Under the pieces are notes generated by a model, which was not told where the DNA came from, searched no databases, and saw only the letters and a program-made list of their open reading frames with translations. Source: Antedon mediterranea (Eukaryota; Echinodermata; Crinoidea; Comatulida; Antedonidae). From it: DNA of 64,000 nucleotides. The stretch is from assembly GCF_964355755.1 (NCBI RefSeq), contig NC_092670.1, positions 21,079,201 to 21,143,200 of the forward strand. The letters are read 5' to 3'. This document shows positions 1-64,000 of the stretch, piece after piece (positions within the stretch are counted from its first letter, which is position 1; the number at the start of each line of letters is the position of its first letter). Both the position numbers and the translations under genes were made by a program.

Positions 1-1325
1 CATATGGAGTTATCATAATATGATAAGTTTGAATTGCAGTTTGTATTTGTATATAATATTATATATATATTTGTAGATAGTATTAGGTATAAAATAGGAA
101 GGGAAAGTTACAGTAAATATGCATTTATTATACAAAATAAATATATTCTTTTAAATTAAAATGTTTTACCATTATATGTTTATCAAAGAAAGGTTACTTT
201 TCAGGTTTGAATGAGGATAGGGGTTGTATTGTTTGTTTTCTGTAAATTATTATGTATCATGTTTTATATTCCATTATCATATAAATTGAGTGCCACTGAT
301 ATAAATGGTTTATGTCAATATATATTATTAGTATACGTTAAGCATGCAAACGCTAAGCAGATGGTATTTCATTAATTATTATTGCTGTAAGCAAAGTATG
401 AAAAGAGAATGATATTCAATAAAAAAGAATGAAAATAAACAAATAGATAAAATAGTGTTAAAATATAGCTGACAATATGAAAATTGCTGATTGTCTCATT
501 AAGGGAAACATTTCCATGGTTACCAACAATACTGCTGTGCTAAATTTAACTAAAATGAAGTAGAAGAAGCAAATTAATGTGAAGACCTTGACGGTAATAA
601 GCAATTATTATGATCTATTACCAGAGACTTTTAAATGTAAAATTTATAGAAAGAGTCAAATTAAAGTACACAGGTTAGGTTAAGGGTCCTTTATTTCTCA
701 ATAGCATCTGCTCTGCTAGTTGCGTCATTACCAGCTCATATCCTTTTTGGATAGTGGACCAAACTATTACCAAAAACTAACAAAACAACAGTACTGCACA
801 CCATGCAGCATTGTACTGTATATACTGTATGAACCATGTCAAACTGCCAACATTTTTCACATTACATTATTAATATTACTGTACAACATAACAAAGAACA
901 CACAATACCAGAGTTAGAAAGTGAGCAAGCAGGAAGAGGGGTGGGATAGGAAGACATTTATTTCAGTGTGCTAAAACTGCATACTTGAACACAACATATA
1001 CACTGCACATACAAAAGCTCTGCTAATTTTTCAGGCATTTTTTAAAAAACATTTTACCTTTGTCTGAACATGGACATCATTTGTAGACATAGTTTGAAAT
1101 GTAGTTGACTGGAAATCAAATTTGTTTATCAAAAGAATTGATTAAAATATCTAGCTTTCAGACTATTCCATTATGATAACTAAAACTTTCAAAGATTCCA
1201 TTCCATGAGAAAAAAAATGGATTTTACGTATTGTATACGTATAAATACAGTATCAGAATAGTAGACGATAGATCACTGCAAAGAAGTTAAGCACACAGTG
1301 TTCTATGGTAGGAGTTTGAACATAC
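1..1325. other. AT-rich intron sequence, no exon recognised
   Basis: This stretch should be intron (or later exons) of the DUF4795 gene. I see no open exon with matching splice sites and phase on the minus strand. The only structured item is near 1016-1037, which shares a CTCTGCTAATTTTTC string with 5347-5361, suggesting a fragment of the same dispersed repeat. Confidence 0.4.
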
Positions 1326-4300
1326 CTCACGAACCGGAACTGTCTGTGACGTGTTGTCATAGACTGAGACAGGCTCAGTGTGAATTCCCTTCAGAGCATC
1401 CTCCATTGCAGGCCATGTTACAATGGTTGATGGGTCCGGCCATACATTCAACTTGTTATTAAAGTCATTCTGTGAATTAAGATGTTAGCAGATAAATCTT
1501 AATTAATCAAGAATCATAATATTAATAGAGTTAGGTAGCCAAGTGGTTAGGACACTTGACTGTCATACAGAGAGACTCCCAGTTTACTCAGATGTAAATA
1601 AGTACTTGGTTGAAAATACTAGGTAGGATAAGGTGGTATGGAAAGGAACTGGCCACCCTACCACATAAAGCCGAGTCTTAGTAAAATGAGCTCCCAACAG
1701 CTCATTACCCTACGTTAAAAAATAAAAATTGGACTTACCTTTATCTTTTTTACTATTAATGCTTATTTTAGAAAATATGGAGATTATACTGACATTTCAT
1801 TACTAGTGTTTATCTTGCCTGGTATATATTTTATGGACATTTCTACAGCAATATTACAGTATGTAACCTACTGTGTATTAAATATTTCAAATCTCACCTT
1901 CTCATTTGAAATGATTTTTAAACTTACCAAAAGGGATTGTAATTCTTGTATCTTGTCATTTGACGACGAAGATTCCTCTAATTTTCGTATTCTTTCATCA
2001 GCGCTATTACATTTATCTTCAACCTTAAAAAAAATCAAAATTTTTAAATTCAATGTGGTTAATTTCATTGAGAAAAAGGATCCATTTAAAGTAATTTGAA
2101 CTCAAATATACTGAATCGGCGAATTTGATTTAATCAAATACAAACCTTCATAATCATTATTATCAATCACATTATTTTTAGATTAAACAGATTACTATAA
2201 TTAATTGGCTTTAATTACTTAGGAAACGCACAATTAATTTAGTTTCTCATTATATTCCAGTACGCACCGTGATACAATGGGTCGCCATCTCAAATTAATC
2301 AGTATTGTGATAGCTACTGTAAAAACCCACATTTTAATCAATTGATTTAATAAAAAAAAACTAAAGTACCTCTTTGATCAAGGATTTATAGTTATCTAAC
2401 TCTGATTTCCAATCTGAAGTTTGACTTTTAAGGTCATTGAACTCTGACATCATATGTTCCATCATGCTCATAAGCTGTAAGAATAGAAAAGAATGATTAC
2501 ATGGTAAGTACAGTAAAAAAGGTACAGTATGTGACGACTTAATTTCTTGAGAAATAAAAATTATATATATATATATACTGTTATATATCCAATCTGCAGA
2601 CAGTACTGTTTCGATCTTATTAGATCTCGTCAGTGCAGCTCAGGTGTCGAAATGAAATGTACCGCAGAACTGGCACAATATATAGGCTGAGCCAGGTATA
2701 TGGGACATGGTACACTGATTATGAACACAAAGAGATATATATACAGGGTATATATGAAAATACTAGGTAGGAAGGTGACATTGACAATGACAAAGTAGTC
2801 CTCGTTGGTGATTTTAATTCTGATCCAAAGAAAAAATTTGGTAACGAATTGATTGATTTTTGCACTGAGTATAACTTGGTTATATCTGATTTGGAATACT
2901 TTGGTCATTACTCAGATACGTTTACTTATTTTAGTGATGCTCACAGTACCACAAGTTGGTTAGACCATGTTGTGAGCACTCATACTGTAGTTCCCATTCT
3001 CTGTTGTGTAATTTTATAGTTAATTATGATTGTACATGTGTTCTGATCACTTTCCTATTTCGTTTGACTATTTAGGGATTGATATTTGTGACGATTGTAA
3101 TGACAAGGGTGAAAATATGCATGAATCCTCAAAAATTACCAAAGTTAACTGGAATAATGTTAAGAGGGAGGATATAAACAATTTTAATGAGATAACTGAA
3201 TCCTTACCTAGTAACCTTACTCTCAATTGCGATGGTTTACTTTGTAATGATTCCTCATGTAAAGATGAATGCCATTGCAATGATATTAGTGATTTATATG
3301 ACAATATTATTGAGTGTCTGAAAGTCAGTTTCGAGTGGTGTTTTAAGTCGACTAAAAATCAAAAAGTCAATGTTGTCCCTGGGTGAACGAGTAGCTGGAT
3401 TTCATAAACATGCCCGGGAAGCATTTTTGAAGTGGCGTGGGTTGGGTAAACCCAGATATGGCCACATCTATGAACACATGAAAATCACTAGATCTAATTT
3501 CAAAAATGCCCTCAGAAAGTGTAAATCCAACGAAGAAATGCTAAGGGCGGACTCGATGGCCAAGTCTTTTGACGATAAGGACTATAATAGTTTCTGGGGT
3601 AAGGTTAAGAAATCCAGCTACGCCAATTCCCAGTCTAACATTATTGGTAGTGCTAAAGGGGAAAATGAAATTTGTGACCTATGGCGTCAACATTTCTCCG
3701 ATTTATTTAATTGTATTGACTCATCTGAGCATAAGACTTTTGTTAAGGAAACTCTTGAAAACTGTACAGACGGTGAAATTGATGTTTCACCCCATAATAT
3801 TAAGCTATTAATTGACAAATTGCCCAATGCTAAAGCAGCGGGATATGATGGTCTATGCAATGAGCATTTCAAATTCGCTTCTGAGCGACTTAGTATTATT
3901 TTAAGTGTATGTTTTAAGGCTATGTTTGTTCACGGGTTTGTTCCAAGTAATCTCACAAAAGTCACGCTTGTGCCGGTAATTAAATCTAAATCAGGGAATA
4001 TCACTGATAAAGGGAATTATCGGCCAATAGCTTTGGCATGTGTAGCTTCTAAACTTCTAGAGTCTGTAATGATAAAACATTGTGGTAATTCACTGGACTT
4101 CCATGACAACCAGTTTGCCTTCAAATCTGGTCACTCAACCGAATTGTGTATATTTGCTCTTAAACAGATTATCGAGCATTACAACAATCATGGTAGCCCA
4201 GTTTATTGCTGTTTCTTGGACGCTAGCAAAGCCTTTGATAAAATGAACCACTGGACACTTTTCAAGACCCTAATTGACAGGGGTACCCCTTCACCTGTAG

Positions 4301-7300
4301 TTAAGATTCTGAGGTCATGGTATAGGAATCAGGAATTTGTTGTCAGGTGGGGAAGTTCCGTTTCCGATTCTTTCACTGTTCGTAATGGGCTTCGCCAGGG
4401 AGGCGTTATGTCCCCTCTACTTTATAATGTGTACACTGATCCGTTAACTGTTGAACTGACTAAGTCAAAAGAAGGTTGTGAAATTAACAGTCTCAAACTG
4501 AATTGCCTAAGCTTTGCCGATGACTTGGTCCTTTTGGCTCCGTCAGTGACTGGCTTACAAAGCCTAATTGGACTCTGTGAAGGTTTTGCTAGTGACCATG
4601 ATATTACTTTTAATGAAACCAAATACAAATGCTTGCTATTTTGCCCGAAAGTCCGCAACCTCAAAGGTGTTCCACATATTACCTTAAATTGGGCACCTCT
4701 AATCATTGATAATTCAATAACCTATATTGGTCATGTGATCAGTAATAACCTGAGTGATGAAAGTGACATCAAACGTCAATATCGATCTATTTGCATTAGG
4801 GCCAACTCTCTAAATAGAAAGTTTGGAAAATGTTCTACTAAGACTAAATGTTATCTATTTAAGAGTTACTGTGTCAGCATGTACTGGTTCAATCTTATGG
4901 TGTAGATATAATAAGAGCACTCTGAGATCACTGAAAGTATGTTATAACAATGCCTTACGTTTGCTGCTGAAGCAGCCTAGACATTGTAGTGCAAGCATGA
5001 TGTTTGTCTTAAATGACGTCCCATCCTTTGATGAGTTTATTAGAAAATCTGTTTTTAGTTTTTAAAATCGTGTGAACGCAAGTAGTAAAATTCCTTGATC
5101 ATGGCCATTAATCGCCACGTTCTTAATGTGTCAAGAATGCACATACAATGGAAAGCTTTGTTGCATTGACTTTATATATTTACATATCTTTGTTTTTGTT
5201 CTATGAGCTGTTAGATTAAGATTTTTTTTTTCTCTCTCCTTTGCTATGGATATAATATTATGTCACCATGATATTCCGAAATAAAAAGATAAATGAAATG
5301 AATGAAAATAATATAATAAACTGATGAAGGGCTATTGTGCCCGAAACTCTGCTAATTTTTCTGGCTGTGTTACTTTATCATTTTGATTTAGCTTTTTGCT
5401 CATTTTATACCGGATACCCACAGCATTGTCATTTTGTTCAGTACTTTGCCTTTGGATTTATAATACAATAAACATGTAAATTCGTAAAAATCATGTACAC
5501 AGTACAGTAGGCCTACTATACTCATTTATTATTCTAAAAAGAAATCCATTGGAAAAAAGTATAGGTTCCCTGTGTGAAAAGTAATTAATTCGTAGGCCTA
5601 TGTGTAATGAGGCATAAAAACCAACAGAATTGTAGTAAACAATTTCTTGCAACCATAGCAATCGTATGGCCAAAGGATTGCAATTTACAATAAAGTAGTG
5701 TGAAATGCGTGTTTGTATAATACTATTATTATTTCCATATTTTTTGCTTTATTGATCATACCACAAGAATAAGCAAAATGCCTTTGAAAGAAAAAATCAT
5801 TAAATTTATTAAACTGTACACAGGTTTAAGCTCATTTTACTCAAGAGTGATTAATAATTGCATTTTAACAACAACAAAAAACAACCAAACATGAATATGG
5901 AAAGCAAAAGAGACATAAATTTTACATCCTAAATTTGAAAGATCCCATTCTTAGGTTTCAAATTGAAAGATCAGTGTCCGCGTGAGACAATTAGCATTAA
6001 AGCTCTCTTATTTGTAAAGCAAATAAGTCTTGAGTACCATTTTAAAAGCAAGACACAAAATCAATTAGAATCCCCTTCAAGACTTTGCTTTACTAATGTA
6101 TATACAATCAATAATTACGTTAAAAAACATTTCAAAATACTATGCTAAACAGGATGTTTGCTGGTTTGTGTGTGGGATACACGGTCATCTTAGGTTGTTA
6201 TGGCATTATACCCACAACTCTGTTAAGCTCTGTCTACACTATCAAACTAGTTTGACAAAAAAGTGTGATGTGCCCAATACAAATATGGTAATGGTATGAC
6301 ATCATCATGTCCAATCCATACAGTATGGGCACATCAACCTTTGTACATATTGATCAACCAAATTATGGAAAAACTTCCAAATGACACAAAAACAAACTTT
6401 CAACTTTTAAAAATTCAATCCAAAATATTACAGATAATGTAATAGAGAGGTTTCGTAATCTTACGAATACGATAACGAAAACGAATACGTCACGCACACG
6501 TATTCGTTTTCGTAAGCCATAAAAAAATCTGTTTCGCATGGCAACGAAATATTGAGGCGCGTCCAAAATATGACTGCGGTAAATTTGGGCGAAGCGCAGA
6601 TTGCTTGGTGCTTGGCTGCCTAGGCCTAGTGTAACATCAAAGCGAGTGAAGACTTTAAAAAACTGCTATTTATCAAAATTGACCTGGCATTTTAGTAAAT
6701 TACTTTAGTAAATTACTTTCAATAAATCTATAATTATATTATAATCATGAATCATTCCTAATTCAAATGCAAAATGTGCAAAATAGATCAAAAACTATAC
6801 TTGTTTTGTAGTTACGAATATGACTGGTGATATTCGTCAACACGAATACGCTTTACGAATATGAAATGGGGATCAGCTCAAAAGTTTCACAAATGTATGA
6901 CGTACCGTTTTTGTTATCGTATTCGTAAGGTTGCGAAACCTCCCTATTATTAATATATTTTACCTTGAATTACCTTTTTGTAAATGTGTGTATAATGTAA
7001 ATGATTGTATTAGTTGTTAATTACTTTTCTTATATTGTTAATGTTCTCTACTGGACCACTTTGGAAATCAATGATTTAGCACTGAAAGTGTCATTCAGAA
7101 TAAAATAAAAATCACTTTTTTTTTCACATAACATTTGATAGTGTAGACAGAGCTTAGCATATACAAATATTCTACTTTCAAATTGTTAATAAAAAAATTA
7201 CAGTATATAACTTTCTTAACTGACTGTTTCTTTTATTAACAATCAACCATACAGTAGACAAATAATAGGGGCAGATCCTCCAGAAATTACTGTAGAAAAC

Positions 7301-9020
7301 ACAGTAAGTGAGGGTATTTTATTTAAATATACAAAACTGCAGCAATTAAGGTCCACCTCAATTCAGAATTTAAAGCCTAACTCACCAAACATTTGATCTC
7401 AAATAATTTATATTGTTTATTCAATGCAGCTTATTATTAATTATTGTATTTCATATACCGGTAACTTGTTTTGTTTTTAATTAATTTGTACTACTGTACT
7501 TAGTTTTGTTTTGTTTTTTTGTATTTTATAATAATAAGTAAGAGCAGTTTCTGTTTGGGCTCGTCATGCCTATTACTTGCTCCTGGCAAGATGAAACATA
7601 CTTTTAAGAACTTTTGCTGAATAAATATTATTATTAATTATTACCTCCTACTCGAAGTGTTAAGGAATATATCTCCTGTATGGTTAAAGAGCTGCTATGG
7701 TAATTTTAATCTTTTGCACACCTCATTATGAAACTAGAAATATTTGTTTAGTATACTTATAAAAATATTGTAAGCAAAACAAAAACTGTAACTAAAATAC
7801 AAAAGCACAAATTTGACTTAATCTTTCAATTTCATCAATTTTACCTATCAAACAATGATTTCACTGTATAAGAAAAATAAATAAAGTACGTAACCATGGT
7901 TATTGAACCATAATAATACTTCACAAAATGTATAAAAATTCCCCCAGTGCTTTTAACAAAAGAAAATATATTTTTTATTGTTATCCACAATAAATAAAAA
8001 TTCAATATCATTTGCCCTTTTTTTAATATCATTGCACTTTGTTTCATTTATTCATGCAATTTTTAAATTGTGATGATCATCAGAGTAATGATAATTAAAT
8101 TATCATTATTATCAAAATTATGTTCTGTTTTGTATTCATTTGCAAGGCCGTAGCGAGAGGTTAAAACAGACGAGGCAAAGATACTTTAAATATAATTATT
8201 AATGTCAAATATGACGGGCTGTGTTGGGCATTGAGGGTGGTTTGTGAAAACTGACAATTCATGCTGGCTATGGCCCAATACTGTATTTTTTATTCATTTT
8301 CCTAATCATCATTTAAGATCCAGATTTTATTGATTCTTACAGAAATTCATACAAAAACACTCATACAAAATAATGGCGGGTATATAACAAAATAACATTA
8401 ACTACAAAAATATATCAAGGAGATTTACATCTCCCTGAATTACTGACTGAAGGATCCTTTTAAAAAAAAATTTATCAAGTTATCAATTTTATTTTTTAAA
8501 AAGGGATAATAATATACAAAATATATTTGTACCTACTGTACTAGTAGAATAGTAGTTTAGGCCTAGGCATATTGAAATATGAATTATTCATTACACAGAT
8601 ATCCCATTACACATATAACCTTATTATAATTTAAATTAGGCCAATTACCTTTGATATTCCCTCTTCATTGGCAATTACTTTTTTCTGGAGTTGCATCAGT
8701 TGCCACATTTCAGACACCGGTTTCACACTTTCAGACGAACTTCGTGTCCTTTCCAGCAAATTTTCATTTGATGGTAATGCATTTAGAGACTCAATTTGTG
8801 TTTCTAATTTCGACAACTTGTTCTCAATTTCTTTACTTTTACTGCCAGATAAATCAACGCTATCTAAATCTGACTGAGAAAGTTCTGTTTTTAAGTCACC
8901 GAGATGTAAGTTCTCAACTATAACAATCATTAGACGACGAAGTGCATGGTAGTTTACAACTTCTGGCGTTCCCAAAGACAGATCAACAAGCTCCACCAGG
9001 CTAACTGTATTGGACGTCAT
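1326..9020 (-). CDS. DUF4795 coiled-coil protein, QRICH2/C16orf96-like (5' part, runs off window)
   Basis: Four minus-strand coding exons with GT-AG borders join in phase 0: 8649-9020 (start ATG at 9018-9020), 2370-2474, 1928-2023 and 1326-1469, giving 239 residues before the window ends. The N-terminus has the TSNTVSLVELVDLSLGTPE...NYHALRRLMIVIVENLHL pattern that I recognise from the QRICH2/C16orf96 (DUF4795) family, where a ...ELV...VVN(Y/F)..L..LL..IL motif is followed by a long coiled coil. The next exons are heptad-like and charged, and the last visible exon carries a WPAMEDALKG stretch typical of the linker. Mammalian QRICH2 is a sperm-flagellum protein, so a ciliary or flagellar role is likely (inference). 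The first intron is about 6.2 kb and hosts a LINE and a hammerhead ribozyme. Later exons lie left of base 1; I found no convincing exon in 1-1325. Family call is fairly sure, paralogue identity is not. Confidence 0.75.
1528..1722 (+). mobile_element. tRNA-derived SINE-like fragment
   Basis: The sequence TAGCCAAGTGGTTAGGAC resembles a Pol III A box of a tRNA-derived SINE head, and a degenerate B-box region follows about 45 bases later. A body of about 120 bp ends near an A-rich AAAAAATAAA tail. It lies in the intron between the exons at 1326-1469 and 1928-2023. No target duplication was identified, so the borders are approximate. Confidence 0.4.
2594..2638 (-). ncRNA. Hammerhead ribozyme (complete core and three stems)
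   Basis: Read on the minus strand, all invariant parts are present in order. Stem I 5' strand CUGCA is at 2638-2634 and core CUGACGA at 2633-2627 (position 7 is free in the consensus). Stem II is GAUCU (2626-2622), loop AAUA (2621-2618), AGAUC (2617-2613). Core GAAA is at 2612-2609. A minimal stem III of CAG (2608-2606), loop UA, CUG (2603-2601) follows. The cleavage-site dinucleotide UC is at 2600-2599, and the stem I 3' strand UGCAG at 2598-2594 pairs perfectly with CUGCA. Predicted self-cleavage is after the C at 2599. Such short-stem-III hammerheads are known from Penelope-like retroelements and retrozymes and often act as dimers. It lies in the first intron of the DUF4795 gene, on the same strand as that gene, so it would be present in the pre-mRNA. 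Confidence 0.88.
2770..5312 (+). mobile_element. 5'-truncated non-LTR retrotransposon (LINE, CR1/jockey-like)
   Basis: A decayed LINE sits antisense in intron 1 of the DUF4795 gene. From left to right it holds the C-terminal half of an apurinic-type endonuclease (GDFN motif near 2810, SDHFPIS-like motif near 3045), a complete reverse transcriptase core (see separate entry) and a 3' end with a short repeated AATGAAATGAATGAAA tail at about 5290-5310, as in CR1/L2-type elements that end in simple repeats rather than poly(A). The 5' portion of the endonuclease is missing. The left border is approximate; no target duplication was found. At least three frameshifts show the copy is dead. Confidence 0.85.
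2795..5064 (+). pseudogene. LINE ORF2 remnant: endonuclease C-terminus plus reverse transcriptase
   Basis: The protein can be followed through four frames: 2795-about 3010 (endonuclease end, GDFNSD), about 3030-3386 (SDHFPISFD and linker), 3370-4905 (511-residue open stretch) and about 4880-5064 (C-terminal region). In the 511-residue stretch the RT blocks are NYRPIALA near residue 216, FLDASKAFD near 281, RQGGVMSPLLYNVY near 344 and catalytic FADD at 382-385. Catalytic aspartates are kept (D284 of DASKAF and the two D of FADD). Frame changes near 3010, 3380 and 4880 are one- or two-base indels. Which clade it belongs to (CR1, L2 or jockey) cannot be fixed by eye. It is mobile DNA, not a host gene. 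Confidence 0.85.
5313..5480 (+). repeat. Dispersed repeat fragment with hammerhead-like CTGATGA...GAAA string
   Basis: Directly after the LINE tail, CTGATGA at 5321-5327 is followed by a GGGC...GCCC hairpin and GAAA at 5343-5346, the order found at the ends of many Penelope-like elements. Stems I and III are not evident, so I do not call a working ribozyme. A CTCTGCTAATTTTTC string just after it also occurs at about 1018. Confidence 0.45.
6225..7155. mobile_element. MITE 'CTCTGTCTACACTATC' family, copy 1, split by an insertion
   Basis: The left half (6225-about 6337) starts AAGCTCTGTCTACACTATCA and the right half (about 7118-7155) ends with the inverted copy GATAGTGTAGACAGAGCTT. Between them lie about 780 bp of unrelated sequence that includes another TIR element (6447-6942). 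Uninterrupted copies of the family in this window are about 140-160 bp. Confidence 0.8.
6447..6942. mobile_element. TIR element with GAGGTTTCG ends, nested in MITE copy 1
   Basis: The left end reads GAGGTTTCGTAATCTTACGA and the right end, inverted, reads GAGGTTTCGCAACCTTACGA; similarity goes on to about 37 bp of near-perfect terminal inverted repeat rich in CGAATACG. No transposase is encoded, so this is a non-autonomous DNA transposon of about 496 bp. Confidence 0.8.
8145..8275. repeat. Possible remnant of a hAT-type element
   Basis: GCAAGGCCGTAGCGAGAGG at 8143-8161 resembles a common terminal motif of short DNA transposons in marine invertebrates, and GGCTATGGCCC about 115 bp on could be a decayed opposite end. 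Weak evidence. Confidence 0.25.
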
Positions 9021-9526
9021 TTTAAAATGAGTTTCTCTTCTTTCAAAATTATAAAATCTACATGCCTTTCAGTCAATAATGGCAAAAATAGCAGTTATTT
9101 TAGACTACCACTGGCAGGACAAACCAGTCACAGTCATAACAACACAACACAGGAAATGGTAGGCTAAGCACACAAGTAATAATCTGTACACATGTGCTAA
9201 GTTTATTGATATTCCTCCGCCAAAGTTAACTCTGTTACTAAACTAGTAAAAAAATAATCAAAATAATCGGTAAATACTTTAATTAAATGTAAGATAATAT
9301 AAAACAAATACGGCAACACAAAAGTATTCAAACTATGCTTCAAATTATAATATTTATGCTTGTCATTTTGTGATCTACTTTAGAAAGCTACCATAGTAAC
9401 TAAGTATGTAATTTGGCTTAGCAACGGAGCGCGTTGAAGATGTCAAGGGTTATTATTATCGGGCGATACCATTATCACGTTTTTTCCGCGCCACCAACGT
9501 TGCACAAAAGTAAAATACACCTTGAA
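9021..9526. promoter_or_regulatory. Divergent promoter region between DUF4795 gene and NAT9
   Basis: The two start codons face away from each other 506 bp apart, so both promoters must fit here. There is no clear TATA box. An RFX X-box match is at 9387-9400. An upstream in-frame ATG at 9440 could lengthen NAT9 by 29 residues. Confidence 0.55.
9387..9400. promoter_or_regulatory. RFX X-box match (GCTACCATAGTAAC)
   Basis: The 14-mer fits the X-box consensus GYNRCC-N(1-3)-RRNRAC at every defined position, with an AT spacer. RFX factors use such sites within a few hundred bp of the start of ciliary genes. It is 367 bp upstream of the DUF4795 start, whose mammalian relative is a flagellar protein. 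Binding is inferred from sequence only. Confidence 0.45.
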
Positions 9527-11721
9527 ATGAGAATCAATGAAAACTGTAGAATTATTGGCAAACGTGTTGTTCTTGTACCTTACAAAGAATCTCATGTAGA
9601 TAAGTATGTATTTAAAATTAATGAAAATATAATTATACCCAATGCGAAATGTAAAGTAGGCCACTGTAGAAGTAGGTAGGCCTCTCTAGTCTAGTAGTAT
9701 AGGCCTTCTCCTACTGCTAGCTAGCTATATAGAGGGAGAACTGGCAGGCCTAGGTAGGTCTCGCTGCAGAAACATGATGGAATATCCTCCCTCCTCTCCT
9801 TGGGTTGGGCGGACAGTAGCCCTGCTAGCAGTAGTATTTTGAATATTCTAGGCCTAATTCTTTTTGTACTATATTATTATTATTATTAGCATCTATGACC
9901 TAGGTTAAATAAATGTTGTGTACAATAATATAATAATTAATATTAATAAAACAATCTGTTTCAAAGGTATCATAAATGGATGACATCTCAAGAATTACAG
10001 GAGCTCACAGCTTCAGAACCCTTGACACTGGAAGAGGAATATGCTATGCAGAAGAGTTGGCATGTAGATGAAAACAGTAAGATAACCTCATTTTATTGTA
10101 GCATTCCACCCCTCCCAGTCCCAATTAATTACCTGTGCTCTTTGGGTACATTCTCTCAGAGGTAACTGTTCTCCGCTGTAGATATAATAATGTGTATTCT
10201 TTATGTAAAATAATGATTTTTTAAAATTATTTTTCAGAATGTACATTTATAGTTTTGGATAAAGAAAAATGGAAACAAACAGAAACAAAAGAAGATGGTA
10301 ACATACAAATTAAATAAATCTTTTATATTTGCTATGCTACTTTATGTAACCAGAGAGTCAATCTTAGTTTTAAAAGTTCTAAGCAAGTACCCATTTATAC
10401 AGCTGGGTGTTATTCACTTAATGGAAATAGGAACTTCATTTACAATGCCATTTTAATAATAAATTTCAATAATAAAATCCAATTTATATTATCACTTCAA
10501 TCTTTATCTTTCAGATTGTATGTGTGGGGATGTGAACCTGTTTTTGAATGATCCAGACAATAGACAAACTGCAGAGGTTGAAATTATGATTGCTGGTAAG
10601 TGGCATTTAAGCTTGGTACCCAACATGGATATCCCTTCCAATCACAAAGCTTTGTTCGATCCTTTCCATTTACTAATTTGTTTCTTCCCAACAGAGGAAA
10701 CATGCAGAGGGAAAGGTTTTGGGAAAGAAGCCTTATGGATTATGATGCAATATGGTAAGTTGGCCAGTGGCGGGTCCAGGATTTTCAAATAGGGGAGCCA
10801 GGGCCTAAAAATGGTGAAATTAAGTGCTGAGCTTAATTTGATGCATTACATTTGCGAAATTTAGGGGGGCCGGGTGAGATGGGCCCTCCCTTGGATTCAC
10901 CCCTGTATTTTTACTCTTAAAGATGTATTGTTCCCCCTGAAAAAATAATTCTTAAAAAATTTTTTGTTGAATATGCCATTTTAATGTAACATAATAGTTA
11001 TTCACTTTGACCAAAACTTGGATCGAACAAAAAATGTATTTACTTGAAAAAATTGTAATTTAAAGCAAAAAATGGCCAAATTGGCTGCCAGCCAGTGAGT
11101 TTTGGGTTGAATTTACCCATTTATTTTCTCAATTTATAGGTAAAAACATTATTTTTTTCATTTTTTTTCTATGGAAGTGATTAACTTTATTATTATTTAC
11201 AACATAACATATTCAAAGTCTAATTTAATTAATCTTCATTATTCATGTTTTGGGGGGACAATACATCTTTAAGTTAAAGGGAGGAATGACATCATTACAA
11301 GAAGATATTGATTGGTTGTTATTGCATTTTACTGCTAGGAATGGAGAAAATAGGCTTGAAAAAGTACACAGCAAAAATTGGTATGAAAAATACAAAGAGC
11401 CTGTCAATGTTTAAAAAGTTTGGATTTAAAGAGGTAGGAACATAATGTTAAATTTGTTGCCATCTTTAACTTAAGGCAATAACATTGTTTTTTATGCAAA
11501 TCGTAAATAATTTTGAAAACTATTTAGAAGAACAATAAAATCTTTCTTTAAAGGTTTCGTTTAGTGAAGTTTTCGAGGAGATTACGCTTGAATTTGGAGT
11601 TACAGAAAGTGAGAAACTTGAACTCACAAAAATACCTTTGCAGAAAATGCCAAAAGAGAAATGTAATAAAAACAAAAAAGGCATTGGATACCAGGAAGAG
11701 TTTGAAAGCCTAGGCTCATGA
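9527..11721 (+). CDS. NAT9: N-acetyltransferase 9-like protein (GNAT family)
   Basis: Seven exons (9527-9603, 9967-10076, 10238-10297, 10515-10595, 10695-10754, 11339-11433, 11554-11721) splice with GT-AG borders and consistent phase into 216 residues, close to the roughly 207 of human NAT9. It begins MRINENCRIIGKRVVLVPY, then TASEPLTLEEEYAMQ, KCTFIVLD and GDVNLFLND, all diagnostic of NAT9. The GNAT acetyl-CoA loop is CRGKGFG at residues 113-119, and AKIG...S..MFKKFGF ends the fold. In flies NAT9 affects microtubule stability; its substrate is less settled. An in-frame ATG at 9440 exists, but homologues start at the motif beginning at 9527. Intron 5 is filled by two abutting MITEs. Transcribed divergently from the DUF4795 gene. 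Confidence 0.95.
10765..10905. mobile_element. hAT-like MITE in NAT9 intron 5
   Basis: Left end CAGTGGCGGGTCCAGGATTT and inverted right end CAGGGGTGAATCCAAGG match the widespread CAGTGGCGGATCCAGG-type terminus. It begins 10 bp after the exon 5 border, at 10765. Confidence 0.6.
10916..11273. mobile_element. MITE with TTAAAGATGTATTG ends, copy A (NAT9 intron 5)
   Basis: Starts TTAAAGATGTATTGTTCCCC and ends GGGGACAATACATCTTTAAG, a terminal inverted repeat of about 18 bp. The inside resembles 13800-14085 and 36852-37113 (shared TAATAGTTATT.ACTTTGAC and GAATAACTTT-type blocks). No coding capacity. Confidence 0.75.
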
Positions 11722-11974
11722 TGAAACAAGCTGTTGAACAGTTAGTTAAAGAGAAAACAAACGCATGCCAGGACACCAGATAGTAATGATTTTACAGTAG
11801 TTCGATCTATCTCTGGCATTGGAACGAGCATTACAAGCATCCAAAAGATCTAGGATTCATTAAGTAAGAGTATGTAATAATTGTCTGTCATCTTTTTAAA
11901 AATTGTTTTTTTTCATATGCATCCAACAGCAAGTAACTCGCCAATTAGAGGATGAATAATATTATAATTTATCG

Positions 11975-12085
11975 TGTTTATAAACCAAGTCTTATTTGAG
12001 CCTTAGGGAGTGGAGTTATTATGCCTGGATTGAACCCTGGACTTTGGGATTGTAAGGCAAGCAAACAACACTTTCTACCAAAAAA
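11975..12085 (-). repeat. tRNA-like fragment with B box
   Basis: On the minus strand GGGTTCAATCC matches a Pol III B box and is preceded by a TTGCTTGCC...AAAGTCC stretch resembling an anticodon arm. It is probably a SINE head or tRNA relic. Confidence 0.35.
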
Positions 12086-12885
12086 GAAGTGTTGTGGACT
12101 TGTTCTAAAGGGAATCTTATGGCTATAAATCATTTAAATAATAATGGATAGAGATTATACTGTATATACAAAATACAAACAATATTTGTTTTAATGAAAA
12201 TGTTTTTATTGAGTATGGAATAGCTGCTGTAACATGCATACACCTTAAGATTACAATGCCTAGAATTTAAAACATGCAACTGATAGATAAAATTGTCCAA
12301 ATATGGGATGGTTTGATCATAGAGCTATAAAATTAGTAGCTCCATGGTTTGGTAGTCATGAGATACAACATAAGTGCATGAGTGTTGCCTTGTATTTCAA
12401 ATGGGATCATTCAATAGTTTGGCTATTGCACTTTAGCATACACAACAACTTGCCTATAGTGCATTAATCAAATTTTCCAGTACAAAAATTCCAATAAAAC
12501 CCAATCTACAATAAGATAAATTTCTTGAAAACCAGTCTGGTATGAAACCAAGAGGTTAAAAATAAACAAATTTTCTAAAGCAACTTTGTCATTCCTTCCT
12601 GATAATCCCAACCAAATCCCTTCACTAAATTCAGCTATCTCATTGCTACACACTAACTGTACATTGCTCTACAGGGATTTCAGTTTCTTAAACTAAACAC
12701 ACACACACAACAATTCGATATAAATAAATCACCATTAGAAATGACACTATTTAGGAGTGGTATTTTAGGGCAGTTACTGCAGGCCTACACTATTTTTCAA
12801 TGAAAATTAAGTACATAGTGCAATATTATATTATGCATATACAGTATAACAATATTTTTTTATTCTCTAGAATTAAAAACATTTT

Positions 12886-13154
12886 TTTTACTACTAAAAA
12901 CAATTTAGCTAAACTTTACAATTATGCTTATCAACTGATTGATTGATGAAAAACTACACATAGCAAAAATATAATTGTCTTGATCTTGAAAAACATGTAC
13001 CCTGATAATAAGGCATGATGGTACTCTGTTTTACTATTAAAACAATTCTGCTAAACTTTACAATACAATTTTGTATGTAGTTGCTTAACTGATCAATTGA
13101 TACAAAAATATACATAGCAAAAATATAATTGTCTTGATCTTGAAAAACTCTCAC
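12886..13154 (+). repeat. Tandem duplication of about 140 bp
   Basis: Two adjacent copies share CATAGCAAAAATATAATTGT followed by CTTGATCTTGAAAAAC (12959 onward and 13112 onward) and TAAACTTTACAAT upstream. The second copy is interrupted by the fold-back element at 13155-13501, after which GGCATGATAATAC resumes. Confidence 0.7.
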
Positions 13155-13501
13155 CTTCATAATGCACTTGTCAATTGTATGACCCACTATACGACCCCCG
13201 GGAGAGGTGCGTCATTTGTCCGATGTGCGTCATACTTTTGAATACCATGACGCACCCGTGCGTCAAAAAGGTGACTTACCTTTAGGTGACCATGACGCAC
13301 CCATTTTGACGCACTGTGACCATGTTGTTGTTGTGGGTGGTAAAGTGACGGACATTGACACACCTTGTTCATTGATGTGACGTACCATCTAGGTTTTTTG
13401 ACGCACCCCTGCGTCAGTAATTATTTGTAAATGACGCACCCATGACGCACCTCTCCCGGGGGTCATATAGTGGGTCATACAATTGACAAGTGCATTATAA
13501 G
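13155..13501. mobile_element. Fold-back element with 60-bp terminal inverted repeats and TGACGCA array
   Basis: Arms at 13155-13218 and 13442-13501 are almost perfect inverted copies, including ATGCACTTGTCAATTGTATG and CCCCCGGGAGAGGTGCGTCA. The 220-bp interior repeats TGACGCAC or its reverse many times. No coding capacity. The neighbouring undisturbed duplicate at 12990-13020 shows what the site looked like before insertion. Confidence 0.85.
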
Positions 13502-13799
13502 GCATGATAATACAGTACAATTTTTATTAAGTTTGTGTTAGACAATTATAATTACTATAAGCTTACTGACAATTTGTCCAGCCCAACATATTCCAGTTAA
13601 AAGTAAGCAAGCTGTATTTAAAGTATCAATGGATACATATTTAGTATATTTTTTAAATATGTTTTTGATATTAAAATTGACTGAAGATAATATTTACAGC
13701 ATTATTCTACAAAAGCACAATTTAAAACAGTTAATGTTTGAAAACAGCACAAGTTCAGTCAGGTCTTAATTCAGTAGATAATAACTTAAGCTTAAAAAT

Positions 13800-14085
13800 A
13801 TATTTCGCCCTAACAAAAAAAAATCCCATTTTAATGTCACATAATAGTTATTAACTTTGACAAAAAAACTTGATTTTTTACCTGTAAAAGCTGTAAATTA
13901 AATTTAAAAAATAGTCAAATTGACTGGAAGTCCATGGGTTTTTGGTTAAATTTATCAGTTTATTTTTACTTTTTTTTAAAGTTTTTTTTTCTACGAAAGT
14001 GAATAACTTTTAAACGGCCAAAACTATTTTTTTATTAAGCTTCATTTTTCATGATTTTTGGAGACAATACATCTTTAAATGCATT
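13800..14085. mobile_element. MITE with AAAGATGTATTG ends, copy B (left end lost)
   Basis: Shares with 10916-11273 the block CCATTTTAATGT.ACATAATAGTTATT.ACTTTGAC and ends GGAGACAATACATCTTTAAA. The left inverted end is not recognisable, so this copy is decayed. Confidence 0.6.
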
Positions 14086-14286
14086 TTAAAATCTCATTGT
14101 GTTCAAGGGGAGAGGAGGTGACATTTCTCAAACTAACAGTTATCATCTCAATATAATGTCTCAGTATAAGAATCTATCTATCAATAAAAATAAAATAAAA
14201 TTTGGCTACTAAAAAATTATGTTTGAAAGAACTTGACAAGGCATATCAATTACTAAAAAGTAGAAATTAGTTAATTATATTATAAA

Positions 14287-14650
14287 CAACTCTCCTGAAT
14301 CCAAACACTACGAAAACGAAAAACTACTAAAGGAGTATTGAAAAAAAAACAGGAATTGATATTTTGGGCAAGCCCAAATGCATTTGGGAGAGTTGGCTGT
14401 AAAATGTTTACAAAAATAGTTACTAAAATTCTAGCTTTGCAAACAACTCTCCTGAATCCAAACATCACGAAAACAGAAAACTAGCAAAATTATAATTTTC
14501 TTGTTATCCTAAGATCTTAGATTATTATATACAGTGTATATTTATAAAAAAAAACAGGACATTGACATTTTGGGCAGCAAGCCCACATGGGAGAGTTGGC
14601 TGTTTACATCATCTACAAGATACTGTACATAAAAAAAATCTAGCTTTGAG
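14287..14650 (+). repeat. Direct duplication of about 160 bp
   Basis: ACAACTCTCCTGAATCCAAA occurs at 14287 and 14443, and both copies continue to ACAGGA.ATTGA.ATTTTGGGCA, CATTTGGGAGAGTTGGCTGT (or close) and a TCTAGCTTTG end. Copies have diverged. Confidence 0.7.
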
Positions 14651-14892
14651 AATTTAGTTATAATATATGGTGCAGAAAATATATCTAAAATTTTTTATCT
14701 TTGTCTTTACTTAAAAAGTTGCATATAAAATATACAAACTAAAATCATTTATGAGGTTAATATATAACTCTATTCAATCAGAGGCTAGGCTAGCTGTGTC
14801 TAATACCTGTGACAGTGGCTTTACAATGTAAATATATATACGTTGGCAGAAAAGCATTGTAGTCTAATTTTTAAGAAATATATAAAATAGCT

Positions 14893-15035
14893 AAGCTCTG
14901 TCTACACTATCAAACCTAGTTTGACAAAAAAAGTGTGATGTGCCTAAATATGCTAGTGATATGACATCATCATGTCCATATATGGTCACATCACATTATT
15001 TTGTCACATAAAGTTTGATAGTGTAGACAAGGCTT
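14893..15035. mobile_element. MITE 'CTCTGTCTACACTATC' family, copy 2 (intact)
   Basis: Begins AAGCTCTGTCTACACTATCA and ends GATAGTGTAGACAAGGCTT with AGTGTGATGTGCC and GTCACATCACATT inside. At 143 bp it is the clearest full-length copy. Confidence 0.85.
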
Positions 15036-15303
15036 TAGAGGCATACACTGATTATTAGAATTCCGCAATTCTCAAACTGAATTTTTAATTGGTGAATATA
15101 TTAAGGAAACAGAGTGTACATAATACACAAATACATTATCTAATAAAAGCTAAAGAAAGCGCCCTCAATCAATTTTGAATTATTACATTTACATATTTGA
15201 AAGAACTAGTTAAATTTATTTCAAAAGCCAAATTTTGTTTATTTATTTAATCTTTTTATTTTTTAGCTATAAATATTATGAATAACTATTTGAATTAAAG
15301 TTG

Positions 15304-18300
15304 TTATTTTTTTTTATCTTGCGGATACATTGGTTTATCGCAGGCCGCCTTTAATGCTTCCATCCAGGACTTTTGTTCCTCGACACTCTCGGCACTGAAG
15401 TAGTATTCACGGTCAGGCGTGATGAGGGAGAAGCTGTTTGGAGGTTCCTCTGGTTTGCCAGGTGGAAGGCCATCACGTACAAAGTAACCATCAAGCTTAT
15501 TGCCAAGGAATACCTCTCCTCTTGGATGAGGTTCCTAATGGTGAAAATTGTTAAATATATTGATAAAACGTACCACAACATAATGAAACTATTAAATCTT
15601 GGCTGTAGGTACCAAATAATACTGGTATTGAATGGTCAACAACAGCTGTAATTTAACCAAAAAGAGAACATCCTTTTAGGCAATCTAAACCTATAGTAGT
15701 AGATGATGATGAATGAGTATTGTAAACTAGTGTAACAAACTATCAGTCCAACTTTCTGAGTCACCTACAAATGGGTCTTTTTGACAACATGTGGATTTCA
15801 AAATGTTCCTAAAATGGAGGCAGGGTCCCAAAAATTGTTGTTGTTGTTGGGTCCCTTAAATGGTGGTAGGGTCCCTTAAATGGTTGTAGGGTACCTAAAT
15901 GGAGGCAGGGTCCCTAAATTGGCACAAGTATTGGCAAATAGTTTAACCGAGTTCAATCACCAAACATTTTGGGTCACCTACAAATGGAATGGAGTTCTCT
16001 TAATGGATGAACGTATATGGATTAAAAAAATTCTCCTAAATTTGAGTCTTAAATCAGGCCTGTAATTTGAGCTCTTACCAGTGGCTCTTGAAAGTAGAGA
16101 AGTCTTCTGCCATCTAGTGTCATCCATCTTTTACGATACGTCTCAACACCTCTTGGTCCTGACTTGCTTAACCAACCTTCTTTGATAAAGTCACGGCTTA
16201 ACTGACTACTTAACTGTAAAGGTAAATATCAAATGTCAAGTGTCCGGGTCTATTAACAACAATTTCAAAAATACAGGACAACCAAGTGTTGACCATTTTT
16301 TTAAATTTTAAAAATATATATATTTAGACAAATTGCCAAGGATAACCATAAGCGAATTCATTCACTATCCTTCTTAAAGGTGGCAATCCCGTTCACAAGA
16401 CAAACATATACACAAGTTGCTCTACATAAACAAAGTCTGACATATGACAGGACTTGAACCCAGGACACTTGGATTAGTAGCCAAGCATCATAACCACCAA
16501 GTCACAACTCCACTTCATGTTTTGTGTTTAGTATAATACTACCCTCAAGGAATTCACAAATTGGAGGTGCTTTATCAGCCTACACATGGATCTATTTACA
16601 TTTGCACACAAGTTTTATTGGGGCTAATTGACTTATATTACAGGAAATAAAAATCCAATTTAGGCTGGAGGAGAGCTTTCTTTGGTGTATCGAACACTAA
16701 ATAAAAAATCATATCAAATCAATATGTACAAAACATACTTCATCATCTGAAGATCCAGGGTAAGCCACTTTGAGGCGATTGTAATTTGCATGACGAATGG
16801 CATTGTACCATTCAACTATATCCTGAAACACAAACAAACAATCAAAGTATTAGAATAAAACATAAGCAATTTACTATTCTTCTTTTGCCATTGTGCAATT
16901 ATGCTATTAAATCATCCCCATTTAAAAAAAAGTTTAAGTATAGCATAATTTTGGCAAGTAGTGAGATTGTAGAGACTATTACTAGATGCTTACCATCTCA
17001 CGGTAAAATAAAATGGGTAGGTGCAGTCACACTTAAGTGAGATATTCCCCTTAAATATCAAGTATTTCTGATTTCACTTAACTCAATAGTATTTAATAAG
17101 TATTTAAATATTTAAATTGTATTCATTTAGATAGGAGATTTTTTTGTAATTTTAAGGGTAAGTGTGAATGGTGAATACGGCCACAGGAATTGAAAAAGCC
17201 AAAAATTGGTTAGTTCACAGAACCTACAGTACCTTTCCATCATCAGTGTACAAATAGATGTTTCTAGTGATGCCTTCTTTTAGCCATGATATCTGAAGTC
17301 CATTTGGGTTGCCTATCTTATCAGGAACAAACACAGCATTTAAATTAGATAGCTTAATAGCAGCTTTTGGTTCCTTGGCCTTTAAAACAACAAAAAAAAG
17401 AGAATAAATTATCTGATATATCAAGCTTGTTGAGTTCTAAAAACTAGGGACCAAAAATGTTAAACCTGGCTACAACACAGAGATGACCGGGTATTCGGTC
17501 ACTTGGGTTAAAAAAAATAAAACCAGTCAACATTACAAAAATATCTTTTGCCACATTAGACACAGTTTCTATGTAAAATCTGTAAATAAGGTAGTTACCA
17601 CATTATAGGATATATCTGAGTACTGTACCAGATTTGACCTAGTTATTATTCATAATCACAATCATGTGTTAATAACTTTCATTATCTACATATTTTGTTT
17701 TAGATTATAAAGGGCATGATGTTATGTAAACTTAGGTTTTTAGGAAATATAGGGGATTTCCCTAGCACTGTGAGTGACAGTACATTCCTACACAATATTA
17801 ATGGGGTCATAATAGAAGTTCAATCCATACAAAAACTACTTTACATGATTTTTTAAAAGTACAATCTGATTATCTTTTTATGAGTTCATTAAAAAAACCA
17901 GTTTCATTCATAAATTAGTTTTATCACATTCCCTTTGGGCTGACCTATGAATACTGTATGTTTTTAATGGTAAAAAATTATTTTGTAGCTTTGGACCTCA
18001 AGAAAAGTCTGATTTTGGAGATTTTCCAGTTTCAAAGTCCAGCATTGGGAAATTCAACTATTTATAAGTCTGTTATTATTTATTAATACTGGGAAACCTC
18101 TTCAGTCAAATATTGATCTCCAAGAGCGCCTAGTTAATGTATGATCAGTGGCTGTGATGTACTAGTACAACCCCCTACTCATCTCGAAAGATGTATTCGG
18201 TTCTTTAAAGTGCACATGAGCTAGATGTGTACTGGACTAACGGTTTGTACTATAGTCCTTATCCGAGGAATCAACACCAGAACCATAGAGCGAGTGAGCC

Positions 18301-21300
18301 TCAAACCCTTGCCAATGTTATGGTTTCACTGTCTTGACCGCTAATAATTTTTCTGAAAGTAGCACTAGAAGTACTGTTAATATTTTTTTTAATATATTAA
18401 AAATTATTATTATTATTATTAAAATAATTTTAAACCAACAAATAAAGCAACATATTGTTTGTAGAAATTTCCCACAGTTCTTTAAACAGGAAATTGAAAA
18501 GCCTAATAATGTACACTAATCATTAAAAATATTAATAATTTAGTAAGTAGTAACCAAGATAAGATATTACTAAAGTACTGTACATTCCTATTAATATTTG
18601 TATTCAAGATTTGCTTTGAGGAAGTATAATAGGAAAAACAAATTATACAGTCCCTACCATTACCATTGTAATACATCCTTTTCCACTTAAGAGATAAAAA
18701 AAATCAGATTTCGCAATACAAAAAAGTAAAATTTACAAAAGAAATTTTGTTTCCTAAACATTTACCTAGCAAAAGTAAATATATATTGTACTCTACTTTT
18801 CTATCATTTTTTACCTATTTGACATATTTTAAACTTTTTTATTTACTGCAGTGTATTAACAAAGATTTCCTGATTTATGTTTATATGACCAATAAAAGAT
18901 GAATTGAAAGAAAAGCTTCAAAGGGTTATTTATCTGATTTTGTCAATTTAAAAAAAATTTGTTATTAAATTTGCCACATTTCTAATGCAAAAATTAATTT
19001 TAAAAAGCAATTTATTCTATAGTAAAAATGACCTTAACTAACAAAACTTTGCAATATCTATCAGCTGTTTCAGAGCAAAAAGCTAAAGGTATATTTACAC
19101 AAAGATATATAAACAAGATAAATTGTAAATAAATAATAATTTGTAGATTTCCTGGTTGTCATAAAAAACAGGATGTTAAAGATTTAAATATTGAGATTAA
19201 AATTAATAATGTGTATTAAAACTTTACAATATCTATCAGCTGTTTCAGAGCAAAAAGCTAAAGGTATATTTACACAAAGATATATAAACAAGATAAATTG
19301 TAAATAAATAATAATTTGTAGATTTCCTGGTTGTCATAAAAAACAGGATGTTAAAGATTTAAATATTGAGATTAAAATTAATAATGTGTATTAAAATGTT
19401 CATCATGGCTAAATTTAGTAACAATTACATAATACTGTATATCATCTATTTCTGGAAATAAGGCTAAACAGGAACTACAATACAGTTTAATATATTTAAA
19501 TAAGGTTGTTTTTTTTTCTCAGAAAAAGATAATTACAATACTCTACAAAATCACAACACAAATTCTAATAACTATCAACACAATTAGGTAAGCTTGAATG
19601 AGTGACTTTATATTGATTTAAGTCCTAGATTTATGAACATTTGCCAAATGTACAATGTACTGTAACTGCATTGAAATCTATTACTTCAGTAAAATACAAT
19701 GACATGCAGTAAATTTATTAGTTTATAGCGTGATATGATAAGATAGAAATATAGAAGAACTGCTATTAAGAGGATACCTTCAGGACCAAGTGTCCCTTTA
19801 ATGAAGGTAGTCTGTAGTTTTTAAACCTATATTTTACTTTGTTGCTTTTTACGGGATAGTGTTCCTTTAATTAAGGTGGTCTGTAGTTTTTAAACCTATA
19901 TTTTACTTTGTTGCTTTTTACGGGATAGTGTCCCCTTAATGGAGGTAGTCTGTAGTTTTTAAACCTATATTTTACTTTGTTGCTTTTTACGGGATAGTGT
20001 CCCCTTAATGGAGGTAGTCTGTAGTTTTTAAACCTATATTTTACCTTGTTGCTTTTTACGGGATAGTGTCCCCTTAATGGAGGTATCCCTTAAATAGGGG
20101 TATATAGAAAAGGGGTTTCTGTATTTGTACTGTACATACATCTTGTTTATTGTAGTATTTGATGACGTTCTCCTCTTCAGAAAGCACGAACAAGCGGCTT
20201 TGGAAGCGACTATCGCCTTTTAGTCGTTTCCACAGGTAGCCCGTCTTATGTCCAGACAAGTATGTTTGTTTATCTACGTCCATAAATTCATGGCGCTCGT
20301 ACTTAGCACGGATCCATTGTTCACGTAGAACTCTAAAAGAAGGAAAATTGAATCATCATTATTATTTGGGATATACTGTCAATAATGAATAATGTACAGT
20401 ATTTCACAAGAAGCACCACAATGCCTTGTAGCAGAGATGTTGACTAGTAAGGGACAACATGAACGTTAATTGTCAAAGTTGAAAAAAATAACAATAATGA
20501 TGATCGAGTCGGACTGCTAATATTTACACATTTTTACTGATCGTTCATAGGTCTCTCCGGCCCTGCTCAGCCTGGCCCGTGTCGAAATTGAAAAAGTTAC
20601 GGGTTTTGATGCTTAAACCCAGCCTAAGATATGTTTTCGCTGATATCTTAATCTATGCTTACACTAAAGACAAACAGTAAATTAAATTTTGTTTATATTA
20701 TAATTTAGTTTGAAAAGTGTACAACAATGGTGAAAAACATCGTTGCATTGTCAAGGCGTGCAGATTTCAATGATATTTAACGTTGATTTCCCCCTTTTCA
20801 TGTAAAATCGTTGAATCTGGTCAACTCAATGCACTCATCGTAACGTTACATCGACGAGAAAACTGGCTATAATGTGCAAATAAACTAAGTTTTGCACAAA
20901 AAGGAAGATGAAGTGGTCATATTCATTATATAATAAAACTCCCTCCCTTGGAAGACTTTTATTCATAGGACACTTTTCCATAAAGAATATGTTATAACAC
21001 TATGGCAAACACTTATTAGAGGACACCTCTATTACGAGATAAGTTGTTACTATACTCACTGGCAGTCACGTTCTGTTGGCCTCTTGTACGAGGCCGGTAC
21101 ACATAATTCATACTTGGCCTTGGCAGCCTGGTTTCCATTTGCTGCCATAAACTAAAAAAACAAAAACAAGGAAAAGACTGAACAAACATGTCTTCTTGGA
21201 TAGGAAACTAAATTTATATTTAAATTTCCTTCTAACTATACTGTAAATAATACTAATAATAAAATAAATACAGAACTTCAATGAATGAGATTCTTCAAAC

Positions 21301-23255
21301 AATTTTATTTTGCTTGTAATTTTTAAATTTCAAACACAAATGCCCTACTGTATATCATAAAAAAACATTTTATTGGATTATTTTAGAACATTTTACTATA
21401 AATTTTAACAGTTACTTTTCAATTTCAATTTTGAACATCATATTTTACATTATGCTTTTATGCAAGTGGTTTTATAATTATGTGTTATTTATTGTTATAG
21501 TGTTAACATTAAAGTGTGTGTAGTATTTTACTGTATTACCTTGTGAGAATGTGTCAGTTTAAGTCTAATCTTCCCTTATATGTGCACTAATATCTATCTT
21601 AGTTTTAAGTCTTCTCAACCTACTTCCCCCCCCCCCCCCCGGAAGATAGATAGTACTGTCTCTAAAGCTCTGTCTACACTATCAAACTAGTTTGACAAAA
21701 AAAGTGTGATGTGCCCAAATATGGTATTGATATGCTCAAATAATGGTAGTGATATGACATCATCATGCACATCACATTTTTTGTCACGTAACGTTTCATA
21801 GTGTAGTACTTTCTAACAATATCTTAACCCTTTACACACAATGAACTCAAACTTGAATTTTGCTGACCTCATTGAATCTTATCAAAATTTAACAGAAGTA
21901 AGAATAAAAGACTTTCATTTTTAATTTTAAATAATTATATAAATTCTGCATTACTTTATAAAGCAAATTAATATACAAAACATATAGATTGCAAATTGTA
22001 AAAAAAAAAGTATTGTGTGTGGGGGGGGGGGGGTTTACTTGGGACATACTGGATTTTGGAGAGGTTTGCTTCTTATAAGAATAGGGTATATATTTATCAT
22101 TAAACTTTGTCTACACTATCCAACTAGTTTGACAAAAAAAATGTTATGTTCCCAAATATGGTAGTGATATGCCCAAATATGGTAGTGATATCATCCTGTC
22201 CATATATGGGCACATCACATTTTTTTTGTCACATAAAGTGTGTTAGTGTAGGCGGAGCTTTAGCACTGTAATGTACTCAAATGACCCATACCTCTACTTG
22301 GTCATCATTCCATTGGTCAAGCCTAATTGATTTTACTTTACTTATATGAGCTCCAAGCATTCTATGAATCTGTGCGCAAGTTACACATAGGTAGATACCA
22401 AGGTTGAAAGAGGCCCAATCTGGATCTGAAACAAACAAGTTAAATTTGTTAAACCTAAGCGATGTACATACTCACCCAACTTAATCCCATCACCGAACTC
22501 AAACTTATAATTTAGTGATACTGAATTTTTTTATGTTAAAAGCTGTATGTTAAATTAATGCATTATGTTAAAAATGAATGAATATGAAATAACAATTAAC
22601 ATTAAACACAGTATATTCTGCAGTCTGCAACTTCTTATAAACCTTGCTGTGTGGACGCAACTTACAAAAGACAACAAACGGGGCTTTTGCTTGCATATGA
22701 TGTCAAAAGTCCTAATGGTGACTAAACTTCCTCTTTTAGTGTCATATTGATACAGCAAGTACCTACTGTCTACTAAAAATTATATTAAATAATAAACATT
22801 AAAATAAAATGAATATGCCATAAAATATAGGCCTAGCCTATGCCTTATTTTTTAAAGTTTTAAATACTGTAAAGTCCTTCTTCCTTTTTCATTCAACAAC
22901 ACACCTCTTCCTTTTCATATCTAATATTCTTGGCCGCAATTACAAATTATAATAGCATAGATGTTTTTAGTTAAGTGTGTTTATATCTGTTGTGGCCCAG
23001 CCTGGTATGTGCAGTCTAATCACGACTGCAACAGAGATCAAAACCCGGTGAACCGCGCCTCGTTAAGTTTTGTCGAACGCCCATTTATGAACCCAAATTA
23101 CTGGTAGATATTAAGTGTAAGTTTAGCCTTTAAATCGTACATAATACATATAAATTCGTGAAATTATACTCACCCTGACAACCACAATCAGCACAAACAT
23201 TGTTTCCTTCTTGTGTAAGTAGGTCTAAAAGGCGATTTTTATTTCTTTCTGTCAT
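15304..23255 (-). CDS. ADAP: ArfGAP with dual PH domains (centaurin-alpha family)
   Basis: Eight minus exons (23174-23255, 22292-22425, 21060-21151, 20140-20332, 17233-17379, 16739-16822, 16079-16213, 15304-15534) join in frame to 365 residues; human ADAP1 has 374. The ArfGAP zinc finger is canonical C-X2-C-X16-C-X2-C-X4-R: Cys21, Cys24, Cys41, Cys44 and the arginine finger Arg49 in CVTCAQIHR. PH1 runs from about 134 (GYLWKRLKG) to 232, PH2 from about 255 (IKEGWLSKSG) to 355. ADAP proteins bind PtdIns(3,4,5)P3 and stimulate GTP hydrolysis on Arf6 at the plasma membrane. Vertebrates have ADAP1 and ADAP2; this looks like a pre-duplication single gene. Introns carry two MITEs, a 69-bp minisatellite next to the exon 4 donor and a 175-bp duplication. 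Confidence 0.96.
16300..16515 (-). mobile_element. tRNA-derived SINE-like unit
   Basis: On the minus strand GACTTGGTGGTTATGATGC resembles an A box and GGGTTCAAGTCC is a good B box about 40 bases later; a unique-looking body follows toward 16300. It lies in the ADAP intron between exons 6 and 7. Confidence 0.5.
18120..18345 (+). repeat. Dispersed repeat with TTCTTTAAAGTGCAC block
   Basis: The blocks TTCGGTTCTTTAAAGTGCAC and TAGTCCTTATCCGAGGAATC are higher in GC than the surroundings and resemble a repeat body I associate with many marine invertebrate genomes. No ends were found. It sits in ADAP intron 4. Confidence 0.35.
19043..19393 (+). repeat. Recent 175-bp tandem duplication
   Basis: Copies at 19043-19217 and 19218-19392 are nearly identical (TTTGCAATATCT versus TTTACAATATCT is one of few differences), so the event is young. 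Intronic in ADAP. Confidence 0.9.
19790..20105 (+). repeat. 69-bp minisatellite next to ADAP exon 4 donor
   Basis: Units start at 19790, 19859, 19928, 19997 and 20066 (last partial), each with GTGTCCCCTTAATGGAGGTA, GTAGTTTTTAAACCTATATT and TTGCTTTTTACGGGATA. The array stops about 35 bp from the splice donor at 20139. The TCCCCTTAATGGAGGT block belongs to the family seen at 57418-57945. Confidence 0.9.
20945..21045. repeat. Fragment of the TTATTAGAGGACACC repeat family
   Basis: TTATTAGAGGACACCTCTAT is the same word that builds the 17-bp array at 57418-57945; a related TTTATTCATAGGACACTTTT precedes it. Confidence 0.5.
21626..22034. repeat. Long C run and G run flanking MITE copy 3
   Basis: A run of about 14 C near 21626 and a run of about 14 G near 22020 lie on either side of a MITE. 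Such runs are prone to length errors in assembly and may form G-quadruplex or triplex structures. Confidence 0.6.
21665..21807. mobile_element. MITE 'CTCTGTCTACACTATC' family, copy 3
   Basis: Starts AAGCTCTGTCTACACTATCA; the right end is eroded (TTTCATAGTGTAGTAC). Intronic in ADAP. Confidence 0.8.
22102..22260. mobile_element. MITE 'CTCTGTCTACACTATC' family, copy 4
   Basis: Left end AAACTTTGTCTACACTATCC and right end GTTAGTGTAGGCGGAGCTT are diverged inverted repeats. The inner CCCAAATATGGTAGTGATAT word is doubled. It lies about 30 bp from ADAP exon 2. Confidence 0.8.
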
Positions 23256-24081
23256 TTTGTTAAGCGTAAACTTGAGTTTTCTTCCGCAACTTGTTGCTCT
23301 TCGCTTAGAGTTTCACTTTTCAATAGTATGTGAAGCACGCCCTCTAAGAGGAACTTCCGGGTGGGTATAATTTGTTCCGGAATCCGGTCTGTTTTTATAA
23401 TAATCAGGGAAATTTAAATCATCTAGTCTCCCTGTATAATGCCGTTTTTTAAAACTCGTTGTTATTATTATGTTACTTTATAATTAATAAAATGATACTT
23501 TTGGCGTTCAATCAAAGAACTAAGGAATAACTGATATATACCGCCATACCATGAACTGACCAAGAAAACATGGTTTGCTTCTCCCAGAGGCCATCATCAA
23601 CGGATAAAACCCGTCGTTGCTAAATTTTATTCACAGTTTTCCTCATCTCAGCTCCATATAGTTGTAAATAACATTAACAAATGAACACAAACATAGACAA
23701 CACAAACAACGCAACCGGTCGACCACCAACATCCTTTGTAAGGTACTATAATTAATATTTTGTGTACACAGTAATCTTTTATGTTATAAATAATGTACGA
23801 ACATCTATTGAAACTGGACTTCCAGGTCCGTAAAATGTTTCGCCGGAATTGCGCAACGCACAAACTTGGCTGTTTACGCATGATTAAGCACTCCCAGGTA
23901 CCCAATCTCCGATATCCAGGGCAGTTGCGACTTATTGACCCCTGAACCATAATACAAAGTGACAGCAGCAGCAAACGATACGAAAGTGCAGCTAGCTTTA
24001 CATTTTCATTACTCGATTAATGTTGTAAACTAGTTTGTTGTTGACATCTTTATTGTTCTATGTTCGAGACTGCTTCTATCG
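23256..24081. promoter_or_regulatory. Divergent promoter region between ADAP and the oxidase
   Basis: The two start codons diverge across 826 bp. The part near ADAP is less AT-rich than its surroundings (TTCCGGGTGGG, GTTCCGGAATCCGG). No TATA box is clear. Start sites cannot be placed from sequence alone. Confidence 0.4.
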
Positions 24082-27000
24082 ATGGCTTCTGAAGAAAACA
24101 AACTTGATGATGTATATGATGCTGTTATAGTTGGTGGTGGAGTGGCAGGGGCAACTGCTGCATATCGGTTGCAAAACGTTTTGTCAAAGAAGAAGGGTGT
24201 AAACAACAACGATGGGTGCAAAGTACTTCTACTAGAAGCCAAAGGTAGGAGATAGCTCATCACTTGAACTTGGGTGTCTAACAACAGTATATGCCTGTAC
24301 ATATTTTTTTATTCGTAATATAATATTTTACATATATTTTATTTTGCTACATAACATTAACAGATAGCTGGATCCAGGATTTTAAAATACTGGACCTAGG
24401 AGTGGGAGTGGGGGGGGGGGGGGAGAAGAAATTGTAATGTTTTGCATTGTATATGCCAAAAGGTTCACCCGCCAGCTCTGTGTGTGTCAGAGGGGAGGAT
24501 CTAAGTTCGGTGAGGAGGGTGGGGAAAATTAAAAGAATAGTAGACACCATATAATTTTTCGGTCTATTTTTATACTATTTACAGCAAGGCTTGGAGGTCG
24601 AACATTGACTGAATCAGTAAAAGTGAATGATGGACAAGAAATGTTTGACCTTGGAGGTCAGTGGATTGGAAGGTAAACATCTTGGCTGCAATACTGCAGT
24701 ATAGTATAGTTATTGCACTATTGCTATTAGTACAGTACCTGTATAAGCAATGTGTTATTTAGTCCATGATGTACTATAAAACAAACTACATTTTACGTAG
24801 ATTATAAATGTTCCACTTTTAACTTTACAGAACACAGCATCATATTTTGTGGTTAATGAAGGAGTTGGGGATAGAATACTACGAACAGTATACATTGGGG
24901 TCAAAATTCCTATGTCTTGGTGACGGCAAGATCCGTAAATACAACTCAAGTCTTCCAAAACTGTCATTCATGGCACTGCTTGACCTTGGCAATGTTATGC
25001 TGCAGGTCAGACAATGCTCAATTAATCAATAAATCAATCAATTGATCCGTCAATCAAATGATTATTAATCAATCCATTGATCAATCAATCAACTAATTCA
25101 TTTATCAATAAATCAATCAATTGATCAGTCAATCAAATGATTATTAATCAATCCATTGATCAATCAATCAACTAACTCATTTATCAATAAATCAATCAAT
25201 TGATCAGTCAATAAAAAGATTATTAAATCAATCTATTGATCAATCAATGAATCCATTCATTTGATTAATAATCAATTCATTGAACAATTAATCAGTCAAC
25301 TAATTGATCAATTAATTAATCTCAATCAATAACAATCTATTGAAATGTGTAAAATCCTTATTGGTTTCATAGATAAATCGTATGGGTAAAAAGGTGCCTC
25401 CTGACAGCATACATAAATGCAAACAGGCTGAGGAATGGGACAGTATGACAGTGGACACATTTATAAGGAAGACTATGTGGACCAAAGGTAACAGACAAGG
25501 ATCACCTGACCCCACCCTATACCTATAGTCTAGGTTCTAGACTCTATTTCAAATTAATATTGGTAAAAAGATAAATATTTTGGCACACATGGCATTTCAT
25601 ACATATAATACCTGAGTTCGAAATATTTTCTAGATTGGTGCATTAACATAAACAAGCACGAATGTGCAATACTCGGGGTACAGCGAAAGAAGCTGTAATG
25701 ACGTCATAAGACCGGATGTAACGTCACGTACACATCAATAACCGCGCTACCAAATACGGCTATACGGTACCATCTTCGAGACGTGATATGGCTGCATCCG
25801 GTTTGAAATTAAAAAATCCGGCTCTATAGCTTTGAGGACATGTCCCTGTAGTATATTCATGCTAAATCCGAGCTCAATACTACAACGAATAAGGGAGGAG
25901 TAGTACTTTATAAATCGCACTTTTTGCTCAATAGTGTCCGGATGGAAGAAGAAGAGGAAAAGATGAGAGAGTCCTAGACTCAGGTACCCCGAGTAATAAA
26001 ACGAGATATACTCTATATCATATTACGTATACAGTATATTTCACCATAAAGTTAAAGAAAAATAGGTTTCGCCAGGGCTCGAACCGGGACCTTCTGCGTG
26101 TTAAGCAGACTTGACAACCACTACACTACGAAACCTCTTACAATAAAAATGTGGGTTACACAAAGTTTTTTAATCCATTTAAATTACAAATAAATATGGT
26201 AATAAGCACAAAGCAAAATAAACATGTGTAAAAGTGATAATTACCGATTACACAAAATAAGTATTTTAAAAAATAATAAAAATAAGATATACTGTGTATA
26301 ATTATCATATTGCGTATACAGTACTTTTCACCATAAAGTTTAAAAAAAAAAGGTTTCGTCCGGGCTCGAACCAGGTATCTTCTGCGTGTTAAGCAAACGT
26401 GATAACCACTACGAATGTGCGATACTCGGGGTACAGCAAATGAAGCTGTAATGACGTCATAAGACGGGATGTGACGTCAACTACACATAATAACCTACCA
26501 AATACGGCTATATGGTACCATCTTCAAGACGTCATATGGCTGCATCCGGTTTGAAATTAAAAAATCCGGCTCTATAGATTTGAGGACATGTCCCTGTAGT
26601 ATATTCATGCCAAATCCCAGCTCAATACTACAACTAATAAGGGAGGAGTAGTACTTTAAAAATCGCACTTTTTACTCAATAGTGTCCAGATGGAGAAGGA
26701 GGAGAAAATGAGTAAGTCCTAGACTCGGGTACCCCGAATAAAAATACAATACAGACTGAGGTAAAGTCTATCCAACCTCCAGTGGTGGTCCATGATTTTA
26801 AAATATTTGAGTGTCCACTATATTTTATAACAACAAACCCTGTTAATTGAAACGTGTTTTACTACAGTCCAACAAGTACATATTCCGATTTATTTGGTCC
26901 TTGCAGAAATTCATGACAGGCACAATCAGTCACATAAAAATACAAATTAAAAAAATAAATAAATATCCCTTGTAAATGTTACACAGTTTATAAAATATAA

Positions 27001-29490
27001 AGTACTTTTAATTCAATCAACTTTTTTGTTTGTAGAGGCTCGTGAAACTCTTGAAACGGCCATTCACGTAATATTTGGTGCAACGCCAAAAGAACTTTCG
27101 CTATTGTATTTTCTTCAGTATGGCAATGCGGCCGGTGGATGCGAAGCTTTGGTCGAAACTGCCAAAGGAGGGGCGCAGGAATTTCGCATAAAGGTACACA
27201 AAGAAATCATGTCTGCAAACAAAACTTCTACTAACTATTTTAAAAAGGTTAGACTAATTCATTTTCATTTCATTATTAGGGAGGAGCTCAACAAATATCG
27301 GAGAAAGCTGCTGAAAAAATTGGTTCTGAGAATGTATGGTTGAGTGAGCCGGTGAAACTCATTGACCAATCAAATCCTGACTTTGTGACAATTGTAACAG
27401 AGTCTGGGAAGGAAGTTAAAACTAAACATGTGATCGTGGCAGCGCCAATTCATTGTGTAGGTAGGTGACTACTTAAAGTAGTTTAATTTAAAACAGAAAA
27501 TCATCCAATAGCAAAATTACTGAAAAACTAACTAATTAGTCTTAAAGTGGGCACAAGTTTTGGTGATGATTACAACATAGAATTGAACTTAGACATTTAG
27601 TATTAAAATGCCGCCACCATGTTCCAGAACCAAGGCTGTTTGAAATTCTATTGTTAATTTTTTGTTCAATTAAATTCTGGATTATTAAAAAGTGGCAAAT
27701 CTGCATTGCGCAAAATTTACATTATAATTATATAAAAATTATAACAACATTTTCTAATTGCATTTAAAAGTTAATTCAAATATGTACAAATCTAAAAATA
27801 ACAAATAGACTAGACTTGCTCCAAGTCTGTATTTATTGCCTTTTTTATGTCATTCAACACGTCGTCGTTTTGATTTTTGTCTGAAAATACATCCAAATTC
27901 AAGTAATACACGTATGAAACGCCATATGTGCAAAAATATTTATATTTTTACTAATATTAAGACAAAACTCCGTCTGAAGCCCAGACTACAAATAGACATA
28001 CAGTACAAAAGAAACTAAAATTCAGCTTCTAATAAAGGCACAATATTGAGAGCTTAAGGATGACATAAGTCTTCAATCAATTTCACTTTTTTCCAGAAAA
28101 TATTAAGTTTAAACCAGGTTTGCCAATGGATCGTCACTATCTTGCTCAGAGGATGCCCATCGGACATTTGATGAAATTCATAGTCACTTTAAAAAAAGTA
28201 AAATTAACTTTTTTATTTAACTTAACATTAAGTTGTGGAAATTAGATCCAAACCAATCTGGTGAAAGACCCCTATTTTTTTAAGTTTTTGACAACCCCAC
28301 TACTTATTGTGATAGGGATCACTATATCATCTACATACATTTCAGTATGTTGCTCATGATAAAAATCACCCAAAAGATAATGAAACAGTCCATAATAATT
28401 CTAATGATAAATATGAAATAGGCTTTCTGGAGGGATGCTGGTCTGTCTGGTGAAGTGGTGAGTCTAGGAGGTCCACCAGTTGTTGATGGCTGTGACACGG
28501 GGCCGATTCAATTGGTGTATGATGCTGTGACATCCAATGGGTCTCCTGCACTTGTTGGCTTCTTTTCCAACTCAAGACAATGGCGTAAAATTGAGGTAAT
28601 TCAGAATTCTTTCAAAGAAACTTTATTCGACTCTGTTTAATTTACCAATCATAGCTCAAAAATTGGCAATAAAGTAAGTAGTTGAATAATTTCTTTGTTT
28701 CTTTTCTTCAAAGCCATCTGTCAGAAGGCGTGAGGTAGTAAAGTCATTGGTTGACTATTTTGGTTTGCAAGCTGATGATGTCATCGACTATGTGGACAAG
28801 GTAATGTCTCCATTTTTAACTCCATAAGTTTTACCAATTCTAATGAATGATTTACACAGTTTCTAAGTCTTTTTCTTTAGGACTGGGCAGAAGAGGAGTA
28901 CAACGGCGGCTGTCCTGTGAACATTATGACCACAGGAGCAATGACTCTGTTTCACGATACTTTAAGGGAGCCAGTTGATAGGTAGGTGTTGAAGGTCGAC
29001 TGGGACTCAAGTTTGTTCTTAATTTCTTTAAATTTGCATAACATGTGAATGCCCTAGGAAAATAATGTACCCATTAATTAATTGAAAATACCACACTGGT
29101 AACTCCCTCAAGTTCAGAACAGACTTAACTTCTGGAATTCTCTCACTGACTATGTGGAAACCGCTCCATCCGTGGTGTTTTAAAGACCATGTAAGGCCTA
29201 ACCTTTCCCACTAACCATCAACTAAAAGTAAATGCAAGGAATGTACATCTGCAGGCATGATGCTTCCTCTAAATTGATTGAATAACATAATATATTGTTA
29301 ATAATTGTACAGAGTGCATTGGGCAGGGACTGAGACATCAACAATATGGACAGGTTACATAAGTGGTGCTGTTCAGACTGGGTTAAGAGCAGCAGAGCAA
29401 GTAATAAACAAAATAGATCCAACATGGACACAAGATGGCCTCCTGGACTCACTTGACAAGAAAAGTCTTGTGGCCTCTGACAACTTCTAA
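24082..29490 (+). CDS. Flavin monoamine oxidase family protein, no membrane anchor
   Basis: Eleven exons (24082-24244, 24585-24672, 24831-25005, 25373-25487, 27036-27193, 27280-27460, 28097-28197, 28422-28595, 28714-28800, 28881-28981, 29313-29490) give 506 residues in one frame. The FAD-binding start VIVGGGVAG (Gly18, Gly20, Gly23), ARLGGRT, LGGQWIG, GGAQQISEKAAE and the end HWAGTETSTIWTGYISGAV follow the MAO pattern. Cys425 in NGGC matches the cysteine that holds FAD covalently in MAO-A/B. The next residue, Tyr in MAO (aromatic cage), is Pro426; the second cage residue Tyr463 is kept. The C-terminus lacks the tail helix that anchors MAO to mitochondria. Predicted to oxidise a primary amine with O2; substrate unknown. 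The last exon shares sequence with the downstream minisatellite. Confidence 0.93.
24365..24510. repeat. Probable hAT-like MITE relic with a G run
   Basis: GCTGGATCCAGGATTTTAAA resembles the GGATCCAGGATTT end of hAT MITEs and is followed by a run of about 14 G. It lies in oxidase intron 1. The opposite end was not found. Confidence 0.35.
25020..25330 (+). repeat. AATC-rich satellite, 79-bp higher-order period
   Basis: Tetranucleotide-like ATCA/TTGA words are organised in units near 25027, 25106 and 25185 sharing CAATAAATCAATCAATTGAT. The array begins about 15 bp after the oxidase exon 3 donor. Confidence 0.85.
25670..25995. mobile_element. TIR element with TACTCGGGGTAC ends, copy 1
   Basis: The left TACTCGGGGTAC and right GTACCCCGAGTA are perfect 12-bp inverted repeats around 302 bp. 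The interior has a CRE-like TGACGTCA and no coding potential. Ten bases before the left end (CGAATGTGCA) are also shared with copy 2, so the true border may lie further left. Confidence 0.8.
26065..26135 (-). tRNA. tRNA-Val(AAC)-like gene, possibly degenerate
   Basis: On the minus strand a 7-bp acceptor stem GGTTTCG/CGAAACC closes perfectly, the anticodon stem TCTGC/GCAGA is perfect around the loop TTAACAC (anticodon AAC, valine), the B box GGTTCGAGCC is present, and a T5 run lies just downstream as a Pol III terminator. One mismatch in the D stem and one in the T stem, a 4-base variable loop and a U discriminator position suggest a tRNA pseudogene or repeat-borne copy. About 60 bp of flank is duplicated at the second copy. 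Confidence 0.6.
26352..26412 (-). pseudogene. Truncated tRNA-Val-like copy joined to a TIR element
   Basis: The minus strand keeps the D-loop half (TAGTGGTTATCACG), anticodon loop TTAACAC, B box GGTTCGAGCC, 3' acceptor strand CGAAACC and a T10 run, but the 5' acceptor strand is gone: at 26412 the sequence passes straight into the CGAATGTGCGATACTCGGGG left end of the TIR element copy 2. Confidence 0.65.
26423..26740. mobile_element. TIR element with TACTCGGGGTAC ends, copy 2
   Basis: Similar throughout to 25670-25995; the right end GTACCCCGAATA has one change. Both copies lie in the same oxidase intron with the tRNA-like sequences between them. Confidence 0.8.
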
Positions 29491-30057
29491 AGATGTACAG
29501 CAACATAAACCAATCTTGGACACAAGATGGTGTCTTGGACTCACTTGACAAGAAAAGACGACAACTTTATGATGACGACTGTAGAACAGTAGATGAAGTA
29601 CTCCACAAACCAAATAAACCAATCTTGGACACAAGATGGTGACTTGGACACACTTGACAAGAAAAGACGACAACTTTTATGATGAAGACTGTAGAACAGT
29701 AGATGAAGTACTCCACAAACCAAATAAACCAATCTTGGACACAAGATGGTGTCTTGGACTCACTTGACAAGAAAAGACGACAACTTTTATGATGAAGACT
29801 GTAGAACAGTAGATGAAGTACTCCACAAACCAAATAAACCAATCTTGGACACAAGATGGTGTCTTGGACTCACTTGACAAGAAAAGACGACAACTTTTAT
29901 GATGAAGACTGTAGAACAGTAGATGAAGTACTCCACAAACCAAATAAACCAATCTTGGATACAAGATGGCGTCTTGGACTCACTTGACAAGAAAAGATGA
30001 CCATTTTTAAAATGTAGACTTTAGAACAGTAGGTGAAGTACTCCACAAACCAAATAT
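29419..30057 (+). repeat. 110-bp minisatellite derived from the oxidase last exon
   Basis: Units begin at 29510, 29619, 29729, 29839 and 29949 with CCAATCTTGGACACAAGATG, then GTCTTGGACTCACTTGACAA and GTAGAACAGTAGATGAAGTA. The coding stretch from 29419 (CCAACATGGACACAAGATGG then CTGGACTCACTTGACAAGAA, encoding PTWTQDGLLDSLDKKS) is the same sequence 91 bp upstream of the first non-coding unit. The stop codon at 29488-29490 lies between them. Confidence 0.92.
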
Positions 30058-30156
30058 AAATGATTTTACATTTGTTAAGTATTCTTAAAAATTGTATAGA
30101 AATTTTAAAATATGTATTATATTGTTACATGAATTTTTCAATAACTTGTAAATTTA

Positions 30157-30162
30157 AATAAA
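30157..30162 (+). terminator. Poly(A) signal AATAAA, oxidase gene
   Basis: First canonical AATAAA after the oxidase stop codon and just past the minisatellite. Further AATAAA-like hexamers follow at about 30189 and 30220. Confidence 0.5.
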
Positions 30163-30427
30163 TGCTTACAAATATTATTTTTAAAATTAATAAATGATAT
30201 ATTAAATTGAAGTTTAAAATAAAAATGAATAACCTATGTACATGAGTCATAGTATGAGATTCAATAATATTATAATGGACAATCATTCAACAGCCATTGG
30301 TCATTTACAACGATGACCATGATACAATATTGTTCAAAGGTTTGTCCCAGCTAGACACCACCGTTGTTGACAGTGATGCCATTGTCTTTGACAAACTTGC
30401 TTTGTCCTATTGCGAACAAATAATCTT

Positions 30428-30565
30428 AAGCTCTGTTCACACTATTACATTTTATGTGACAACATAATTTGTGATATGTCCATATATGGACACGGTGATG
30501 TCATATCACTTATTTGGGCACATCACACTTTTTTTTGTCAAACTAGTTTGATAGTGTAGAGAGCT
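30428..30565. mobile_element. MITE 'CTCTGTCTACACTATC' family, copy 5 (reverse orientation)
   Basis: The inside runs opposite to the other copies: GGGCACATCACACTTTTTTT then AACTAGTTTGATAGTGTAG lies at the right. Left end AAGCTCTGTTCACACTAT. Confidence 0.8.
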
Positions 30566-31261
30566 GTTGGTTGGTTGGTTGGTTGATAAGTTGCCACCCA
30601 TCTTGTGATGACCTTTCACCTTTACAATTTGTAAAACATAGCCTTTATATTAAAAAATATAGAAACATCAGACTACATACGTATAATCAGAGTACTTGTT
30701 TATTACTAATATCTGGGTATGCTAGATTATTTGGAAAATTATTCACAACAAATATTATTTGTACAAATATACAATAAATACAAAATTTAAATCTAATCAC
30801 ACTACAGATGTTTTTTTTAAATCTAGAAAAAACTACTCAATTAAATTGTGTAGATTATCTTGGTGTCATTTTTACTCACAGACTACTGTATTTCATTTTA
30901 AAACATTAGTTTAATTAAAAGCACCATTGCTCACTTCCATATAAAGGGCTGTACACAGTACACATGTATAGAATTAGTGTAAATGGTACACAAAAAGTAT
31001 TGAGTATTCAATATAATTAATCTACATTTTATACAGTGATCATCATGTGTTCAAAAATCACATTAAAACTTAAGTAAACAAAAAAACTTTCCGGTTTTAA
31101 ACTTTCCTTCTCATTATAAATATTAATTTTCATCATAAAACTGCACAAGGGTAACAATATACAGAGGAGGAATATTTCACATCACCTCTCATTGAGCCAG
31201 TAAAGTTGGTGACCTACCCATCAATAAGTTAGTGATTATAACAGGCTCATACAGTCAACTA

Positions 31262-31423
31262 AAGGGTCTTTCACACCTGTTCAGGTCCAGCACCGACAAA
31301 AGCGAACAGCGGCGTTTTGTTTTTACGACGCTACACATGGCAAAGCACAAAACGAAATGACGTTCGATTTGATATGCCAGCACCGGACAGTAACCATGCC
31401 GGAGCAGGTGTGAAAGAAACTTT
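31262..31423. mobile_element. Short MITE with CTTTCACACCTG ends
   Basis: Left AAGGGTCTTTCACACCTGTT and right GCAGGTGTGAAAGAAACTTT are inverted repeats of about 17 bp around a GC-richer interior of about 125 bp. hAT-like by its ends (inference). Confidence 0.65.
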
Positions 31424-32427
31424 ACCCAGTTAACTAAGTCTAAACAGGCTCATTTAGTCCTTCTTACATTAACCCTCAAATATCCTGATAAATCATCTAA
31501 TATTACCTCACAATTATTACACCAATCAAACACTGCACAACAAATAAAAGTTTAGTAATTTGAGGTAAATTAAGTAACTGATGCTAAAAATTAAATATCA
31601 ATTGATTAGACAACCAGAAAAACAAACATAGGTGATTGCAATTTGGCATTACTGCACTAGATTAGATTAGTTTGAGGTTTAGCCACAGATTAGCGTTGCC
31701 ATGACCTGAACCTAACACCAAAGATGGTTACAGGTTCGAAAGTAGTGCAGTAGAGCCTACAAGTTTAGGTTCATTAGGAATCTACAATATTTCAGTCTAT
31801 CCACTCATTTACAAATCGGCAAGTGAGTTGTAACTATACACATTCACAATCTTCAAATCAACCACATCAAAGATAAAAGAATCAGTCACAATTAAAAGCT
31901 TAAAAACATTTTCTATATTAGTAATAGAAAACAACCAAAAGAGATGTACTGTATTTGAGTATTGCAGATGTTTATAATTAATTAAAGCCTTAATTACCTT
32001 TAAAAGAGGTTTTGCCAAAAAAAATTAAATAATTTAATAAATAATCTTAAATTCAATAGATGTTGGTGAAGCAAGTAACTTAAACAGAGTTATGAAAGAA
32101 ATGGATATTCTTGCTTACATAATAAATAATTTAAATACATTAAAAATATATTTTTCCCAGCATTCCTTATTACATTAATTAGTATTTAATAAATTCTGCA
32201 TATAAAGATTTGCGATTTGTATATTTCCTTTTCGTGTTTAGTAAAAATGTACTTCTCTCCTCAATTATGAATATATTAGCTTCTGAGTTAAAAAAAACTT
32301 TATTTTCAAAAAAATGTTTGTGTGTTTGGCATCGTTCTGTCTTCATGTTCCTATAGTTGGGATGGCTGTATATTCTTAACTATTTGGATTACACTTCAAT
32401 AAAATGTTGTTGAAACCTGTTAGTTTC

Positions 32428-35400
32428 TTAGTCTTTTTTCTTGTTCTTTTTGATAACATCAAGAACCTGTTTTACTGCCATGCTGTAGTATTTATACAGG
32501 ATACCATGGTGGCTTAATCCTGGCAATAGCACCGTAAATAATACTGTAAACAGAATATGCAAATCAGTAAATTTGATTTCACTATCAGTAGAACCTATCC
32601 ATTGGGATGCTTTCCTATGTAACAGGGGATATAACACTACAATAGCTAATTACAGTATATTCAAAATAAAAAATAATAACTTACCAAATAAGTATGTGAG
32701 AAAAAAGTTTGGAACTGCATTGCCAATAAAAGCAATTATACCAAGAACAACCATCACAAGAACAAAATACTAGAAGGAGAAGCGAGAGAAGAGAATTTAA
32801 GCAAATGATCGGGTAGAATGAAAATAAAAAAACAAAACATGGGAAAATGTTTATTTAGGTCTGATAACCAACATATTTTTAGCACAATAATTATTTTATG
32901 TTGAATCACATGAAATTTTGGAAATAATTACTAAACATTTTTGTGCTGCTTCTTAAGATTATTTTATGAGAATGAGATACAGTGTTCCTTTGTTCAGTGT
33001 TTTATATCTCTCACCTGTTTAGGTTTTTTTGTTTTCATATCTTTTAAGTCTGTTGTAAATCGTGTTGCTTTATTTTTTGTATTTACAATACTGATGCAAA
33101 TCTGTTGATACTGTTGCTGGTTGTTAGCCGTCCTAAAAAATGAGAAAACTAAAGATTAAAAATTAATTTATGATCACAATCACTTCAGAGACACGGCTTT
33201 TGGCAGTGGTTTAACGCAGGAGGTAAAGGCCCCTGGTTTAGCACTTAGTCCCTCAGCTCCAACCGTGGGTAGTTGCATTGGGTTAATCATGCTCTGGGGC
33301 CACTTAAGCTCTGGGGCCCTGGATTTTGCCAGTGAGGGCTCATAACCGTTATGCCACTGGCTTTAGGCATAAATTGCACATTTGTTATAGAATGGAGATT
33401 TACTACCAAAATGCATTAATGTATTGCAATGACAATCAGGACACCTACAATGCATTAATTGAACTGATATTCAACAGTAACACATGTTGAATATTAAAAT
33501 AATATTTAAAGAGGAAGCTGCAATCTAACTGCAACCATATAAGCCACAGGGCCTCAAGAGGATAACAAGGACATATAATTACACAAAATATCAATAGATG
33601 CGTCAACTTCACATACTGTATAAAATTCAGCAACAGCAATACTCATTGTTTCCAACATAAAAAATAATAACTGAAAAATTCTAATACAAATTTGAATGTG
33701 TTTTTGTACCTACCATTCTCCTGTGCGAACAAACTTCGAGAAAACTCTTGGCAAGAAATAATCAGTGAGACATATCATCATTCCAAGTAAAGATACAGTA
33801 GTCAGAATTGTGGGCTCTAGATACCAAATTATACTACAGAGAAAAAAACAACAAACAACAATGAAAGCACTCAGAAACTGAGTGAAGTACTTGGCAAAAT
33901 GTTGCCACAGAGGGCGCATGTTGATATTTAAGGTCATGTTAAAAGTATAGATTTTTTTTTTTATTTGTGAAGTTATCAATGAACCGACTTTCTTAAAATA
34001 TATAAGTATTTACACTGAAATATTCAGAATGATAACTTGAAAATTGTAGGCGCTATCGTGTTAACAAACTAACAAAGCAAGTACTATACTGTACTTAGAA
34101 AAATTCTATGTTGCCAAGTAAAAAGAGTAAGACCATGGAGTTCCATGGTAAGACTGAATAAATGTTTACAAAAACATGCAATGTACAGTACCCACAATTG
34201 TGAGAATGCAAGGAAACATGAAATCAATCAATTAAATATAGGAATATAGTTTACAAATGTCAAATTATACAGAAGATCAGATACTTACAAAAATAGTGCA
34301 CTGACGCATCCTGTCATGATGGCTGGGTACGAGTCCTTTTCCCATTTCATCCATCTGTCTACGTGTAGCAATATAAATCTCCAATCATGCAGCATCTGTT
34401 CTACTGCCGTTATTTCTGTATCCTATATTTCAGTATACACTATCAAATTAGTTTGACAATAAAAAGTGTGATGTGCCAAAATATGGTAGTTATATGCTGA
34501 AATATGGACTAGTGATGTGAAATCATTATGTCTATATATGGTGTAGTGGGCATATCACATTTTTTTTAGACAGAGATTTAGATTAGACAAAACACAAATA
34601 CAGTGAAAATAACTTTGTATAGTTACATAAGGAAAGTAAGAAGTTTTTGTACTAAGGTGATTGTTGATATTGAGATCACACACTTGTAATGTACAATTGC
34701 AATAATACAGAATAAAGTGTATGGTTTATTACATCTTTTTCCTGAAAACTCTACTACTGTATTCTCTCTTTATCCTATCAAGTCCTTACATTTTGTCATA
34801 CCCTGTCATGAATCCCTTGCATATCAAACTTTCATGATTGTGAAAAACAACAATTCATAATTGTTTTATAAAAAATTGTTTTATAAAATATAGCTTTTAA
34901 AATACATTAATGTGACTGTCATGTTGAGACAGGAATATTACATGTACCATCTGCTGTATGTCATATATTATTATTTGACATATGATCCATTGCACCTGCT
35001 TTGGAGGAATATCATACAACATGACTACAAACAATATGTGAATGCACTAGCATGTAGCAGTTTCATGAATTAAAATAGAGACAATTGTGTACAATTTATT
35101 AAAAGTACAGTTTAATAAAAACAGAAGCAAATAAAGAATTTTAATGCAAAATTAACAGTACAGTTAGTGACATTGACAAAACAATGAATGCTAAATAAAT
35201 TCCCCTGTGTCTCTCTTGAACTGGGTCCAGTTTAACTGGGTGTCGTGTATTTCTACTGTAACCAATGGAAAGAAAATCTTCTTTACAGATCCACAAAACA
35301 TGTTGAAAATCATGGAGGCATAAAAAATCATATTTTTATTAAACAAAACCAACTCCCTTAAAAATTACAACTACAAATTTTACATTTATTAAATTTGCAG

Positions 35401-36638
35401 TTTTAAATTGGTTCATTCTAATATTGATTATGCCTCTTTAATTTTGGTCTGCTGCAATGGCAGGCCTACAGTATGTATCCTTCTTACATAGGCCATGGGG
35501 GTGTCACGATAAATATGGTCCGGGGCCAAAATCGGTCCGGCCGGACCAGTTTTGGCTCTAAAATTGTGGCCAAAAGCAGTCCGCCACTGCAAAAATCGGT
35601 CCGGGCTTTTCTTCTGTCGATTTTAATTGAATTACTAGGCCTATGATGCTGTTTTAAGTTGTTTATGGCTAGAAAAATATCCCATGATATATATTAGTAA
35701 GTTATCTTGTCGGATAAATACTATAAATAAATGTATTTTATCTAAAAACATGACTTAGGTGTTCACTCATATTTCGGCCTGCCACACACTCACATGAACG
35801 GGAGACGCTGATATTGCCAGCTAGATTTTATTTATGATTGAGGCCTTTTTCCTTCCTCAGCCTAATCAATATTGGATAATTGTTTTATAATAATTGTATT
35901 GAATTGATATATTGATTGATTAACCATAAATAATTAATAAATTAAATTGTTTTTAACATCATGGGGAAACGAAGATGTTAAAAAAGAAAAATTGGATTAA
36001 AAACAGGCAGAGATACATATTGTATACAAAAAGCTTAACAATTAGTATAGTATTAATTATTGATGAGTTACTACTAATAATGATAATAAAAAAAATAGGC
36101 TTAATTTATAATATTAAAATAACAAATAAATCCCCGTAGTTTTCAATAATGACTAATCATGGCCTTTTTTTTAATGATATATACATTATGACTCATTTTG
36201 CGCACCATATATTTGTAAGACCAGACCATATTTGGCGGCCAAAAACAGTCCTACTGCCCGGACCGATTTTATCCAGGCCGGACCAGTTTTGGTGGCCAAA
36301 ATTGGTCCGGCCGGACAGGTTTTGGCAGCCATAAATGGTCCCCCGGACTGATTTTGGCAGCCAAAACTGGTCCGCCGGACCGATTTTGGCCCGGACTGAT
36401 TTTGGTGTGACAGGACCTTACTAGGCCTAGCTCACATCCAGCCATCCAACTAGCTCTGCGCAACCTATCTCCTCCTCCAGCAGGTAGGCTAACGCCTAGG
36501 CCTAACAGTTAGGCCTAGCCACAATGTGTTGGCTTGTTGTTGTCGTTTTGAATTCCATTTATGGCATTGAATTGTAATAACATTTATCATAGATTTTACC
36601 TTGTTTATTTCACCATCCATCAGTCTTTCGGTTGCCAT
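32428..36638 (-). CDS. ARL6IP1: ADP-ribosylation factor-like 6-interacting protein 1 (ER-shaping protein)
   Basis: Six minus exons (36600-36638, 34289-34422, 33714-33833, 33015-33132, 32685-32769, 32428-32543) close to exactly 203 residues, the same length as human ARL6IP1. Two long hydrophobic hairpins are visible: about 44-90 (PAIMTGCVSALFF to LTDYFLP) and about 138-176 (YFVLVMVVLGIIAF to VLLPGL). The C-terminus NKKKD is a dilysine-like ER signal, as in the family. Conserved WYLEPTILT, FLTYLFV and LLPGLSHHGILYKYYSMA place it firmly. The protein is reticulon-like, curves ER tubules and partners with atlastins; human mutations cause spastic paraplegia. Intron 1 (2.2 kb) carries a GC-rich fold-back element and a MITE relic. 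Divergent from KCTD5 across 947 bp. Confidence 0.96.
33197..33366. mobile_element. hAT-like MITE in ARL6IP1 intron 3
   Basis: Left GGCAGTGGTTTAACG and inverted right GCCAGTGGCATAACG ends enclose about 140 bp, with GGGGCC words inside as in other CAGTGGC-ended elements. Confidence 0.5.
34434..34581. mobile_element. MITE 'CTCTGTCTACACTATC' family, copy 6 (eroded)
   Basis: TACACTATCAAATTAGTTTG and GTGATGTGCC are kept; the right end is reduced to AGACAGAGATTTAG. It begins near ARL6IP1 exon 2 and lies in intron 1. Confidence 0.7.
35500..36413. mobile_element. 914-bp TIR element with GGTCCGGCCGGACC arrays
   Basis: Left GTGTCACGATAAATATGGTC followed by CGGGGCCAAAATCGGTCCGG, and inverted right CCTGTCACACCAAAATCAGT followed by CCGGGCCAAAATCGGTCCGG. 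Both ends carry several GGTCCGG/CCGGACC words; the centre is plain AT-rich. No coding capacity. In ARL6IP1 intron 1. Confidence 0.7.
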
Positions 36639-37585
36639 GCTATTTTCAGTTAGTAGAAATTTATATTATTGTACAATATCAATCAAAATTTCGTTAACAA
36701 AATCGAATTGTTGTGTTTTATTACTAAAAAAAGTCAACAAATTTTGAAATAGGAATGAAACTAAAGAGGGCGACATGGTACTTTTATCTATCAATCATCA
36801 TTATCTATTATCATCATCATCATTGATTCGAATATCAATACTCTATAACAGTTTTAAAGATATATTGTCTCCATAAACATTTTTTTTACAAATTTGCTTT
36901 CTAAAAAATATTTTTTACCTGAAAAAATATGTAATTAAAGCAAAAAAATACATACAATGGTTTTTGGTTAAAGTAACGTTTCTTTTCTCTGTTTATAAGT
37001 TAATTATTTTTGTTTACAGAAGTGAATAACTTTATTAAAACTGCAAAATTACCTACTTAAAGTCTGATTTTATTAATCTTTATTTTTTAGGTTGTGGGAC
37101 AACACATCTTAAATTGAATTTCTTCTTTAGAAATAATGTACAGATATATGTAATGTACGGTATATGTATCCCACCGCACATCAAAACAATTTGGTGCATG
37201 TGTTGTGTGGAGTAAATAAATAATGATAATGCTTTTTTTTATTATTTTAGTATTTACCCTTGAAATCAAAAAAGGATGTTGTTTGCGTTTTAAAATTCCT
37301 GTGTTGGTATACCACACTGGATGAGGAAGTGGAAGATCTTCAATATTTTTTTAAAACACACCACAAAATTACTTTTTTAAGGCTGCGGTATGTTTATTGT
37401 GGGTGGTAGTTTTTGATCACAACAATGTACCCAGATTGTACTCGCTTCTGGCAAAGTTGTAGAATAAAACGTGTCTCGGGAATCATCGATCAAATTGATC
37501 TCTCAAGCTATAAAACAAAGATCTTAGCTATAAAAAGAACATAAATTATAGAGGGCGTGATTTCAAAACACTCCCAGTTTTAAAG
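36639..37585. promoter_or_regulatory. Divergent promoter region between ARL6IP1 and KCTD5
   Basis: Head-to-head starts 947 bp apart. About a quarter is a MITE (36852-37113), leaving roughly 210 bp on the ARL6IP1 side and 470 bp on the KCTD5 side for promoters. No TATA box is evident. Confidence 0.4.
36852..37113. mobile_element. MITE with TTTAAAGATATATTGTC ends, copy C
   Basis: Left TTTAAAGATATATTGTCTCC and right GGGACAACACATCTTAAA are inverted repeats; the inside GAAGTGAATAACTTTATTA matches copies A and B. It lies in the ARL6IP1/KCTD5 divergent spacer. Confidence 0.7.
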
Positions 37586-40494
37586 ATGGCGTCGAATGGT
37601 GAAATAAATCTGCCAAGTGAAACTCAAAACGATGTTAAAATGCAAGAATGTACAGGGAATGAACTAACAAATGGGTTTGAAAACACACTATCAAAGTGGG
37701 TAAAGTTAAATGTAGGTGGAACCTATTTTCTAACAACAAGAACGACACTCTGTAGAGATCCTCGTTCATTCTTGGCCCGACTGTGTCAAGAAGATCCAGA
37801 TTTGAAGTCGGATAAGGTAGGCATTTTGATAGGGAGAGGAGGCAGGGAGGGTGAGTGTGCGATCGATCGATTGGCAGCCTAGTCTATAGGTAGGAGGCCT
37901 AGAAACGGGGGAATACCAACTGGGGTTGATATTTGTATTTCTTGTCGTTGATACCACTTTAATATATGGTAGTATAAAATAGTAAAAAGTATTTTGAATA
38001 AATATTTTTTTTAAATATTTTTATTTATGAATAAATAATTCTTTTTATTAATATTAATTATGCACACACAGTCACAGTACATGCATCGTAGTAGGGCTTA
38101 GAAATAAGTTATAACAGTACCCCTGCTCACGAATCATCAGAAAATCTCTAGATTAATTGTTAACACTTAAATTATTGTAAACTTATTATATAATTTGTAT
38201 TCTTTTTTTTAGACTTGAGCAAACAATATACTATAAATAAATATTTAACAACAAGCCTTCTTGAAATGTAATCCTTTTCATTCTGGTGGCCATAGATAGA
38301 GCAGAAATTTAAAAACCTCACAAAACATAAATTTATATTATTATATTATTTCATTTAAATATATTCAACCATATTTGACTTGATAGCAAAGACATATTGT
38401 GATTGTGTAGTCCCTTATTTTGAGTAAATAAAAAACGGTTATAATTTTTCATGCAAGGCATAAAATAATCATGGTAAAGACTTATTGAAATTTTGTTTTC
38501 AGGACGAAACGGGTGCATATTTAATTGATAGGGATCCCACATACTTTGGGCCAATATTGAATTATCTACGGCACGGCAAGTTGGTAATAAACAAAGACTT
38601 GGCAGATGAGGGTAAATAAAATTTAATAGTCATTTTGTAACGTGAATCACTTGAATATACTGCCTACGTGATATAGACTAATTCTACTTGCAAATTAATT
38701 TTTTATCACAAGATTTGTAATATAGTTTGCGGTACACCATGTATGTCATTTCTGAAAAGAACTTTTGAGTTTCTCGTCGTTTCGATCTCATCTAACATAC
38801 TGTATGTGGTGTACCGCAAACTTATATCAACATTTGATTTCACCATGCAAACCTTCAAACAATATAATATCACAAGAAAGATTATTTTAATTTTATAGTG
38901 CATATGTTGTTCTGGTTTAAAAAAAAAAATAGTAGATGGAAATTGTTTTTTTTTTTCATTTTTGTATGAAAACCAAGACATCTTTAATTTAAAATGTATA
39001 CTTTGAATTTATTTATTTTTAAATTTTGCTGTTCTAATATTCTATTTATAGGTGTTTTAGAAGAAGCAGAATTTTATAGTGTAACTTCTTTAATCAAGTT
39101 ATTAAAACAAAGGATTTTAGATAAAGAAACAAGGAATAGCACAGTAAGATTTAATTTTATTTGTTGTTCTTTCTCTGTTTCTTTCTTTTAGTGATATAAT
39201 ACTACAGTACTACCAAGTGTGCTGCCACAGTAAAAAAAAAAGCCCTAAATAATGCAATTAATAGTGTTTAAAGTCTACTTTCAAATTTGGAGAATGTTAT
39301 TAAAAAAATAATTTATCTGTTTCAGTCTTTTTCTTTTATTTTGGAAAAAAAGCACACTGAACCACATTTTTAAGATCTTTTCTATAAAAAAAAACAAATA
39401 CGGAACGACTCATTTTTGTCAAAGGGTAAAGGGTGTAGGAGAAAAGTGATAATAATCACTGAATGATGATGAAGTTCCGGTGTTAATTCTTTATAATTTT
39501 GCTGTTTTAGGGTCCTAGGAAGCATGTTTATAGAGTGATACAATGCCAAGAAGAAGAACTAACGCAGATGTTATCAACAATGTCAGATGGTTGGAGGTTT
39601 GAACAGGTAAAACTTTTTAGATTATGCACACAATGTAAAAATACAATTTGTGTTTGTTTGAAAACTTTTCTTGTCCGGTAATTATTTCCTTGCCTCCTTT
39701 TTAAAAAGCAGTTTTAGAAAACTCCCCCTTCCAGAATTCTAGGTTATCTTTCTGGTACAAGGCTTCCCATATTTGGAGCAAATGACAACCACTGAATGTT
39801 AATTGTTTCAAATTCATTTATTGCGCAATAAGTATACATTGTTTCAATACGGTGATTCCGTGCCAAGCTTACCTGGATAAACCAGCACCATGCTCTTCCA
39901 AGTTAGAAAAAGATTAAAGTTTCTTGAACATCCCTCTAAAATAAATTATGTATATTTAACTGTAATAACATTTGATTTCAGCTTGTCAATATAGGTACTC
40001 AATATATTTATGGAAGTGAAGATCAAACAGAGTTTATGTGTGTGGTGTCCAAGGATATTAGTAACAGTAATGGCTATAGCACATTTCAACAACCTGAAAA
40101 AACCAAGGTAATCATTTAAGCTTGTTTTTGTGTTTGTTTAACACTTAGGCATGTTTATCCAACAAATTGAAACATAAAGGGCCAATTTACACGGTAAATG
40201 TAAGCAGAAAACTGTGTATTGAAAACTATTGTATTGTAGAATATGTATCTATCCGAGCTGGTTTCCACTCCACAGTTTGTGTAAAATGGTCATAAGAAGT
40301 AACATAGAAGATTCTATATTCTTGTTTTCCGCTTTTACTGTTTACTGTTTACTGTTACTGTTGTCTGTATAAATTGGCCTTAAAACAACTGACTGTTCAA
40401 TCTTTTTTAATAAAATTGTCAACATTGTAATTTTTTTCTTTTCTTTTAGTGCTTTGAAGACAGAACAACAAGAATGCGAGATATTCGCTCATAG
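37586..40494 (+). CDS. KCTD5: BTB/POZ protein KCTD5 (KCTD2/5/17 type), Cullin-3 adaptor
   Basis: Six exons (37586-37816, 38503-38611, 39052-39143, 39511-39606, 39982-40107, 40450-40494) give 232 residues; human KCTD5 has 234. The BTB domain covers about 37-140: [16 protein letters not shown], then [20 protein letters not shown] and [20 protein letters not shown]. The C-terminal domain [34 protein letters not shown] is also almost identical to vertebrate members, which assemble as pentamers and recruit Cullin-3; KCTD5 targets Gbeta-gamma for turnover. Only the N-terminal 36 residues are unalike. One gene here versus three in mammals suggests a pre-duplication orthologue. A 3' UTR of about 2.4 kb likely runs to AATAAA at 42897. 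Confidence 0.97.
38724..38822. mobile_element. 99-bp hairpin element in KCTD5 intron 2
   Basis: AGTTTGCGGTACACCA at 38724 and its exact inverse TGGTGTACCGCAAACT at the right end (to 38822) form 16-bp perfect terminal inverted repeats around 67 bp. Smallest complete TIR element in the window. Confidence 0.75.
40176..40382. mobile_element. MITE with AAGGGCCAATTTACAC ends in KCTD5 intron 5
   Basis: Left AAGGGCCAATTTACACGG and inverted right TTAAGGCCAATTTATACAG ends; the interior includes a TTTACTG microsatellite at about 40334-40362. hAT-like by ends. Confidence 0.55.
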
Positions 40495-41184
40495 TGTCAC
40501 ACGCACACAAGTACACGTGGTCGTGATACGACCATTCAAGTGCATTCAGGTTCTCAGTTGTGTTATGTTGGTTTACTCTTTTAATTCACCTTAGTGTACA
40601 GTTAGATATTATGCACACTGTAGATAGAGGACGACAACCTTTAATACGCGATTACAGATGATATCGGATGACAAACATACTGTAGATACACGGTGCCAAA
40701 TGTAATACTTGACGACATACAGCCATGTTAGAATGTGTTCAAACAATTATTGTTTTATTGGGTAAAAATATAATATGCAGGTACACAAACAGCATAATGG
40801 TGAATATCTATAAAGGGAGACGAATATCAATAGGAGCAAGAACCATACAGACATTAAATATTGACAAACAGCTGTAGAGGGTGACAAACATTTATAGGTT
40901 GAGGCTGACAAATTTCTATTGTGAATCGATTACATATACCTTACATACAACTGTAGAAAAATGAAAAGATAGACGATTTCATATGGCAAAAAAAAAAATA
41001 AAAGATAAACAGAAAACGACTGTTAAATCAACCTTTGTATAATTATGTTACCCCATTCCCTGCTTAGGATTTTTGTATTGAAGAATCAAAACACTTGCGT
41101 GGTACCCAAGCCAATTATAGCCAGGATTTTTATTTTCGAACAGGGAGTGCCATTTTCACAAAGGGGCAAAAATCGTCCTAAGTT

Positions 41185-41275
41185 ATAGGCTTGTTATAAG
41201 CTAGGCTTGTCATAAGCTAGGCTTGTCATAAGCTAGGCTTGTCATAAGCTACAGTAGCCTAGTCATAAGCTAGGC
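41185..41275 (+). repeat. 16-bp tandem repeat CTAGGCTTGTCATAAG
   Basis: About five units of CTAGGCTTGTCATAAG with decay at the right end. Within the presumed KCTD5 3' UTR. Confidence 0.8.
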
Positions 41276-42896
41276 TAGTAAGGCCTGCTTATCAATATCA
41301 TCACTTCTAATGCGAGTTCCTTCAGCAAAAGCAAAAAAGAGGGTTTGTTTGAACCACAAACAGAAATGAAGGATTGATAGTTCTCTACATACAAATATAT
41401 TGTAATTGGTAGTTCTGTATTAAGTTCTAGGCCGATTTGTGTAAGAGAGTTGTATAAAGTAACACTTTTTTCATTTTGAAAGAAGGAATATTATTGTCAC
41501 AGCTGGTAGTGATCAGGTGTTTGCTCTTAGAGGCGCTATGTCTCTCTTTTCACCCAGATGTATTTTAATGGATGCCAACATATTACACCAGTATCAAACT
41601 TTCCTGTTATTAAAATTGAGGGATTACCACAGTCCTACGAAGCTCAGAATGTTAAGCCGAACTTAGATAACAAGTTTTGATATGAATGTATATTTGTTAC
41701 TGTACTATATGTTTCTCTAATACTTCATGTATGAACAAATTTGGTGAGTTTAAGTTTTTCTAATGCATTTTTACAGTGGATGTATTAATTATAATTAAGT
41801 GTTAGAAAATGTCTAACATTCTTACACAGTGCTGAACATAGTCTAGATTCTGTTAAATTATTAGTTTTATAGGTTGTGTTGGCATTTTGCTGCAACACCA
41901 AAAACTACGCAATAGCGTAACAAACTCCTCATGCTTACAAATGTGTGTAGTGGTAGCGTCTGTTACTAAGCCAAATGTACAAAGTCCTTACTCACAAAGG
42001 TGTAGGCCTATATCCCATGCAAAGGGTTATACTGTATTAATTTGAGATACTTCTCATAATTTAGATGGTAAAAGGGTGTTTTACAGTTTATGTTAAAAGT
42101 ACAGTAATTTACTTGTTTAAATTCACCAAAGGGTGGTTAGTTATCTTAAATTTTAATTACACTTATCCTATCAAGCCAATTGTCCTTGGTAGGTTGTATA
42201 AGGGGTGATAGAATCTCCTATTTATTTTATTTTTACCATTTGTATAACCTGTGCAGATTCTTCATAAAAATAACTGATATTAAGGGATCCTTTAGAACTG
42301 GTATTAATGGGTCCTCTACTGAAATACTGAAAGAAATACATAATGTTGTGGTATAAATCACAGAAAGTCATATTTGAGGCCCAAAATCATTCGGTTATTA
42401 TACTCCTAACACTGGTTAAAAGGTGCCCTAGTTCATTTTTAAATGTTTGTGCTTTCCACCATCCCACAGATTTTGTATTTAAGATCATTTAATTAAATAT
42501 TTTATTTTTCAGATTTAAGAGTGCTCTTTTGTTTTGACAGTATTAGCTTTAGTTTAGTTTAAGAATTTAATTTTTAATAATAATTTAATTTAAAAATTTA
42601 ATTTAAAATATTTTTAATTATTTGTGTTAAGAGAACCAGAAACAAGGTGGCTCATTATTTAAATTGTTTGGGAGTCTAGTCCTATTCAGTAATGGGTTTA
42701 TTACTAACTCCCTCCCTATATAAATGGTTTAAATTCAGTTCATGTAGTAAACCCCTTTGAAACTTTTAAAGTATGTAATTTAGAGGGACTTGCAACAAGG
42801 CATTTGTATTAGAATTCTAGGTAGTAATTTATATTACACACTTGTGTATCTGCAATTTTTAACATTTTGTTAGTGTTTATATCGGTGTACAAAAGG

Positions 42897-42902
42897 AATA
42901 AA
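42897..42902 (+). terminator. Poly(A) signal AATAAA, KCTD5
   Basis: Canonical hexamer followed by a T-rich stretch (TTTGTC, CTTGTTTTATTTC). It sits just before the 31-bp array. Confidence 0.45.
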
Positions 42903-42997
42903 CATTTGTCTATACTTGTTTTATTTCATGCATTTTGAATCTTTCTTTTTAATTTGAGCGTAGATAACCTGTACTGTCATTCTCAGCTGTAGTGGGA

Positions 42998-44640
42998 TGT
43001 TGTCTATAAAAGAAGCACAACCGCAGTGGTAGGTCTGCAGAAGACCCAACCACAGTGGTATGTTTATAAAAGGGGCACAACTACTGTGGTATGTCTGCAG
43101 AAGACCCAACCACAGTGGTATGTCTATAAAAGGGCACAACTACTGTGGTATGTCTGCAGAAGACCCAACCACAGTGGTATGTCTATAAAAGGGGCACAAC
43201 TGAAGTTGTATGTCTATAAAAGAGGCACAACTAAGAGGCACAACTACTGTGGTATATCTATAGAAGGGGCACAACTACTGTGGTATGTCTATAGAAGGGG
43301 CACAACTACTGTGGTATGTCTATAGAAGGGGCACAACTACTGTGGTATATCTATAGAAGGGGCACAACTACTGTGGTATGTCTATAGAAGGGGCACAACT
43401 ACTGTGGTATGTCTATAGAAGGGGCACAACTACTGTGGTATATCTATAGAAGGGGCACAACTACTGTGGTATGTCTATAGAAGGGGCACAACTACTGTGG
43501 TATGTCTATAGAAGGGGCACAACTACTGTGGTATGTCTATAGAAGGGGCACAACTACTGTGGTATATCTATAGAAGGGGCACAACTACTGTGGTATATCT
43601 ATAGAAGAGGCACAACTACTGTGGTATGTCTATAGAAGGGGCACAACTACTGTGGTATGTCTATAGAAGGGGCACAACTACTGTGGTATGTCTATAGAAG
43701 GGGCACAACTACTGTGGTATGTCTATAGAAGGGGCACAACTACTGTGGTATGTCTATAGAAGGGGCACAACTACTGTGGTATATCTATAGAAGGGGCACA
43801 ACTACTGTGGTATGTCTATAGAAGGGGCACAACTACTGTGGTATATCTATAGAAGGGGCACAACTACTGTGGTATGTCTATAGAAGGGGCACAACTACTG
43901 TGGTATGTCTATAGAAGGGGCACAACTACTGTGGTATGTCTATAGAAGGGGCACAACTACTGTGGTATATCTATAGAAGGGGCACAACTACTGTGGTATG
44001 TCTATAGAAGGGGCACAACTACTGTGGTATATCTATAGAAGGGGCACAACTACTGTGGTATATCTATAGAAGGGGCACAACTACTGTGGTATGTCTATAG
44101 AAGGGGCACAACTACTGTGGTATGTCTATAGAAGGGGCACAACTACTGTGGTATGTCTATAGAAGGGGCACAACTACTGTGGTATATCTATAGAAGGGGC
44201 ACAACTACTGTGGTATGTCTATAGAAGGGGCACAACTACTGTGGTATATCTATAGAAGAGGCACAACTACTGTGGTATGTCTATAGAAGAGGCACAACTA
44301 CTGTGGTATGTCTATAGAAGGGGCACAACTACTGTGGTATATCTATAGAAGGGGCACAACTACTGTGGTATGTCTATAGAAGGGGCACAACTACTGTGGT
44401 ATGTCTATAGAAGAGGCACAACCACAGTGGTGTCTGCAGAATGCACAACCAGAGGTATGTCTATAGAAGGGGCACAACCGCAATGGTATATCTATAAAAG
44501 AGGCACAACCGCAGTGGTGGTATGTTTATAAAAGGGGCACAACCAAAGTGGTATGTCTATAGAAGGGGCACAACCAGTTATGTCTATAGAAGATACACAA
44601 CCACAGTGGGTGTCTATAGGAGGGGCATAACCGCATTGGT
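42998..44640 (+). repeat. 31-bp minisatellite, about 45-50 units
   Basis: The unit CACAACTACTGTGGTATGTC + TATAGAAGGGG (31 bp) repeats without interruption from about 43230 to 44420, flanked by decayed units (CACAACCGCAGTGGT, CTGCAGAAGACCCAACC) on both sides. Units differ mainly at one site (TATGTCTA versus TATATCTA) and in GGGG versus GAGG. It lies between the ends of KCTD5 and PDPK1. The period is not a multiple of three and the frames are not conserved, so it is not coding. Confidence 0.95.
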
Positions 44641-46418
44641 AGGTCAGCTGTATAGTCTTGTGAGCTGGATCGCAACAGAAGAACAAGGACGTAAATAATG
44701 ATTAAATGTTTTTATTGTCGGTTTCACAATCCTTATTTAGCTTTTTATGCTTTCTATATAGAAAACAAGCATTTACAAGAACTGTCATCTCTTTTATAAT
44801 AACTTCTTAAATAAGTTCATAGTTTAATTCTGATTACAATATTTAAAGGCAACACCACACATCTGTTTTTTTTATGTTCTTTTTTTTTAAAAAGGGAAAT
44901 GATTTAAATATCAAAATACAATAACAGATTATACTTTTGACTCTTGTGCATTTACAGTGATCATGTCACGACATCATGTGATCCCAACCCAACCCCTTGC
45001 TATATCTGCCAAAATGCAGTTAGTCCACCATATTCACCTGCATTTCTAACGAAGATGTAGGCTGTTTTTTTATTGTACATTTTCCCTGATGGTAAAATAG
45101 AATGTTGAATTAATATTATTTTAAATTAATAAAACTGTTACCTGAAAGCCTATTCTAAGGTATTATAGATGAAAATTCACTCAGGCATAACATTTATCGC
45201 CAAGATAGTGAGTCTCATTGGGACATATTTTTTACCAGGTCTACTTAAATTCATCTTAAATTTTATGTAAGATGAATTTTAGAGGGATGTCTAAAGGAAA
45301 AAGTTATGTTGTGTAGTTTTCAGTGACTAATAAAATCCATTTCAACAAAATCTCTGATCTAGATACTTTCTAACAATCGACTGTTTAGTACATGTATCCA
45401 GATTCTTGGCAACATTTAAAACTTACTGTTAAAGCATTCTCACATGCACATGAACGCTCTACACTAAACCAGATCTCTGTCTCTGATCTTATTCCCCAGT
45501 ACTAACCTGGATCTTCCCCAACCCTTGGTACTAACTAGGGTCCTCCCCCACCCTTGGTACTAACAAGGGACCTCCACCCACCTCCCCACCCTTGGTACTA
45601 GCTCTAGGATGACGGTTACTTCCCTGGCACGGATATTTGATTAGCAACCAACCACCATTGATTTGATCAAACCTCAAAATGATTTTCTTGAACTCCAAAC
45701 TTACTAAAAAATATTTATACAGTATATCCTTACATTCAATTAATACACCCACTTATTCATTACAACCCTTGACAATATTATTATTACTGTAACGATAGGA
45801 ACTATCTTAATTTCAAATTGCACCTTTGATAAATTTCTGTTAAATCTATAATATACTGTGTTACATTTTCCATCTTCTACAAGACAATTCAAATTATTCT
45901 ACTGCAGTAATTTCAAAGGTTTGCTGCACTTAATATATATACAGTTTACATTTTTCTGCAGTATTAAATCAGTTTATAAATATGTCACATACACTTAAAA
46001 ACTATCAACTCTTAATATTATAAAGTATTTGCTATTCAATACGAGGGGTCTGCATTCTTAGAAATATTACTGCATCCATACTGCAGTAATAACAGTACTT
46101 TAGCAACTACACTGCAGTAGAATAACTTTAATCTTTCCTGTCATTTTCTATGTAACATATGTTGAAAACATTGAAAATGAAAACCCTTTATGTGGGTTTC
46201 AAAACCATTTTCATTAGAATAATTTTTCACAGATGTCGGTTGTTTTTAAATCCAAATAAAATCAGATGCAAATTAAGCATCGATACAACATGCTAAAGTT
46301 CAAATACGAAAATCACCACTTTGACCTGCAGTCGTGCAAATGAAACCGTCGCTGAATGAATTGTTGCTACAGTAAACCGGCGCAAATTTCAAGTAACAAT
46401 TTGGATCGTTAGCTAGGC
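44641..46418. other. Spacer or PDPK1 3' UTR, no gene seen
   Basis: AT-rich, with a small array of ACCCTTGGTACTAAC words at 45495-45606 and several ACTGCAGTA words. The part next to 46419 is probably PDPK1 3' UTR. Confidence 0.4.
45495..45606 (+). repeat. Short tandem array of ACCCTTGGTACTAAC units
   Basis: Three to four units of about 30 bp share CCCCCACCCTTGGTACTAAC or CAGTACTAACCTGGATCTTC. C-rich compared with surroundings. Confidence 0.7.
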
Positions 46419-49400
46419 TCATGATTTGTAGGTATAGTGCATCATTTCTTCAATGGCTCGACACCATTCTAATGCATATCCCTCTGGGTCAATTAGGTAG
46501 TACGTCCTATTTGGCTGCAGGTAAGAAAAAGTAATAAAGTTTACAACATGATAAATTTAATATTGTAGTTTTTAATGTTATTATCTATTGTAGTTACTAT
46601 ATTGTGCTTATTAGCAATTTTATTGGATATAAAGTAGAACCTCCATTTTACGTACGGTACGGGACCGAAAGGCGTACGTAAAACAAAGGATTCGTAAAAT
46701 CAAGGTTGACCTTAAATTGACCCCAAATACGTAGAGATCGTAGCTATAAAGGCTACCCTGTTTGTCTACTTTACTGAACAACAGCATGCAGGTTGTCACT
46801 AGCTAGGCCTTGCCTAGACTATTCAGGCCAGGCTAGCAGGCCAAGATGTGAGGCCTAACTAGAAAAGTACAGTACTGTATATACAGGCTGTGAGATGTTT
46901 AAATAAAGTGTAAAATATCAATGTTCTTGTATTTTCTATCAATAAAAACAGTCGCTGCTTAAATGCACGTGCGTAGCTTGTCTCAAACACACAGCAGAAT
47001 TCCTCACACACACACACACACACAGCCACAGCTTTGTTGTTAAATTGCGCCCTCAATGTAAGAAAATGATGACGTCATCGGTTATTTTAAGCGTACGTAA
47101 AATCAAGGGAACGTAAAATCAGGGTACGTAAAACACCGGGTCTACTGTATGGTGTATTATAAATATCATCATTATTAAATTAAATAACTAAACAATTGAG
47201 AAGAGGATGATAATGAATATAATGATAGTGATTTAGGAATATTAATGTTGAAAATGATTAGATAGTGAACATAAAAATGTTGTTGACAACAATGATTAGA
47301 GTTAATAATACTGTAATTGCAATAACACATTATTATTATTATAATGATAATAACATAATCACAATGAGAATTATGAGATTATAAGTAATAACTGTATACA
47401 TACTGTGTGTACAAAGAAAGTCTTAAAATTCTTTGCTTCTACTTTCATCGTCCTAGACCACGGTATCTCTCCTTTCAGAATCATTCTCTCTGGGTCCACG
47501 TAATATAAGTGAGGTCCTTCGGTTAACAGGAAATTCCGTCTTCTTGCAAACAAGCCCTAATGAACAAAGAATACAAAATATTTGGCACTATAATACATGA
47601 ATTGTTGCTAAGGGGCGTGTGGCACAGTGTGTTGGCCCCTTGACTACTGATCGTGAGATTGAGGTTCGAATCCAACTCTCGCCTCATTGCCTGTATCCTT
47701 AGACAAGATACTTTACTTATACTTGCCTATCTCCACCCAGGTGTATAAATGGGAACCCGGTTTGACACAAATTTGCGCTGATTACTAGCTGCATTATGGG
47801 AGTATGTTTCCATACATGTTTGATCCAAAAAAGTTTACTTGGTTAATAATGTTCAGCGCTTAGAGGTTACACAACATTAGGCGCTATATAAATCCAGGAT
47901 ATTTTATTACTTATTATTATGAATAAAAATGTTGAACTTTGGTCTACTATCCTCAAATGACAAGAATAAGAAGGTAATCTACATTTGCAAATTAAAACAA
48001 TTGTTTCAGACCCAACATTTTAAATATAAACATTCTTTGCAGTATATAACCAAGCCAATCTAACAAAAGTACAATGAGCTCCAAGATATGAACTCATAAC
48101 AGTCCTTTGATCTTATGTCTGGCTGTAACAAATACCAACAGTACCATACTATGTACACATTCTCTGCAGTGCGCAGTGTCTGTTAAGGGTGTGGAACTGA
48201 TAATGTCACAGCCACAGATAAACCCTTTGATCTCCAGAACTCAGCATCTTGTTGTTAGATTGCCTTGATCTAACCCAGTTATTAACATAGTTTTCCTATT
48301 CTAAATGTTTACCTTTCTTTTGTCTAATAATCCCATCTTCAGAATTAAATTTCCATTTACAAATTGGTGCCACTTGACGTCTTTCTCCTGTTTAAGAAGC
48401 AACTGAGTGCGCTCTTGGCTCGTAGGGTCTAAAACGTATTTCCGTGAATGCGTTTTTTCATAGTTTTCTGTTTCATTTGTGTTTATTTTTTGAAAATCCT
48501 CAGATAAGCTGTTTGATAGTATATTAAAATCATCAACCTGAAAAGTAGTAGTATTGTGAGTGGTTACCATGCCTGTATCAGAGGTTATTGGGATCAAATC
48601 CCGACTTGCTCCCAGGAACTTGAAGGCACTCGCAATCTTACATAAAAGTATTTTAATTAAGTCTGTATTTATCATATGTGGTGTACTATACGGTCTGGAA
48701 AAAAACTCAAATCCAAAACTCAAGCCAAATATGAAGTCACATCTTTTGACTTTAGAGGTTAAAGTTCAAATTAATACTGAATAAAAATAAGACTTACATA
48801 GTAGTCACTGTGTATTTCTTCACCATCTAGCATTGTGAATGGTTTTAATGCAGGAGGTGTTTGTTTATGTATGTTTTCCCAATTGACACCTTGAAAGAAT
48901 TGATGTTCCTTTAGTTCAGCATAGCCCCCACATTCATTGCATCCTAACCTCTTCTTGGGATCTATTACCTGTTTGTAACGATAAACAATAATTATTAGAG
49001 GCTCTTATAATATTGATAGCGTTTCAAAACGACGTGTCCAAAAGGGTTTTAAAAGCACATTGGTACTAAGAAGTTAAGACATTTTTTTAACAGATGTACT
49101 AGTTAAAAATTAAATATAGTAAAAGGCCTTATATAATAAAATGATTATGCTAGTTCATTTGGCCCACATGGTTAAGGCAGACATCATAAATAATGCATTA
49201 CATTATTAATGGCATTATAGCATAGTGTGTGCGAAATAATTAGTGCGACTAAATCCAGAATGACACATAAACCAATAACTTTTGTATTAAATCCACAATA
49301 ACATAGTAAACTTACCAATAACTTTTGTACTAAATCTTTAGCTTTCTCGGGAAAACCATCAGGAAACACATAGTCTAGCTTTAAAATCTTTTGGAAAATT

Positions 49401-52400
49401 AGATATTCCGTTCTGAAAAAATTACAAAAATGACATGCTTAATATTAAAATATTAAATACCGTATAGACACTGATGTTGTGTTTTGTTGAATGTGTGGGA
49501 ACTATAATACTGTTTGTTTGTTTCATTTAATTATTTTCCACACATTGAACAAAAGGAACAGAAATATAAACTATAAGAAAAGAAAAGAGAAGACAATGTG
49601 TGAAAGGAGATCAAAATAACTAAAAATTACTTTAAGCATTGACCACCTGAACAGTAGGTCTCATTTTGTAACTAAAAGAAAAACAGTTGGAATAGGAATT
49701 TGTTTTCGTTTTATCATCAATGTACAACTTAAGAACAATCAAAATATCATATTGTACCCCTACTAAAACTTATATCTAAATTGTCAAAACACTAAAATTG
49801 ACTATCACTACTATTTCTATTGATGTTTCTTCGTTCAAACCTCATAAATTCAATGATAACAGAGCGTCATTTGTGCATGCCTATATCACTATGCACTTAC
49901 CCTGCTCTGAACGGCGGTAAACCTGCAGACATTTGGTAAATAATTGCTCCCAGCGCCCATAAGTCAGAGCTAAAATATTACAAGAATAAAAGTTTAATCA
50001 AATTTAGTGGCAAGCAGACGGCATCAACAAAAGGTTAAAGATCACCATATTTGTTTGTTTTTATTTTATTCAGCCAAAATCAACAGCGATAATTACCGCC
50101 ACTAACAGGTTTGAAACAAACAAAGCCAGGACTGCTTAAAGCACCTTGACTGGTCAAAACATTGATCAAGGGCTTCTCTCGTCCAGTGCCCACCTTGACC
50201 AGAGGAAAGGCATGTGCCAATACCTCTGAGGAAGATACTAGATGCAGGGGCTGCCATAAGAGTCAGCAATGCTGATTTCAAATGCTTAACGGGACCCCAG
50301 CTCCATATACAGCACCCGAAATTCCCAGATGATCTCCCACCTAAGCTCTAACCAGGTCCAACGTTGCTTAACTTTGGTGATCTGACGAGAACCGTGTTTC
50401 AACGTTGTAAAGCTGTATATGCATTGTTACTTACCATTTACTTGCAGACTTCTCTACTCTCTCCGTCCTATTTGTTGTAAGAAGTTCCGGTGATACATAC
50501 TGTGCTGTTCCAACGAATGAATTTGCACGTACAATTCCTTAAAAAAAAGTCATTAAATATTATTAAATGAATAATTGTGATTTAGCAAATTTATTTCTGA
50601 GAACCTCTGATGTGGTTGAATCTAGCCTTAGATTTCAGTAGCCAGTGGCGTAGCAGCTTTGAGCGCTTACTGGCTAAACCTAGGGCCCAGAGCTCAATGG
50701 GCCTCAGAGCATAAACAGTTTAATGCAACTACTCAGTGTTGGAGGGCCCGTTGGGAGTGCTTTTGCCCTGTGTGTTACGCCACTCTCTGTAGCGACATCC
50801 CTTGTCTAAGAATTGTTCTGAACCGCAACATTTTCCCTCCATCATGTTTCATATCTTACCATCTGTGCTATCAGCCTCTAGAATTTTTGCTGAACCAAAA
50901 TCGGTAATTTGAATATGCCATTCTTCATTTAGTAAAATATTTTCTGGTTTTAAATCCCTAAAAAAAATCATGAAGCAATATTAATATTTATACAGAAAGC
51001 AAAAGAATGTATAGAAATTAAGGTTGCATGACACTGTACGTCTTGTAATGTAGAATGCATTAAAACAAACAGTATTTCTGCAGTAACTGCAGTAAAATAC
51101 ATTTTAGACATACCTATGAATTATTCCCAAGCTGTGCATATGTTCAAGTGCTAGTACAATTTCGGCCGCGTAAAACCTTGTTGTGATCTCGTCAAATGAG
51201 CCAACTTTATGTATGTACGGTAATAACTCTCCACGCTTTGCTAAACTTAAACCAAAATCTGTTAATCAGAAGTTAAGAAATATTCAACAAACATGATGGC
51301 CTTATCTGCAACAAAATGAAGCTCGGTAAAATGCGGGTTGAATTCAAATTGTAATAATGACAAGATTATTTACTCATAATAATATTAATCATATAATTTT
51401 TTTTCCCAACATTTTTACATTGGTGATATTTTCATCTTTATAGTTAAGGATACATAGCCTCTCTTTGTCTTGAAATGTGAAGTAAAGCTTAACAAAGAAC
51501 GGATGATTCAAACGGGCCAGGACGTCACGTTCCCGCATAACATATTTCTGTTTGTTTTCTCGGATCATTTGCCGCTTCGTTAATATTTTAACTGAAAACA
51601 TAAAAATAAGAATGTCAATATAAATAGTATTATGCTGCACCATACTGCAGTATTTAGATAATTTGGTAATGTGGTAAGCAGGCAACTTCAGTAAATTTCA
51701 AGAAGTTAATGTTTAATTTTTTATTATCGTTTCAGGAACTTATGTTGTTTATATTATCCACACCTGCAGCTATCATCAATATAAATAATATACTAACTTA
51801 TAATTACTGCAACAAGTAGAGTACATGAATAAACTATATGTGTATCAAAGGTGATAAAGTAAGTTGTTTGTGAAGTAAATGTCTAGCTAATTCCCAGGGT
51901 TTGTTGTTGATAATAATCACCACTCCCTCATAACATAACTTCAGAGCAATATGAGCTTATAAGGCCTGCTACATTCATCATTCTATATGCGTCACCATGT
52001 CATGTTACTTGTGAAACTCAAAACAAAATACTTAGTATTTATCTGTCAAGATGGTATAGTTTAAGACATTGCATCATTTCCATGACAACAGCATGTTTTG
52101 AATATATCACTTATTTTACTCAACAAGTAAACAAGTAATAATAATAATAATCACTTTTTTTTATTTTCCTATTTCAATTTGTTTTGTCTGGTATCACAGT
52201 ACTATTAATTGTTTACAATTCTTTAGGCTAGTTACAATTGGCAAATTGAAAGTCCAAACTACAAAAATGACATGCTTAATGTTAAATAACGTATAGGCAC
52301 TGATGTTGTGTTTTGTTGAATGTGTTGGCCTAGTGGTATGTGGTGGGAGCTATAATACTAGGTCTCATATTGTAACTAAAAGAAAAACAGTTGGTCCAGA

Positions 52401-55400
52401 CATAGCCTGGACTCGTGCTCAATATGAATTTATTTCCGTTTTATCATCAATGTCCAACTTAAGAACATTCAAAATATCATAATATACCCCTAAAATGGTA
52501 AAATTATTTAACCCTAGCAGGGTTGTGTCTCCTAGACAATGCTCCGTCTGGGGTGTAACCTCTCGACCTAACTTGCCATTGATTATAAAGCAAACAACAC
52601 ACTTTCAATTTAAAATTCTGTCTACACTATCGAAAAAAATTTGAAAAAAAAAACATGATATGCCCAAATATGGTAGTGATATACCCAAATATGGTAGTGA
52701 TATGACATCACTGTGTACATATATGGGCATATCACATTTTTTTTGTCTCATAGAGTTTGATTGTGTAGACAAGGCTAATGGTTGTTTTTCATGTCAACAA
52801 TGACTTTTATGATTGCCAGCATGCACGTAGCAGAAAACAATGCAGTGCATTCAATATCAAAATAACATACTTTAGAAAAATAATGATAAATGTATCAATG
52901 TGCATGTGACGCAGGTAAATCCATCAACTTATTATTAAACTGTTGTTTGCTCAGTAAATACGGGAATTATCCATATAAATCCAATTTATTATTGATGGTT
53001 CACACATGAAAATAAATTAATGACTTAAAGAAACATGATATTCTTGTTTACAGAGTTTGTGATATATTGTATCATTATTTAAATCGTTTTACAATACATA
53101 ATATAAAGTTGCCAGTAACTGATTCGTGGAACTAAAATTTGATAAATAAATGCAAGGAATACATAACAGGACACATTAATGTTCAAAATAATCAAAGAAA
53201 CATATTTTTGAAATAAGGCAGTTTCACATTGGTATTTGTTAAAGATGTTTATTATAATAATACGTCGTCCAATTACATTAGAGAGCACTAAAATGTTGTT
53301 CATATTAACTGACTACAGGAAATGTCCAGATAGATCAATCCAATTAGTATAGATGGTTCACACGTGTACAGTAATACTATATTAATGATCATGAAACAGC
53401 ACAAGAACACACACAGCGAATAGGATGTCTGAAAATTTGGAATATCCAAGTTTTCTATCATTCCCTATCAATCCATAACAATCTAAAAACTGAGATTTCA
53501 AGCTCTGTCTACAGTACACTATCAAACTAGTTTGACAGAAAAAGGTGTGATGTGCCCAAATATGGTTATTGGTAGTGATATGCTCAAATATGGTAGTGAT
53601 ATGACATCATCATGTCCATATATGGGCACATCACATTTTTTTGTCACATAAAGTTGATATTCTAGGTTATGATGTAGAAAACTCAGATATATATCTGACA
53701 CTCAGATGAGTTTTCTACATCTTGGTTTTTTAGATGCTTCAGAAAATCAACTTCATCTCCATTGGAAGGATATTCCTACCATTTCCAGGACTGAGAAAAT
53801 ATTAAACAGTTCGTGTCTTGGTGAGGATGTTTTTCTTGTCTTACGGATATTCACAAATTTCCCATTTAACAATATTCAATATTTATTTCATCGTTTATTT
53901 CCAAGTGGTTTGGGTTTTTCTTTCCAATATTTTTTTCTTTTAATTTCTATGAATTATTCAACATATTGTGCTTATGTGCTATTTGTTTACAAAGATATTC
54001 AGTCTCTTGAGATTCTATTGATGAAAAACAACTCACTCAAGCCATGTTCTAATCATAAATGCTTCAAATAAATTGCTACTCAAATTAATTACTAACCGGC
54101 CGACTAGTCAATTCTTTTAACGATCTTGAATGCCAACCGTCATGACCCACACGGTATGTTTAACAGACTGGAAGACACTTGTCTAATGATTCGGAAACAA
54201 ACTCATCACTCTGTCTGATCTCATCATGTTGTAAATAAGGATGTTGTTTTTGACAAATAGGCCAAGCACAGATCCATTGGAACATGATGTACTATTACAA
54301 ACTGTACTAGACGGACCACTGGGCTACTAAAACTTTTTTTGTTAAACTTCCTAGCCTACATTGTGTTGACATACTGCACACATTGTAATGTTAATACATT
54401 TTCCTGGTATAGTGGGCTACTGTAGTAATTCTTCAATTTTGTGCATACAGTACTACATTAGGTCATAAATAAAGGAAAGCTGAATTTGGAGACCAATAAC
54501 CTTCCTCATTGACTTGAATATTATAATTACTGCAAGATTACAGTCAGGCTGGGTATACAGACTACAAAGTGGGATCTCCTTAATAGGGACGTCCCCTGAA
54601 TAGAGGTCTCCCGGATGAGGGCTTCTATTACCGATGTGCACCTAGAACACCTCCAGAAAGATTTTGAACGCATTGAGTCGGATGCCTCTCATCCTCTCCA
54701 CAAAGTGATCATACTTAATCCAAGTGGTAGATTGAGGCTCCTCAGTGTGAAAACAAATCGATATGCCAAATCCTTTATTCCCTCCGGTATCATCCAGTAC
54801 AACAGGAAGTCAAGAAGATAATTTTATCTTGTATTTTTTTTAGATGTTTTTATATGAATGGTTTTATGCTATATTTGTTTTTTATTGTGTTTTCTTTGTT
54901 ATTATGACGAGCAATGAATTTCCTTTTTGAGGATCAATAAAAGTTATCTTATCTTTTCTTATCTTATCTTCTACTGTAGTCATACTAGGTTGTTGGCATA
55001 ATCTAGTCAGATCTCAGATTATTGGTCCTTACAGAAATTCCTATCATGCTTTTCTTACTCACACAATAAAATTGTTTTCGTCAAACTACATCTGTCACAA
55101 TAAAAGTAATTTCTATTATTATTATTAATTTCTTCTAAGAAGAGCCATAAATCTGTTTACTATACATGGAAGCCGTTTCCATGACAATCAATTTTAATGT
55201 TTCTTTCAAAAACTGAATTCCATACAGCAATAAAAAACAAACAACCGAGCCAACGATTCTTTACTTTTCTCTCATTTCAAAAGCAATAAATCTGTTTTTT
55301 AAAAAAACACTTTATATCTTTCAAAGCATTTCTATGGAATAACCGATTTGTACTGGTTCCTTCATAGTCTCAATATAGCTACGATAAAAACAACCAGTAA

Positions 55401-58400
55401 ACACAGATTGGTGCGCTCTCAAATTTGATAAACAACATATCCACTTACGTCATGGAGACGCACAAACATCTGCTTGTGTTATTAAAGTATATTATTAATT
55501 CAATTCAATATTTTTATTTCAGAGACAATACATCCAGTGTAAACAGAATTTAAATAAACAGCTTTGTATCACTACAAAAATATGAATATGAAATCAACCT
55601 TTTTTCAAGGCTTTAAATTCTATTTACTAGTATTACATTTGTCATAATTGCTAGTTGAAAATGTCAAACCTACAGTAGTTGTTTGTTTGTTGGTTGTGAT
55701 TTTTTTTAAACAGTTTCATTTTTGTGTAGCAAAAGCATTTGAGGTATAATCTACCAATCGCTGTAAATATTTGTAACTTAATGTGCTTATGTGTTTGATT
55801 TTGTATCAATTGTTTGCTTGTGGATAAAAATAATTTAAAAAATCTTATAATTTTAAAATAGTTCTATTTACGACTGTTTATGAAGTATTTTACAATGTTG
55901 AAAATACACAAGAAATGGAATGGTTCCCACTTGAGGGTGCAATTCTAGGATTATGGTTGCTTAATGTTGTCAGTTTATCTACCGTATATTTCGGTGTATA
56001 AGTCGCACTTTTGACACGCAAATTTGCCCTCTAAATTAAGGGTGCGTCTTATACACCGAACATAAATGCCTCACCACACAGATTGTACATATCGTCACCT
56101 CGTTTGCTAGGCCTGAGTAGGCTAGGCCTAGCTACAGTATACTAACGTAACGGCAACCTGCTTCTGCCTAGTTTTCAAGGCATTTTAGCATCATGTTATA
56201 CTAAATATGATGAAAAGATTTGTTTATTATGGAGCTGCTGTTTTAGGCGCCCCGATAAAATTTCATTTGTAAACGTTTACGATTGGAATAGCCTAGGCTA
56301 GTATTTATTTATAGTTATACGCACGATCGCCGACCGCCGTACCCCCAGCGCAAGCCCTTCCTGGGCGGCCACATGGTGTACGGTATTCGACTAGTATATT
56401 CTCCAGGTGATTGTAGCATGGACCTAGCGTACACACTTTTCGGATACATAGATACTAATCGAATACGATTGTCCGTGAAAACGTGCACCCTCTCGAAATG
56501 ATCGATCGAGACTAGCCCACACACACGTACGTGTTACACACACGGTCATGCACTCGATGTTGCGGGTGCGAAACTCATGAATAAAAAGCTAGAAAGAACT
56601 TGTTGAGGCTGGGCGCGGCCGAGCCTAGGTAAGAAAAAACCTAAATAAAGGACGCCATTGTAGATATAACAAAATTATTATTACAATAATATTGATTACA
56701 ATTTTTTTTTTAATTGTTTTTATGAAATATAAAGGTGCGTCTTATACATCGACGATATAAAAAATACCGATATTTTACTCTCAGAGGGGGTGCGTCTTAT
56801 ACACAGGTGCGACTTATACACCGAAATATACGGTAGGTAAGCTACACCTAGATTTTCAGATACAGTTTGTATATTTATTTATTAGTGAAAGTAAAAGTGA
56901 TAATATTTTGCAATGTCTTCTTATTATTAAATCACTATGGGATAAACATTACACCATGTTGATAACATTGATACACAAAGAAAAATGTTTGTTATTAATA
57001 TCATAAATAATGATCACCTACTTGCATACTCTTTTCTTGTTGTTTTCTCAATTGCTTGAACAACCTGTATATAAAATACATAAAACAATATTTTTGATTA
57101 ACAAATATTAATCAGATGAATGTAAGAAATCAATAAGTAGATGTTTGTTTCATTTATCAGACAGAATTATTAATTAAAAATGTTCTTCAATTGATTTGGT
57201 ATCTGACAATGAGGCCCTTGGAGAATACCATATTACAAATAGCCACTCTAACTTTACACTATTAAGTCCAAACCATACAATTAAGCCTCTACTTAATTAA
57301 AGGGGAAATAAATAAATTAAAATTCAAAAGCTTACAAAATAATTGACTTGATTGGCATTATTCTGTTATGTTGATTAGTTATAATACAGTACAACACCTC
57401 CTTTGAAACACCTCTATTTAAAAGGATATCCCAATAAAGGGGACACCTCTATTAAGAGACACCTCTATTAAGGAGACACCTATATTAAGGGATACCTCTA
57501 TTAAGAGACACCCCTATTAAGGGGACACCTCTATTAAGGAGACACCTATATTAAGGAGACACCTCTATTAAGGGGACACCTCTATTAAGGGGACACCTCT
57601 ATTAAGGGATACCTATATTAAGGGATACCTATATTAAGGGATACCTCTATTAAGGGGACACCTCTATTAAGAGACACCTATAGTATATTAAGGGATACCT
57701 CTATTAAGAGACACCTATATTAAGGAATACCTCTATTAAGGGGACACCTCTATTAAGGGGACACCTCTATTAAGGGGACACCTCTATTAAGGGGACACCT
57801 CTATTAAGGGGACACCTATATTAAAGGGACTCCTATATTAAAGGGACTCCTATATTAAATGGACACCCCTATTTAAGGGACACATCAATTAAGGGGAACC
57901 TCTATTAAGGGGACATCTCTATTAAGGGGACAGTGATATTAAGAACAAGGATATATAATATCCCTGTGAAAAGAACGAAGAGCAATAGAGTATACAGTAT
58001 ATGTTTAATAATTCAAGGGACACTTGTTTTAAAGGGAACACTTTATTGGATTCTAAAGGTGTTCCCTTGAATAGGGGTTACTATTATTACTATTTAAAAA
58101 CAAAGAGCAATTATGCAACATCAACAATAGCCAATTTTATAAAAACATACAAATATGGTAGTAGAATAATAAAAATTTTAAAAAAGGAGAATACATATAA
58201 ACCGTGAGTGGCCCTTTAAGTAATAATGCTACAAGAAAACCCTGTCTAAATGCAATGCAAATCTGTCTAAATTCACAGCAGATCTTGCATACAGTTGAGG
58301 AATATCAAATTTTCTAAAAAGGTTTACAAGCTCAATTTCGATTTCATTAACATTGGAAACACAAGCCGAATCAATAATATCGTCTCTTACGATTCCAATA

Positions 58401-60262
58401 ACATAAATCATCGGTAAATCCGCAATACATCTTGTTTACATTCTGTAATAGTTATTGTGATGAGGCCGATTACGACAGGATTTTATTTTCATCTTTATGG
58501 GTTCTCAACGATAATGGTATTTCACGGGTAATTAGACAAGCGTAGAGAATATTGCGACGAAGATGAACCATGGCTTTCTATGCTAAAATACATCAATACT
58601 ATACATAACATTTTAACATTTTAATGCATAGATTATTGCACGAGTGCTAGGTTTTTTTTAAAAATTTCTTTGAACATCATTACTTTAAATATTTTTATAT
58701 TGAAATTATCATTAATTCAATTCAATATTTTTATTTCATATAATTATAAGTACTTCCATGGTTATTGTTGGAGTATTATAGTTATACCATAATTTTCTTA
58801 CTGTCACCAGAATATGGGCTTTAGAGAAATAATGTTGGTATGGTGTATTATCTAGGCTACATACAGCAACTCACCTCTGAATAAGAACCTTCACCAAGTA
58901 TTTTTCCAAATTCAAAATCTGAACGCTGCTTCTTCTGTGCTTGAATCACCTGCTGTGGTACCTCTGTTTGGGGCGTTTCTTTTCCTTGATTATTTGACTT
59001 TTGATTATTGCTTTTATTTCCCCCACCCTAAAAAATAAAACAAAATTATTTTTAAATATAAATATTACACTTGTAAACAACTGAACTAACCACAAATTAC
59101 AATAATAAAGTAAAACTTTACAAGATTGTATACTCTTTGGTTTGACCACAATATATAGTTTCTGGGAAAAATATTTTTCCATTTTCAAACTCAAAGAATC
59201 ACTAGGAAACGTGTCTGGTTTCATGGGAAATATACTTTTCAGAAGACGAATTCAAAGAATAGGTAGGAAATACAATACAATGCCGTTTTGGTCAACCGAT
59301 TGGCACTTATTAAATTCAATATTCATAATACAATTACATACATGCCAACATCTGAAGTTCAAGAAACGGGAGGTGGTGTTTTATTTTAGGTCAACAGCGC
59401 CCTCCTGCCCTACACAGGAAGAGAGGTAAGCAATGCAGTGTGTGACCTGACAAGCGGTATCATGTCGTATTTGTTTGTGTGTGAGTTTTGTTATATTAAT
59501 GTAGAAAATAAACACATATACAAAATTCAGTTATCTTTGTAATCCGGGAGAAAATGTGAAAAACCAGGAGCATATCAAAGGCCTGGAGTCTAAACTACAG
59601 GAGTCTCTCAGCCAAAACAGGAGAATCATTTAAATTTGCATAATTACAGGTACCATAATCAGTTTTAAAATGTGAAATAAATGTGACGAGATTCTAGTTA
59701 TCACTCAAATGAAAAACTGTAATTGGCGCAAATAAAAATGACATACTTTTAGAGTTTCACAATTAGGCTAATTAAATGCTCATTTAAAAATATGGGATAC
59801 ATTTTTTTATACAAGATTTTAAACAGTGCTGAAGTATGGATGACAAACATTTCTATTTTTAATAAGCTGAATCAATTAATCTTATAAACTAAATGAAATT
59901 AATCGAAGAAAAGTACAGAACATAAGTAATACTACAGTAATAATGTGAATATGAAATACAGTATACTGTACTCATTCAGAACAAAAATAGATCTCCAGAA
60001 ACATTCTTAAGTTTGGAAGCCAAAAGTAAGATGCGTATTATTAACTATGGTTTAATACACTATTAGCATGGAGCTTTATAGCTCCATGGTATTACCATGT
60101 AGTACCCAGAGAACACATACATTGCAACATACAAGTCAATATCACCGGCTACCTAGTACAGTAATATTCATCTGTTCTACACTGGTATAATAATAATAAT
60201 AATATGTAAACTTGTATTATTACCTTGAGCTTTTTGAAGACGATAGTAAGCAGGTTTGGCAT
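46419..60262 (-). CDS. PDPK1: 3-phosphoinositide-dependent protein kinase 1 (PDK1)
   Basis: Thirteen minus exons (60224-60262, 58875-59027, 57022-57064, 51454-51591, 51114-51258, 50860-50957, 50435-50537, 49901-49969, 49316-49412, 48798-48968, 48313-48537, 47404-47556, 46419-46514) join in frame to 509 residues; human PDPK1 has 556. Glycine loop GEGSYSE is at 58-64, catalytic Lys80 in YAIKIL, HRD 172-174 (IIHRDLKPEN), DFG 192-194 (TDFGSAK) and activation-loop Ser212 in [15 protein letters not shown], the trans-autophosphorylation site. The PH domain runs from about 406 ([14 protein letters not shown]) to the end and binds PtdIns(3,4,5)P3. PDK1 phosphorylates the activation loop of Akt, S6K, SGK and PKC. 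Exon 1 codes only 13 residues. Intron 3 is 5.4 kb and packed with repeats. Confidence 0.97.
46633..47147. mobile_element. Tigger/pogo-like MITE, GTAGAACCTCC...TTTTACGTAC ends
   Basis: Left AGTAGAACCTCCATTTTACG and inverted right CAGTAGACCCGGTGTTTTAC share the pogo-style layout, with extra TACGTAAAA words at both ends. About 515 bp, no transposase; a CA microsatellite lies inside. In the last PDPK1 intron. Confidence 0.65.
47612..47935 (+). mobile_element. tRNA-derived SINE (complete)
   Basis: The head GTGTGGCACAGTGTGTTGG fits an A box and GAGGTTCGAATCC a B box 45 bases on. A body with CCCAGGTGTATAAATGGGAA follows, and the tail GGCGCTATATAAATCCAGGA ends in TATTATTATG-type repeats, a 3' end like that of L2-mobilised SINEs. 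It lies antisense in a PDPK1 intron. Confidence 0.75.
49425..49770 (+). repeat. Intronic duplicated segment, copy 1
   Basis: ACAAAAATGACATGCTTAAT, TGATGTTGTGTTTTGTTGAA and AACTAAAAGAAAAACAGTTG recur in order at 52259-52500. Copy 1 begins about 12 bp from the PDPK1 exon at 49316-49412; the exon itself was not duplicated. Confidence 0.8.
50100..50303 (-). mobile_element. Possible body of a 5S-derived SINE
   Basis: About 200 bp downstream of the 5S-like head (minus strand), GC-richer than its surroundings, running through CAGCCCCTGCATCTAG and GGTCAAGGTGGGCACTGG to a T-rich end. This fits a SINE3 layout, but the family was not identified. Confidence 0.4.
50304..50421 (-). ncRNA. 5S rRNA-like sequence (118 nt), pseudogene or SINE3 head
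   Basis: On the minus strand GGTTCTCGTCAGATCACCAA, AGTTAAGCAACGTTGG, CCTGGTTAG and CTGGGAATTTCGGGTGCTGT follow 5S rRNA in order and spacing, including the internal promoter boxes. Total length (118) is that of 5S, and the two ends CATATACAGC / GCTGTATATG pair perfectly as helix I although they differ from the usual 5S ends. Several substitutions in the middle argue against a functional rRNA gene. It lies in a PDPK1 intron, about 15 bp from the activation-loop exon. Confidence 0.75.
50643..50784. mobile_element. Short hAT-like MITE with CAGTGGCGTAGC ends
   Basis: Left CAGTGGCGTAGCA and right TGTTACGCCACT form inverted repeats around about 117 bp with GGGCCC words. Confidence 0.7.
52259..52500 (+). 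repeat. Intronic duplicated segment, copy 2
   Basis: Matches 49425-49770 with insertions, e.g. GCCTAGTGGTATGTGGTG and CCAGACATAGCCTGGACTCG are only here. Transposed about 2.8 kb, into a different PDPK1 intron. Confidence 0.8.
52613..52776. mobile_element. MITE 'CTCTGTCTACACTATC' family, copy 7
   Basis: Left AATTCTGTCTACACTATCGA, right TTTGATTGTGTAGACAAGGC; the CCCAAATATGGTAGTGATAT word is doubled as in copy 4. Confidence 0.8.
53500..53664. mobile_element. MITE 'CTCTGTCTACACTATC' family, copy 8
   Basis: Left AAGCTCTGTCTACAGTACAC; the right end decays after GTCACATAAAGTTGATA. It abuts the hairpin at 53671-53721. Confidence 0.8.
53671..53721. repeat. 15-bp perfect inverted repeat (hairpin)
   Basis: GATGTAGAAAACTCA at 53671-53685 and TGAGTTTTCTACATC at 53707-53721, with AGATATATATCT in the 21-bp loop. 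Could be the ends of a tiny element or a cruciform. Confidence 0.8.
54557..54968 (+). mobile_element. 3' end of a second LINE (RT C-terminus plus TTATC tail)
   Basis: 54615-54821 encodes [19 protein letters not shown] followed by [14 protein letters not shown], the C-terminal signature (HPL...SGR...KT.R...SFIP..I) of L2/CR1-type ORF2 proteins. It ends in GATCAATAAAAGTTATCTTA and a TTATC microsatellite to about 54968. Sense to plus, in PDPK1 intron 3. Strongly 5'-truncated. Confidence 0.7.
55495..55530 (-). repeat. LINE 3'-end-like motif, reverse orientation
   Basis: ATTCAATTCAATATTTTTAT also occurs at 58709-58728. On the minus strand it reads ATAAAAATATTGAATTGAAT, as in simple-repeat tails of CR1-like elements. 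Confidence 0.35.
55982..56833. mobile_element. 852-bp TIR element with CCGTATATTTCGGTGTATAA ends, TA target
   Basis: Left CCGTATATTTCGGTGTATAA then GTCGCAC, and right GTGCGAC then TTATACACCGAAATATACGG, are near-perfect inverted repeats flanked on both sides by TA (55980-55981 and 56834-56835). Sub-terminal copies of GGTGCGTCTTATACA also occur. The TA target fits the Tc1/mariner-pogo group; no transposase is present. PDPK1 intron 3. Confidence 0.85.
57418..57945 (+). repeat. 17-bp minisatellite GGGGACACCTCTATTAA
   Basis: About 30 units of GGGGACACCTCTATTAA with 15-17 bp length variants (GGGATACC, GAGACACC, TATATTAA). The same word occurs singly at 20945-21045 and 54567-54612 and inside the 69-bp repeat at 19790. 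In a PDPK1 intron. Confidence 0.95.
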
Positions 60263-61540
60263 TTTGGAGCCAGGGAATACCAATGATTATAACTCAAATC
60301 CACTTAAGGAAACTGTCAAGTCCAAATTAACACCAAAATACTACTTGAAATAAAACCAATCCACAATGTTCATAGTGGAGTAAACAAGTTGATTCCATTT
60401 ACAAAAGGGGTGGTAGATACCATACCAGAAAAAAAGTCACAGATGAAATAACACACTAATCCACTGCATTGATCCAAAATTTAACTATAGTACTGCAGTG
60501 TACATATATGAAAAATAAATGATACTATAATATAATTATATTAATATTTTATACTGTTTTTATTTACTGTATTCATTTTTTTTATTTAGATTCAGCTGTA
60601 AAAAAAATATATTTCAACCTCTATAGGAGCTGATTATGAATAAAGTTTGAAGAAATCTCTATATTTACTTATCATAGGATTATTTTAAACAATTATTTTG
60701 TGTTTTATCACTATTTATGTACTTTGTGTCACATCGGAATCGTTTCAACAAATACGGCTATACATTGTTACAGTGAATAACACACTGATTATCAATGCAA
60801 TACTTAATTTTATACCTATGCAATAATGGTACAATCCAATAAGGTATTTTTGTTTTTAACTAGAATACATCCTTGCTCAGCACAACCATCAAGGTAAGGT
60901 TATGAATGTTATAGGACATAGTACAGTAGATTAAACAATAATAATAATCCATATTTGATTGGCTCAAATATATTTTTGTCCTAAAAAAAAGAAATAAAAA
61001 TATCTACAGTATTTCTACAACAAATATTTATATAAAGGTGGACAAAAATAGATAAAGAAAATATTTACTTTTGATTAGGGACACAAATTTGGTCTATAAA
61101 TAAAAACCACTATAATATAGTGTTGTATTTTAAGAAATCAATCAATGTCATAGCATAAACACAATACTAATTTATTTCAGTAAAAAAAGGAAAATTGTTT
61201 TAATTCATTACCATTTCAAATTATGAAAGTAATACTATAGTGCTGTATTTTAAGTAGTCAGTAATCAATGTCATAGCATAAACAGTACAATTACGAATAT
61301 ATTTCAGTAAAAAAAAATTAAAAGGACAACTTTTTTAATTCATTACAATTTCAAATTATCATTTTTTTAAATACATTAAGACGGCAAACAAACACTAACA
61401 ATTAGGCCATTATTACGAGAACTGAGCCAGCAAATTAGATTATCATTGTTTACAATAGCTTAAACCATGAAATACAAACATTCATTTCAATTCAACAACA
61501 CTTCTAATACTGTGTATTTGTTAGCCAATTAAGTTGCAGA
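60263..61540. other. Upstream region of PDPK1, no gene seen
   Basis: AT-rich. It must contain the PDPK1 promoter and 5' UTR, but no TATA box or clear element was found. A 125-bp duplication is at 61105-61360. Confidence 0.4.
61105..61360 (+). repeat. Tandem duplication of about 125 bp
   Basis: CAATGTCATAGCATAAACA and TTTAATTCATTACCATTTCA (or one-base variants) occur twice in order; both copies begin CTATA.TATAGTG.TGTATTTTAAG. Confidence 0.8.
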
Positions 61541-62505
61541 TTACGTTAACTGCATTAGGCTTTCTTAACTGCATGCGATTACGTTAACTGCATGTGCTTT
61601 CTTAACTGTATGTATGTGTTTTAACTGCATGTGATTACATAACTGCATGCCCTTTAACTGTGTGTGATTATGTTAACTGCATAGGCTTTCTTAACTGCAT
61701 GCGATTACGTTAACTGCATGTGCTTTCTTAACTGTATGTGTTTTAACTGCATGCAACTACATAACTGCATGCACTTTAACTGTGTGTGATTATGTTAACT
61801 GCATGTGCTTTAACTACATGTGATTACATTAACTGCATGTACTTTCTTAACTGTATGTGATTATGTTAACTGCATGTGCTTTATTAACTGTATGTGATTA
61901 TGTTAACTGCATGTGCTTTATTAACTGTATGTGATTATGTTAACTGCATGTGCTTTATTAACTGTATGTGATTATGTTAACTGCATGTACTTTCTTAACT
62001 GTATGTGATTATGTTAACTGCATGTGCTTTAACTACATGTGATTACATTAACTGCATGTACTTTCTTAACTGTATGTGATTATGTTAACTGCATGTGCTT
62101 TATTAACTGTATGTGATTACATTAACTGCATGTGCTTTATTAACTGTATGTGATTATGTTAACTGCATGTGCTTTATTAACTGTATGTGATTATGTTAAC
62201 TGCATGTGCTTTATTAACTGTATGTGATTATGTTAACTGCATGTGCTTTAACTACATGTGATTACATTAACTGCATGTACTTTCTTAACTGTATGTGATT
62301 ATGTTAACTGCATGTGCTTTATTAACTGTATGTGATTACATTAACTGCATGTGCTTTATTAACTGTATGTGATTATGTTAACTGCATGTGCTTTATTAAC
62401 TGTATGTGATTATGTTAACTGCATGTGCTTTATTAACTGTATGTGATTATGTTAACTGCATGTGCTTTATTAACTGTATGTGACTATGTTAACTGCATGT
62501 GCTTT
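61540..62505 (+). repeat. 37-bp minisatellite built from two related half units
   Basis: TTAACTGCATGTGCTTTA (18 bp) alternates with TTAACTGTATGTGATTATG (19 bp), about 25 times. Left-hand units are decayed (CATGCGATTACG, CATAGGCTTTC); the right part is nearly uniform. It ends sharply at 62505. Confidence 0.95.
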
Positions 62506-63892
62506 CTCTCTTTGGCTGGATTTTTAAGCAATGTTAAAAATAGTTTATTCCATTATTTAAATTTGTTTTATTGTAGTCCTCAAGCAAATGTAGATGAACA
62601 TACAGTTTGTTTACAGAATTTGTGAATATGTAGATGGAATCTTCAATTCTTTAAATAAACCATTTGTTTGGTTGATGGTGAGTGTTTTTGTGAAACATGT
62701 CCAATCAACAGCTGCGTGTTGTTTTGTATCTCAGTACAGCAGCTGGAATAGCCACAACCTTACTCATCAATTTAAACAAGGTAGCTTAGGACCGAAACAA
62801 CATTTATATTTCCAAGATGATTTTACAGTGCACTTCAGGGAATAATTTCGCCAGTGTAGCATAGCAAAAAGCTATACAAAACAACCTTTTTGCTACAGAT
62901 TTTTAAATTTGTGTAGCAAAAAATACAATTCAAAACTATGTTTCTTGACTTAAAAATCAGTTTGATTATCAATATTGCTAAACAAAATTTTAAAATGAAA
63001 TTTTCCCCATGCACTTTAAATATAGCAATACTGAATATACTGAAATGCTTTTGTTTGTTACCAAAAACAGAAACTCTTCTTAAAGATTGCCAAAAATTAA
63101 AACAATTACAAACATATTACTGTATATTGTTTATATAATACACACACATTATTGCATACTAATATATTGCATAATATTAGTTCTGTGAAATGCAGTTAAA
63201 AATAAACTGTGTATGTGGACTGAATTAGGTTCCTAAGATCTTTATAATCTACAAATTGTTAATACTACTGTACAGTATAATACCAGAAGATCCACTGATG
63301 TATACTGTGCTATTATTACATTGTTTTAATCATTTTCATATCCACAATTAATAAATGAATCAAATGTCAGATTCTCCTCTGTCCATCCAAGGCTATGGAT
63401 GGATATTTTGAGACAGTTTCTTGTTCTTGAACAAATGAATAATGTGTTTGAAATGTTTTTTTTATTGATATTAATTACAAAACATACAAACAATCATTAA
63501 TTACCGTGGCAACAAAGTTACACCTGATACATGAAGGACAATAAGAACCAATTCAATATTTATGTTTTGTCAAAAACATACTTTTGGTTTGTTTAACAAA
63601 GCGATCATTCTAAATTTATCACATTATCTTGTTTTCGCGTGACAACATCAGCTTGCATCTGGAGTAAAAAAAAACCATGTCAACACACATTAGACTCAAT
63701 TAATGACTTTGTTACCGACTTATAATTAGTCATCAGAACACACAGACCTGCTGGTTGTTTGTTACTAATGACTTACCTGTTAATAATACATACATAGAAA
63801 CCCTTTTCATCAACACCTTCCTAGTCACAAATAAAACATGAAATACATGTATACTGTTTGGCACAAAGAAACATCTATTTTGTCCAGGCATT
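62506..63892. other. AT-rich sequence, nothing recognised
   Basis: Open stretches on the plus strand here have no recognisable protein features. GTGTAGCAAAAAG and TGTGTAGCAAAAAA at 62855-62920 hint at a small repeat. Confidence 0.4.
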
Positions 63893-64000
63893 GAACAGGG
63901 GGCTCGTACTAGACATTGCACAGGGGGCTAGTACTAGACATTGCACAGGGGGATAGTACTAGACAATGCACATGGGGCTAGCACTAGACATTGTACAGGG
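63893..64000 (+). repeat. 25-bp tandem repeat running off the window
   Basis: Units with AGACATTGCACAGGGGGCTA start at 63911, 63936, 63961 and 63986 (last cut by the edge). Total length unknown. Confidence 0.9.

Follow-up and report, generated by a model that had tools for sequence, protein, structure and literature searches.

Hammerhead_HH9 (Rfam RF02275) is an intronic ribozyme of amniotes, conserved at a single locus. Animal non-LTR retrozymes consist of tandem 150-450-bp units that carry type I hammerheads and are expressed as circles of 170-400 nt (Cervera & de la Pena 2020, PMC7229834). Penelope-like elements (PLEs) have been named as their likely but unproven helpers. The 2020 study left open which agent inserts the retrozymes and how their reverse transcription is primed, and described dimer action for the hammerheads of newts and axolotl. 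In the PLE Poseidon PAc of Anolis, reverse transcription begins internally, at a site that is not homologous to the target (PMC11167929).

Here we describe a hammerhead of the crinoid Antedon mediterranea, found in a window of 64,000 nucleotides (the whole stretch of DNA that was analysed). It is read as part of a 5'-truncated, non-autonomous animal retrozyme with a 281-bp unit, which would have a life cycle involving a circle or multimer, TA-primed insertion and, most likely, a PLE as helper; we assign this reading a probability of about 0.87.

Like the metazoan non-LTR retrozymes (PMC7229834), the Antedon family has a unit within the 150-450-bp range, dimers to multimers, low GC content and a type I hammerhead, it lacks ORFs and LTR features, and it coexists with PLEs, so that it fits this class in the defining features accessible from a genome sequence. 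In contrast to them, the Antedon copies are mostly truncated, their 3' end is nearly always the same, about 10 nt downstream of the cleavage site, and the family strongly prefers (TA)n for insertion; as far as the searched literature goes, this 3' end and this preference are new. The satellite hammerheads HHR_Amex1/2 of newts and axolotl share the very short stem III, the palindromic tetraloop and an expected dimer function, but the Antedon stem III has 3 bp, and its copies are dispersed and truncated instead of numbering tens of thousands. Alignment to Hammerhead_HH9 showed a matching layout, with a 4/3 internal loop interrupting stem I, the CUGCA/UGCAG stem and a very short stem III, although the Antedon ribozyme scores below the gathering score of that family and is a repeat copy instead of a conserved single locus. 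PLEs with minimal hammerheads, such as Poseidon PAc (PMC11167929), resemble the family in their AT-rich targets, tandem copies and internal start of reverse transcription, a start that is proposed here for Antedon as well; the Antedon unit differs in having no ORF and in a putative start site that is AU-complementary to the TA target.

A type I hammerhead ribozyme in the window

The complete hammerhead that the sequence-only reading had reported on the minus strand was confirmed base by base and coordinate by coordinate through direct reading of that strand, and its predicted cleavage site, after a GUC triplet, was also correct (Table 1). The invariant core bases, the three stems and the open stem I of a type I hammerhead are all present. 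A search with the full pattern, tolerating 3 mismatches, gave one match in the 64-kb window and none in 100 shuffles, while the looser core CTGANGAN14GAAAC matched once, against 0.01 expected; this is the sole hammerhead core of its kind in the window.

The covariance search that had been proposed as a check gave a divided answer. A local search of a 651-bp region found HH9 at 28.5 bits (E=5.5e-5), and sister copies reached up to 34.4 bits, all under the gathering score of 52 bits, so the ribozyme was not filed as an HH9 member; at gathering cut-offs, the Rfam search of the whole window did not report it. A whole-genome search with RF00008 gave no match, and since control genomes were equally silent this result is uninformative.

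Table 1. Features at and around the hammerhead ribozyme. Positions are those of the window unless a contig is given.
Feature	Position	Strand	Remarks
DUF4795 exons of host gene	C1:21075649-21076794	-	window begins farther right, at 21079201
Probable host-gene exon	2361-2475	-	AG...GT borders; minus-strand frame; fits an exon upstream of the DUF4795 exons
AT/TA-repeat flank, 3' of copy	2562-2588	-	target site or tail; from sequence; like the flanks of most copies
5'-truncated retrozyme copy	2589-2734	-	unit positions 138-281 (2734-2591) plus terminal GG (2590-2589); 97.9% identity to the 281-bp unit over 144 bp
Type I hammerhead ribozyme	2594-2638	-	stem I, core, stem II, stem III and GUC; direct reading, RF02275 28.5 bits, 119 genome copies of the core
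Stem I	2638-2634 with 2598-2594	-	CUGCA paired with UGCAG (5 bp)
Core	2633-2627	-	CUGACGA
Stem II	2626-2613	-	GAUCU/AGAUC (5 bp), loop AAUA
GAA	2612-2610	-
Stem III	2609-2600	-	ACA/UGU (3 bp), loop GUAC
C17	2599	-	predicted cleavage directly after (GUC)
Possible internal Pol III promoter	2643-2694	-	A-box-like TGGCTCAGCCTA at 2694-2683, B-box-like stretch at 2653-2643
TA-rich 5' flank	2735-2756	-	similar to the 3' flank; from sequence; possible target-site duplication
LINE-type retrotransposon fragment	2771-5315	+	endonuclease and RT domains; adjoins the retrozyme in the same probable intron
Decayed 3' fragment of PLE-B	5320-5459	+	ends TTTGGATTTAT; same probable intron, directly after the LINE; 91.6% and 95.7% identical to the 3' repeat of PLE-B

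For the 45-nt monomer a wrong fold is predicted, in which core ACUG pairs with CAGU of stem III, at -10.5 kcal/mol versus -7.0 kcal/mol for the hammerhead fold. The sequence ACAGUACUGU is perfectly palindromic and its self-duplex is predicted at -13.4 kcal/mol, in keeping with the dimer action of the newt and axolotl hammerheads (PMC7229834). The earlier view of the tiny stem III as the dimer-favouring type associated with retrozymes and Penelope elements agrees with these predictions and with its 3 palindromic base pairs. The single copy in the window is intact yet probably a weak cutter, since the monomer is predicted to misfold and the palindromic stem III favours dimers. A variant found at two loci has six additional bases and a longer stem III, and for an intact core with this insertion the hammerhead is the predicted minimum-energy fold.

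A dispersed 281-bp repeat family

The 354-Mb genome contains the pattern CTGANGAGN12CGAAACN6GTC 119 times in exact form, while the reversed control pattern does not occur in it. With a 260-bp query, many copies with about 88-98% identity were found dispersed across the eleven longest contigs (C1-C11), which represent almost all of the 354 Mb. The sequence common to 52 distinct copies is a 281-bp unit that ends 8-10 nt past the cleavage site. The total copy number is probably in the hundreds, under several published examples.

No flank common to the 52 copies was found beyond the unit and, with about 1.5 kb of flanking sequence included on these copies, neither a shared ORF nor an attached ORF with RT and GIY-YIG domains, as an autonomous PLE would carry, was detected. 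Each unit holds one type I hammerhead and no ORF, within the 150-450 bp of non-LTR retrozymes. In copies sampled without using the ribozyme, variation was 5.0% in the ribozyme columns versus 4.5% in the rest of the unit, and G8 was altered in several. Since the ribozyme varies like its surroundings and G8 can be changed, the inserted copies look neutral.

A pair of boxes resembling those of Pol III promoters was scored on the family unit, with agreement at 14 of 18 positions, a value attained by 14 of 1000 shuffles; relative to the family unit, the window copy has one more change in the B-box-like stretch. This is only suggestive of an internal Pol III promoter.

Insertion ends and target sites

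All loci were pooled for the analysis of insertion ends, namely the 52 described above and 20 selected through unit sequence outside the ribozyme, yielding 67 distinct insertions of 45-597 bp. More than one unit was found in 14 of the 67, in head-to-tail arrays of up to three units, as in non-LTR retrozymes, and the first unit is truncated in most of them; together with the 119 cores, these dimers and trimers provide the further and tandem copies that the sequence-only reading had suggested looking for. In one array (locus L103, 170-766), units 2 and 3 both begin at unit position 121 after GGATAT, and the period is shortened to about 170 bp.

The 5' starts of the insertions are spread across the 281-bp unit. 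At the other end, nearly all copies stop at a TTGG located about 10 nt downstream of the cleavage site, and (TA)n follows. Leaving aside ends where a further full unit follows, there are 59 distinct 3' ends; GGATAT follows CAGATT at 38 of them, and an AT/TA run of at least 8 lies within 30 bp at 42 (background positions, 1.3%). A TA run of at least 8 is also present just upstream of 27/67 insertions, versus 1.7% of the background. The copies therefore begin anywhere but share a stopping point, and their surroundings are TA repeats; because the flanks lie inside this microsatellite, target-site duplications are not resolvable.

Six insertions of 45-50 bp consist of the ribozyme only, with 5' ends clustered at the edge of stem I. 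This cluster may represent a reverse-transcription stop, and may partly result from the use of the ribozyme pattern as a query.

Penelope-like elements and other TA-associated families

Young PLEs with an intact ORF of 857 aa, containing RVT_1 and a weak GIY-YIG domain, are present in the genome, two copies being 99.4% identical. In one of them (locus L081, 435-3473) the 5' end is a long, nearly perfect palindrome made by the pseudo-LTRs (pLTRs); this palindrome matches Rfam mir-4856 at 43.2 bits, under the cut-off of 70 for that family.

A second group, PLE-B, is represented by a near-full element (locus L084) with pLTR-ORFs-pLTR organization, RT and GIY-YIG domains, and a frame break between the two ORFs. 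The PLE-B family core (CTGATGA...GAAA) is hammerhead-like: stem II and a stem III of 3 bp can be made out, but no obvious stem I. PLE-B ends in TTTGGATTT(AT)n, and 21 of 22 sampled ends lie in TA runs. The genome contains 856 occurrences of its 27-mer, which was found in exact form in 11 of the 52 retrozyme loci, against 0.39 expected; shared target choice suffices for this co-location and shared machinery is not required.

Homology between the start region of the retrozyme and the pLTR-ORF junction of PLE-B, noted by eye (TTGGAT ... TCTACTTT), was rejected. Neither free alignment (p 0.77), anchored alignment (p 0.11 and 0.28) nor a shared-word test (p 0.02 and 0.18) was judged to support it, and the likeness is reduced to the terminal TTGGAT, whose AT may derive from the target. 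A third family ending in TA repeats, family D (TTTCAGTATATCACCGGGCGGTTTAGAATTAATGTTCTTTGCCTGTTGTGTTTATATATA), was found in many retrozyme loci, and a TA target is therefore no distinguishing mark of PLE-B.

Proposed mobilisation of the retrozyme

After transcription of the retrozyme repeats, adjacent hammerheads would pair through their palindromic stem III and then cut, and a host ligase would circularise the monomers. With a nicked (TA)n target as primer, a reverse transcriptase from another element would initiate at TTGG-AUAU, immediately after stem I, on either the circle or multimer RNA that had not been cut; synthesis would stop after anything from 45 bp to more than two units. The sequence itself shows the anatomy of the ribozyme, the dispersed ORF-less 281-bp unit, its truncated multimers, the near-constant 3' end and the TA-repeat target, while cleavage, circularisation, target priming and the helper are inferred.

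The position of the 3' end bears directly on the template. A linear monomer cut by the hammerhead could not have been the template of the copies, because the point where they end would lie near its 5' terminus, about 10 nt away; the near-constant end downstream of the cut implies that the RNA used for insertion spanned the cleavage site unbroken, as in a circle or an uncut multimer. In tandem units AUAU directly follows TTGG, which would make annealing to a nicked TA repeat possible, and the TA-repeat target turns this priming step into a testable one.

Mobilisation by a PLE is likely on general grounds, and the (TA)n-targeting PLE-B is the best candidate that the genome sequence offers. A more specific proposal is target-primed reverse transcription on a circular template, where a PLE-type GIY-YIG nuclease would nick the TA repeat, the nicked DNA would anneal to the AU repeat that directly follows stem I, and PLE-B would be marked as the helper by the TTGGAT(AT)n end that it has in common with the retrozyme. 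We put it forward as possible but doubtful; if true, it would provide a specific helper and a priming mode for animal retrozymes, both left open in PMC7229834.

Alternative origins and the host gene

Insertion by a LINE instead of a PLE would make the retrozyme a SINE-like element on LINE machinery. The 5' truncation with a constant 3' end is LINE-like, the unit has possible Pol III boxes, and a LINE with endonuclease and RT domains adjoins the window copy; this LINE, however, terminates in an A-rich stretch and neither in (TA)n nor in TTGG, whereas PLE-B has the (AT)n terminus described above, and we consider LINE mobilisation unlikely. A quite improbable origin is from the pseudo-LTR of an autonomous PLE, with the copies as solo or truncated pLTR ends. 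PLEs do have tandem pLTRs with hammerheads and AT-rich targets (PMC11167929), and this genome contains PLEs with hammerhead-like pLTR motifs. Membership of such a pLTR was nevertheless rejected, because the units abut directly, at a period of about 281 bp with no ORF between them, and share neither an ORF nor a flank; moreover, the 281-bp unit matches PLE1 or PLE-B no better than chance.

There is a very small chance that the hammerhead is a domesticated intronic ribozyme, comparable to the amniote HH9 and HH10, that cuts the host pre-mRNA. HH9 is its best Rfam match and it has the sense orientation in a probable intron, but this copy forms part of a truncated mobile element, the core is intact at more than 100 sites instead of a unique locus (119 core copies), and the monomer is predicted to misfold. 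Nothing points to domestication, since the ribozyme is no more conserved than the rest of the unit in copies chosen by other unit parts, and this origin was rejected on the repeat family and that variation.

The sequence-only reading had located the ribozyme in an intron of a DUF4795 gene, on its sense strand. Minus-strand DUF4795 exons to the left of the window support the gene and its orientation, while the intron is probable and not proven, because the peptide of the nearest probable exon (2475-2361) had no match in a Pfam search. The notable character that had been given to this setting stands for the sense strand of the probable intron, but not for the position in the host gene, as the ribozyme belongs to a 5'-truncated mobile copy with more than 100 relatives with an intact core; the host transcript may be affected, and the intron setting in itself is of little consequence. 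Elsewhere in the window, Rfam identified a tRNA gene at 26064-26135 (-) and a single 5S rRNA gene at 50304-50420 (-).
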